A stretch of 42,304 bases of DNA from Oscillospiraceae bacterium (GTDB lineage Bacteria > Bacillota > Clostridia > Oscillospirales > Oscillospiraceae): assembly GCA_017461445.1 (NCBI GenBank), contig JAFTXW010000021.1, positions 1 to 42,304 on the forward strand, written 5' to 3'. Within the stretch, counting starts at the first letter, position 1, and every line of letters starts with the position of its first letter. The notes beneath the pieces were generated by a model, which was not told where the DNA came from, searched no databases, and saw only the letters and a program-made list of their open reading frames with translations. Of the stretch, positions 1-42,304 are shown one piece after another. Made by a program: the position numbers and the translations under genes.

Positions 1-121
1 CAAGCAGCAGTACAACCTGGGTGCCGTTATCGGTATCTTCACCTTCGTGGTTCTGGCCGTCGTGGCTCTGGTCACCTACCGGAACTCCGGATCTTACAAG
101 GATGAGGAGGGCTTCAAATAA
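1..121 (+). CDS. ABC sugar transporter permease, MalF-type (C-terminal end only)
   Basis: Only the last 39 codons are inside the window; the reading frame enters at base 2 and stops with TAA at 119-121. The translated tail holds one hydrophobic segment (IGIFTFVVLAVVALVTY) followed by a short charged cytoplasmic tail ending EEGFK, which is how MalF-type inner permeases of maltose/maltodextrin importers end. The stop codon overlaps the ATG of the next permease gene by one base, so the two are translationally coupled. The assignment rests mostly on the neighbouring MalG-like gene; the piece itself is too short for a family call alone. Confidence 0.75.
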   Translation, partial: KQQYNLGAVIGIFTFVVLAVVALVTYRNSGSYKDEEGFK

Positions 122-993
122 TGGCTAAGAAACCTGCTTCCATGAAGACCAAGCGACTGGTCACCGACATCGTGGTTCATGCCTTCCTGGTGATCGTGGC
201 TGTCGTCTGGCTGATCCCCTTTGTCTGGCTGGTGGCCCACAGCTTCCGCGGCGAATCCACCGCGCTGTTTACCAAGACCTTCCTGCCTACCCAGTACACC
301 CTGAGCAACTACATCAAGCTGTTCACCGAGGTGGACTCCATGAACTTCCCCCGGATGTTCATGAACACCTTCGTGATCGCCATCTTCTCCTGCCTGATCT
401 CCTCCTTCTTCGTTCTGGGCGTTTCCTACTGCACCAGCCGCGTGAAGTGGAAGATGCGTAAGACCTACATGAACATGGCCATGGTCATCAACCTGTTCCC
501 CGGCTTCATGTCCATGGTGGCCATGTACTTCCTGCTGAAGGCCATGGGTCTGACCGAAGGCTCCAACATCCCCATCGCTCTGGTCATCTGCTACTCCGCA
601 GGTGCCGGCACCGGCTTCTATGTCATGAAGGGCTACATGGATACCATCCCCAAGGCCCTGGACGAGGCCGCAATGATCGACGGCTGCACCCGCTGGCAGG
701 TCTTCACCAAGATCACCCTGCCCATGTGTAAGCCCATGATCGTCTACCAGGTCATCACTGCCTTCATGGGCCCCTGGATGGACTTCGTTCTGGCTAAGAT
801 CATCGTCCGCGCCGAGGCTGAGTACTACACCGTCTCCATCGGCCTGTGGAAGATGCTGGAAATGGAATTTGTCAACAACTGGTTCACCCGCTTCTGCGCC
901 GGTGCCGTTTGTGTGGCCATCCCCATCTCCATCCTGTTCATGATCACCCAGAAGTTCTATCAGGAAGCCATGGGCGGTGCCGTCAAGGGTTAA
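121..993 (+). CDS. ABC sugar transporter permease, MalG-type
   Basis: Inner-membrane permease of a binding-protein-dependent carbohydrate importer (CUT1 family), 290 residues, the usual length for MalG. Six hydrophobic segments are visible, the first at about residues 18-40. The EAA loop that contacts the ATPase is clear: DEAAMIDGCTRWQVFTKITL, near residue 180, followed by P-M-x-KP. The start ATG overlaps the stop of the preceding permease, and its own stop touches the following amylase gene. With an amylase next door, maltodextrin or starch oligosaccharides are the likely cargo; substrate is inference. The binding protein and ATPase are not in the window. Confidence 0.9.
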   Translation: MAKKPASMKTKRLVTDIVVHAFLVIVAVVWLIPFVWLVAHSFRGESTALFTKTFLPTQYTLSNYIKLFTEVDSMNFPRMFMNTFVIAIFSCLISSFFVLGVSYCTSRVKWKMRKTYMNMAMVINLFPGFMSMVAMYFLLKAMGLTEGSNIPIALVICYSAGAGTGFYVMKGYMDTIPKALDEAAMIDGCTRWQVFTKITLPMCKPMIVYQVITAFMGPWMDFVLAKIIVRAEAEYYTVSIGLWKMLEMEFVNNWFTRFCAGAVCVAIPISILFMITQKFYQEAMGGAVKG

Positions 994-998
994 TGCCT

Positions 999-2678
999 AT
1001 GAAGCGGCTGACACAACTTCTGTGCCTGCTGCTTGTGGCCGCCTTCCTGGTTGGCTGTGCCCCTCAGGGGCAAACTGAAGATCCCACCACCGCCCCCGAT
1101 TCGTCGGGGGCGTCTGTGGATTCTACCCAGCCTCAGGAGGCCGTGCTGACCGAGCAGGCCATTGCTGAGCTTTCCGCTCTGGGCGAAAGCCCCGACGACA
1201 ATTACCGTGTCTTCTACGAAATTTTCGTCTATTCCTTCTGCGATTCCAACGGCGACGGCATTGGCGACCTGCAGGGTGTCATTTCCAAGCTGGATTATCT
1301 GCAGGAGCTGGGCATCAACGGCATCTGGTTCATGCCCATCCATCCCAGCCAGTCCTACCATAAGTACGACGTGCGGGATTATTACGACATCGACCCCGAC
1401 TACGGTACCATGGCCGACATGGAGCAGCTGCTTGCTGAGTGCAATGCCCGGGGCATCAACGTCATCACCGACCTGGTCCTGAACCACACCGGCGACGACC
1501 ACGAATGGTTCCTCACCGCCTGTGAGTATCTGCGGAATCTCCCCGCCGGTGCCGAGCCGGATGTGAGCGAATGCCCCTATGTGGACTACTACTACTTCAG
1601 CAAAGAAGCCGGCTCCGGCTACCATGCCATCAGCGGCAGCCAGTGGTACTATGAAGGAAAATTCTCCCCCGATATGCCCGACCTGAACCTGGGCAATGAG
1701 ACCGTCCGTGCCGAGATCCGGGACATCATGCAGTTCTGGTTCGATAAGGGCGTGTCCGGCTTCCGTTTGGACGCAGCCAAGGAGTTCTACTCCGGCGACG
1801 TGAACGCCAACGTGGAGGTGCTCAGCTGGATCCAGGAGACCGCTACCTCCATCAAGGAGGACGCTTACCTGGTGGCAGAGGTCTGGGAAGGCTTCGGCCA
1901 GGTGACCAACTACTACAAGAGCGGCATCACCAGCCTCTTTAACTTCCCCTTCGGCAATACCGACGGCAAGGTGCCCGCTGTTGTCCGGGGCGCGGGCAAT
2001 GCCAAGACCGTCAGCTCCTACGCTAAAGCCCTGGAGCAGGCGGACACGGCGTACCTGGAGGCCAACCCCAATTACATTGATGCCCCCTTCGTCAGCAACC
2101 ATGACGTGGGCCGAATCGCGGGCTTCGTTGCCCGGGACGAGCTGAAGATGAAGATGGCCGGTGCCATGAACGTGCTCATGAGCGGCAGCTGCTTCATCTA
2201 CTACGGCGAGGAGATCGGTATGACCGGCTCCGGCAACGACCCCTCCAAGCGGGCACCCATGTACTGGAATGCCGAGCGGAACAACGGTGTCACTGACCCG
2301 CCTCCCGAGTGCGAGCTGCCCGAGAGCTATCCCCTCGCCAGTGCCGAGGAGCAGCGTGTGGACGATTCCTCTCTGTATAACTACTACCGTCAAGTCATCG
2401 CCCTGCGCAAGGCTATGCCTGTGATCTCCCACGGCCGTACCACTGCGGAGGAAGCACTGAATGTAAACTGCATCAGTGCCCAGCGGAAGACCTGGGGCGA
2501 GGAAGAGTGCATCATCCTGCTGAACATCCAAACCGAGGGCACCACCGTTGACCTCTCCGCCTACGAGGGCTGGACCCTGGCCGCCTCTATCAGTGCCGAC
2601 GGCAACCCCATCACCCTGGAGGGCACCTCTCTGAACATGCCCGCCTACGGCCTGGCCGTTCTGGTGCCTGCTGAATAA
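999..2678 (+). CDS. GH13 alpha-amylase-family lipoprotein
   Basis: Predicted extracellular, lipid-anchored alpha-glucan hydrolase of 559 residues. It opens with a lipoprotein signal peptide (MKRLTQLL...) and lipobox LVGC, with Cys20 as the anchor. GH13 conserved regions are all present: DLVLNHT, GFRLDAA with nucleophile Asp258, AEVWE with acid/base Glu294, and NHDVGR with Asp369. An early GIWFMPIHPSQSYHKYDV stretch is the usual beta2-alpha2 region. The start at 999 is chosen because AAGGGT at 985-990 gives good spacing and the product begins M-K-R; an ATG at 993 would add two residues and overlap the malG stop. It probably cuts starch or maltodextrin at the surface for the adjacent importer. 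The exact specificity (amylase, neopullulanase, oligo-1,6-glucosidase) cannot be read. Confidence 0.92.
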   Translation: MKRLTQLLCLLLVAAFLVGCAPQGQTEDPTTAPDSSGASVDSTQPQEAVLTEQAIAELSALGESPDDNYRVFYEIFVYSFCDSNGDGIGDLQGVISKLDYLQELGINGIWFMPIHPSQSYHKYDVRDYYDIDPDYGTMADMEQLLAECNARGINVITDLVLNHTGDDHEWFLTACEYLRNLPAGAEPDVSECPYVDYYYFSKEAGSGYHAISGSQWYYEGKFSPDMPDLNLGNETVRAEIRDIMQFWFDKGVSGFRLDAAKEFYSGDVNANVEVLSWIQETATSIKEDAYLVAEVWEGFGQVTNYYKSGITSLFNFPFGNTDGKVPAVVRGAGNAKTVSSYAKALEQADTAYLEANPNYIDAPFVSNHDVGRIAGFVARDELKMKMAGAMNVLMSGSCFIYYGEEIGMTGSGNDPSKRAPMYWNAERNNGVTDPPPECELPESYPLASAEEQRVDDSSLYNYYRQVIALRKAMPVISHGRTTAEEALNVNCISAQRKTWGEEECIILLNIQTEGTTVDLSAYEGWTLAASISADGNPITLEGTSLNMPAYGLAVLVPAE

Positions 2679-2690
2679 TTTGTGTTTTTG

Positions 2691-2740
2691 TGTCATTGCG
2701 AGCAAGTGTGCGCACCTGTGCGCACACTTGCGTGGCAATC
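2691..2740. repeat. REP-like imperfect palindrome
   Basis: A 50-base palindromic element sits between the amylase gene and the traX-like gene. It begins GTCATTGCGAG and ends CGTGGCAATC, with a long inner stem CAAGTGTGCGCA / TGCGCACACTTG around a CCTG loop. No T-run follows, so it is not a classical terminator, although it could stop or protect the amylase transcript. From memory, palindromes of the form CATTGCGAG...CGTGGCAATC are dispersed in many Clostridia genomes; only one copy is seen in this window, so repetitiveness is inference. Confidence 0.6.
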
Positions 2741-2784
2741 TCCATATTCGAAAGAGATCACCGAACCCCTGAAAGGAGAGTCCC

Positions 2785-3552
2785 ATGGAACGACTCAGCG
2801 ATAATTCACCCTCCGGAATTTCCGGAAATGCCCTCAGAACCTGGGGCCTTCTTTTCCTGGCTGCCGGTGCCATTGGCCGGGGCCTGCTGCAGACCCGCCT
2901 GCTGGGGGTGGGCAGTGCCAATACCCAGCAGCTGCTGGCGGCAATGGACGCCAACATGGGCGCGGCCACCCTGGCTATCGTCCTGCAGGCCATTGAGGCC
3001 TGCGCCATGCCCATCTTCGCCTTCCTGCTGCTGGAGGGCTTCCAGCATACCTCCAATTTTAAGAACTACCTGCTGCGTGTCCTGGGCGTGGCCGTCCTCA
3101 GCGAGATCCCCTATAATCTGGCGGTCTCCGCAAAGCTGCTGGATACGGCTACCCGGAATCCCGTCTTCGGCCTGGTGCTGGGGCTGGTGGTGCTGTACCT
3201 CTATGACCGTTTCCCGGGCAAGACCTTCCAGAATGTGCTGATCAAGGTGCTGGTCACCGTGGCCGCGCTGGTCTGGGCAAGTATGCTGAACATTGAGGGA
3301 GCCTCCTGCCTGGTGGTGATCCTGGCCTGCCTGTGGGCCTTCCGGGCGAAGCCGATGCTGCGCAATTTTGCCGGTGCTACCGGTGCTATCGTGTGCAGCA
3401 TGATCTCCCCCTTCTACATGGCGTCCCCCATGGGCATCCTGGTGGTGCATATGTATAACGGCGAAAAGGGTAACGTGAACCGCATGGTCAGCTACCTGGC
3501 CTATCCCGCTCTCCTGCTCCTGGTAGCCGCCGCCTGCTGGCTGGTTTTCTGA
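2785..3552 (+). CDS. TraX-family membrane protein
   Basis: Integral membrane protein of 255 residues with about eight hydrophobic segments. It matches the TraX family, whose F-plasmid founder N-acetylates conjugative pilin. The recognisable part is near residues 60-115: MPIFAFLLLEGFQHTSN, KNYLLRVLGVAVLSEIPYNL, the family's 'EGF-hTsn-kYllRL-SEiPf' pattern. Length is normal. The start follows an AAAGGAGAG ribosome site at about 2770-2778. It stands alone between a REP-like palindrome and its own terminator, so no plasmid context is present. In Clostridia such chromosomal TraX proteins are common and of unknown role; acyl transfer to an envelope component is a guess. Confidence 0.85.
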   Translation: MERLSDNSPSGISGNALRTWGLLFLAAGAIGRGLLQTRLLGVGSANTQQLLAAMDANMGAATLAIVLQAIEACAMPIFAFLLLEGFQHTSNFKNYLLRVLGVAVLSEIPYNLAVSAKLLDTATRNPVFGLVLGLVVLYLYDRFPGKTFQNVLIKVLVTVAALVWASMLNIEGASCLVVILACLWAFRAKPMLRNFAGATGAIVCSMISPFYMASPMGILVVHMYNGEKGNVNRMVSYLAYPALLLLVAAACWLVF

Positions 3553-3562
3553 ACAAAGCAAG

Positions 3563-3590
3563 ATCCCTCCGCGAAAGCGGAGGGATTCTT
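3563..3590 (+). terminator. Terminator after traX-like gene
   Basis: Perfect 10-bp stem ATCCCTCCGC (3563-3572), GAAA tetraloop, GCGGAGGGAT (3577-3586), then TCTT. It begins 11 bases after the TraX stop codon. The T-run is short, but the stable stem and GNRA loop make a rho-independent terminator likely. Confidence 0.8.
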
Positions 3591-3785
3591 GCGTGTAACC
3601 ATCATTTGCCGCCCCGGCGCGGTGTGCGAAGCCGAGCTCTGCGCCAAGCATCCAACCGCTTCCAAGTTGACCTCTAAATTCCCAGCGAAACTCTACACTC
3701 CGCCCTTCCCGCTCCCAACTCTGCCGCGTAAGCATTTTGCACCGAAAAAAAAACAAAAAATATGGGATTTTAACAAATTTTACAG
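3591..3785. other. Non-coding stretch upstream of gap
   Basis: The 346-base gap between traX and gap holds a terminator at its left end and the gap promoter and leader at its right end. In between I see no convincing gene. A 74-codon open frame at 3589-3813 has a proline/lysine-rich composition unlike a real protein and no ribosome site. The last 40 bases before the promoter are very A/T-rich (a run of nine A, then AAAAAATATGGGATTTTAAC), which could act as an UP element for RNA polymerase. Confidence 0.5.
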
Positions 3786-3814
3786 TTTACAACCAGAGAA
3801 GGATGTTGTATAAT
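3786..3814 (+). promoter_or_regulatory. Sigma-A promoter of gap
   Basis: TTTACA at 3786-3791, a 17-base spacer, and a perfect TATAAT at 3809-3814, preceded by an A/T-rich tract. This is the best housekeeping promoter in the window and fits a highly expressed glycolytic gene. Transcription should start near 3820, giving a leader of about 80 bases. Confidence 0.85.
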
Positions 3815-3849
3815 GAATCCGTACGGGAATATCGAAACCGTACGAATTC
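3815..3849 (+). promoter_or_regulatory. Inverted repeat at gap transcription start
   Basis: GAATCCGTACGG (3815-3826) and CCGTACGAATTC (3838-3849) form an inverted repeat with 11 of 12 positions matching and an 11-base loop, starting directly after the -10 box. It may be an operator overlapping the start site or a 5' stem that stabilises the mRNA. No regulator can be named from the sequence. Confidence 0.6.
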
Positions 3850-3899
3850 CGAAACAAAATTTTGCTGCACCGCAGCAATTAAAAATGGAGGAAATTACC

Positions 3900-4916
3900 A
3901 TGTCTGTTAAAGTTGCAATTAACGGTTTTGGCCGTATCGGCCGTCTGGCTTTCCGTCAGATGTTCGGTGCTGAGGGCTTCGAAGTCGTCGCTATCAACGA
4001 CCTGACTTCTCCCAAGATGCTGGCTCACCTGCTGAAGTACGACTCCACCCAGGGCAACTACGCTGCTCAGGGCCACACCGTCGAGGCTGGCGAGGACAAC
4101 ATCGTTGTTGACGGCAAGAAGATCACCATCTACGCTAAGGCCAACGCTGCCGAGCTGCCCTGGGGCGAGCTGGGTGTCGACGTTGTCCTGGAGTGCACCG
4201 GCTTCTACACTTCCAAGGCTAAGGCTCAGGCTCACATCGACGCCGGTGCCAAGAAGGTCGTTATCTCCGCTCCCGCCGGCAACGACCTGCCCACTATCGT
4301 TTACAACGTCAACCACGAGACCCTGACCAAGGAAGACAACATCATCTCCGCTGCTTCCTGCACCACCAACTGCCTGGCTCCCATGGCTAAGGCTCTGAAC
4401 GATCTGGCTCCCATCGAGGCCGGCATCATGTGCACCATCCACGCTTACACCGGCGACCAGATGACTCTGGACGGCCCCCAGCGTAAGGGCGACCTGCGCC
4501 GCTCCCGTGCTGCCGCTGTGAACATCGTTCCCAACTCCACCGGTGCTGCAAAGGCTATCGGCCTGGTCATCCCCGAGCTGAACGGCAAGCTGATCGGTGC
4601 TGCACAGCGTGTTCCCACCCCCACCGGCTCCACCACCATGCTGAACGCTGTCGTGGCTAAGGAAGTCACCGTTGCTGAGATCAACGCTGCTATGAAGGCT
4701 GCCGCTACCGAGTCCTACGGCTACACCGAGGACGAGATCGTCTCCTCCGACATCATCGGCATGCGCTTCGGCTCCCTGTTCGACGCTACCCAGACCATGG
4801 TCAACAAGCTGCCCGACGGCAAGACCCAGGTTCAGGTCGTGTCCTGGTACGACAACGAGAACTCCTACACCAGCCAGATGGTCCGTACCATCAAGCACTT
4901 CGCTACTCTGCTGTAA
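3900..4916 (+). CDS. gap: Glyceraldehyde-3-phosphate dehydrogenase, type I
   Basis: Central glycolytic enzyme that oxidises glyceraldehyde-3-phosphate with NAD+ and phosphate to 1,3-bisphosphoglycerate in the cytoplasm. It has 338 residues, normal length. The NAD-binding Rossmann motif NGFGRIGR lies at about residues 8-15 and the active-site [12 protein letters not shown] near residue 150, with the catalytic Cys in SCTTN. The C-terminal [13 protein letters not shown] is also typical. The open frame extends 29 codons upstream, but ATG 3900 follows ATGGAGGAAA and gives the standard N-terminus [14 protein letters not shown]. Codon use is strongly biased (AAC, ATC, GGC, GCT), as expected for high expression. 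It is monocistronic, with its own promoter and terminator. Confidence 0.98.
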
Positions 4917-4944
4917 TTAACAGCTGAATAGAATTGCTCCTTCC

Positions 4945-4980
4945 AGACCGCCATCCCACCAGGGATGGCGGTCTTTCTTC
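4945..4980 (+). terminator. Terminator of gap
   Basis: Perfect 13-bp stem AGACCGCCATCCC (4945-4957), loop ACCA, GGGATGGCGGTCT (4962-4974), followed by TTCTTCTT. Classic rho-independent terminator 28 bases after the gap stop codon. Confidence 0.93.
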
Positions 4981-5012
4981 TTGAGAAAAGGAAGAGAAAT
5001 TGTTGTTTGTCA

Positions 5013-5067
5013 TACTGTGTCTACTGTAGGGCGGGGATCATGACCCAGTCCTACAGTAGACACAGTA
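5013..5067. repeat. Long perfect hairpin, 18-bp arms
   Basis: TACTGTGTCTACTGTAGG (5013-5030) and its exact reverse complement (5050-5067) enclose a 19-base loop that itself contains GGGATCATGACCC. No T-run follows on either strand, and the gap terminator has already ended the upstream transcript. The arms also hold a direct TACTGT repeat. It may be a small structured RNA, a dimeric operator site or a miniature-element remnant; the sequence alone does not decide. Confidence 0.7.
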
Positions 5068-5298
5068 CGTCAGACGATAATCTTTCGATAGCAGAACCGC
5101 TGTAAATATTGGGCCAAATTCGTACGGAAAACCACTATATCTTGTGTTCAATTCCAGATTTTTGCAGGCGTTTTGTTCCTGAAAAAAAGGAATTGTTAAA
5201 AGTTTTTGCCTGAAACTTAATGCTTTTTTAACAAATTCCCCACAAGTTCGGAATTTTTTCAAGGAAAATTGCGGAAAAACCGCAGGAAGGTCTTGCTA
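5068..5298. other. A/T-rich non-coding stretch before the pilus promoter
   Basis: The gap between gap and pilB is 507 bases. This part holds no credible gene on either strand; a 74-codon minus-strand frame (5038-5262) has a non-ATG start and no ribosome site. A small hairpin, TGCGG-AAAAA-CCGCA, lies at about 5270-5284, just upstream of the proposed pilus promoter. Nothing else is recognised. Confidence 0.4.
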
Positions 5299-5326
5299 TT
5301 GCGGGGAATTTGTGATATCTTATACT
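5299..5326 (+). promoter_or_regulatory. Candidate promoter of the pilus operon
   Basis: TTGCGG at 5299-5304 with a 16-base spacer to TATACT at 5321-5326. An alternative pairing is TTGCTA (5293) with TATCTT (5316). Either would start the transcript near 5330-5335 and leave a leader of about 90 bases before pilB. The match is moderate. Confidence 0.45.
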
Positions 5327-5347
5327 GCGTATAGATATGTAAATCCA

Positions 5348-5418
5348 GGAGTGTCCCATTTTGGGACTTCTCCCTTCCCATAGGCCGTGACCGTCCCCGT
5401 GGGGATGTGAAAGGAGAA
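5348..5418 (+). promoter_or_regulatory. Structured leader of pilB with possible SD sequestration
   Basis: Two mutually exclusive pairings are visible. In one, GGAG-GTCCC (5348-5357) pairs with GGGAC-CTCC (5363-5373) around an ATTTT loop. In the other, TTCTCC (5368-5373) pairs perfectly with GGAGAA (5413-5418), the pilB ribosome site, helped by CCCAT (5377-5381) pairing with GTGGG (5399-5403). This is the layout of a translational on/off switch. I do not recognise it as a cyclic-di-GMP riboswitch; the conserved GEMM core is not present. Confidence 0.45.
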
Positions 5419-5423
5419 AGACA

Positions 5424-7148
5424 TTGAGCGAGAAGCTGCTGAAATATCTGGTCGAACACGGTATGCTCACCCAGGAGCAGGCGGACCAGCTGCGCAAGGA
5501 CAGTGTTGAAAAGAAAAAGAGCATCCGGGAGCTGTTGAGTGAGAGCGGTTCCGTAACGGAGGAGCAGCTGCTGGAGGCCCTGGCCGCCGTGTCCCGGCTG
5601 CCCGTGGTGCGCCTGTACGAGGAGCAGATCCCCCTGGAGGTCCGCCAGCTGGTGAAGCCCGACCTGCTGCGCAGCAATGTGGTGCTGCCATTTGGCTTTG
5701 ATCCTGAGGATCACGGCACCATCCTGGTGGCCCTGAACGATCCCATGAACATCAAGGGCCGTGACCTGGTGGCCCATACCGGCAAGTGTCGGGTCCGTCC
5801 GTACCTTGCCACCACCAGCGATATTCTGCTGACCATCGACCGCTACTACGGCACCAGCGAAATGCTGGAGGCCGCGGAGATCTACGAGCGGGAAAATGAT
5901 GTGACCGCCTCTCTGGAGGAGACCATCATCCAGGAGGACGTCAACTCCTCCCCCGTGGTCATGCTGGTCAATTCCCTGGTGGAGCAGGCTGTCCGCCAGC
6001 GCGCTTCCGATATCCATGTGGAGGCGGAGCCTGACCGTGTCCGTGTCCGCTGCCGTGTTGACGGCGTGCTCTACTCCACCGCCAATTACAGCCTGAAGCT
6101 GCTGCCCGCCATCGTGGCCCGTATCAAAATCGTCAGCGGCCTGGACATCTCCGAAAAGAGAAAGCCCCAGGACGGCCGCTTCACTGTTACCGTTGACCAC
6201 CGGGAGTACGACATTCGTGTGTCCACCCTGCCCACGGTCTACGGCGAAAAGTGCGTGCTCCGACTGAACCAGAAGAAGGCCCTCAGCCGCAACAAGAAGA
6301 CCCTGGGCCTTTCCGATGAGGATATGGTCAAGTTTGACCGGATCCTGAGCCATCCCAACGGCATCGTGCTGGTCACCGGCCCTACCGGTTCCGGTAAGTC
6401 CACCACTCTGTATACCGCCCTCAGCGAGCTGAACAACGACACGGTGAACATCATCACGGTTGAGGACCCTGTGGAAGCCAACATTGAGGGCATCAACCAG
6501 GTGCAGGTGAACGTGAAGGCCGAACTGACCTTCGCCAACGCCCTGCGCTCCATCCTTCGTCAGGACCCTGACATCATCATGATCGGTGAGATCCGTGACG
6601 GCGAGACCGCATCCATCGCCGTCCAGGCTTCCATCACCGGCCACCTGGTGGTCAGTACCCTGCATACCAATGACACCGCCAGCTCCGTCACCCGTCTTCT
6701 GGACATGGGTGTTGAGAGCTATCTGATCGCCGACTCCACCGTGGGCATCATTGCCCAGCGTCTGGTCCGCCGCCTGTGCCCCCACTGCCGCAGGGAGCGG
6801 GCACTGCTGGAGCACGAGGCTGATTATTTGGAGCTGTCCCCCAAGGACCGGGCGAAGCAGACCATTTTTGAGCCCGTAGGCTGCCAGCGGTGCAACGGCA
6901 CCGGCTACTACGGACGTATCGGCGTTTATGAGATCATGGAGATCACCCCCCAGCTGCGGGGCTTGATCGCCCGCCGGGCTCCCACCGATTCCATTCGGGA
7001 GACCGCCATTGGCGAGGGTATGCTGACCCTGCGCCAGAGCGTCCGCCGCCTGGTGCTGGACGGCACCACCGCCATCTCCGAGATGCACAGCATTTCTGTG
7101 GAGGACTATGAGCAAATGTCTAATATCTCCCATACTGGAGAGGAATAA
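5424..7148 (+). CDS. pilB: Type IV pilus extension ATPase PilB
   Basis: Cytoplasmic hexameric ATPase that drives pilin polymerisation, 574 residues, normal for PilB/GspE. The N-terminal GspE-N (MshEN-like) domain covers about residues 5-140. The ATPase domain has Walker A GPTGSGKST at 319-327 (Lys325) and Walker B DPDIIMIGEIRD at 381-392 (Glu389). The zinc-binding tetracysteine loop typical of PilB is present: Cys452, Cys455, Cys487 and Cys490. The N-domain lacks the RLGxxL signature of cyclic-di-GMP-binding MshEN domains, so I do not claim ligand binding. Translation starts at TTG 5424, seven bases after AAGGAG (5411-5416); no ATG fits. It heads a co-directional run of pilus genes, with pilT three bases downstream. 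Confidence 0.96.
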   Translation: MSEKLLKYLVEHGMLTQEQADQLRKDSVEKKKSIRELLSESGSVTEEQLLEALAAVSRLPVVRLYEEQIPLEVRQLVKPDLLRSNVVLPFGFDPEDHGTILVALNDPMNIKGRDLVAHTGKCRVRPYLATTSDILLTIDRYYGTSEMLEAAEIYERENDVTASLEETIIQEDVNSSPVVMLVNSLVEQAVRQRASDIHVEAEPDRVRVRCRVDGVLYSTANYSLKLLPAIVARIKIVSGLDISEKRKPQDGRFTVTVDHREYDIRVSTLPTVYGEKCVLRLNQKKALSRNKKTLGLSDEDMVKFDRILSHPNGIVLVTGPTGSGKSTTLYTALSELNNDTVNIITVEDPVEANIEGINQVQVNVKAELTFANALRSILRQDPDIIMIGEIRDGETASIAVQASITGHLVVSTLHTNDTASSVTRLLDMGVESYLIADSTVGIIAQRLVRRLCPHCRRERALLEHEADYLELSPKDRAKQTIFEPVGCQRCNGTGYYGRIGVYEIMEITPQLRGLIARRAPTDSIRETAIGEGMLTLRQSVRRLVLDGTTAISEMHSISVEDYEQMSNISHTGEE

Positions 7149-7151
7149 GTA

Positions 7152-8210
7152 ATGAAAAGCTTTAGTGAAATCGTACATACCGCTGTGGCGCGGGATGCTT
7201 CCGACCTGCATATGACCGTGGGCCTGCCGCCCATCTACCGGATCGACGGCGATCTGGTCAACGAGGGTGAGGAGCGTCTGACGGAGGAGCAGGTTGCTGC
7301 CGCCGTCCGGCAGCTGGCCAATGAGAACCAGCTGGAGGAGCTGAAGAAGAACGGCGAAAGCGACTTTGCCGTCACCTTTGAGGGCACTATCCGTATGCGC
7401 TGCAACGCCTTCTATCAGCAGGGACGCACCGCCCTGGCACTGCGTATGCTGCCCCTGACGGTTCCCACCGTGGAAAGCCTGGACTTGGCCCCCGTTATCG
7501 TGGAGCAGGCGGAAAAACCCCGGGGACTGGTGCTGCTGACCGGCCCCACCGGTTCCGGTAAGTCCTCCACCCTGGCTGCCATGCTGGATCATATCAATCA
7601 TACCCGCCGCCGCCACATCATCACCCTGGAAAACCCCATCGAGTTTGTGTATACCCCTGACAAGTGTATCATCAACCAGCGGGAAGTGGGCGACGATACC
7701 GGCTCCTTCGCCGCCGGCCTCCGTGCCGCCCTCCGTCAGGATCCGGACGTGATCCTGGTGGGCGAGATGCGTGACCTGGAGACCATCTCCACCGCCATCA
7801 CCGCCGCCGAGACCGGACACCTGGTGTTCGGCACCCTGCACACCAAGGGCGCGGCCAATACCATCGACCGTATCATCGACGTATTCCCCCCCGCCCAGCA
7901 GGAGCAGATCCGCATCCAGCTGGCAGACGTGCTGGAATGCGCCATCTCCAAGGCACTGCTGCCCAAGATCGGCGGCGGCCGTGTGGGTGTTTATGAAATT
8001 CTGGTGGCGACCCCCGCTGTCCGCAGCCTGATCCGCCAGAACAAGAGCTTCCAGATTACCAGTGCTATGCAGACTGGCAAACGTCAGGGTATGCAGCTGT
8101 TGGATGATGCCCTGGCTGACCTGGTCCGCAGGGGACAGGTCACGCTGGACAATGCCCTTTCGGTGGCAAATGACCCTGTTGCTCTACGAACTCAGTTTGG
8201 GAGGTTTTGA
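7152..8210 (+). CDS. pilT: Type IV pilus retraction ATPase PilT
   Basis: Cytoplasmic ATPase that depolymerises the pilus and powers retraction and twitching. 352 residues, the usual PilT length. Walker A GPTGSGKS lies at 131-138, the Walker B region reads DPDVILVGEMRD, and the His-box region ETGHLVFGTLHTKGA follows. The PilT N-terminal PAS-like fold starts ASDLHMTVGLPPIYRIDGD, a family hallmark. It begins three bases after pilB with a GAGAGG ribosome site and ends three bases before pilC. A dedicated retraction motor indicates dynamic pili rather than a static pseudopilus. Confidence 0.96.
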   Translation: MKSFSEIVHTAVARDASDLHMTVGLPPIYRIDGDLVNEGEERLTEEQVAAAVRQLANENQLEELKKNGESDFAVTFEGTIRMRCNAFYQQGRTALALRMLPLTVPTVESLDLAPVIVEQAEKPRGLVLLTGPTGSGKSSTLAAMLDHINHTRRRHIITLENPIEFVYTPDKCIINQREVGDDTGSFAAGLRAALRQDPDVILVGEMRDLETISTAITAAETGHLVFGTLHTKGAANTIDRIIDVFPPAQQEQIRIQLADVLECAISKALLPKIGGGRVGVYEILVATPAVRSLIRQNKSFQITSAMQTGKRQGMQLLDDALADLVRRGQVTLDNALSVANDPVALRTQFGRF

Positions 8211-8213
8211 TTC

Positions 8214-9431
8214 ATGCCTTCTTACAGTTATGTAGCAATAAACCGGGTGGGCAAGCGCATCAAGGATAAGGTGGACTCACCATCTGTGGAGGCTGCTAAA
8301 AATTCCCTCCGGGCTGCGGGCTACTCCATTCTGGAGATTAAGGAGCTGGGCGCGCTGGATAAGGACATCGACCTGCCTTTCCTGGGAAATCCCACGGCAA
8401 AGGATATGGCCCTGTTCTGCCGCCAGTTCCAGTCTATTCTCCGGGCAGGTGTGCCCGTTTCCAACGTCCTTTCCATGCTGGGCCAGCAGACGGAGAATAC
8501 CAAGCTGGCTGCCGCCATTCGCGAGATGCAGGCGGGCATAGAAAAGGGCGAGACCCTGGCTGGCTCCATGCGCAAGCACCCCAAGATTTTCTCCTCCATG
8601 CTGTGCAACATGATCGCCGCCGGCGAGGAATCCGGTAATCTGGAGGAAGCCTTCCGCCAGATGGAGGACTACTTCGACAAGGCAAAGAAGACCAAAGCCG
8701 CCGTTGGCAAGGCTATGGTGTACCCCTGTGTCCTGATCGTGGTCATGATCGTGGTTCTGATCGTGATGATGACCACCATTATCCCCAAATTCCTGGCTAC
8801 CTTTACCGAAATGAACATGGAGCTGCCCTTCCTGACCCAGTGCGTCATGGCGGTCAGCGACTGGTTTGTTGCCTGGTGGTGGCTGATCGCCATCATCCTG
8901 GTGGTTCTGGTCGTGGGCGGCATCCTGTTCAACCGCACCAACCGGGGACGGCACTTCTTCGGATTCATCGTCCGCAAGCTCCCCGTTGTGCAGAATCTTG
9001 TGGTCCGGTCCGAGTGCGCCACCTTCAGCCGCACCCTGGCATTGCTGCTGGGCTCCGGCCTGTCCCTGTCCGACAGCCTTGACCTGGTGGCTGCCAATAT
9101 GAACAACATCTGGTTCCGGGAGGCGGTGCTGACCAGCCGGGCCATGGTGTCTGAAGGCTGGGCCCTGAACATTGCCCTGAAGGATACGGGCCTGTTCCCC
9201 CCCATGGTCTATAACCTGGTGGGCATCGGCGAGGAGACCGGCGACCTGCAGGGTATGCTGACCAAGACCGCCGACTACTACGACGACGAGGTGCAGGACG
9301 CCACCGCCAACCTGCTGTCCCTGATGGAGCCCTGTATCATCCTGTTCCTGGCTGTGTTCGTTGTCATCATCGTGCTGTCCATCTTCCTGCCCATGATGAA
9401 CATGACCAAGGCCTACGACCAGTATCTGTAA
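8214..9431 (+). CDS. pilC: Type IV pilus inner-membrane platform protein PilC
   Basis: Polytopic membrane protein on which PilB and PilT act, 405 residues as usual. Two repeated T2SSF domains are visible: about 65-190, opening FCRQFQSILRAGVPV, and 265-390, opening ECATFSRTLALLLGSGL. Each contains the family pattern G-E-x-(S/T)-G-x-L (GEESGNLEE and GEETGDLQG). Hydrophobic segments fall near 165-190, 215-240 and 370-395. The N-terminal 60 residues (YSYVAINRVGKRIKD) are the typical PilC start. It lies in the operon between pilT and pilD with 3- and 21-base gaps; the ribosome site GGGAGG overlaps the pilT end. Confidence 0.95.
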   Translation: MPSYSYVAINRVGKRIKDKVDSPSVEAAKNSLRAAGYSILEIKELGALDKDIDLPFLGNPTAKDMALFCRQFQSILRAGVPVSNVLSMLGQQTENTKLAAAIREMQAGIEKGETLAGSMRKHPKIFSSMLCNMIAAGEESGNLEEAFRQMEDYFDKAKKTKAAVGKAMVYPCVLIVVMIVVLIVMMTTIIPKFLATFTEMNMELPFLTQCVMAVSDWFVAWWWLIAIILVVLVVGGILFNRTNRGRHFFGFIVRKLPVVQNLVVRSECATFSRTLALLLGSGLSLSDSLDLVAANMNNIWFREAVLTSRAMVSEGWALNIALKDTGLFPPMVYNLVGIGEETGDLQGMLTKTADYYDDEVQDATANLLSLMEPCIILFLAVFVVIIVLSIFLPMMNMTKAYDQYL

Positions 9432-9452
9432 CATTTTCCAAGGAGTGACTTT

Positions 9453-10205
9453 ATGGATCTTCCTATCCTGATCCTGCTTACCCTGCTGGGACTTTGCGTG
9501 GGCAGCTTCTGCAATGTTCTGATCTACCGCCTGCCCAAAGGAGAGGAGTTCGTAAAGACCCCTTCCCACTGCATGACCTGCGGCCATCCCCTTAAGTGGT
9601 ATGAGCTGATCCCGGTGTTCAGCTGGCTGGTCCAGGGGGGCAAATGCCGCAGCTGCGGCGTGAAGATCTCTCCCCAGTATCCCATTGTGGAAGCCCTCAA
9701 CGGCCTGATGTGGCTGCTGGCGGGTCTCCTGTTCCGGGGCGACTGGCTGACTGTGGCACTGTACTGCGGCCTTTGGTCGCTGCTGATGGTGCTGTCCGTC
9801 ATCGACTGGCGCACCTTCACCATCCCCAACGGCATCAACCTGGTCATCTTCCTGCTGGGCGTGGTGCGGTTGGTGACGGATCTGAGGAACTGGCCCCTGT
9901 ATCTCATCGGCATGGCTTCCGTCAGCCTGGTGTTCCTGCTGCTGCACGTCCTCACTGGCGGCAACGGCCTGGGCATGGGCGATGTGAAGCTGGTAGCCGC
10001 TGCGGGACTGCTGCTGGGCTGGCCGAAGATGATCCTGGCTGTCCTGATCGGCAGCCTGTCGGGAGCCATCATCCATTCCGTCCGTATGCGCGGCGGCGCG
10101 GGGAAAAAGCTTGCCTTCGGCCCCTATCTCGCTGCCGGCATCTGGCTGTCCGCCCTGTTCGGAGGCCAGCTGATCTCTGCTTACCTCAGCCTCTTCGGGC
10201 TGTGA
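9453..10205 (+). CDS. pilD: Prepilin peptidase / N-methyltransferase PilD
   Basis: Membrane aspartyl protease (A24 family) that cleaves prepilins after Gly and methylates the new N-terminus. 250 residues. The N-terminal methyltransferase domain carries both CxxC pairs (Cys40/Cys43 and Cys65/Cys68) around the conserved LKWYELIPVFSWL. The two catalytic aspartates are Asp118 in VIDWRTFTIPN and Asp177 in GMGD. About seven hydrophobic segments are visible. An AAGGAG site precedes the ATG. The three prepilins later in the operon are its expected substrates. Confidence 0.96.
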   Translation: MDLPILILLTLLGLCVGSFCNVLIYRLPKGEEFVKTPSHCMTCGHPLKWYELIPVFSWLVQGGKCRSCGVKISPQYPIVEALNGLMWLLAGLLFRGDWLTVALYCGLWSLLMVLSVIDWRTFTIPNGINLVIFLLGVVRLVTDLRNWPLYLIGMASVSLVFLLLHVLTGGNGLGMGDVKLVAAAGLLLGWPKMILAVLIGSLSGAIIHSVRMRGGAGKKLAFGPYLAAGIWLSALFGGQLISAYLSLFGL

Positions 10206-10251
10206 TCAATAGACTGGACTGCCCCATGGCAGCCCAGAGGAGGAAACGAAC

Positions 10252-13113
10252 ATGAGCAAACGCAAAATCACCGGCAAGGTGCTGTCCGTAAGACTTGGCC
10301 GGGATGAAACGCAGATCGTTCTCATGGGCACCAATTCCGAGATCCTGCACACCGCAACTGTGGAGACTCCCGCAGGTGCGGTGGAGGACGGCATGATCCG
10401 GAACGCGGATGCCGTCCATGGAATGCTGAAGGAGGCCCTGCGGGAGCCGGAATTCAAGCGTGCCCGGAAGGTGATCTTCACCCTGTGCACCTCTCAGGTC
10501 ATTACTGAGACGGTCACGGTGCCCGATCTGCCCCCCAAGAAGCTGGAAAAGCTGATCCGCACCAATGTGGACATGTATTTCCCGGTGGATATGAAGGATT
10601 ACCAGATGGTCTGGCAGGTCATCGGCCCCAAGGCGGATTCCGAGGAGCTGTCTGTCCAGCTGTGGGCGGTGCCCACTGCCATGGTGTCCCGGTACTATGC
10701 CGTGGCTAATGCCTGCGGCCTGTCCCTGGAAGCGGTGGACTACTGCGGACACAGTATCGCCACTGCCGTGGGTGCGTCCTTTGCCCGTCCTGCGAAGACA
10801 GCCGATCCCGCCAAGGCTCCCAAGGCAAAGAAGGGCCTGTACCTGCGCCAGAAGAATGCGCCGGAGGAGGAAGAAAAGGACGAGCGGGGCTACGACTCCG
10901 ATACCGACCTGTATGTCACCCTGGAAAGTGACCTGCTGGGCATGACCTTCGTGCAGAACGGCCAGGTGGTGATGCAGCGATTCACCCAGTGCGGCTCCAA
11001 TCCCGCCTACCAGTATGCGGAGCTTTCCATGATGCTGGAATACTTCCGCTCTCTGGATGTGGGCCGGGGCAGCTTCCTGCGGGGCTATCTGACCGGTGCC
11101 CTGTCCACCTATAAGGATGTGACCACCGAGCTGGAGGATGTGCTGGGCCTGACCCTGACCCCCTTCTCTTCCAGCTATGATCCCCGGCTGTGCCTGTGCG
11201 TGGGTGCCTGCCACACCACCATGGAATTCGGCATGCCCGCCCTGAACAAGCCCGGCAAAGCCCGCCGGGAGTTCCAGAGCCAGATCTGGCAGTATGGCCT
11301 GCTGCTGGCAGGCGGCCTGGCAGTGATCTTCGTAGTTCTGCTGCTGCTCAATTCCCGCCTCAGCTGGAGCTCTGAAATCAGCGGCCTGGAATCTACCCGT
11401 CAGACGCTCAGTATCCAGGCGCAGCAGACCAACGAGTATTCCACCAATTACAATAACTATGTCTCCGTCTACAACGCCTACAGCCAGGACTGGGACACCA
11501 TCTTTGCCAGCCTGCAGACCTATAACGATAATCTGGTTCTTGTGCTGGAGGAGCTGGAGCAGATCATGCCTGAAAACTGCAGCGTTACCCAGCTGCAGAT
11601 CAGCTATGACGCGATCCTGGTAAGCTTCGCCTGCGAAACCAAGGAAGAGGCTGCCTATCTGATCATGGAGCTGCGGGAGCTGCAATACGCCGACCTGGCG
11701 GGCATCACCTCCCTCAGCGGCGGCGGTAAGGGCCCCGCTACCTCCTACGGCTCTGAGGAGGAAGAGGGCGAGGAAGCCCCCACCGAGGGCAGCGTTACCC
11801 TGACCGACGACCAGATCAATACCCTGGTCAAGCTCTTTGCGGGTTCCGTGGATTCCGGCGACATCCTGGATGTGGCCCTGACCCTGAGCCCCAAGCAGAT
11901 CGAGCTGATCGAGGAAACCTACAGCAAGGAGCCCGAGACCCAGAACAATAACATCGATGCTGTGAACGCAAACATGGGCGATGAAGTGACCGTCTTGGCC
12001 CGGGCCAACGCCATCAACGACACCCTTACCACCAACTACTTCGCCATGTACCATTTCTTCAACCTGCTGGGCGAGGATATCATGCGGGACGATCCCTTCC
12101 TGTGGGATGTGATCGACGATGAGATGCTCAGCGAGGAGAATTCGGACATCTGGGCCGCCATCACCAGCGGCACCGTGGACGATGCCAAGACCCTCCAGAA
12201 CTACACCCGCCGGGTGGTCACCATTCTGACCCGGGACGAGGAGACCATCGCCGCTACCGAGGAGCTGATGCGCCAGCATGAGCGGATGCAGCAGTGGTAT
12301 GTCTACTATCTGGAGGAGGAGCTGGGCCTCCACGCCCACGAAGCCTACCCCTACCTGGATGTGGAAAAAGTCATTGCCGACCTGATGAACGGCAGCTTCA
12401 ACACCCCGGACACCAACGCCAACGAGAAGCTGAACAGCCTGGTTCCCGATGCCGCCTGGAAGATGCTGGCCCTGCTGAACAAGGGCGACGAGGAAGAGAT
12501 CAAGGACCTCCCCGGCGGCCTGACCGAGGACGAGATGATTGCCATCTATAAGAAGTATATTGCCGGCGAAGCCACCGCTGCCCAGAAGCAGCTGGCAGAA
12601 GAGGTAAACAAACGGTACCTCGCAAACGATCTGAAGGGCTATGACAAGCTGAAGAAGCTGATTGCTGACCACCTGAAGAACGGCCAGGAAGAGGACGAGG
12701 ACTATATCATCGGCTCCTACACCGAATCCGACCTGAGAAAGCTGCTGGATAACCTGTTCAGCATCGGCACCACCGGCAGCTCCCAGCTGGACGATTCCTT
12801 CAAGCAGATGATGGCTATGATCTGCGCGGGCCAGTCCACCGGCAATTCCAAGCTGGACAACCTGCTGGCTTCCTACATAAAGGCATATCCCAACCATCCT
12901 ATCGTTCAGGAGATTCTGGCATCCCTGTCCGGCAGCAGCGGCTCTGGCGGAAGCGGTGCCGGCCCCACCGATACCCGTACCCACTTCACTGCTGCCCTGG
13001 CTTACAACGACCAGCTCAGAAATGCCGAGCTGGAGCGCAAAGGCCTGTCCGCGGATGACAAGGTAGAGGATGTTATTCAGGAAAAACTGGCGAACGGGGA
13101 GGAGGGCAAATGA
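10252..13113 (+). CDS. PilM-PilN fusion with large insertion
   Basis: One 953-residue protein joins two alignment-complex components that are normally separate. Residues 1-335 look like PilM, the actin-like cytoplasmic ATP-binding protein, including a TVPDLPPKKLEKLIRTNVD stretch. A charged linker lies near 185-220. A transmembrane helix at about 348-369 (YGLLLAGGLAVIFVVLLLLN) begins the PilN part, with a coiled segment to about 430 and half of its ferredoxin-like fold at 445-490 (SVTQLQISYDAILVSF, then ITSLSG). Residues 490-906 are an acidic, mostly helical insertion I cannot assign, ending in a GSSGSGGSGAG linker. The last PilN strand THFTAALAYND resumes at 910. Stop and pilO start overlap by four bases. 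The module boundaries are read by eye. Confidence 0.85.
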   Translation: MSKRKITGKVLSVRLGRDETQIVLMGTNSEILHTATVETPAGAVEDGMIRNADAVHGMLKEALREPEFKRARKVIFTLCTSQVITETVTVPDLPPKKLEKLIRTNVDMYFPVDMKDYQMVWQVIGPKADSEELSVQLWAVPTAMVSRYYAVANACGLSLEAVDYCGHSIATAVGASFARPAKTADPAKAPKAKKGLYLRQKNAPEEEEKDERGYDSDTDLYVTLESDLLGMTFVQNGQVVMQRFTQCGSNPAYQYAELSMMLEYFRSLDVGRGSFLRGYLTGALSTYKDVTTELEDVLGLTLTPFSSSYDPRLCLCVGACHTTMEFGMPALNKPGKARREFQSQIWQYGLLLAGGLAVIFVVLLLLNSRLSWSSEISGLESTRQTLSIQAQQTNEYSTNYNNYVSVYNAYSQDWDTIFASLQTYNDNLVLVLEELEQIMPENCSVTQLQISYDAILVSFACETKEEAAYLIMELRELQYADLAGITSLSGGGKGPATSYGSEEEEGEEAPTEGSVTLTDDQINTLVKLFAGSVDSGDILDVALTLSPKQIELIEETYSKEPETQNNNIDAVNANMGDEVTVLARANAINDTLTTNYFAMYHFFNLLGEDIMRDDPFLWDVIDDEMLSEENSDIWAAITSGTVDDAKTLQNYTRRVVTILTRDEETIAATEELMRQHERMQQWYVYYLEEELGLHAHEAYPYLDVEKVIADLMNGSFNTPDTNANEKLNSLVPDAAWKMLALLNKGDEEEIKDLPGGLTEDEMIAIYKKYIAGEATAAQKQLAEEVNKRYLANDLKGYDKLKKLIADHLKNGQEEDEDYIIGSYTESDLRKLLDNLFSIGTTGSSQLDDSFKQMMAMICAGQSTGNSKLDNLLASYIKAYPNHPIVQEILASLSGSSGSGGSGAGPTDTRTHFTAALAYNDQLRNAELERKGLSADDKVEDVIQEKLANGEEGK

Positions 13114-13739
13114 TGAAATTCATCGGTAAATACTGGAAGCTTTTCGTTGCCATTGCCCTGCTGGTCGGCGCGGCGTACCTGTACTTCAATACCTACCAGA
13201 TGGAAAAGCTGTCCTACGAGACCCAGGCAGCCCAGCTGAAGATGATGAACACCTCTCTGGAAGCCAAGATCCAGGAGAATATGCGCTATGTGGATATCCA
13301 GGAGGACCTGGCTGCGGCCACCGAGCGGGTCGAGCGGAGCCGTCTGGACCTGTACGAGCATTTCCCCGTGGAGATGAAGGAAGAGGACCAGATCATGTAT
13401 GTGCTGTATCTGGAAACCATCTTCGGCACCGAGATTAACTTCCAATTCAACCAGGCGGGTGTCATCCAGCAGTTGCGGGATGGCTCCAACCTGATGGGCC
13501 TGCTTCTTACGGTAAACTATGAGACCAACTATAAAGGCTTCAAGGACATGGTCAAGTATCTGGCTACGGATTCCCGGGTCACTTCTGTCTATTATACGAC
13601 CATCGAATATGATGCCGCTACGGATAAAGTCAAGGGTGATGTCACCCTGCTGCTGTATCTGATCGATACAACTGATCGTGACTACGTATCTCCCAACGTT
13701 GCCGAGCCTTCCACCGGCAAGGACAATATCTATGACTAA
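13110..13739 (+). CDS. pilO: Type IV pilus alignment protein PilO-like
   Basis: Bitopic membrane protein of 209 residues expected to pair with the PilN part of the preceding fusion. A short cytoplasmic N-terminus is followed by one transmembrane helix (LFVAIALLVGAAYLYF, about 11-26), a coiled-coil at 30-85 (YETQAAQLKMMNTSLEAKIQ) and a ferredoxin-like C-terminal domain. The segment LTVNYETNYKGFKDMVKYL is typical of PilO ('v.G.Y..l..Fl..L'). The start overlaps the pilMN stop (ATGATGA), and a second in-frame ATG follows at 13113. Position and architecture support PilO more than sequence identity, which is low in this family. Confidence 0.82.
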   Translation: MMKFIGKYWKLFVAIALLVGAAYLYFNTYQMEKLSYETQAAQLKMMNTSLEAKIQENMRYVDIQEDLAAATERVERSRLDLYEHFPVEMKEEDQIMYVLYLETIFGTEINFQFNQAGVIQQLRDGSNLMGLLLTVNYETNYKGFKDMVKYLATDSRVTSVYYTTIEYDAATDKVKGDVTLLLYLIDTTDRDYVSPNVAEPSTGKDNIYD

Positions 13740-13747
13740 TCTTTGTT

Positions 13748-13778
13748 CACGGATAGAAGGCCCTGCCTTCTATCCGTG
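13748..13778 (+). repeat. Hairpin inside the pilus operon
   Basis: Perfect 13-bp stem CACGGATAGAAGG (13748-13760), loop CCCTG, CCTTCTATCCGTG (13766-13778), followed by AAAAAG rather than T. It lies in the 90-base gap between pilO and the first prepilin. Without a T-run it is more likely an mRNA processing or stability element, or a partial attenuator separating machinery from pilins, than a full terminator. Confidence 0.75.
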
Positions 13779-13829
13779 AAAAAGTATATGGAAAGTACCG
13801 CCGCCCTTTCGGGAAAGGAGGACAAAATC

Positions 13830-14189
13830 GTGAAACAAAAACATAACGGGGGCTATTCCCTCATCGAAGTGCTGGTAGCAATCGTGCTGCTGGGCATTTT
13901 CGTGGCTCCCACCTGTTCCAGCCTGGTCATGGGCTACCGCATGAACAGCAAAGCCGACCAACTGATGCAGGCCCAGCTTGCAGTCTCCTCCGCAGTGGAA
14001 ACCCTGATGGCGGAGGGCATTGACAAGGATGAACATGGAACGGGCGCAACACTGGATCGCTTTGAAAATGTTACAGTTACGACAGTACTGGACAGTAGTG
14101 GATCGTTCTACAAGGTAACTGTCCAAAGTGATATCGAGGCATCGGTTGTTGTCACCACATATATTCGGGAAGAAGGTGGCAACGGATGA
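13830..14189 (+). CDS. Minor prepilin, PilV/GspI-like
   Basis: Small prepilin of 119 residues. The class III signal is short and clear: MKQKHNGG followed by YSLIEVLVAIVLLGIFV, with cleavage after Gly8 and the conserved Glu at +5. The SLIEVLVAIVLLGI helix is the form seen in PilV/GspI minor pilins. The start is GTG 13830, preceded by AAAGGAGG; the frame stays open upstream to 13743 but without a ribosome site. The globular part is short (about 80 residues). It overlaps the next gene by four bases (ATGA). It probably joins a tip-initiating minor-pilin complex. Confidence 0.88.
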   Translation: MKQKHNGGYSLIEVLVAIVLLGIFVAPTCSSLVMGYRMNSKADQLMQAQLAVSSAVETLMAEGIDKDEHGTGATLDRFENVTVTTVLDSSGSFYKVTVQSDIEASVVVTTYIREEGGNG

Positions 14190-14707
14190 AAAAGCACGAC
14201 GAAGGCTATACCATACCGCTGGTGCTGGTGGTCATGGTCATTATGATCCTGGTCGCCTCCCTGGTGCTGGCAAATTCCCTCCAAACCGCCCAAAACCAGC
14301 AGGAAGCGATCCTTCAAATGAAGGATAAATATGCTGCCGAGGGTAAAATCGAAATCCTAGTGGCACAGCTGCTCCAGGAAAGTGAATACACTTCCATGAC
14401 GGAAATCAGCGAGAACGCTGTTCACAATGAACTTATAACACTATGCGCATCGGCTGGTGTTACACTTGCCGATACCACCGTCACAAATGAAGCTGGCGAA
14501 ACGGTAATTGAGGCACCGCAATATTCGCTGGTGGACGGTGTGCTTACTTATATCTTTACAGTCAACGCTGAACAGAATACAACTAAAATAACAACTCAAC
14601 TAAAGTTGGAGTGTAAGATTGAAAAAGATGCTTCATCCGATGCTGATGTTGTAAAAACTCCCAAAATCACCTATAACACCTACCAGATCGGAGGTGCCAC
14701 AGAATGA
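14186..14707 (+). CDS. Minor pilin-like protein, PilX/GspK-like
   Basis: 173-residue protein with an atypical prepilin start: MKKHDEG then YTIPLVLVVMVIMILVASLVLA. Position +5 is Leu instead of Glu. Loss of Glu5 is characteristic of GspK/PilX-type pilins that sit at the very tip and need no partner above them. The helix continues into LQTAQNQQEAILQMKDKYAAEGKIE, as in PilX family N-terminal regions; the C-terminal 90 residues are beta-rich and unassigned. It overlaps both neighbours by four bases. Base composition becomes more A/T-rich in its second half than in the pilus machinery genes, as is common for surface-exposed pilins. Confidence 0.75.
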   Translation: MKKHDEGYTIPLVLVVMVIMILVASLVLANSLQTAQNQQEAILQMKDKYAAEGKIEILVAQLLQESEYTSMTEISENAVHNELITLCASAGVTLADTTVTNEAGETVIEAPQYSLVDGVLTYIFTVNAEQNTTKITTQLKLECKIEKDASSDADVVKTPKITYNTYQIGGATE

Positions 14708-15873
14708 CCGATCGTAAAAACGGCGGCTTTACGCTGGTGGAGCTGATGGTGGTCATTCTGATCGGCTCCATCATTACCCTGTCGGCAACCACCGTCCTGC
14801 TGTTCAGCCTGCGGATATACCTCCAATCCAACGAGATCCAGAAACAGCAAAACAACACCCGCATCCTGATGACCGCCCTGGAAGACATGGCGGCAGAGGG
14901 CATGGTCGATGAAGAAAAGACAGAAGCTGTGGGAAATAAAATCGTGGACAGCAATGACAATTCATTAATGGAATATGTTCCAGAAGAAAATGCTGTTAAA
15001 GCAGGTGGCACGGCAGTGCTGACTGACGTAACAGGTTTTGAAGTGAAGTCGGGAGAGAGTACGGAGGATGGTCTGATTACGGTGACCATCACCTTCAAAA
15101 ACGAAAAAAGCTACACCTCCACCGTCTTCTGTCGCGCAGGCACAACGGTAACGGCTCCCACAGCTGCATCAGGAGAAAGTACACCGAAGAGCGGTGGGGC
15201 TGATGCAGCATCCTATTCCTTCTCCATCGAGGGGGCGAAATCCGTCGCCAGCCTTCCCCAAATCACCGAAACCCTCTCCCAAAACAAAACCGGCGAAGCC
15301 CGGTCTGCCTTCCTGGACACCCTGCTGGCCCAAACGGACAGCGGCGGCACCATCCAGGGTACCGGGGAATACTTCTCCCAGTGGTACATCACCGCCAAAG
15401 AGGGCGGGGAAAGCTGGGGCGGCGACTGGAACGGCGGCACCCCCTGGTGTGCCTGCTTCGTCTCCTGGGCCCTGTCGGGTACTCCCGGCGTCACCGCCCC
15501 GGCAGAACGGGTCAACGGTGACGGCGTGGCCTACTGGTATGCCAACGTGGACGAGTTTATGGAATACTTCGACCCCAATAACGAGGGGAGTACCGAGGAT
15601 GTCAGCTGGTACTGGAACACCCAACTGGTGCCCCACAGCCCCGCCCCCGGCGACCTGATCTTCTTCGACTGGACCGCCGACACCGAGAGCAATCCCGAGC
15701 ACATGGGCGTGGTGCTGTATACCGACAACGGCGGCACCGCCTTTGATACCTCCGACGATACCGTCTATACCATCGAAGGCAACACCTACGGCACCACCGC
15801 CATCCGCAGCTACGCCCTCACCGACCCCCGCATCCTGGGCTACGGCACCCTGAACTGGACCCCCAACGCTTGA
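14704..15873 (+). CDS. Modular prepilin (PilW/GspJ-like) with C-terminal CHAP domain
   Basis: 389-residue prepilin fused to a cysteine peptidase/amidase. Class III signal MTDRKNGG, then FTLVELMVVILIGSIITL with Glu at +5, like PilW/GspJ minor pilins. Pilin-type globular part to about residue 147; a Thr/Ala/Ser/Gly linker at 148-170; a helical bridge at 185-235. Residues 240-389 match CHAP/NlpC-P60-like amidases: TPWCACFVSWALS with candidate nucleophile Cys249, PAPGDLIFFDW at about 315-323, EHMGVV with His333, and YTIEGN with Glu358 or Asn360 as third residue. Such domains cut peptidoglycan amide bonds. PilD should process the protein, placing the enzyme on the pilus. Modular minor pilins are a known class (e.g. 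the vWA-bearing PilB of Streptococcus sanguinis); I do not know a described CHAP example. The CHAP half is far more G/C-rich than the pilin half. Confidence 0.9.
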   Translation: MTDRKNGGFTLVELMVVILIGSIITLSATTVLLFSLRIYLQSNEIQKQQNNTRILMTALEDMAAEGMVDEEKTEAVGNKIVDSNDNSLMEYVPEENAVKAGGTAVLTDVTGFEVKSGESTEDGLITVTITFKNEKSYTSTVFCRAGTTVTAPTAASGESTPKSGGADAASYSFSIEGAKSVASLPQITETLSQNKTGEARSAFLDTLLAQTDSGGTIQGTGEYFSQWYITAKEGGESWGGDWNGGTPWCACFVSWALSGTPGVTAPAERVNGDGVAYWYANVDEFMEYFDPNNEGSTEDVSWYWNTQLVPHSPAPGDLIFFDWTADTESNPEHMGVVLYTDNGGTAFDTSDDTVYTIEGNTYGTTAIRSYALTDPRILGYGTLNWTPNA

Positions 15874-15883
15874 ACAAAATCAG

Positions 15884-15913
15884 ATACCGGACAGCTGCTG
15901 TCCGGTATTTTTT
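15884..15913 (+). terminator. Terminator of the pilus operon
   Basis: ATACCGGACAG (15884-15894), loop CTG, CTGTCCGGTAT (15898-15908), followed by six T. It starts 10 bases after the CHAP-pilin stop and closes the operon, so the CHAP-pilin is its last gene. Confidence 0.93.
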
Positions 15914-16109
15914 GTCTTTCAAAGAGAAAGCGCATCTGCAAACAAGTTTCCCAAAAATTAGCAATAACCTTTCCGATAGAAATTAAAGTTCTGTATCAAG
16001 AACCAGTATCAAAATACTGAAAAGGGAAAAGTCAAGCTTGCAGTATAATCTTCTCCTTTTTACAGATAATAGCATCGTAAAATGTAAATTAAGAGGAGAG
16101 AAGATATAT

Positions 16110-16295
16110 ATGAAAGCAACAGGCATCGTTCGCCGGGTGGATGATCTTGGAAGAATCGTCATTCCCAAGGAGATCCGCCGCACCCTTCGCATCCGCGAGG
16201 GCGACCCGTCACAGACAACATTGGCACTGTGGGAGATTTTCAGCTTCGCAATGCTGGATCTGTCAAAAAGAAACCGCTGGGATGGTACATACTGA
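16110..16295 (+). pseudogene. spoVT: Truncated spoVT/AbrB-type regulator
   Basis: The first 33 residues, MKATGIVRRVDDLGRIVIPK then EIRRTLRIREGDP, match the start of SpoVT, the AbrB-family regulator of late sporulation. Homology ends abruptly at about base 16208. The remaining 28 residues (SQTTLALWEIF...) are not SpoVT-like and the frame stops at 16295, so the product is 61 residues against about 180. The AbrB swapped-hairpin fold needs about 45-50 residues, so the DNA-binding unit is incomplete. A good ribosome site (AAGAGGAGAG) remains. The best reading is a partial duplicate or a copy broken by a past insertion; a functional small protein is less likely. TATAAT at 16044-16049 has no good -35. 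Confidence 0.75.
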
Positions 16296-16339
16296 CGAAA
16301 AAAGCAATTTAACGGTATGTATTCGGGAAGGTAAAAATT

Positions 16340-16373
16340 GGGCATCTGCCGATCAAGGCAGATGCCCGGTTTT
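16340..16373 (+). terminator. Terminator after the spoVT fragment
   Basis: GGGCATCTGCC (16340-16350), loop GATCAA, GGCAGATGCCC (16357-16367), then GGTTTT. A perfect 11-bp stem with a short T-run. On the minus strand it lies just beyond the end of fic and could also limit that transcript, though its trailing bases there are less T-rich. Confidence 0.75.
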
Positions 16374-16375
16374 AC

Positions 16376-16419
16376 TTTTGGGGAACTTTTTCACAAAGAA
16401 TACAGAAGAAATGTTCCCT
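16376..16419 (-). repeat. GGGGAAC-N26-GTTCCC repeat, downstream copy
   Basis: GGGGAAC at 16380-16386 and GTTCCC at 16413-16418 form an inverted repeat with a 26-base A/T-rich core. The same arrangement with the same 26-base spacing lies upstream of fic at 17376-17415. The core also shares TTTT and AGAATA. This copy ends six bases before the fic stop codon complement, so the two copies tightly bracket the gene. Confidence 0.65.
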
Positions 16420-16424
16420 ACATG

Positions 16425-17363
16425 TCAAAAGGTGCGCCAGCACTTAGAGCGCATAAACGCTACGATCTCGCCATTATCCCGGCCCTCGTAATAGGCCACC
16501 AGAAGCCGCTTGAACTCCGGCACATGGCTTTCGGGGATCACGATCAGGCCCTGCCCCTTGGAGATCATATAGTGGTTGGCAAAGATCACCGATGCCCGCT
16601 TGTTGCCGTCGTTGAAAATCTGAGTTTTCATGCAGTAAAGGCACAGTCGGATGGCGGTGTCCACATCGTCGGTGCCACCCAATAGGATGGCATCGATGTT
16701 CTCTTTCACAACAGTTTCAATGGGCAGAGGGGGAACATAGCTGGTGCCGCCGATGGCCACAGGCACACCACGGATGCGTCCGCCGTCCGTGTAAAAACCC
16801 TCGTTGACCAGCTTTGCGATGTGGCAGAGGATGTAATAATCCGTAGAATAGCTCAGCACATCTTTGTCCAGAATGAACTCCCAGGCATGCTTCAGATTCA
16901 AAATTTTCTGCACGTCGGTGGCGGTCATACCGGACACGATGCCGTTTTCGATGATGGTCTCCGTCTGAGGATAGGTGGTAGCCACGCCCTCCAAAACCGC
17001 CTGATCGTAAATATTAGCCTTCATGTTGGCTCTGGCGAAATCCAGATTCAGTATGACCCGGGGAGAAAGCTCGGTTTCCTCGTAGCCCAGTGCGGCAAGC
17101 TCTTTCTCCACCCGGCGGATCTGCTTCCGCAGTTCCCGGGCCTCTCTGGCATTGCGGAGCAGAAGCTGGTACAACTCATCGGAATAACCATCCACATAGG
17201 TGGAGGTCAGACGACTGCCCACCCGCTTGCGAACGTAGAGATATTTCTGACCCTCCCGGTCCTTGATTTCCGGGGAGCCATCATAAGGAATCAGATTCAG
17301 CCGTGCCTGATAGTCCGCTTTCTGATGCAGCAGCTCCTGAATTTTGGAGTAGTTATTTTCCAT
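16425..17363 (-). CDS. Fic-domain protein with non-canonical motif
   Basis: 312-residue Fic/DOC-fold protein. Canonical Fic enzymes transfer AMP or related groups to target hydroxyls through an HPFx(D/E)GN(G/K)R motif. Here the motif is KTQIFNDGNKR at 246-256: Phe250, Asp252, Gly253, Asn254 and Arg256 are kept, but the catalytic His position is Gln248. The N-terminal 100 residues are helical and charged (coiled-coil 60-92). ETIIENG at 135-141 resembles the inhibitory (S/T)xxxE(G/N) helix but is imperfect. The start follows AAGGAGG. No antitoxin gene is adjacent; the gene stands alone between two operator-like repeats. Either it has altered chemistry or it is catalytically dead; AMPylation should not be assumed. 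Confidence 0.85.
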   Translation of the reverse strand: MENNYSKIQELLHQKADYQARLNLIPYDGSPEIKDREGQKYLYVRKRVGSRLTSTYVDGYSDELYQLLLRNAREARELRKQIRRVEKELAALGYEETELSPRVILNLDFARANMKANIYDQAVLEGVATTYPQTETIIENGIVSGMTATDVQKILNLKHAWEFILDKDVLSYSTDYYILCHIAKLVNEGFYTDGGRIRGVPVAIGGTSYVPPLPIETVVKENIDAILLGGTDDVDTAIRLCLYCMKTQIFNDGNKRASVIFANHYMISKGQGLIVIPESHVPEFKRLLVAYYEGRDNGEIVAFMRSKCWRTF

Positions 17364-17373
17364 GATAACCTCC

Positions 17374-17417
17374 TTGGGGAACTTTTATAGAATAGAATAT
17401 ACCAAAACGTTCCCCAA
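17374..17417 (-). promoter_or_regulatory. fic promoter inside GGGGAAC-N26-GTTCCCC inverted repeat
   Basis: TTGGGGAAC (17374-17382) and GTTCCCCAA (17409-17417) are exact inverted repeats 26 bases apart. Read on the minus strand, TTGGGG followed by a 17-base spacer and TATTCT (17389-17394) makes a plausible promoter lying between the arms, just upstream of the AAGGAGG ribosome site. The layout suggests a repressor that clamps the promoter; its identity is unknown. Confidence 0.6.
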
Positions 17418-17460
17418 AATGCAAGAGAAATATTCGGTTCGCTAGTGGTTCACCATGACG

Positions 17461-17502
17461 CGCAAATACGAACATAAGCACATTTCGAGGAATGTATTTG
17501 CG
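17461..17502. repeat. CGCAAATAC inverted repeat
   Basis: CGCAAATAC (17461-17469) and GTATTTGCG (17494-17502) are exact 9-base inverted repeats separated by 24 bases. This part of the 320-base gap between fic and the CE15-like gene contains no credible gene. The pair looks operator-like but has no gene reading away from it, so its role is open. Confidence 0.45.
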
Positions 17503-17513
17503 TTCACTGAAAG

Positions 17514-17549
17514 AATCCCACCTGAGTAATCAGGTGGGATTTCTTTTTT
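17514..17549 (+). terminator. Strong terminator hairpin without an obvious upstream gene
   Basis: AATCCCACCTGA (17514-17525), loop GTAA, TCAGGTGGGATT (17530-17541), then TCTTTTTT. It would end plus-strand transcription, yet no plus-strand gene lies between it and the spoVT fragment. It may belong to a small RNA starting near 17420-17500 or be left from a deleted gene. Confidence 0.8.
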
Positions 17550-17623
17550 GTAAACAGCAATACAGGCTGCTATCAAGGATAATAGGAGCGTATTTAGTCA
17601 TTAGCGCTTCTTCTTTCTTAAAG

Positions 17624-17652
17624 GGCGCAAGCAGAACTGTGCTGCTTGCGCC
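17624..17652 (-). terminator. Terminator of the GH1-MATE-CE15 group
   Basis: GGCGCAAGCAG (17624-17634) and CTGCTTGCGCC (17642-17652), a perfect 11-bp stem with a 7-base loop. On the minus strand it is followed by CTTTAAG and lies about 30 bases beyond the CE15-like stop. On the plus strand TGTTTT follows, so it may work both ways. Confidence 0.7.
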
Positions 17653-17683
17653 TGTTTTCGCTTATGGGTTGAAAGTCTGTATC

Positions 17684-19009
17684 TTATGAACAGACAAAAT
17701 CATTCATATATACGATATAGTTCTGCCAATCCTCTGCAGTGAGCTGATGTCCTTCAGAATGGACGTGAACCGCAACACCTTCACTGAAAATAGGCTGGTC
17801 AGGAATGACATCGTCGTAAGTACCATCCGGAATTACATCTATACCGTAGATATTCTGCCAAACAGGCTTAGCTTCCTGTAGAGCATCCCAGGTTGCTTTT
17901 GGATCGGAGGCCAGATCCTGCTGGCCAATACTAATATAGAGATTGCGGTCAGCAATCAGCGCATAGAGCATATGGATGTCTACCGGCAATTCTTCGTCTC
18001 TGCCCTCGTAAGCGTAGTATTCAGCGGTAAACCAATGATTGCTGGTACCATCTGTATCGATCTTTGCAAACAGGGGACTGCGAACCAGACCACCACCACA
18101 GCTGGCAGTAACCAGATCTATGCGTTCGTCACAGGCACCTGCCCAAAGAGATACTCTTGCAAGCCGGGAATGGCCTGCCGTACCAATGGCATCCATATCA
18201 ACTTGCTCCAGCTGTTCCAGGTAGTCGATGCCTCTCATAATGCCAAATGCCCATGCAGAAAATGCGGTGCAGTTTTCCTCAGGGAACAGAGTCAGCACTT
18301 GATCGCGATAACTTTCCGCATCATCCTTTGCCCAATCACCGTAGTACATGGTGGCGATACCGTAACCGGAATCGATAATCAAGTCTACAGGCCAGCTACC
18401 GGATTCGATGCCCCTTTCTCCCACATCATCCTGACTGGAGGAGGGGATAATTACTTCATCATTCCATACGGCGGTGTTTCCGCTGAAATTCAGGCCAACA
18501 AACATGCCGTAGTTCTCTGCATTTGCCGGGGTATAGATCAGCAGCATAGCATCGCTGGAGCCATGTTCATTGCTTATGGTGATCCGAACCTGTTGACGCT
18601 CAGCCTTGCCGTTCAGAGCGATGCCGCTTTCTACAACAGTGAATGTGGTATTAAAACCATCCGTAGGTGTTACGCCGTACATATAGGTTTCGTAAAGGGA
18701 AAGCATTTCTTCCCGATGTGCATCATACTGCTCGGGCGTTGTGACTGCATCGCCTGCTTCATTTACCAGCAGTTCGGGAAGTCCCGGGTAGCTTCTGTCC
18801 ACATCCAGAACGAAATTGCGGAATCCTTCCGGCAAGTCAAAGCCGCCATAAGATACCATGGAAAGAATTCCCTTGAAGCTGAGGGTATCTCCGACAAAAT
18901 AGCGGATCATGCCGTAGGAAAAGCCCAGAAAAACAATGGTGGCAACCAGCAGTACGATGAGTAACCTTGCCCACCAGGGCAGTTTTTTCTTGCTTTGTTT
19001 TGCTTGCAT
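17684..19009 (-). CDS. Membrane-anchored CE15-like esterase (glucuronoyl esterase family)
   Basis: 441-residue alpha/beta-hydrolase with an N-terminal anchor: a KKK motif followed by one hydrophobic helix (LLIVLLVATIVFLGFSYGM, about 16-34), no lipobox, so the catalytic part should face outside. Family signature GHSRLARVSLWAGACDERI at 279-297, with Ser281 as nucleophile, and a late GHQLTAEDW with His421 as probable catalytic His. This pattern is that of CE15 4-O-methyl-glucuronoyl esterases, which split ester bonds between glucuronic acid and lignin or other alcohols, and of related bacterial esterases of broader specificity. It starts after AAGGAGG, 17 bases downstream of the MATE gene and is its likely co-transcribed partner. 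Substrate is inference. Confidence 0.75.
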   Translation of the reverse strand: MQAKQSKKKLPWWARLLIVLLVATIVFLGFSYGMIRYFVGDTLSFKGILSMVSYGGFDLPEGFRNFVLDVDRSYPGLPELLVNEAGDAVTTPEQYDAHREEMLSLYETYMYGVTPTDGFNTTFTVVESGIALNGKAERQQVRITISNEHGSSDAMLLIYTPANAENYGMFVGLNFSGNTAVWNDEVIIPSSSQDDVGERGIESGSWPVDLIIDSGYGIATMYYGDWAKDDAESYRDQVLTLFPEENCTAFSAWAFGIMRGIDYLEQLEQVDMDAIGTAGHSRLARVSLWAGACDERIDLVTASCGGGLVRSPLFAKIDTDGTSNHWFTAEYYAYEGRDEELPVDIHMLYALIADRNLYISIGQQDLASDPKATWDALQEAKPVWQNIYGIDVIPDGTYDDVIPDQPIFSEGVAVHVHSEGHQLTAEDWQNYIVYMNDFVCS

Positions 19010-19026
19010 AAGTATCCTCCTTTGAA

Positions 19027-20373
19027 TTATTGTGCGGATGCTGTTCTAACCAATTTTCGATACTGCCAGAGGCAGAAACCTACTGCGATCATCACAGCGC
19101 AAACATCGCTGACGGTATGTGCTGCCGCAATTCCTGTCAGTCCGAAAAAGCAGTGCATCAGGTACAGACAAGGGATCAGCAACGCGCCCTGCCGGAGGAT
19201 GGAAACAACGGTTGCAAGGAACGCATTTCCTGCGGCCTGTAGGAAATTGCTGCTTAAGTAGTAAAAGCCGAGCAGGGGCGAGGCAATGATCAGGAAGAAC
19301 ATAAGCTGACTGCCAATTTCAGCATTGGACGGCTCCTTCAAGAATAGTCCAATCAGCGCATCACGGCTCAGATAACAGCTGATAGCTGCCAGCAGCCCAA
19401 AACCGACGGTCAAAATTGCGACTTTCTGAAGGATCTCACGGATCCTCGGAATATTCCGGGCGCCGTAATTGTAGGCCATCAAGGGGGATGCACCCATGCA
19501 AATACCCATCTGGATCATAGTGATGACCATGGTGGATCTTCCTGCCGCTGCCATGGCGGCAATGGCGCTGGAGCCGTAGAGGCTCAGCAACTGATTGCTG
19601 AAAGTGGAAGCAAAGCCGGACAGGACACTGCTGATGCCGTTGGGCAGACCTACTGCCATAGTGTGCAGCAGCAAGCTGGGGCGCTGCAGAGCATATTTGG
19701 GAGAAAAACTGAGAATTCCGGAGCGCTTGCGGATGAAAACAGTCAGCAGAAGCGTCGCAACCAAATTTCCCAGAACTGTGGCAATAGCGGCGCCTGCTAC
19801 ACCCATGTTCAGACCGAGAATGAATACGGGATCCAGAATGATATTGGTGACGGTACCTGTCATGTTACTGAGCATACCAGGAAGGATTGCTCCCTCAGCC
19901 CGAACGACGGAAGCCATCACCACGCTGAACAGCATCAACGGGGATCCCAGTGCCAGAATGCGCATATAGGTTGCCGCGTAGCCTATAAGGTCTTCCGTAG
20001 CACCAAGAAAACTAAGAACTATATCGGTAGCGGAGAGCATGACAGCGGTAAATACGGCACCGAAAAGAATGGATGCCCAGATACACAGGCTTCCCACACG
20101 CCTGGCAGTATCGTGTTCCTGCGCACCAAGCGCTTTGGCGATAACGGCACAGCCACCGGCACCCAGCATGGTAGCAACGGCGGTTGCCAGGCTGAACACC
20201 GGTCCCACCACTGCCACGGCGGCAACCTGTGTATCATCCCCCAGCATGCCGATGAAGAACATATCGGCCATGTTATAGAGGACCATGATCAGGATCGTCA
20301 GCACAGAGGGGATAGCCAGTGTAAAGATTGCTTTCCACACCGGCTTGTCCCGGAATAAAGCTTCATTTCCCAT
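19027..20373 (-). CDS. MATE-family efflux transporter
   Basis: 448-residue multidrug/toxin-extrusion family antiporter with 12 predicted membrane segments and the normal length. It opens with PVWKAIFTLAIPSVLTILIM and MADMFFIGMLGDDTQVAAVA, the standard MATE N-lobe start; the second lobe starts near LLHTMAVGLPNGISSVLSGF. An AAAGGAG site precedes the ATG. It lies between the GH1 and CE15-like genes on the minus strand, so it may export a toxic aglycone (for example a phenolic) released from plant glycosides. That link is inference from position. Confidence 0.93.
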   Translation of the reverse strand: MGNEALFRDKPVWKAIFTLAIPSVLTILIMVLYNMADMFFIGMLGDDTQVAAVAVVGPVFSLATAVATMLGAGGCAVIAKALGAQEHDTARRVGSLCIWASILFGAVFTAVMLSATDIVLSFLGATEDLIGYAATYMRILALGSPLMLFSVVMASVVRAEGAILPGMLSNMTGTVTNIILDPVFILGLNMGVAGAAIATVLGNLVATLLLTVFIRKRSGILSFSPKYALQRPSLLLHTMAVGLPNGISSVLSGFASTFSNQLLSLYGSSAIAAMAAAGRSTMVITMIQMGICMGASPLMAYNYGARNIPRIREILQKVAILTVGFGLLAAISCYLSRDALIGLFLKEPSNAEIGSQLMFFLIIASPLLGFYYLSSNFLQAAGNAFLATVVSILRQGALLIPCLYLMHCFFGLTGIAAAHTVSDVCAVMIAVGFCLWQYRKLVRTASAQ

Positions 20374-20401
20374 AAGAATACTCCTTTCTTAGGGCTAAGC
20401 A

Positions 20402-20443
20402 TACAAGCGGAACGCGGCACGAGGCACCAGCGTTCCGCTTGTA
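20402..20443 (-). repeat. 14-bp perfect hairpin between GH1 and MATE genes
   Basis: TACAAGCGGAACGC (20402-20415) and GCGTTCCGCTTGTA (20430-20443) with a 14-base loop. In the direction of transcription it follows the GH1 stop and a pyrimidine-rich stretch (TTCTTCCTCTTTC) and is not followed by a T-run. It resembles the intra-operon hairpins at 36285 and 38611. Confidence 0.7.
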
Positions 20444-20462
20444 CGTTTGAAAGAGGAAGAAT

Positions 20463-21746
20463 TTATTGATTCAAAAAACTGCCCAGATAAGCAAGGCTTT
20501 CCTTTGGATGACGAGTCTGTGTTGCCCGGTCAACGGCAATCAGTCCGAAGGTCATGGAGAAACCCTTCTGCCATTCGAAGTTATCCAGCAGGCTCCAATG
20601 GCAATAGCCCCTGACGGGAATACCATCTGCAATGCAGTTCTGAACACCGGACAGAGCACGTCGGATGAACTCTACACGGCGGGTATCGTCGGAGGTTGCG
20701 ATGCCGTTCTCGGTTACAATCAGATCACCTTTGAATTCGTTTGCAACTGCCCGGATCACGTTCTCCAAAGCTTCGGGGTAGAATTCGTAGTTCATCTGAG
20801 TCAGCTCCGCGCCATCAGGCATGCCCAACTGGCCAAAGGGGCCAATTCGGGTACGGGTGTAGTTCTGGACACCCAGATAGTCGTCATCCTTGATATAAGG
20901 CAGGTAGTGGCCGAATTCTGCGTGCCATTCTTTGGCGGCATTCTTTGCGCCGCCCTTTTCTGCCTGAATGTCGTGCAGACTCAGAGAAAGGCCGATCTTC
21001 AGATGGGGACACATTGCTTTCATAGCATCCCGTGCGGCAGCATGTGCACGCATGATGAGCAGGTCACCCTCCTCTGTTCTCTGGGAAACGAAGGTGTGCA
21101 GCTTTTCTGTTCCGAACACTTCCACGTTCTCAGCAGCGGCAATCTTCTGGTTGGCGAGCATCTGCTTCAGGTTGATGCCCACCTGTGCCTTGCCGTCGGT
21201 TTCGCTCTTTTTCTTAGGCAGAAGCATCTGCTTCATATACCGCTTTGCAATGGCAGCAAGCTGCAGTCCCATGTTTGCTTCATTGATGGTGCAGACATAT
21301 TCCATCTCGCTGCCAAGCTGCGCTGCAATATAAACGCAGTAGCGCTTAAAGTCCTCTACGGTGGACTCTGCTTCCCAGCCACCCTTGGAGATCAGCCACT
21401 TGGGACTGGTGAAGTGGTGGAGTGTAACGATGGGAGTAATGCCGTTTTCCTTACAGCAGCGGATCACCTTACGGTAGTGCTCCACTTCGGTTTCGTCAAA
21501 CTGTCCCTCAACAGGTTCGACTCTTGCCCACTCGATGGAAAACCGGTAGCAGTTTAGGCCTGCTTCTGCCATCAGCCGGACATCCTCTTCATAGCGGTTG
21601 TAGTGATCAACAGCTTCACCGCTGGGCTCCACAAAACTGGTGGACTTCATCAGTTCCATAGTCCAGTAATCACTGTAGATATTATTGCCTTCAACTTGAT
21701 GAGCAGCAGTAGCTGCGCCGATCAGAAAATTTTCCGGAAAACGCAT
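20463..21746 (-). CDS. GH1 family beta-glycosidase
   Basis: Cytoplasmic retaining glycosidase of 427 residues, slightly shorter than the typical 440-480. Standard N-terminus FPENFLIGAATAAHQVEG. Acid/base Glu156 is in TINEAN, with Ala in place of the usual Pro after Glu, and nucleophile Glu346 is in VTENG. The C-terminal WSLLDNFEW motif completes the sugar site. ATG 21746 is preferred over an upstream TTG because AAAGGAG lies nine bases before it. No 6-phospho-binding signature is evident, so free beta-glucosides or related beta-glycosides are likelier than PTS products. It is divergent from the GPH symporter gene, which probably imports its substrate. Confidence 0.93.
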   Translation of the reverse strand: MRFPENFLIGAATAAHQVEGNNIYSDYWTMELMKSTSFVEPSGEAVDHYNRYEEDVRLMAEAGLNCYRFSIEWARVEPVEGQFDETEVEHYRKVIRCCKENGITPIVTLHHFTSPKWLISKGGWEAESTVEDFKRYCVYIAAQLGSEMEYVCTINEANMGLQLAAIAKRYMKQMLLPKKKSETDGKAQVGINLKQMLANQKIAAAENVEVFGTEKLHTFVSQRTEEGDLLIMRAHAAARDAMKAMCPHLKIGLSLSLHDIQAEKGGAKNAAKEWHAEFGHYLPYIKDDDYLGVQNYTRTRIGPFGQLGMPDGAELTQMNYEFYPEALENVIRAVANEFKGDLIVTENGIATSDDTRRVEFIRRALSGVQNCIADGIPVRGYCHWSLLDNFEWQKGFSMTFGLIAVDRATQTRHPKESLAYLGSFLNQ

Positions 21747-21983
21747 TGTGAAAGACTCCTTTATCAATGATATCTACATTTTACAGGATTCGTCATTGAA
21801 AATCGAGAGCTGGATAGGGTAAAAATTCTTCAATATAGATAAATATTCATTTTGGTTTTCAAACTCACGAATTTTCGTCCTTTAACCGAAATTTTTGATT
21901 TTAATTCTCAAAACAGACCTGTTATACTAAATTTGTAAATTAGGCAGAGAAGTCTGTCAAAAATATAAAATGGGGGTTTCTTT
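21747..21983. promoter_or_regulatory. Divergent control region between GH1 and symporter genes
   Basis: A 237-base A/T-rich gap holds both divergent promoters. For the symporter, TATACT at 21923-21928 is a good -10 box but no -35 lies at proper spacing (TTGATT at 21895 is 22 bases away), as expected for an activator-dependent promoter. For GH1, TAAAAT reads on the minus strand near 21780, with a weak -35. The AraC-type protein encoded downstream is the obvious candidate activator. No cre-like catabolite site is convincing. Confidence 0.45.
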
Positions 21984-23471
21984 ATGGCAAAGATTAAGAA
22001 ATTGAGCCAAAGCGAGATCGACGGTGTTCAGTATCGCCGCACTCCTACATGGCAAATTGCAATTGGCCAGCTGCACTCCGGCTGCGCTATGGCGTTCTAT
22101 GTCCTGATGGGCATGATGAGCTACTTGGGTGATGTTGGCTACGGTATGGCCACTGCAGCCATCGGCGTGCTCCTTTCTGCCACCCGTATTTTCGACGGCA
22201 TTATCGACCCCTTCCTGGCAGTTTGGATCGACAAGTTTAACACCAAGTACGGCAAAATGCGGATCTTGCTCCTTCTTGGTTTCGCCATCCGCGCCCTTGC
22301 AGCGCTGATGCTGTTCGTTTGGTTCAGTGGCAAGACCAAGAGCGTTGTGCTTTTCGTTGCAATGTACATGCTGTACATTGTCGGCAACTCTATTTTTGAC
22401 ATCATCGGCAACATGGCTCCCGCCATTATGACCAATGACCCCAAGCAGCGCCCCACCCTCCAGGTCTGGACCACTGTCTATAACTATATGTTCCCCATGG
22501 CTCTGAATATGGTTTCTACCGCGGTGCTGCTGCCTATGTTCGGCGGTGAATACAACGCAGCTTTTCTGGCAGCCATGTGTTGGGTCACTGTGATTTTCAG
22601 CTTTGTTATGACTGTCCTTGCCTGCATCGGCCTGACTCCTGTGGATAAGCCTGAAAACTTTGTGGGTATCGCAGCTTCCTCTGAGGAGGACAATGTCTCC
22701 ATGAAGGATATGCTGAAGTTCCTGAAGGACAATAAGCCCTTCCGTCAGTATGTCTATGCTGCAGTTTCCGATAAGCTGGCTCAGAATGTTACCTCTCAGG
22801 CCATCGTCAGCACCATGATGTTCGGTATCCTGATCGGCAATATGATGTTTGGTACTATTCTGACGGTGATCTCCATGCTGCCCTCCATCATCTTTGCAAT
22901 CTTCGGTGCCCGTTATGCCGGTAAGCACGGCAGCAAGAAGGCTACTGTTACCTGGACCTGGGTCGCCATGATCGTTACCGTGATCACTATTGTGTTCTGC
23001 GCAGTTGTTGACATGCGCCAGATCAACATTCTGGGTGAGGGCGGCAATATTATGGTTGCAGCCATCTTCCTGATCCTGCTGCTGGCTGGCAACGGCTCCA
23101 AGATGTGCGTTACCACTGCAAACGGCTCAATGCGCGCCGATATCGTGGACTATGAGTTGAGCCGCAGCGGCAAGTATCTGCCTGCTGTTGTCACTGCTAC
23201 CTATAACTTCATCGATCAGCTGGTTACTTCGCTGGGTGCTACCATCGCAACCCTCAGCGTTGCCGCCATTGGCTATGTGGACAGCCTGCCTCAGCCTACT
23301 GATGCAGCGACTCCTGCTATCAAATGGATGGCGATGGCCCTGTACTTCGGCCTGCCGATCCTGGGCTGGATCTGCACTATCTTCGCCATGAAGAGCTACC
23401 ATCTGACCAAGGAAGAAATGGTCAATGTCCAGAAGCGGATCGCCGATAAGAAAGCGGAACTGAATCAGTAA
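21984..23471 (+). CDS. GPH-family sugar:cation symporter
   Basis: 495-residue, 12-segment transporter of the glycoside-pentoside-hexuronide:cation family (MelB/YicJ type). The early motif GYGMATAAIGVLLSATRIFDGIIDPF, split by the helix 1-2 loop, holds the family's 'RxFDgi.DP' cation-site pattern near residues 63-73 (Asp in FDGIIDP). A long cytoplasmic loop (DNVSMKDMLKFLKDNKPFRQ) is typical. GGGGG upstream is the ribosome site. It is the only sugar importer near the large glycosidase operon and therefore the likely entry route for its oligosaccharides or glycosides. The substrate itself cannot be read. Confidence 0.92.
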   Translation: MAKIKKLSQSEIDGVQYRRTPTWQIAIGQLHSGCAMAFYVLMGMMSYLGDVGYGMATAAIGVLLSATRIFDGIIDPFLAVWIDKFNTKYGKMRILLLLGFAIRALAALMLFVWFSGKTKSVVLFVAMYMLYIVGNSIFDIIGNMAPAIMTNDPKQRPTLQVWTTVYNYMFPMALNMVSTAVLLPMFGGEYNAAFLAAMCWVTVIFSFVMTVLACIGLTPVDKPENFVGIAASSEEDNVSMKDMLKFLKDNKPFRQYVYAAVSDKLAQNVTSQAIVSTMMFGILIGNMMFGTILTVISMLPSIIFAIFGARYAGKHGSKKATVTWTWVAMIVTVITIVFCAVVDMRQINILGEGGNIMVAAIFLILLLAGNGSKMCVTTANGSMRADIVDYELSRSGKYLPAVVTATYNFIDQLVTSLGATIATLSVAAIGYVDSLPQPTDAATPAIKWMAMALYFGLPILGWICTIFAMKSYHLTKEEMVNVQKRIADKKAELNQ

Positions 23472-23477
23472 AAAATT

Positions 23478-23498
23478 GGGCGGCCGCAAAGGCCGCCC
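23478..23498 (-). terminator. Terminator of the AraC-type gene
   Basis: GGGCGGCC (23478-23485), loop GCAAA, GGCCGCCC (23491-23498). On the minus strand it is followed by AATTTTTT, so it ends the AraC-type transcript; the symporter gene converges on it from the other side with no T-run. Confidence 0.8.
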
Positions 23499-23507
23499 TA
23501 CGCATAT

Positions 23508-24707
23508 CTATTTCTTTTCCCGGTATGCCAGGGGTGTATATCCCACGATTTCTGTAAAGACGCGTGTGAAGTAATTTCTGGTGCCAAAGGCAAGCTCCTC
23601 GGAAATCTCCTGCACGCTCATTTGGGTGCTTTTCAGGAGGACCTTCGCGCGCTCGATTTTCACGTTTTTTACATAGTCATTGATGCAGAAGCCGGTCTCT
23701 TCTTTGAACTTATGAGTCAGATAGTATTCCGTATAGCCAACCAGTACCGCCAGATCCCGGGCACGGATTCTTTGATTGCTATGCATTTCAATGTAGTCAC
23801 AGCATGTCTGGATCGGTGCGCTCAATTTGGGATTTGTGCGGCACTTGTGAACCCGGCGAATAAAATCATCATACATCAGAAGCGGAATTGCGGAAACTTC
23901 ATCATACGTGACCGCATTTTCCGTAGCTTGAATGTAGCTGTCGCCCAGAGCGTAGGCTTCCTCAGGAGACAATCCGCCGTCGATTGCGGCTCGGCATACC
24001 AATGTCGTAAAGACCACAGTAGTGGTCTTTGCCTGCCGCAGGGGGTCTTTCCCACTGACCGGAACACCGGAACTGATAAGCATGGATTTGCTTAATGCGC
24101 TGCGGTAGTTCAGATCGCCGTTGCGCACCATCTGGAGCATTGCCTGCTCCGCCATCCAGACCTTATGGCGGTCACGGCGGTCATTTGCTGTGACAAGCTT
24201 GTGGTCGGAAGCCTGAAAGTTGATCTCGCTGGCATCCAAACGCACGCCCGTGAGGCAGTAATGCAGCATCAGCAGATACCGGGCGAATACGATGTTCTGT
24301 GCTACCGGAATTCTGGAAAAACGTTCCATCAGCTGATGCTTCCATGCAAGGCTGATCTCAAGATGAGAGTAGTTTTTGAAGCCGCTTTCAATATCAGCGT
24401 GAGATACGTTGCTGAAATAGGCAGGGCCGATCACATACATACGGCGCAGCTCACCGTTTTCTTTTTCAAAAGCGGCACCCCAGATCAGGCCAAAGGCTGT
24501 TCCTAGATATACCGGAACGTCCACTTCTTTGGCGAGCTGCAGCGCCCGGTCCCGACACCCAAGGAAGGAAAAGGCACTGCCGAGCAATGCTTCATCCGGG
24601 CAATTAGAGCAAAGCAGCTGACCGTCTGCATCGTAACACCAAGTATAGATATCATTGCCGCAGCGAACCAATTCCTGAAACAGCTCCATGTTTTTAACAA
24701 CATCCAT
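23508..24707 (-). CDS. AraC-family transcriptional regulator
   Basis: 399-residue DNA-binding protein. The C-terminal 98 residues form the two-helix-turn-helix AraC domain: ARDLAVLVGYTEYYLTHKFK for the first HTH and SVQEISEELAFGTRNYFTRV for the second, ending FTEIVGYTPLAYREK. The N-terminal 300 residues are a sensory region without a cupin fold and with several Cys (NCPDEALLGSAFSFLGC); I cannot name it. ATG 24707 is chosen because AAAGGGG precedes it; an upstream ATG at 24779 lacks a site. It is divergent from the GH2-led operon across 114 bases and convergent with the symporter gene, so it is the likely local activator of both catabolic units. Confidence 0.9.
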   Translation of the reverse strand: MDVVKNMELFQELVRCGNDIYTWCYDADGQLLCSNCPDEALLGSAFSFLGCRDRALQLAKEVDVPVYLGTAFGLIWGAAFEKENGELRRMYVIGPAYFSNVSHADIESGFKNYSHLEISLAWKHQLMERFSRIPVAQNIVFARYLLMLHYCLTGVRLDASEINFQASDHKLVTANDRRDRHKVWMAEQAMLQMVRNGDLNYRSALSKSMLISSGVPVSGKDPLRQAKTTTVVFTTLVCRAAIDGGLSPEEAYALGDSYIQATENAVTYDEVSAIPLLMYDDFIRRVHKCRTNPKLSAPIQTCCDYIEMHSNQRIRARDLAVLVGYTEYYLTHKFKEETGFCINDYVKNVKIERAKVLLKSTQMSVQEISEELAFGTRNYFTRVFTEIVGYTPLAYREKK

Positions 24708-24821
24708 ATATGTTCGCCCCTTTGTGTTGATAAAACGATCATAACATAAAAATTCGTGTTCATAAAGATAATTTTTCACTTTTATTCTACAAAAGATGAA
24801 ATTTTATACTAGGAGTTATCT

Positions 24822-27014
24822 ATGAGAAGTACGATTTCAATTAATCAAGGCTGGAAGTTTATAAAAACCGCAGATAATGTGGTTCATGCTATGCAGCAGG
24901 TTGGAGAGGCGGTGTCACTGCCCCATACCTGGAATGCTCAGGATGGCCAGGACGGTGGCAACAACTACCACCGTGGTGCCTGCTGGTATATCCGGGAGCT
25001 TGAAAAGCCTGTCACAGATGGCGAGGTATACCTGGAAGTCAACGGCGCAGCCATGACAGCCGTTATTTATCTCAATGGACAAAAGCTTGCTGTCCACACT
25101 GGCGGATTTTCTGCTTTCCGGGTGAATCTGACCGAACATCTGAAAGCGAAAAATACACTCGCTATTTCTGTTGATAACAGTGATAACGATACCGTTTATC
25201 CTCAGAAGGCGGACTTTACTTTCTATGGTGGCCTTTACCGCAATGTCAACCTGATTGTTGTACCCAAGAAACATTTTGAGTTGGACTTCTGTGGAACCCC
25301 CGGCATCAAGGTGACGCCGACGGTGGATCTTGAGCACAAATCCGCTGTCGTCACTGTGGAAACCTGGCAGAACGCAGAGGAAGTGTACATTACCGTGGAT
25401 GGCCAGTCCAAGACTGTTGCTTCCGTAGATGGTCATGCTGTAGCGGAATTTGAAATTGAGAATGTCCATCTGTGGGATGGACTGGATGATCCGTATCTCT
25501 ATACTGCCAAGGCGAGCCTTACCAGCGGCGATGTAATATCAACCCGCTTCGGCTGCCGTCAGTTTGAAATTGATCCCCAGAAAGGCTTTATCCTCAATGG
25601 CAGAAGCTATCCGCTTCGGGGTGTCAGCCGCCATCAGGATCTGAAGGATGTGGGCAACGCCTTGACCTTGGAACACCACCGGCAGGATATGGCGATCATC
25701 AGGGAATTGGGGGCAAATACCTTGCGTCTTGCCCATTACCAGCACGCTCAGGAGTTCTATGATCTGTGCGATGAAAACGGTATCATCGTGTGGGCGGAAA
25801 TCCCCTATATCACTATGCATATGAAAAACGGCCGTGCCAATACCCTGAGTCAGATGGCAGAGCTGGTGGTTCAGAACTATAACCACCCCAGTATAGCGGT
25901 TTGGGGGCTGAGTAATGAAATTACCGCGGCCAGTACGGTCAATGAAGATTTGCTGGATAATCATCGGCTGCTCAATGACCTGTGTCATAAGCTGGATGCC
26001 ACCCGTCCCACTACCATGGCCAATGTGTTTATGCTGGAAATCGACTCTCCCATTCTGGAGATTCCCGATGTAAACAGCTATAACCTGTACTTCGGCTGGT
26101 ATGTGGGTGAGTTGGAACAGACAGACGAGTTCTTTGATGAATACCACATAAAGTACCCGGACCGTGCTATTGGCTTTTCCGAGTACGGTGCTGATGCCAA
26201 CCCTCTGTACCAAAGTGCAAGTCCAGAAAAGGGGGACTACACCGAGTCCTATCAGGCGGTTTATCATGAGCATATGCTCTCCATGATCGAGGATCGTCCT
26301 TGGATTTGGGCAAGCCATGTATGGAATCTGTTTGACTTCGCTGCTGATGGCCGTGACGAAGGCGGCAAGCATGGCGAGAATCAGAAGGGCATAGTTACAT
26401 TTGATCGCAAGCTTAAGAAAGATGCTTTCTATCTCTACAAGTCTGCTTGGAGCAAGGAACCTGTTGTTCATATCTGCGGCAGCCGCTATGTGGACCGTAC
26501 GGAGGATGTAACAGAAATCAAGGTCTATTCCAATTTCCCGGAGGTGACCCTCTATGTGGATGGAAAGCTGTTTGCTGCACAAAGCGGTGAGCGTGTATTC
26601 AAATTCCATGTTCCCATTTCCGGTGAGCATTCTATCGAAGCCAAGGCGGGCGGCTATTCCAGCGTGATCTTTATCCGTAAGGTGGCTGAGCAGAATCCGA
26701 AGTACGTATTTGTGAAAAAGCAGGATGTAGTCAACTGGTTTGATCAGGATGAGTTGGATCCCACCTGCTACAGCGTATCCGATACAATGGGAGAACTGCG
26801 CAAAAGTCCCGAGGCTGGCGCTGTTGTGGATCAGCTGATGGTCAAGGGAGCTGCCTCCCGGGGAGACGTGGCAGAAAGTGTAATGAACAATCCTGCTTTG
26901 ATTCGGATGCTGAACCGCATGACATTGATCGGCATGATGAAACAGGCAGGCGAGGTGGACCCTGAAAGCGTAAAACAGCTGAACAGAATTTTACAAAGGA
27001 TCAAGAAGGTATGA
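24822..27014 (+). CDS. GH2 family beta-glycosidase
   Basis: 730-residue cytoplasmic glycosidase with no signal peptide. The sugar-binding sandwich domain runs from about 1-150 (SLPHTWNAQDGQDGGNNYHR is diagnostic), the Ig-like domain 160-250, and the TIM barrel 255-560. Acid/base Glu366 lies in WGLSNEI and nucleophile Glu454 in GFSEYGA. RGVSRHQD is the usual RGvnrHqd motif. The C-terminal 75 residues are a small helical module (LMVKGAASRGDVAES) seen on Firmicutes GH2 enzymes. Beta-galactosidase, beta-glucuronidase and other activities share this fold, so substrate is open. AGGAG precedes the ATG. It opens a 13-gene operon and overlaps the GH43 gene by four bases. Confidence 0.92.
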   Translation: MRSTISINQGWKFIKTADNVVHAMQQVGEAVSLPHTWNAQDGQDGGNNYHRGACWYIRELEKPVTDGEVYLEVNGAAMTAVIYLNGQKLAVHTGGFSAFRVNLTEHLKAKNTLAISVDNSDNDTVYPQKADFTFYGGLYRNVNLIVVPKKHFELDFCGTPGIKVTPTVDLEHKSAVVTVETWQNAEEVYITVDGQSKTVASVDGHAVAEFEIENVHLWDGLDDPYLYTAKASLTSGDVISTRFGCRQFEIDPQKGFILNGRSYPLRGVSRHQDLKDVGNALTLEHHRQDMAIIRELGANTLRLAHYQHAQEFYDLCDENGIIVWAEIPYITMHMKNGRANTLSQMAELVVQNYNHPSIAVWGLSNEITAASTVNEDLLDNHRLLNDLCHKLDATRPTTMANVFMLEIDSPILEIPDVNSYNLYFGWYVGELEQTDEFFDEYHIKYPDRAIGFSEYGADANPLYQSASPEKGDYTESYQAVYHEHMLSMIEDRPWIWASHVWNLFDFAADGRDEGGKHGENQKGIVTFDRKLKKDAFYLYKSAWSKEPVVHICGSRYVDRTEDVTEIKVYSNFPEVTLYVDGKLFAAQSGERVFKFHVPISGEHSIEAKAGGYSSVIFIRKVAEQNPKYVFVKKQDVVNWFDQDELDPTCYSVSDTMGELRKSPEAGAVVDQLMVKGAASRGDVAESVMNNPALIRMLNRMTLIGMMKQAGEVDPESVKQLNRILQRIKKV

Positions 27015-28762
27015 TTATGGAAAAGATATTTTGCAATCCCTTAAATCTGGAATACCGCTACCAAATCAAGGATGCGTTAACGGGAAAGGGTGTTTTCCGG
27101 GAAGCGGCAGACCCGACTATGGTTGTATTCAAGGGCAAATACCTGCTGTTTTGCTCTATGAGCGGCGGCTTCTGGTATTCTGATGACTTGCGCAACTGGA
27201 AATTCCGCGAAACGCCTGAGCTGCCCATTTACCACTATGCACCCGATGTTCGGCAAGTGAACGGGCAGGTGGTATTCTGCGCCAGCCACCGGGGCGAACC
27301 CTGTAAAATATTCCGCAGCCCAGATCCGCTGAGCGTTCCTTTTGCGGAGGTGTCCGCACCTTTTTCGTTCTGGGACCCGGACATTTTTCAGGATGATGAC
27401 GGCCGGGTATATCTCTATTGGGGCTGCAGCAGCAAGGAACCGATCTACGGTATTGAACTGGATTCGGATACCTTGCAGCCCATTGGCGAGAAAAAAGTCA
27501 TGTTTGGCGAAAATGACGCAGAACACGGTTGGGAGCGCAAAGGCGAGAATAATAAGATGCCTCCTCCCAAGAAATTCAGGGACTACATGATGCGCTTCGC
27601 CGTTGGCACCAAGCCTTTCATCGAAGGCGCCTATATGACGAAGCACGGTGGAAAATATTATCTCCAGTATGCTGCGCCCGGAACGGAGAGCAATGTATAC
27701 GGAGATGGTGTATATATCGGTGAAACACCCTTTGGCCCCTGGACTTATCAGACCCACAATCCCTTCTCCAGTGTACCCGGCGGCTTTATGCAGGGCGCAG
27801 GACACGGCAGCACATTTCAGGACCTGAACGGTAACTGGTGGCATATTTCTACCATGCGTATTTCCGTTAACGAGAATTTTGAGCGCCGGATTGGACTGTT
27901 CCCCTGTGATTTTGACAAGGATGGCAATCTTTACTGCAACCAAAACTTTGCATGCTATCCTCAGACGCTGCCTGAAGGTAAGCGGGAAGATATGGAGCGG
28001 ATCGCCCCCGTTTGGAATCTGATTTCCTACAACGCCGCAGCTACCGCATCCTCCAGTCAAGCTGGGCAGGAACCTGCACTGGGCGTGGATGAAAATTGCC
28101 GTACCTGCTGGGCAGCAGAACCGGATGACAAGGCACCTTGGTATCAGATTGATCTGGGAGAAGTCAAGACGGTTCGGGCGGTTCAGGTGAATTTTGCGGA
28201 CCATAAAGTCCCCATGCTCGCTGTGGACAGGAAAACGGCTTACAAGGACACTGTGGGCTACCGCATTATCCGGGTGCAGCCCCAGAAGACGGCCTATCTT
28301 CTGGAGGGCAGCGTTGACGGTGAAAACTGGGAAACCATCCATGATAACCGTGCTGACGATACGGACTACACACACGATTTCGTGATGCTGGATACTGCCA
28401 GCCAGCTTCGCTATCTGCGGCTTTCACGCATGGAAACTGCGATGAACGGTGTTGCTGCCATCAGCGGTCTGCGTGTGTTCGGAAAGGGTAATGGAGATGC
28501 GCCTGCACAGGTAGAAAAGCTGTTCTTCACCCGTTCCAAGGACAGTCTGAATCTGCATCTTCGCTGGACGGAAAGTGAAGGAGCGGAGGGGTACAATGTG
28601 CGCTATGGCATTGCGCCCGACAAGCTCTACAACAGCTGGCAGGTCATCGGCAAGACCGAACTGGATCTTTCCATGATCAATGCAGGTATGCAGTATTGGG
28701 TTGCTGTGGACAGCTATAATGAAAACGGTGTCACACAGAGCAAGATTTTTCGCACAAAATGA
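27011..28762 (+). CDS. GH43 family glycosidase with F5/8-type and Fn3 modules
   Basis: 583-residue protein. The five-bladed propeller domain covers about 1-330: base Asp34 in EAADPTMVV, pKa-modulating Asp in SFWDPDIF (Asp122 or Asp124) and acid Glu205 in PFIEGAYM, the GH43 layout for arabinofuranosidases, xylosidases and exo-galactanases. Residues about 345-495 resemble an F5/8 type C (CBM32) sugar-binding module (WYQIDLGEVKTVRAVQV), and 500-583 an Fn3-like module. No signal peptide, which is odd for a CBM-bearing enzyme and suggests the modules serve structure or oligosaccharide binding inside the cell. ATG 27011 overlaps the GH2 stop; ATG 27017 is better spaced from AAGG. Confidence 0.88.
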   Translation: MIMEKIFCNPLNLEYRYQIKDALTGKGVFREAADPTMVVFKGKYLLFCSMSGGFWYSDDLRNWKFRETPELPIYHYAPDVRQVNGQVVFCASHRGEPCKIFRSPDPLSVPFAEVSAPFSFWDPDIFQDDDGRVYLYWGCSSKEPIYGIELDSDTLQPIGEKKVMFGENDAEHGWERKGENNKMPPPKKFRDYMMRFAVGTKPFIEGAYMTKHGGKYYLQYAAPGTESNVYGDGVYIGETPFGPWTYQTHNPFSSVPGGFMQGAGHGSTFQDLNGNWWHISTMRISVNENFERRIGLFPCDFDKDGNLYCNQNFACYPQTLPEGKREDMERIAPVWNLISYNAAATASSSQAGQEPALGVDENCRTCWAAEPDDKAPWYQIDLGEVKTVRAVQVNFADHKVPMLAVDRKTAYKDTVGYRIIRVQPQKTAYLLEGSVDGENWETIHDNRADDTDYTHDFVMLDTASQLRYLRLSRMETAMNGVAAISGLRVFGKGNGDAPAQVEKLFFTRSKDSLNLHLRWTESEGAEGYNVRYGIAPDKLYNSWQVIGKTELDLSMINAGMQYWVAVDSYNENGVTQSKIFRTK

Positions 28763-28772
28763 GGAGTGAATT

Positions 28773-29582
28773 ATGAAAGCAAGGAAGAAAAAGAAAGTTA
28801 TGATTATTCTGATTGCAATCGCTGTTTTTCTCTTAGTGGAGTGGTTATTCATTGGCTATCGATTCAGCTTCGGGCCTTTTAAAGCACTTGGAGATATCCG
28901 TATGAACAAAATTCCCGGCAATGCACAGAGCTACAACATGGATACCGTGGATCCGATGAAAAACAGTCCGTTGGAGGGCAAAAACGTTTTATTCCTTGGC
29001 TCTTCTGTCACTTATGGTTCTGCGTCTCTGCGGCAGGGCATTCCTGAGTACTTCGCTGCACGGTTTGGCTGCAATTACACCAAAGAAGCTGTCAGCGGTA
29101 CTACACTGGTAGACAATGGAAAGAATTCCTATGTCCAGCGGCTTTTGAATAATGTTGATCCCAACGCTTCGTATGATCTGCTCATTTGCCAGCTGTCCAC
29201 CAACGATGCGTCCAAAGAAATGCCCCTGGGAGACATCTCCGGCAGCAAGAAGCTGGAAGAGTTCGACACCAATACAATCACAGGTGCGATGGAATTTATT
29301 ATCTGCTATGCGCAGGAAACCTGGGGTTGCAAAGTAGTCTTTTATACCGGTTCCCGTTATGACAGTGCAGCATATGAAGTGATGGTCATCAGACTTCTTG
29401 AGCTTGAAGAAAAGTGGGGCATCGGCGTTCTGAATCTGTGGAGCAGCGATGAATTCAACAATCTTTCAGATGATGCAAGATCCCTTTATATGTATGATAA
29501 CGTCCATCCCACCAAGGCAGGTTACCGTGACTGGTGGTGCCCGGAAATGGAGCGGCAGCTTCTTGGGTTTCTAAACGACTAA
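28773..29582 (+). CDS. Membrane-anchored SGNH/GDSL hydrolase
   Basis: 269-residue esterase-fold protein. A basic N-terminus (KARKKKK) and one hydrophobic helix at about 9-28 anchor it, with the catalytic part outside. Block I reads VLFLGSSVTYG with Ser78 as the nucleophile (GSS in place of GDS); block III is QLSTNDAS; and block V DNVHPTKAGY supplies Asp242 and His245. SGNH enzymes often remove acetyl groups from plant polysaccharides or peptidoglycan; deacetylation of the incoming glycan fits the operon. It starts 10 bases after GH43 with GAGGAG as ribosome site. Confidence 0.87.
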   Translation: MKARKKKKVMIILIAIAVFLLVEWLFIGYRFSFGPFKALGDIRMNKIPGNAQSYNMDTVDPMKNSPLEGKNVLFLGSSVTYGSASLRQGIPEYFAARFGCNYTKEAVSGTTLVDNGKNSYVQRLLNNVDPNASYDLLICQLSTNDASKEMPLGDISGSKKLEEFDTNTITGAMEFIICYAQETWGCKVVFYTGSRYDSAAYEVMVIRLLELEEKWGIGVLNLWSSDEFNNLSDDARSLYMYDNVHPTKAGYRDWWCPEMERQLLGFLND

Positions 29583-29591
29583 GGTGATTCT

Positions 29592-30437
29592 ATGATAAAA
29601 GCAGTTCAGCAGTTCATGTTGGGAACAGTTCTGAATAACGAAGAACAGACCCGGGAAACGCTCCGGGCAATGAAAAAGGCAGGTTACGAAGGAATCGAGC
29701 TTTGCGGCTTTATGATCCATCCCATGGGGATGATGGTGCGCCTGCTGACCCAGGCTGCCGGAATGCCTGTGGGCAAGGGTGGCAATCTTGACTGGCACAG
29801 CCTCGTGAAAGAGTCCGGGCTGCAAGTGGTGAGTCTGCACTTAGATCTGGGTACTCTGGAACGGGACATCAAAGCCGCCGCAGAGGAAGCACGATTCTTT
29901 GGGGCAAAGTACATCGTCATCACTGGCATGTACCGCTTTGACTACGGCAGTGAAACTTCTGTCAGAGATTTGGCTGACCGCCTGAACCGTGCAGGAAAAG
30001 CGCTGAAAGCCCACGGAATCCAACTGCTATACCACAATCACAACTGTGAACTGCGGTTTGTAAATGAAACCCAAAGAGCCTATAACATTTTGATTGAAGA
30101 AACCGATCCTGAATATGTAAATTTCGAATTCGACTCCTACTGGTTCGCCGAGGGCGGTGCGGATGCATTGTGCTGGATGAAGCGACTGGGGAGCCGCATG
30201 AAGCTGTGGCATATCAATGACCGGGGCAGCCGGGTGGCGGGAGCATCCATGACACCTATCCTGAAGACCGATTCCATGGAGTTGGGTACCGGCAATATGC
30301 CGCTGGATGAACTGATGGAACAGGCAAAGGCGGCAGGCTGTGAAGCTGTGATTCTGGAAAGTCACCGGAACTGGATAGACAAAAGCCCAATAAAGAGTTT
30401 CCAGCTCAGTGCCAAATATCTGAATGAGAGGGTATAA
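29592..30437 (+). CDS. Sugar phosphate isomerase/epimerase-family protein (TIM barrel)
   Basis: 281-residue AP endonuclease 2/xylose-isomerase-like TIM barrel. Visible strand motifs are GYEGIELCGF (barrel strand 1), KYIVITGMYRFDYG (strand 3), LLYHNHNCELRF (metal-ligand His and Glu region), YVNFEFDSYWFAEGG (metal-ligand Asp/Glu region), KLWHINDRG and AVILESHRNW (final Glu). This set suits a metal-dependent epimerase, isomerase or dehydratase of a free or modified sugar. The exact reaction cannot be read. It lies between the SGNH and GH78 genes with one base before the GH78 start. No N-terminal export signal, so cytoplasmic. Confidence 0.85.
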   Translation: MIKAVQQFMLGTVLNNEEQTRETLRAMKKAGYEGIELCGFMIHPMGMMVRLLTQAAGMPVGKGGNLDWHSLVKESGLQVVSLHLDLGTLERDIKAAAEEARFFGAKYIVITGMYRFDYGSETSVRDLADRLNRAGKALKAHGIQLLYHNHNCELRFVNETQRAYNILIEETDPEYVNFEFDSYWFAEGGADALCWMKRLGSRMKLWHINDRGSRVAGASMTPILKTDSMELGTGNMPLDELMEQAKAAGCEAVILESHRNWIDKSPIKSFQLSAKYLNERV

Positions 30438-30438
30438 T

Positions 30439-32613
30439 ATGGAACTTAGAAATCATTTTATCACCATTCCCCGGGAATACCGGGAGGGTGCGGTTGAAGT
30501 ATTGCAGCAGAAGATCGGTTCTGCAAATGTCAAAAAAGCGACTCTTGCAATCACCGCACTTGGTCTGTACGAAGCGGAGTTGGGCTGCAACAAAGTGGGC
30601 GATGTGCTGTTTGCTCCTGGATTTACCTATTATCCCACCCATTTGTACTGCCAGACCTATGATGTGACAGATATGCTGACAGGCGATGATACGCTGACTG
30701 TCTATCTGGGACAGGGCTGGTACTGCGGCCGATTCACCTTTGACAACAAGGTGCAGATTTACGGCGAAAACCCTGCGGTTTCCTGGATTTTAACAGTTGA
30801 AGATGAAAACGGTGTACATACCTATACATCCGATGATGAAACTGTAAAGGCAACCGCATCCCCCTATGAATATGCCGGATTCTATGACGGCGAGACTTAC
30901 AACAAGAACCGGGAGCAGGAAATTATCCAGCCGGTAAAATTTGCAGGACTTGTTCCTGAGGTGATCGAAGATGGTTCCATGAATGTCCGCATCCGGGAAG
31001 AAATAAAGATTCAGTCTGCCACAAAGCAGGGTGATGTGACCATTCTGGACTTCGGCCAGAATTTTGCCGGCATCATCACCATCGACCCGGCGAAGATGAC
31101 AGGCAATTGTCTGAAACTGCGTCACGGCGAGATTCTGAACCCGGATGGAAGCCTGTACACCACCAATCTGCGCAAGGCCAAAGCGGAGATCGTTTATCAC
31201 AAAGGAGAGAAAATCTACCGCCCCCGGTTTACCTATATGGGTTTCCGGTATGCAGAACTCAGCGGAGTGGAGTATGTGGACGGTTTGATCACAGCTTACG
31301 CAATTTACTCCGATATGGAGCGCACCGGTCACTTCACCTGCGAAAACTCACTGGTTGACCAGCTCTACCGGAATCAGGTCTGGGGACAGAAATCCAACTA
31401 TGTGGAAGTCCCCACCGACTGTCCACAGCGGGACGAGAGGATGGGCTATACCGGTGACGGTCATGTTTTTGCCCAAACTGGCGCGTATAATTTCGATACG
31501 GAAGCTTTCTGGGCGAAGTTCCTGAAGGATATCCGTTATTCCCAGGCCGCCAATAAGGAAGGCTATGTAGCTCCCACTGTGCCTGCCCCTCCTGGAGAGC
31601 AAAGCATCGGCTTCATGTCCATGCTGGGCTGGGGCAACTGCATTTGCATCGTGCCGGAAATGCTCTACCGCCAATACGGTACTGACCGCTACATCGGCGA
31701 GTACTACGAAAGCATGAAGGCCTTTGTGGAGTGTGAAATCCGCAAAATGGGCGGACTGTTCGGTAAAAAGGATCTATGGATCGCCCCCAGTCTGGGGGAC
31801 TGGCTGGCCACAGGGCGGGATGTGAAATACATGGCTATGCATAACGGGCCGGTGTCTAACGCCTTTATCGTCAACGATTTGCGAATCATGGTCTGGGCAG
31901 CAAGCTATCTGGGAAAGTCCGATGATGCGCAGCGTTACACCGAGCAGCTTGAGAAAACACGAAATGCCTACATAAAAGCCTTCGTAAAAAAGGATGGCAC
32001 CATGAAGGATGACTATCAGGGTGCATACATCATGGCCCTGCAGATGGTCATTCCCAAAGGCAAGCTGTGGGACAAGGTCTTTGCCAAACTTGTGGAGAAG
32101 ATCAAAGCGGAAGGCATGCAGACAGGCTTCTTTGCTACGGAGCATATTCTGCCGATGCTGGCCGACAACGGTCAGGAAAAATTAGCCTTTGACCTCCTGT
32201 TGGACGAGCACTGCGGCGGCTGGATGTATCAGGTAAAAGCCGGTGCTACCACCACTTGGGAACGCTGGGATGCCCTGCGGCCAGATGGTACCGTGAATGA
32301 GACCAAAATGTCCAACGATAATATGGTTTCCTTTAACCATTACTCGTTTGGTTCTGTAGGTAAGTTCTATTATCAGTACATTCTGGGCATTAAGCCCGCC
32401 GCTCCTGGTTTTGAAAAGGTGCGGATTCAGCCATGCATTGATGAGCGTGTTGGCACATTCTCCGGAAGTTTCAATAGCCACAATGGTGCAATCAAGGTTT
32501 GTTGGGACGGTGAAACGCTGGAGATTACTACTCCTGTGGAAACGGAAATCATACTTCCCAATGGACGGAATGAACGTGTAGATGCAGGTAATTACCGCTA
32601 TGTATTGAAATAA
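30439..32613 (+). CDS. GH78 alpha-L-rhamnosidase
   Basis: 724-residue cytoplasmic glycosidase that removes terminal alpha-L-rhamnose. The (alpha/alpha)6-barrel signature is clear: DCPQRDERMGYTGDGHVFAQ from residue 327, with the conserved acidic pair Asp332/Glu333, and later WIAPSLGDWL and TTWERWD. The N-terminal half holds the usual beta domains (ILDFGQNFAGIITI, then YMGFRYAELSG). No signal peptide. ATG 30439 follows GAGAGGG at six bases; an in-frame ATG at 30424 lies inside the previous gene. It directly explains the rhamnose genes at the operon end. It is shorter than many 900-residue GH78 enzymes, consistent with fewer N-terminal domains and action on small glycosides. Confidence 0.93.
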   Translation: MELRNHFITIPREYREGAVEVLQQKIGSANVKKATLAITALGLYEAELGCNKVGDVLFAPGFTYYPTHLYCQTYDVTDMLTGDDTLTVYLGQGWYCGRFTFDNKVQIYGENPAVSWILTVEDENGVHTYTSDDETVKATASPYEYAGFYDGETYNKNREQEIIQPVKFAGLVPEVIEDGSMNVRIREEIKIQSATKQGDVTILDFGQNFAGIITIDPAKMTGNCLKLRHGEILNPDGSLYTTNLRKAKAEIVYHKGEKIYRPRFTYMGFRYAELSGVEYVDGLITAYAIYSDMERTGHFTCENSLVDQLYRNQVWGQKSNYVEVPTDCPQRDERMGYTGDGHVFAQTGAYNFDTEAFWAKFLKDIRYSQAANKEGYVAPTVPAPPGEQSIGFMSMLGWGNCICIVPEMLYRQYGTDRYIGEYYESMKAFVECEIRKMGGLFGKKDLWIAPSLGDWLATGRDVKYMAMHNGPVSNAFIVNDLRIMVWAASYLGKSDDAQRYTEQLEKTRNAYIKAFVKKDGTMKDDYQGAYIMALQMVIPKGKLWDKVFAKLVEKIKAEGMQTGFFATEHILPMLADNGQEKLAFDLLLDEHCGGWMYQVKAGATTTWERWDALRPDGTVNETKMSNDNMVSFNHYSFGSVGKFYYQYILGIKPAAPGFEKVRIQPCIDERVGTFSGSFNSHNGAIKVCWDGETLEITTPVETEIILPNGRNERVDAGNYRYVLK

Positions 32614-32635
32614 GAAGGAAATGGGGCTGGATAAA

Positions 32636-34114
32636 ATGAAAATGTATATTGGTATTGACCTTGGGACCTCTGCCTTGAAATTACTGCTGATGGATTCAGC
32701 AGGTAAGATTCTCAACACGGTCACAAAGGAATATCCATTGGAATTTCCACAGCCCGGTTGGAGCCAGCAGAACCCCGAGGACTGGAAGAAAGCCCTGATG
32801 GAAGGTGTACCGGAACTACTTTCCGGCTTCACTGCCGGTGATGTTGCAGGCATCGGTTCCGGCGGTCAGATGCATGGTCTGGTAGTGCTGGATGAGAATG
32901 ACAACGTGATCCGTCCCGCCATCCTCTGGAATGACGGCAGAACTGCCAAGCAGGTAGATTACTTAAACAATAAAATCGGTAAGGACAAGCTGTCTGCGAT
33001 GACCGCCAACATCGCTTTTGCAGGCTTCACTGCTCCCAAGATCCTCTGGATGAGGGAGAATGAGCCGGAGAATTTCGCAAAGATCGCAAAGATCATGCTC
33101 CCAAAGGATTATATCAATTACATTCTGACCGGGGTACATAGCTGCGATTACTCCGATGCTTCCGGTATGCTTCTGCTGGATGTGGAGCATAAATGCTGGA
33201 GCAAGGAAATGCTCACCATCTGTGGCGTATCTGAAAGCCAGATGCCGAAACTCTTTGAAAGCTACGATTGCATTGGTACCGTTGATCCTGAGGTTGCCAA
33301 GGCTCTGGGCATGCCTGGAACGGTTAAAGTCTGTGCCGGCGCAGGTGACAATGCTGCTGCGGCAGTTGGCACCGGCGTAGTAGGCGAGGGCGGATGCAAT
33401 ATCAGTCTGGGAACCTCCGGCACAGTGTTTATCTCCTCCGAAAAGTTCGGTGTGGATGATACCAATGCCCTCCATGCCTTTGCCCACGCCGATGGCGGCT
33501 ACCATCTGATGGGCTGTATGCTCTCCGCTGCTTCTTGCAACAAGTGGCTGCTGGAGGACATCTTCGGAACCTCTGACCACACTGCCGAGCAGGCGTCTAT
33601 CACCGACGAGAAACTGGGCGAGAATCATGTGTTCTTTCTGCCCTATCTCATGGGCGAGCGGAGTCCTATCAACGACACAAACGCCCGTGGTACATTCATT
33701 GGTATGACCATGGATACGACCCGAGCCGATCTGGTGCAGGCAGTTTTGGAAGGTGTGGCATTCGCCATCCGGGACAGCGTGGAAGTTGCCCGTAGTTTAG
33801 GTATCGAGATCAACACTTCCAAGATCTGCGGCGGTGGTGCAAAGAGCACCCTGTGGAAGAGAATCTTTGCCAATGTGCTGAATTGCGAACTGGAAGTCCC
33901 GGTTTCTGAACAAGGCCCCGGTATGGGCGGTGCCATGCTGGCTATGGTTGCCTGCGGTGAGTATGACAATGTGAAAGCCTGCTGCGAGAAGCTGTGTGCG
34001 GTGGCATCCATCGTCAAGCCTGAACAGTCACTGGTTGCCAAATATGAGGCCCGGTATCAGCAGTTCAAAAAAATCTATCCTGCCTGCAAGCAGCTGTTTG
34101 CAGAGCTGATTTGA
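32636..34114 (+). CDS. xylB: Xylulokinase (FGGY kinase)
   Basis: 492-residue FGGY-family kinase phosphorylating D-xylulose to xylulose-5-phosphate. N-terminal phosphate loop IGIDLGTSALK, substrate motif GQMHGLV near residue 78, AILWNDGRT, catalytic base region AGAGDNAAAA, adenosine-site SLGTSGTVF, and PYLMGERSP are all xylulokinase features. ATG 32636 is chosen because it gives the canonical N-terminus; ATG 32621 would add five residues, with its ribosome site almost touching the start. It follows GH78 by 22 bases. No xylose isomerase gene is nearby, so xylulose must come from an isomerase elsewhere or from one of the operon's unassigned isomerases. Confidence 0.9.
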   Translation: MKMYIGIDLGTSALKLLLMDSAGKILNTVTKEYPLEFPQPGWSQQNPEDWKKALMEGVPELLSGFTAGDVAGIGSGGQMHGLVVLDENDNVIRPAILWNDGRTAKQVDYLNNKIGKDKLSAMTANIAFAGFTAPKILWMRENEPENFAKIAKIMLPKDYINYILTGVHSCDYSDASGMLLLDVEHKCWSKEMLTICGVSESQMPKLFESYDCIGTVDPEVAKALGMPGTVKVCAGAGDNAAAAVGTGVVGEGGCNISLGTSGTVFISSEKFGVDDTNALHAFAHADGGYHLMGCMLSAASCNKWLLEDIFGTSDHTAEQASITDEKLGENHVFFLPYLMGERSPINDTNARGTFIGMTMDTTRADLVQAVLEGVAFAIRDSVEVARSLGIEINTSKICGGGAKSTLWKRIFANVLNCELEVPVSEQGPGMGGAMLAMVACGEYDNVKACCEKLCAVASIVKPEQSLVAKYEARYQQFKKIYPACKQLFAELI

Positions 34115-34124
34115 GGAGACAACT

Positions 34125-34763
34125 ATGAAGATTTACTCCGTCTTTGATCCCGAATTTAAGCCCTATGGTCAAATTGTAGAGGGCATGGAGGAAACCATTC
34201 AGGAAATCCTGAATGTACTGAAGGATACTCCCCTGCCGGAAGCTACCGGCTATGTGCCGGAGGAACCTATGCTGCAGGAACTGCCTGCCATGATCGAGGT
34301 TTCGGAGCATCTCTACGGCGGTATGCCTGTGCAGCTTGGCTGGTGCAATGGTCACAATACCAAGCTTAACTGCTTGGAATACCACCGGGACAGCGAGTTC
34401 AATCTGGGAACGGAGAATTTCATCCTGTTACTGGCAAAACAGAGCGAGATTCAGGACGGTGTGCTGGACACCGCAAAGGTCAAGGCTTTCTGGGTGCCTG
34501 CCGGTGTGATGATAGAGTGCTACGCAACCACCCTCCATTATGCACCTTGCCATGCTGACCCCGATAAGGGCTTCCGGGTGCTGGTGGCGCTGCCTCAAGG
34601 CACTAACACTGACAAGCCTGTATTCACAGCGAAAAGTTGGGAAGAACGCCTGCTGCGAGCCAGAAACAAGTGGCTGCTGGCCCATCCTGAATCCCCGGAA
34701 GCTGCCGACGGCACCTATATTGGCCTCGTTGGAGAAAACATCGACATTGCAAACCTGATTTGA
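34125..34763 (+). CDS. DUF4867 family protein
   Basis: 212-residue soluble protein matching, from memory, the DUF4867 family. Visible blocks are MPVQLGWCNGHNTKLNCLEY, HRDSEFNLGTENFILLLAK and FWVPAGVMIECYATTLHYAP, a double-stranded beta-helix (cupin-like) pattern with His residues that could bind a metal. Family function is not established to my knowledge; it recurs beside sugar isomerase and kinase genes. A sugar mutarotase or lyxose-isomerase-like activity is a reasonable guess from the cupin look (GWCNGHN, EYHRD...E) but remains a guess. It begins 10 bases after xylB and precedes the FucI-like isomerase. Confidence 0.8.
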   Translation: MKIYSVFDPEFKPYGQIVEGMEETIQEILNVLKDTPLPEATGYVPEEPMLQELPAMIEVSEHLYGGMPVQLGWCNGHNTKLNCLEYHRDSEFNLGTENFILLLAKQSEIQDGVLDTAKVKAFWVPAGVMIECYATTLHYAPCHADPDKGFRVLVALPQGTNTDKPVFTAKSWEERLLRARNKWLLAHPESPEAADGTYIGLVGENIDIANLI

Positions 34764-34779
34764 AAAGGAGATACATACT

Positions 34780-36255
34780 ATGAAAAACATTCCTGAAGTC
34801 AAGCTTGGCATCGTTGCTGTATCCCGCGACTGCTTCCCCATCGATCTGTCTATTTCCCGCCGGGAAGCCATCGTGAAAGCCTATGGTGAGGGGATCTACG
34901 AGTGCCCTGTCACCGTTGAGAATGAGAAGGATGCTCTGAAAGCTCTGGAGGACGTGAAAGCTGCCGGTGTCAACGCCCTGGTGGTGTTCCTTGGCAATTT
35001 CGGTCCAGAAACCCCCGAGACTTTGCTGTGCCAGAAGTTCGATGGTCCTGTCATGTACGTTGCTGCCGCCGAGGGTGACGGTGACCTGATCAATGGACGC
35101 GGCGACGCGTACTGCGGCATGCTGAACTGCTCCTATAATCTGGGCATGCGACACCTGAAGGCCTACATCCCCGAGTATCCTGTGGGAACCGCTGAGGAGA
35201 TCGTGGATATGATCCATGACTTTATTCCCGTGGCCCGTGGTATTCTGGGTGTTAAGAATCTCAAGATCATCACCTTCGGCCCCCGTCCTCAGGACTTCTT
35301 TGCCTGCAACGCCCCCATCAAGGGCCTGTATGAGCTGGGCGTGGAGATCGAGGAGAACTCCGAGCTGGATCTGCTGGTTGCCTACAAGGCACACGCCAAC
35401 GATCCCCGCATTGAGGAAGTCTGCGCCGACATGGCAGCTGAGATGGGCGAAGGCCGCTACTATCCCGACCTGCTGAAGCGTATGGCACAGTTCGAGCTGA
35501 CGTTGCTTGACTGGGCTGAGCAGCACAAGGGAGCAAGAGAGTACGTTGTATTTGCTGACAAGTGCTGGCCCGCATTCCCCGAGGCCTTCGGCTTCGAGCC
35601 CTGCTACGTCAACTCCCGTCTGGCATCCCGAGGTATTCCCGTTGCCTGTGAGGTAGATATTTACGGTGCATTGAGCGAGTACATCGGTTCCTGTGTATCT
35701 GCCGATGCAGTTACGTTGCTGGATATCAACAACTCTGTTCCTAAGTACATCTATGACGAGGACATCAAGGGCAAGTTTAATTACGACATCAAGGACACCT
35801 TCATGGGTTTCCACTGCGGCAACACTCCCTCCTGCAAGATGTGCGAGACTTGCGCCGTCAAGTACCAGCTGATCCAGCATCGACTGCTGGAGCCTGCTGG
35901 CAGCGAGCCCGACTTCACCCGCGGCACTCTGGAAGGAGACATCGCTGCTTCCGACATCACATTCTACCGCCTGCAGTGCGACAGCGAGGGTAATCTGCGC
36001 TCCTATATCGCCCAGGGCGAGGTCCTGCCTGTGGCTACCCGCTCGTTCGGCGGTATCGGTATCTTCGCCATCCCCGAAATGGGCCGTTTCTACCGCCATG
36101 TGCTGATCCAGAAGCGTTACCCCCATCATGGTGCAGTGGCCTTTGGTCACTACGGCAAGGCGCTCTACGAGGTATTCAAGTATCTGGGCGTTCAGGATAT
36201 CTCCTACAACCAGCCCAAAAATCTGCCCTACGCAACTGAGAATCCTTGGGGCTAA
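34780..36255 (+). CDS. L-fucose/L-arabinose isomerase-family protein
   Basis: 491-residue aldose-ketose isomerase of the FucI/AraA fold. N-terminal KLGIVAVSRDCFPIDLS, central SRLASRGIPVACEVDIYGAL, and C-terminal metal-site segments (DINNS; FHCGNTPSCKMCETC; PYATENPWG) match the fucose-isomerase-like branch of Firmicutes more than classical AraA. The block after it is an FGGY kinase and AraD, which together would give isomerase, kinase and epimerase for L-arabinose to D-xylulose-5-phosphate, so L-arabinose is a better guess than L-fucose; no fuculose aldolase is present. AAAGGAG precedes the ATG. Codon bias is stronger than in its neighbours, suggesting high expression. Confidence 0.82.
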   Translation: MKNIPEVKLGIVAVSRDCFPIDLSISRREAIVKAYGEGIYECPVTVENEKDALKALEDVKAAGVNALVVFLGNFGPETPETLLCQKFDGPVMYVAAAEGDGDLINGRGDAYCGMLNCSYNLGMRHLKAYIPEYPVGTAEEIVDMIHDFIPVARGILGVKNLKIITFGPRPQDFFACNAPIKGLYELGVEIEENSELDLLVAYKAHANDPRIEEVCADMAAEMGEGRYYPDLLKRMAQFELTLLDWAEQHKGAREYVVFADKCWPAFPEAFGFEPCYVNSRLASRGIPVACEVDIYGALSEYIGSCVSADAVTLLDINNSVPKYIYDEDIKGKFNYDIKDTFMGFHCGNTPSCKMCETCAVKYQLIQHRLLEPAGSEPDFTRGTLEGDIAASDITFYRLQCDSEGNLRSYIAQGEVLPVATRSFGGIGIFAIPEMGRFYRHVLIQKRYPHHGAVAFGHYGKALYEVFKYLGVQDISYNQPKNLPYATENPWG

Positions 36256-36284
36256 ATCAAGTTAACTCCTTCTCCTTTTTTCTC

Positions 36285-36323
36285 TGTGGATGACGCATCC
36301 CGTGTAGGGGTGCGTCATCCGCA
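36285..36323 (+). repeat. Hairpin between the FucI-like and FGGY genes
   Basis: A 17-bp stem (36285-36301 with 36307-36323, allowing G-T pairs) built on GGATGACGCATCCC / GGGGTGCGTCATCC with a GTGTA loop. It is preceded by a pyrimidine tract, CTCCTTCTCCTTTTTTCTCT, and not followed by T. Downstream genes continue in the same direction, so it is more likely a processing/stability or partial-termination element than an operon end. Confidence 0.75.
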
Positions 36324-36352
36324 AATAATCTAAATAATCAGGAGAGTGTTTT

Positions 36353-37888
36353 ATGGGAATGAAATCTTTTCTTGGTATCGAACTAGGCTCAACCCGGATC
36401 AAAGCGGTAGCCATCGACGAGAAGCACATTCCTGCTTCTTCCGGTGACTACACATGGAAGAGCACCTATGAAAACGGCATCTGGACTTATGACCTTGCGG
36501 AGGTCTGGACGGGTCTGAAAACAGCACTGACAGAAGTTGAAAACCGTGATGGGATTCAGGCCATGGGCATTTCCGCCATGATGCACGGCTATCTGGCTTT
36601 TGACAAGGACTGGAATCTGCTGGTGCCCTTTAGAACCTGGCAGAATACTATCACCGGTCAGGCGGCTGAAGAACTGACGGCACTGTTTGGTTTCAACATT
36701 CCTCAGCGCTGGAGCATTGCCCATCTGTATCAGGCAATCCTGAACAATGAGGAGCATATCCCTCAGATTGCGCATATTACCACTTTGGCAGGCTATGTTC
36801 ACTATATGCTTACCGGTGTCAATGCCATCGGCATCGGCGAAGCCTCCGGCATGTTCCCCATCGACAGTGAGAAGAATTGCTACGATGAAGCCATGCTTGC
36901 AAAGTTCGATGAACTGGTGGCTTCCAGAAATCTTCCTTGGAAAAACTTGACCGACATCCTGCCTGCGGTTCTGGTGGCAGGTGAGGAAGCAGGCAAGCTG
37001 ACCGAGCAGGGTGCTGCAATGCTGGACAATCTGCTCCAGCCCGGTATCCCGTTTGCACCTGCGGAAGGCGATGCCGGAACCGGCATGACTGCCACCAATG
37101 CGGTAGCTCCCAGAACCGGTAATGTTTCTGCCGGTACGTCCATCTTCTCCATGGTGGTTCTGGAACATCCTCTGGAAAAGGTCTATGAGGAAATCGATTT
37201 GGTAACCACCCCCACCGGCAAGCCTGTGGCAATGGTTCACTGCAACAACTGCACCAACGACAGTAATGCTTGGGTATCTGTGCTGAAAGAAACCGCCAAC
37301 CTCTTTGGTGCGGAACCCTCTAACTGCGAGGTTTACACCAAGCTGTACCAAAAGGCTCTGGAAGGCGATCCTGACTGCGGCGGTGTTCTGGTCTGCAACT
37401 ATATGGCAGGCGAGGGTGTGACCCATCTGGACGAGGGCCGTCCCATGGTGGTCAGAAAGCCCGACAGCAAGTTCACCCTTGCAAACTTCTTCCGCGCAAC
37501 TCTCTATTCCACTATGTCCACCCTGAAAATTGGCATGGACATTCTGGCAGAGGAAAAGGTTGCCATCGATTCCCTGACTGGCCACGGCGGCCTGTTCAAG
37601 ACGCCTGTCGTGGGTCAGAAGTTCATGGCTGCAGCCAGCAACGCTCCCGTGACCTGCATGGAAACCGCAGGCGAAGGCGGTCCCTACGGCATGGCTCTGC
37701 TGGCTGCCTACATGGCCAATAAGCTTGACGGCGAATCTCTGGAAGAGTACCTGAATGCCCATGTCTTTGCGGATGCCCAGGGTACCACTTTGGCACCTGA
37801 TCAGGCAGATGTAGACGGATTCAATACCTATATCGAACAGTACAAACAGCTTCTGAAAGTAGAACATACCGCTGTGGAGGTCCTATAA
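36353..37888 (+). CDS. FGGY-family carbohydrate kinase (probable L-ribulokinase role)
   Basis: 511-residue sugar kinase. N-terminal [29 protein letters not shown] where xylulokinases have [26 protein letters not shown] in the catalytic-base region and [12 protein letters not shown] at the adenosine site identify an FGGY kinase outside the XylB and RhaB branches. An unusual C/N-rich segment, [13 protein letters not shown], follows. Being directly upstream of araD (one base gap) and downstream of the FucI-like isomerase, it most plausibly phosphorylates L-ribulose; this is context, not family proof. L-fuculose is an alternative. GGAG lies eight bases before the ATG. Confidence 0.83.
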
Positions 37889-37889
37889 T

Positions 37890-38582
37890 ATGCTGGAACA
37901 ACTGAAAGAAATCGTCTGCAAAGCCAACTTAGAGCTTCCCAAGTATGGACTAGTGACCTTCACCTGGGGCAATGTATCCGGAGTTGACCGGGAGAAGGGG
38001 CTGATGGTCATCAAGCCCTCCGGTGTGGAATACGACAATATGACTCCTGATGATATGGTGGTTGTATCCCTCGCAACTGGAGAACGGGTAGAAGGTAAGT
38101 GGAAACCCTCTTCCGACACAGCCACCCATGTGGCGCTCTACAAGGCCTTCCCAAACATCGGCGGAATCGTCCATACCCATTCCCGATGGGCAACCAGCTG
38201 GGCGCAGGCAGGCCGTGGCATTCCTGCCTACGGCACTACCCACGGCGACTATTTCTTCGGTGAAATTCCCTGTACCCGGAAGATGACTCCCGAAGAAATC
38301 GCAGGAGAGTACGAGTTGGAAACCGGCAACGTCATTATCGAGACCTTTGAAGGCAAGTCCGCCGACGATATCCCTGCCGTTCTGGTCCACAGTCATGGTC
38401 CCTTCACTTGGGGCACTGATCCCCACAATGCGGTCCATAACGCAGTAGTGTTGGAAGAACTGGCTTTCATGGCCTTCCATACCGAGGCCATCACCCCCGG
38501 TAAGGAAAACATGCAACAGGAACTGCTGGATAAGCACTACCTCCGTAAGCACGGTAAAAATGCTTATTACGGACAAGGTTAA
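37890..38582 (+). CDS. araD: L-ribulose-5-phosphate 4-epimerase
   Basis: 230-residue class II aldolase-fold enzyme that converts L-ribulose-5-phosphate to D-xylulose-5-phosphate. Length and motifs fit Ara[21 protein letters not shown], then [15 protein letters not shown], zinc-ligand [31 protein letters not shown], and late [11 protein letters not shown]. The longer rhamnulose and fuculose aldolases lack this last pattern. It starts one base after the FGGY kinase. It links the operon's pentose branch to the pentose phosphate pathway. Confidence 0.95.
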
Positions 38583-38610
38583 TTATTACTCTTTTTTTCT
38601 CTTTGTAGGG

Positions 38611-38646
38611 CCAAAGGGAGCGGAGCATTTTGCCTGCTCCCTTTGG
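38611..38646 (+). repeat. Hairpin between araD and rhaB
   Basis: CCAAAGGGAGC (38611-38621) and GCTCCCTTTGG (38636-38646), perfect 11-bp arms with a 14-base loop. As at 36285 it is preceded by a pyrimidine tract (CTCTTTTTTTCTCTTTG) right after the stop codon and is not followed by T. It separates the pentose block from the rhamnose block. Confidence 0.75.
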
Positions 38647-38682
38647 AACTGCGTAATCGTATAGGAAAGGAAATGTATTCCT

Positions 38683-39978
38683 ATGTATTATTTGGCAATT
38701 GACATCGGTGCATCCTCCGGTCGCCATATCGTTGGCTGGATGGAAGAGGGTGCTTTACATACAAAAGAGGTTTATCGTTTTCCCAACGGTGTCTTGGAGG
38801 AAAACGGCCATCTTGTTTGGGATGTACGAAAGCTGTTTTCCAATGTGGTCACTGGCATCATGGAAGCCTTCAAGGTATATCCGGAAATTGAAAGTCTGTC
38901 TATTGACACCTGGGGTGTGGATTATGTGCTTCTGAAAGGTGATGAAGAAGTATTTCCTGTCTATGCCTACCGGGATGGTAGAACGGAAGCAGTTATTCCA
39001 CAGGTTCACGAAAAGGTACCGTTCTCGGAACTGTACCGGCACACTGGCTGCCAGTTTCAGCCCTTCAATACCATTTATCAGCTTTATGATGAAAAGGTGA
39101 ACGGTCGTCTGGATGGTGTTACCGATATGCTGATGATGCCGGAGTATCTCATGTGGAAACTCTGCGGTGTCAAGGCGAGGGAGTACACCAATGCCACGAC
39201 CATGGGTATGGTGAATGCCCAGACCGGAGAATTCGACCTGGAGATCGTGGATGCTTTGGGGAATCCCAGGCACCTGTTCCCCAAGCTGAGCCAGCCGGGA
39301 ACTGTCCTTGGAATGCTGCGGCCTGAAATTGCAGCAGCTGTGGGCGGTAACTGCAAGGTGGTTCTCTGCGCCACTCATGATACCGGCTCCGCGGTTGAGG
39401 GTATCCCTATGGAGGGCAAGCACCCCTATATTTCCTCCGGCACTTGGAGCCTGCTGGGCGTGAAGACCCCGAAGCCCATTACGGACAGCGACAGCGAAGA
39501 AGCCAACTACTCCAACGAGGGCGGTGTAGGCTACAACCGTTACCAGAAGAACATTATGGGTATGTGGCTGGTAAATGAGCTGCAGCGGGAACTGTGCCCC
39601 GATCTGCCGTTTCCTGAAATTGTGAAACTGGCTGAAGAGAACAATTGCAATATTCTGGTGGATGCCAATGCACCGGAATTCCTCGCTCCCAAGAGCATGA
39701 AGGCTGCCTTTGATAAAGCGACTGGCGATTGTTTGCACAGCATAGGCGACTATTTCCGCTGTGCTTATCGCTCTTTGGCCGTCAGCTATAAAGAAGCGCT
39801 GGAAGAACTGGAAGCTAACACCGGTTGTAAGTACGAGAAGCTCTACATCGTGGGCGGCGGTGCCAAGAACCAGTTCCTGAATCGCCTGACGGAAGAAGCT
39901 ACCGGCAAGCAAGTAATCGCCCTGCCCATCGAGGCAACCGCACTGGGCAATCTGAAGATTCAAACGGAGGTAAACTGA
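38683..39978 (+). CDS. rhaB: Rhamnulokinase
   Basis: 431-residue FGGY-like kinase that phosphorylates L-rhamnulose at O1. N-terminal YLAIDIGASSGRHIVGW, HLVWDVRKLF, SIDTWGVDYVLL, YRDGRT, FQPFNTIYQLY and ATHDTGSAVEGIP are RhaB features, as is SSGTWSLLGVKTPKPI. Length is a little below the 460-490 usual for proteobacterial RhaB but typical for Firmicutes. AGGAAATGTATTCCT (38668-38682), a small palindrome, covers part of the ribosome site region. It precedes rhaA by one base. Confidence 0.95.
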   Translation: MYYLAIDIGASSGRHIVGWMEEGALHTKEVYRFPNGVLEENGHLVWDVRKLFSNVVTGIMEAFKVYPEIESLSIDTWGVDYVLLKGDEEVFPVYAYRDGRTEAVIPQVHEKVPFSELYRHTGCQFQPFNTIYQLYDEKVNGRLDGVTDMLMMPEYLMWKLCGVKAREYTNATTMGMVNAQTGEFDLEIVDALGNPRHLFPKLSQPGTVLGMLRPEIAAAVGGNCKVVLCATHDTGSAVEGIPMEGKHPYISSGTWSLLGVKTPKPITDSDSEEANYSNEGGVGYNRYQKNIMGMWLVNELQRELCPDLPFPEIVKLAEENNCNILVDANAPEFLAPKSMKAAFDKATGDCLHSIGDYFRCAYRSLAVSYKEALEELEANTGCKYEKLYIVGGGAKNQFLNRLTEEATGKQVIALPIEATALGNLKIQTEVN

Positions 39979-39979
39979 T

Positions 39980-41230
39980 ATGTCTTACGCAGAAGCAAAA
40001 GCAAAATATGCTGCCCTTGGTGTTGATACCGATGCAGCTATCGCAAAACTGAAAAATGTCCCCGTTGCCCTGCACTGCTGGCAGGGTGACGATGTCCGGG
40101 GCTTCGACACCGACCCCAGCAAGCCCCTGACCGGCGGCATCCAGACCACCGGCAACTACCCCGGCAGAGCCAGAACCCCTGAGGAACTGATGGCTGACCT
40201 GGACATGGTTCTGAAGCTGTGCCCCGGCACCAAGAAGATGAACCTCCATGCATCCTATGCTATCTTCGAGGATGGTGACTGGGCAGATCGGGACAAGCTG
40301 GAACCCAAGCATTTTGCAAAGTGGGTGGACTTCTGCAAGGAGCGTGGTCTCTGCTGTGACTTCAACCCCACCTTCTTCTCCCACCCCAAGGCCAATGGTT
40401 TGACATTGTCCTCTCCTGATCCTGAAATCCGCAAGTTCTGGATCGACCACGGCAAGGCCTGCATCCGTATTTCTACTTACCTGGCCGAAGAACTGGGCCA
40501 GCCCTGTGTTATGAACATCTGGACCGGCGACGGCTTCAAGGATATCCCTGCTGACCGTATGGGTCCCCGTGTCCGCTATAAGGAAGCCATTGATGAGATC
40601 CTGTCCGAGCCTTTTGATTTCAATAAGGTCAAGCCCTGTGTGGAATCCAAGGTCTTTGGCATCGGTGTGGAAGCCTACACCGTCGGCTCTGCTGAGTTCT
40701 CCTTGAGCTACGCTGCCATGAACAAGGATAAGTGCATCCCTCTGATGGATAACGGTCACTACCATCCCACGGAAGTTGTCAGCGACAAGATCCCCGCTCT
40801 GCTGGCTTTCTTCCCGGAGATCGCTCTGCACATCACCCGACCCATCCGCTGGGACTCCGACCATGTTGTCCTTCTGGACGATGAAACCCGGGAAATCTGC
40901 AAGGAGATCGTCCGCTGCGGCGGTCTGGAAGGGTCCGTGAAGATCGCTCTGGACTATTTCGACGCTTCCATCAACCGTATCTCCGCCTGGACTGTTGGCT
41001 TCCGCAATGTCCAGAAGGCCCTGCTGATGGCGCTGATTACCCCTGACCTGACTAATCTGCAGAATGCAGACAACTGGACGGAACTGATGGTCATGCAGGA
41101 AGAACTGAAGACCATGCCCTTCGGTGAAATCTGGACAGAATACTGCCGGGTCTGCGGCGCACCTGCCGACGGCGAGTGGTTTGCGGATGTGAAGAAATAC
41201 GAAGCTGAAGTGCTGAGCAAGAGAGGATAA
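39980..41230 (+). CDS. rhaA: L-rhamnose isomerase
   Basis: 416-residue metal-dependent enzyme converting L-rhamnose to L-rhamnulose. Diagnostic segments: VPVALHCWQGDDVRGFD near residue 27, GGIQTTGNYPGRARTPEEL, KMNLHASYAIFE, DFNPTFFSHPKANGLTLSSP, CVMNIWTGDGFKD, LMDNGHYHPTE with metal-binding His and Asp, and HITRPIRWDSDHVV. Length is standard. An AACGGAGG site lies before the ATG. It lies between rhaB and rhaD, completing the isomerase-kinase-aldolase route. Confidence 0.97.
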   Translation: MSYAEAKAKYAALGVDTDAAIAKLKNVPVALHCWQGDDVRGFDTDPSKPLTGGIQTTGNYPGRARTPEELMADLDMVLKLCPGTKKMNLHASYAIFEDGDWADRDKLEPKHFAKWVDFCKERGLCCDFNPTFFSHPKANGLTLSSPDPEIRKFWIDHGKACIRISTYLAEELGQPCVMNIWTGDGFKDIPADRMGPRVRYKEAIDEILSEPFDFNKVKPCVESKVFGIGVEAYTVGSAEFSLSYAAMNKDKCIPLMDNGHYHPTEVVSDKIPALLAFFPEIALHITRPIRWDSDHVVLLDDETREICKEIVRCGGLEGSVKIALDYFDASINRISAWTVGFRNVQKALLMALITPDLTNLQNADNWTELMVMQEELKTMPFGEIWTEYCRVCGAPADGEWFADVKKYEAEVLSKRG

Positions 41231-41233
41231 AAA

Positions 41234-42049
41234 ATGAAGAACATTCTGAATGCTCCCTTTGTGGAGGAGATGCGGAAAACCACTGCAAATATGTACCGAC
41301 TGGGCTGGGACGAGCGCAATGGCGGCAACATCAGCTATATGCTGGATACCGAAGAGGTAGGAGAGTACCTGGATCTGAATAACGTTATCCGTACTATCCC
41401 TCTGGGCTTCGATGCCACTTCCATCATTGGCAAGATCTTTATCGTCACCGGCACCGGCAAGTATTTCAAGAACGTGGATGGCGACCCTGAGACCAATCTG
41501 GGCATCGTCCGTATCGCCCCTGACGGTCAGAGCGCTGAACTGCTGTGGGGTTATAAGGACGGCGGTAAGTTCACATCTGAATTCCCCGCTCACCTGATGA
41601 GCCATATGGCTCGACTCAGTGTTGATCCTGAAAACCGGGTGGTCATGCATTGCCATCCGACGCATACCCTCGCCATGAACTATGTCCATGAACTGGACGA
41701 GAAGAAGTTCACCCATACGCTCTGGGAGATGTGCACCGAGTGCATCGTGGTGTTCCCCGACGGTGTCGGTGTTCTTCCCTGGATGCTCTGCGGTACCAAC
41801 TCCATCGGCGAAGCTACCGCGGAAAAGATGAAGGAATTCCGTTTGGTGGTCTGGGGTATGCACGGCATCTACGGCGCAGGCAAGAACATGGACGAGACCT
41901 TCGGCCTGATCGAGACTGTGGAGAAGGCCGCCCAGATCTATATGCTCACCGCACACCTTCCCAGAATCAACACCATCCGGGATGACCAGATGGTGGAACT
42001 GGCAGAATTCTTTGGTGTCAACTACCGCAAAGACTTTTTGAATATCTAA
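41234..42049 (+). CDS. rhaD: Rhamnulose-1-phosphate aldolase
   Basis: 271-residue class II aldolase that splits L-rhamnulose-1-phosphate into dihydroxyacetone phosphate and L-lactaldehyde. N-terminal LGWDERNGGNISYML, then KIFIVTGTGKYFKNV, zinc ligands in HCHPTHTLAMNY, and GMHGIYGAG match RhaD; length is correct. It starts three bases after rhaA and is followed by the operon terminator. No lactaldehyde reductase or dehydrogenase gene is present in the window. Confidence 0.96.
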   Translation: MKNILNAPFVEEMRKTTANMYRLGWDERNGGNISYMLDTEEVGEYLDLNNVIRTIPLGFDATSIIGKIFIVTGTGKYFKNVDGDPETNLGIVRIAPDGQSAELLWGYKDGGKFTSEFPAHLMSHMARLSVDPENRVVMHCHPTHTLAMNYVHELDEKKFTHTLWEMCTECIVVFPDGVGVLPWMLCGTNSIGEATAEKMKEFRLVVWGMHGIYGAGKNMDETFGLIETVEKAAQIYMLTAHLPRINTIRDDQMVELAEFFGVNYRKDFLNI

Positions 42050-42057
42050 GTATGTAC

Positions 42058-42101
42058 AAACAGCAGCACAACCCGTTTTTGCGGATTGCGCTGCTGTTTT
42101 C
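42058..42101 (+). terminator. Terminator of the sugar catabolic operon
   Basis: AAACAGCAGC (42058-42067) pairs with GCTGCTGTTT (42090-42099), with an inner CCCG-TTTTT-GCGG-type stem and a trailing T-run. It begins nine bases after the rhaD stop and ends the 13-gene unit. Confidence 0.85.
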
Positions 42102-42206
42102 ACTCAAATAAATCCTTATGCAATCGTATGCCGATTTTGATTCCCTCAATAAAGCCTGCTCTCGATAAGGTACAATAAGTTGCGCAAATTGAAAACAAGA
42201 AAAAAA

Positions 42207-42236
42207 TAGACACGGCTTGCCGGTCTCTGGTAGAAT
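42207..42236 (+). promoter_or_regulatory. Candidate transposase promoter
   Basis: TAGACA (42207-42212), an 18-base spacer and TAGAAT (42231-42236), each one base from consensus. It lies between the putative terminal repeat and the transposase start. Confidence 0.5.
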
Positions 42237-42276
42237 GAAGTTGCGACACACACATTCTGAAAGGAGACAGCAAACC

Positions 42277-42304
42277 ATGTCCAACAACATTGTACAATTC
42301 AACG
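42277..42304 (+). CDS. Transposase, IS256 family (first nine codons only)
   Basis: The window ends after nine codons, MSNNIVQFN. A strong ribosome site AAGGAG (42261-42266) precedes the ATG by 10 bases. The peptide resembles the start of IS256-family transposases, and the upstream sequence looks like the element's terminal repeat. With so little protein the call is tentative. Confidence 0.55.

Follow-up and report, generated by a model that had tools for sequence, protein, structure and literature searches.

The stretch of DNA analysed here (the window; 42,304 nucleotides) comes from a gut bacterium related to Oscillospira and carries on its forward strand a pilus operon in the order pilB-T-C-D-M-O-I-K-J, with neighbouring genes 3 to 46 bases apart or overlapping by 4. 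Pfam matches identified the extension ATPase gene pilB (5424–7148), the platform protein gene pilC (8214–9431) and the prepilin peptidase gene pilD (9453–10205); pilT (7152–8210), for a retraction ATPase, has a T2SSE family match and takes its name from its place after pilB and from kinship. Downstream lie pilM (10252–13113), whose 953-residue product includes a PilN-like part and a long C-terminal extension (PilM_2, 39.6 bits; PilN, 13.2 bits, below its cut-off), and a gene for a pilO-like inner-membrane assembly protein (13110–13739), which has no family above cut-off and was named by place and synteny. These are followed by pilI (13743–14189; putative start codon), a GspI/ComGE-like minor pilin gene recognised from its open reading frame and Pfam; by pilK (14186–14707), for a GspK-like minor pilin that lacks Glu5 (G/YTIPL); and, overlapping pilK by 4 bases, by pilJ-CHAP (14704–15873), which encodes a prepilin joined to a CHAP hydrolase domain. 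A scan for terminator-like stems found 14 where 9.5 were expected (sd 3.0), a number not clearly above chance; its two longest stems, of 13 pairs each, lie at 4945–4974 and, with a T tail and 8 bases past the stop codon of the fusion, at 15882–15910 (forward strand). Given the operon spacing and the longest stems on either side, pilJ-CHAP is most likely the last cistron of the operon.

The length of the PilM open reading frame is very variable, ranging from 538 to 1577 residues in relatives with the same operon (including L050 6259–10992 and L098 855–2471). A likely major pilin of the window's genome is encoded outside the operon on another contig (C23; L062 1712–2173, reverse strand); several relatives from outside the genus have a pilin gene directly 3′ of pilC. 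Downstream of the fusion, on the opposite strand, are genes for a Fic-domain protein (16425–17363) and a glucuronyl-esterase-like protein (17684–19009); eight other loci were compared, and none has a homologue of either in its flanks.

An earlier, sequence-only reading of the window had described pilJ-CHAP as one uninterrupted frame with a class III prepilin signal (Glu at +5) and, from residue 240, a CHAP/NlpC-like domain with Cys249, His333 and Glu358/Asn360 in the expected motifs. Its open reading frame, Pfam matches and predicted fold agree with this description except for the start of the domain, which the model places near residue 196. The gene runs from an ATG to a stop codon at 15871–15873, with no internal stops, and encodes 389 residues. 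Its product opens with a class III prepilin leader, MTDRKNGG/FTLVEL, with a Gly/Phe cleavage site, Glu at +5 and a hydrophobic helix (33.3 bits for Pfam N_methyl, whose cut-off is 21.2). The GspJ/ComGF-like pilin module, delimited by Pfam, equivalog models and the predicted fold, occupies residues 1–145 (14704–15138) and ends at a C143-R144 motif, just past which pilin-only relatives end. A predicted disordered linker of roughly residues 146–195 (15139–15288; pLDDT below 50 at 144–195), whose length varies among fusions, leads into a CHAP domain of about residues 196–389 (15289–15870), placed by Pfam, alignment and predicted fold, in which Cys249, His333, Glu358 and Asn360 align with other CHAP domains. 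A pilin module, a linker and a functional module unrelated to pili make this protein a member of the modular pilins.

CHAP (PF05257) matched residues 243–360 with 27.2 bits, barely above its cut-off of 26; NlpC/P60 and Amidase_6 were rejected as assignments in its place, with both scores below cut-off (NLPC_P60, 16.2 against 23; Amidase_6, 20.8 against 23.2), and fold comparison of the model did not separate CHAP from NlpC/P60. The predicted structure, which is only fair (mean pLDDT 67.2, pTM 0.50; residues 214–244 and 268–273 below 50), combines a pilin fold with an intact Cys-His CHAP site. Foldseek of the model against the PDB gave no match at E≤0.001, a single-sequence search of solved structures with the window protein gave none below E 0.1, and a profile built from eight fusions (A2) gave none at E≤0.01 among solved wall hydrolases (best 7cfl, 0.11).

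We next consider where in the pilus this subunit might sit. The modelled pilin module has a GspJ-type fold and resembles the GspJ tip pseudopilin best, in support of a GspJ-like kinship with tip pilins. Among equivalog-type models ComGF scored best; its match spans almost the full model but reaches 28 bits where the cut-off is 80, which makes the module kin of ComGF and not its ortholog. Across J modules, ComGF matched 13 of 18 and GspJ 10 of 18 at E≤0.1. GspK-type tip pilins are, as a rule, without Glu5, a residue present in all 18 PilJ sequences and absent from all 12 pilK products. Family matches of pilK are weak (at E≤1, GspK in 2, ComGG in 2 and ComGE in 4 of 12; PilX_N in 3 of 12), and the predicted PilK structure was too poor for use (mean pLDDT 56.7), so the pilK–GspK kinship rests on the missing Glu5, the place in the operon and these weak matches. 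Together, the GspJ likeness of the modelled pilin module and a pilK without Glu5 suggest that the CHAP enzyme probably sits at the pilus tip. In the Com pilus, four minor pilins including ComGF have been modelled at the tip, with a ComGD–ComGF contact seen by crosslinking (PMC12153270, in part).

The fusion was found in 15 genomes from three families: five in the window's genus, eight more in its family (G171, G967, G1017, G1025, G1096, G1105, G1126 and G1140), and G229 and G284 in two other families. This recurrence is a strong argument against a frameshift or assembly artefact, and we ruled out both as its source. The same operon type surrounds the fusion in relatives: it is the J gene in 14 of the 15, and in the fifteenth (G1105) it lies near the end of one contig and a separate contig has pilB, pilT and pilC. 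The pilus genes of G1126 continue past the fusion with a prepilin-like open reading frame and then a pilD-like gene; in G967 and G1025, BLAST did not recognise a pilK between pilI and the fusion. One of the genomes (G089, locus L024) is the metagenome-assembled Oscillospiraceae bacterium RGIG3079 from goat rectum, of an NCBI family within Clostridia. The prepilin-like frame of G1126 (L088 13825–15153, forward strand), between the CHAP fusion and the pilD-like gene, encodes 442 residues (GFTLVELVITIAVL). In the operons of G967 and G1025 (L086 and L085) pilT is absent and the CHAP fusion is kept; at E≤1e-20, PilT searches of the two genomes (94% and 90% complete) matched nothing but the PilB-type sequence.

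Searches at successive taxonomic depths delimited this distribution. When 60 relatives were searched with the whole protein, G028 was the only other genome with both halves. PilT searches of 136 genomes of the genus returned 23 places in 21 genomes, five at ≥82% identity (window included) and 18 at 42–52%, and 20 of the 22 places outside the window were taken for operon inspection; the fusion was the J gene in all five close operons, and was not seen on the pilT strand of the 16 more distant places examined, several of which were short stretches. PilC matched in 13 of 394 genomes of the order, and all 12 besides the window were examined: the fusion was present in all three with PilC at 62–68% identity (G229, G284 and G171), and absent from the stretch examined at the nine places with PilC at ≤48%, three of which end at a contig edge (G423, G161 and G187). 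The A2 profile matched 9 of 300 family genomes at E≤1e-45, with one match in 10 genomes of G229's family and one in 87 of G284's family. At class level, 58 of 391 genomes matched at E≤1e-12, with G882 in the pilin part only and the other places listed in the CHAP part; a whole-model match was confined to the window's genome and G171, which indicates that most relatives are without the fusion. The fusion is thus rare and patchy in this sample.

As a control, a PilC search of the same 300 family genomes matched 41, of which 11 had at least 57% identity. Nine of these 11 carry the fusion; in G1024 the operon is cut by a contig edge (locus L093, 3,819 bases; genome 85% complete) and A2 found no match in that genome at E≤0.001; and in G1016 the J gene is pilin-only, ending right past the pilin module (L098 4032–4469). 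Among the places with PilC at 39–48%, six of nine examined (G338, G1110, G408, G376, G1137 and G902), none had the fusion within the stretch examined. The J gene of G408 is also pilin-only (L057 7793–8257), as is that of the sister operon of G435 (L054 9331–9819), and G338, a long PilC branch, has no minor pilins beside pilC. On a PilC tree with 13 rows labelled as fused, and G1016, G1024, G338, G408 and the outgroups labelled as not fused, the fused label requires four changes rather than one, a count that includes two long branches and the cut operon; the PilC of G408 is a long branch inside the fused clade whose placement is perhaps false. From these sequences we read the history as one gain of CHAP near the base of the operon clade followed by at least one apparent loss (G1016). 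Since the J genes of G1016 and G408 reach no further than the pilin module, CHAP is a module that can be lost, and such a pilus may manage without it. In both operons there is also no pilT between pilB and pilC, a coincidence with a chance probability of ~0.04 if 17 operons are counted as independent, which they are not, and which compares operons only. Behind the pilin-only pilJ of G1016 lie a signal-peptidase gene (Peptidase_S26), presumably SipW-like, and a gene for a small secreted protein that looks to us TasA-like (L098 4531–5091; L090 2784–3395).

Flanking genes differ between most of the species compared, even within the genus, and large serine recombinase genes (Resolvase, Recombinase and zinc ribbon domains) adjoin the pil operon in G171, G091 and G089 (L052 12395–13891, forward; L180 312–1916, reverse; L181 7342–9018, forward). 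The differing flanks and adjoining recombinases raise the possibility that the pil operon travels as a cassette, and transfer of the whole operon, as these sequences suggest, would explain the patchiness of the fusion. Other neighbours include a secreted protein of about 1,520–1,680 residues that three species of the genus have behind the fusion (L027 13058–18097, with homologues in L025 and L026) and that in G028 ends in a dockerin; an SLH-domain surface protein directly 5′ of pilB in G1126 (L088 638–3772); and large open reading frames 5′ of pilB in G171, G229 and G284 that are related to each other.

All 15 fusions retain the catalytic Cys, His, Glu and Asn. When the window protein and another fusion were aligned with 39 CHAP domains from viral contigs, W248, C249, F252, G316, D317, D322, H333, G359 and N360 proved invariant. 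Each of the eight fusions scanned gave matches at E≤1 to N_methyl and to CHAP (best 1.1e-12), and in the single close pair that was tested purifying selection acts on both modules. In a midpoint-rooted tree with 30 other CHAP domains (34 loci were tried, and four without the motif were dropped), the fused CHAPs form a single clade (92/95). CHAP kin in the order include proteins with lysozyme-like and CHAP domains (L008) and, on our reading of their sequences, appear to sit in wall-hydrolase contexts; we infer that the fused domain would likewise hydrolyse peptidoglycan. No fusion was seen on plasmids or phages, where matches (7 plasmid and 4 phage records) were confined to residues 248–385, or among the best 80 of at least 399 confirmed viral loci (at least 600 stretches), where they fell within residues 179–387. 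The GC content at third codon positions is 0.49–0.62 from pilI through pilK to the end of pilJ's pilin-coding part and linker (13743–15288), against 0.86 in the CHAP part (15289–15870) and 0.72–0.83 in pilB to pilO, which perhaps reflects recombination among the genes for tip pilins, with a breakpoint inside the linker.

With somewhat better than even confidence, we propose that pilJ-CHAP is a minor pilin of modular build in the type IVa-like pilus of a monoderm Clostridia species, and that this pilus, as it grows, opens the cell's own wall with a hydrolase of its own. Its GspJ/ComGF-type N-terminal module would insert in the membrane, PilD would process the prepilin, and the subunit would be built into a priming tip complex together with PilI and PilK. 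On its flexible linker, the CHAP domain would face the inner side of the wall and cut the peptides of peptidoglycan directly in front of the emerging tip or at its side, leaving a local hole through which the pilus could extend. We give an even chance to a built-in wall drill, in which a monoderm type IV pilus would start every filament from a tip complex with a peptidoglycan hydrolase on its J subunit, coupling wall opening physically to growth. A tip-type pilin fold in the model and a single CHAP clade in the sequence tree support the proposal; tip incorporation, hydrolytic activity and an own-wall target are its inferred parts.

The sequence-only reading had the pilus present a wall-cutting enzyme either to the cell's own wall or to neighbours, with PilT retraction giving reach. 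The own wall is the better supported target, owing to the precedent of LytF and to the downstream genes considered below, and attack survives only as a rival. LytF, a separate CHAP enzyme of Streptococcus sanguinis, promotes pilus extrusion and increases both the extracellular pilin and the pili on the surface; in transformation, a catalytic mutant is as defective as the deletion, and adding the enzyme gives no rescue (PMC13192262, in part). The authors of that study propose that LytF may associate with the pilus (same partial source); the two activities joined in one polypeptide, as in pilJ-CHAP, would be expected from such a proposal.

Use of the tip-borne hydrolase against neighbours, whether as a contact weapon or as a fratricin freeing DNA or nutrients, is the main rival and in our view unlikely. 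A tip position would add reach, PilT is found at ≥70% identity in 13 of the 15 fusion genomes, and the missing pilT of both pilin-only operons (G1016 and G408) would fit a retraction-dependent use, though on tiny numbers; G967 and G1025, however, retain CHAP without a PilT match at E≤1e-20, which weakens retraction as a needed part. Freed DNA might be taken up through ComEC, which is encoded in 13 of the 15, and the streptococcal CbpD and LytF are competence-linked hydrolases, but S. sanguinis LytF gave no fratricide (PMC13192262). As a sign of a role in competence, ComEC is too widespread to discriminate (also in 10 of 14 control genomes). Against attack also stands the lack of a conserved candidate immunity gene behind the fusion among open reading frames of at least 80 residues (13 of 15 loci with at least 1 kb), where the only frames common between loci belong to the close pair G967 and G1025 or encode the large secreted protein of three species; an immunity gene could be shorter or lie elsewhere.

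It is improbable, we think, that the fusion acts mainly before assembly, as a membrane-held pool of subunits whose task is to loosen the wall where pilus stations or further surface machines are to stand, and for which a place at the tip would be incidental. Processed pilins do remain membrane-embedded until assembly (PMC8179133, in part), and the failure of externally added LytF to rescue would suit such a pool. Still more improbable is a CHAP module that binds peptidoglycan without cutting it, an adhesin for other cells or wall debris comparable to the lectin or vWA modules of S. sanguinis PilC and PilB; ligand binding is the common theme of modular pilins (PMC8179133, in part), yet a binder would have no need of the catalytic Cys, and the catalytic residues are kept in all 15 fusions. 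The place of the fusion as the J gene beside a Glu5-less K, for its part, points to the tip complex and away from a pre-assembly pool.

Wall opening by a tip pilin can be compared with several known systems. The CHAP or NlpC hydrolases of Gram-positive conjugation systems (PDB 4hpe, CTn1-Orf17; 9ubf, CTn7-Orf16), which we take to be wall enzymes dedicated to an envelope-spanning machine, as proposed here, are soluble or anchored two-domain proteins of a type IV secretion system, not filament subunits. The VirB1/Orf14 type combines lysozyme-like and CHAP/NlpC domains within a type IV secretion cluster, whereas pilJ-CHAP has no lysozyme-like domain and is surrounded by a pilus operon. LytF is alike in being a CHAP hydrolase that helps a type IV pilus to emerge from a monoderm wall (PMC13192262, in part), but is a separate secreted protein with N-terminal Bsp repeats; the N-terminal half of the window protein is a pilin, with no such repeat in the Pfam scan. 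The partner of LytF is the ComG pilus, for which only eight com genes and no PilT, PilM or PilO are needed according to the accessible part of PMC12153270; the window's operon differs from the ComG operon (an ATPase, a platform protein and five pilins) in having pilT, pilM and a pilO-like gene. CbpD-type fratricins are likewise wall hydrolases linked to a pilus-bearing competence state, but are secreted, have the immunity protein ComM and kill neighbours (PMC13192262, in part). ComGF/GspJ tip minor pilins share the pilin fold, operon place and K/G-type partner in a tip complex, without an extra catalytic domain as far as described in PMC12153270. Closest in build are the modular minor pilins PilB and PilC of S. 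sanguinis, which have an N-terminal pilin module, a linker and a large grafted module likely at the tip (PMC8179133; PMC9934059, both in part), although their modules are adhesins (vWA and lectin; PMC8179133, in part).

As many as 264 architectures of modular pilins are already known; the modules named include vWA, lectin, PA14 and predicted peptidases S74 and M26, and 'chap' is absent from the main text of that report (PMC8179133, in part). The earlier statement that no case had been described stands for the fusion itself, for which our literature search found none, with the architecture dataset of PMC8179133, which may hold an entry, outside its range; it does not extend to modular pilins (PMC8179133) or to a separate pilus-aiding CHAP enzyme (PMC13192262), both described in these partly accessible sources. 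A literature search on pili and Oscillospiraceae found nothing specific.

How a type IV pilus passes the thick monoderm wall is an acknowledged open question (PMC6916266; PMC13192262, both in part). A hydrolase joined to a tip-type pilin suggests how a pilus could do so, and makes the question directly testable by a single catalytic point mutation that leaves filament composition unchanged, with the pilin-only alleles of G1016 and G408 as natural controls. It also adds an enzyme, not an adhesin, to the better-supported modules of modular pilins. If the wall-opening reading is true, pilJ-CHAP would be, as far as we know, the first filament subunit that cuts the barrier of its own filament, and a natural 'Rosetta stone' fusion for the link between LytF and the pilus.
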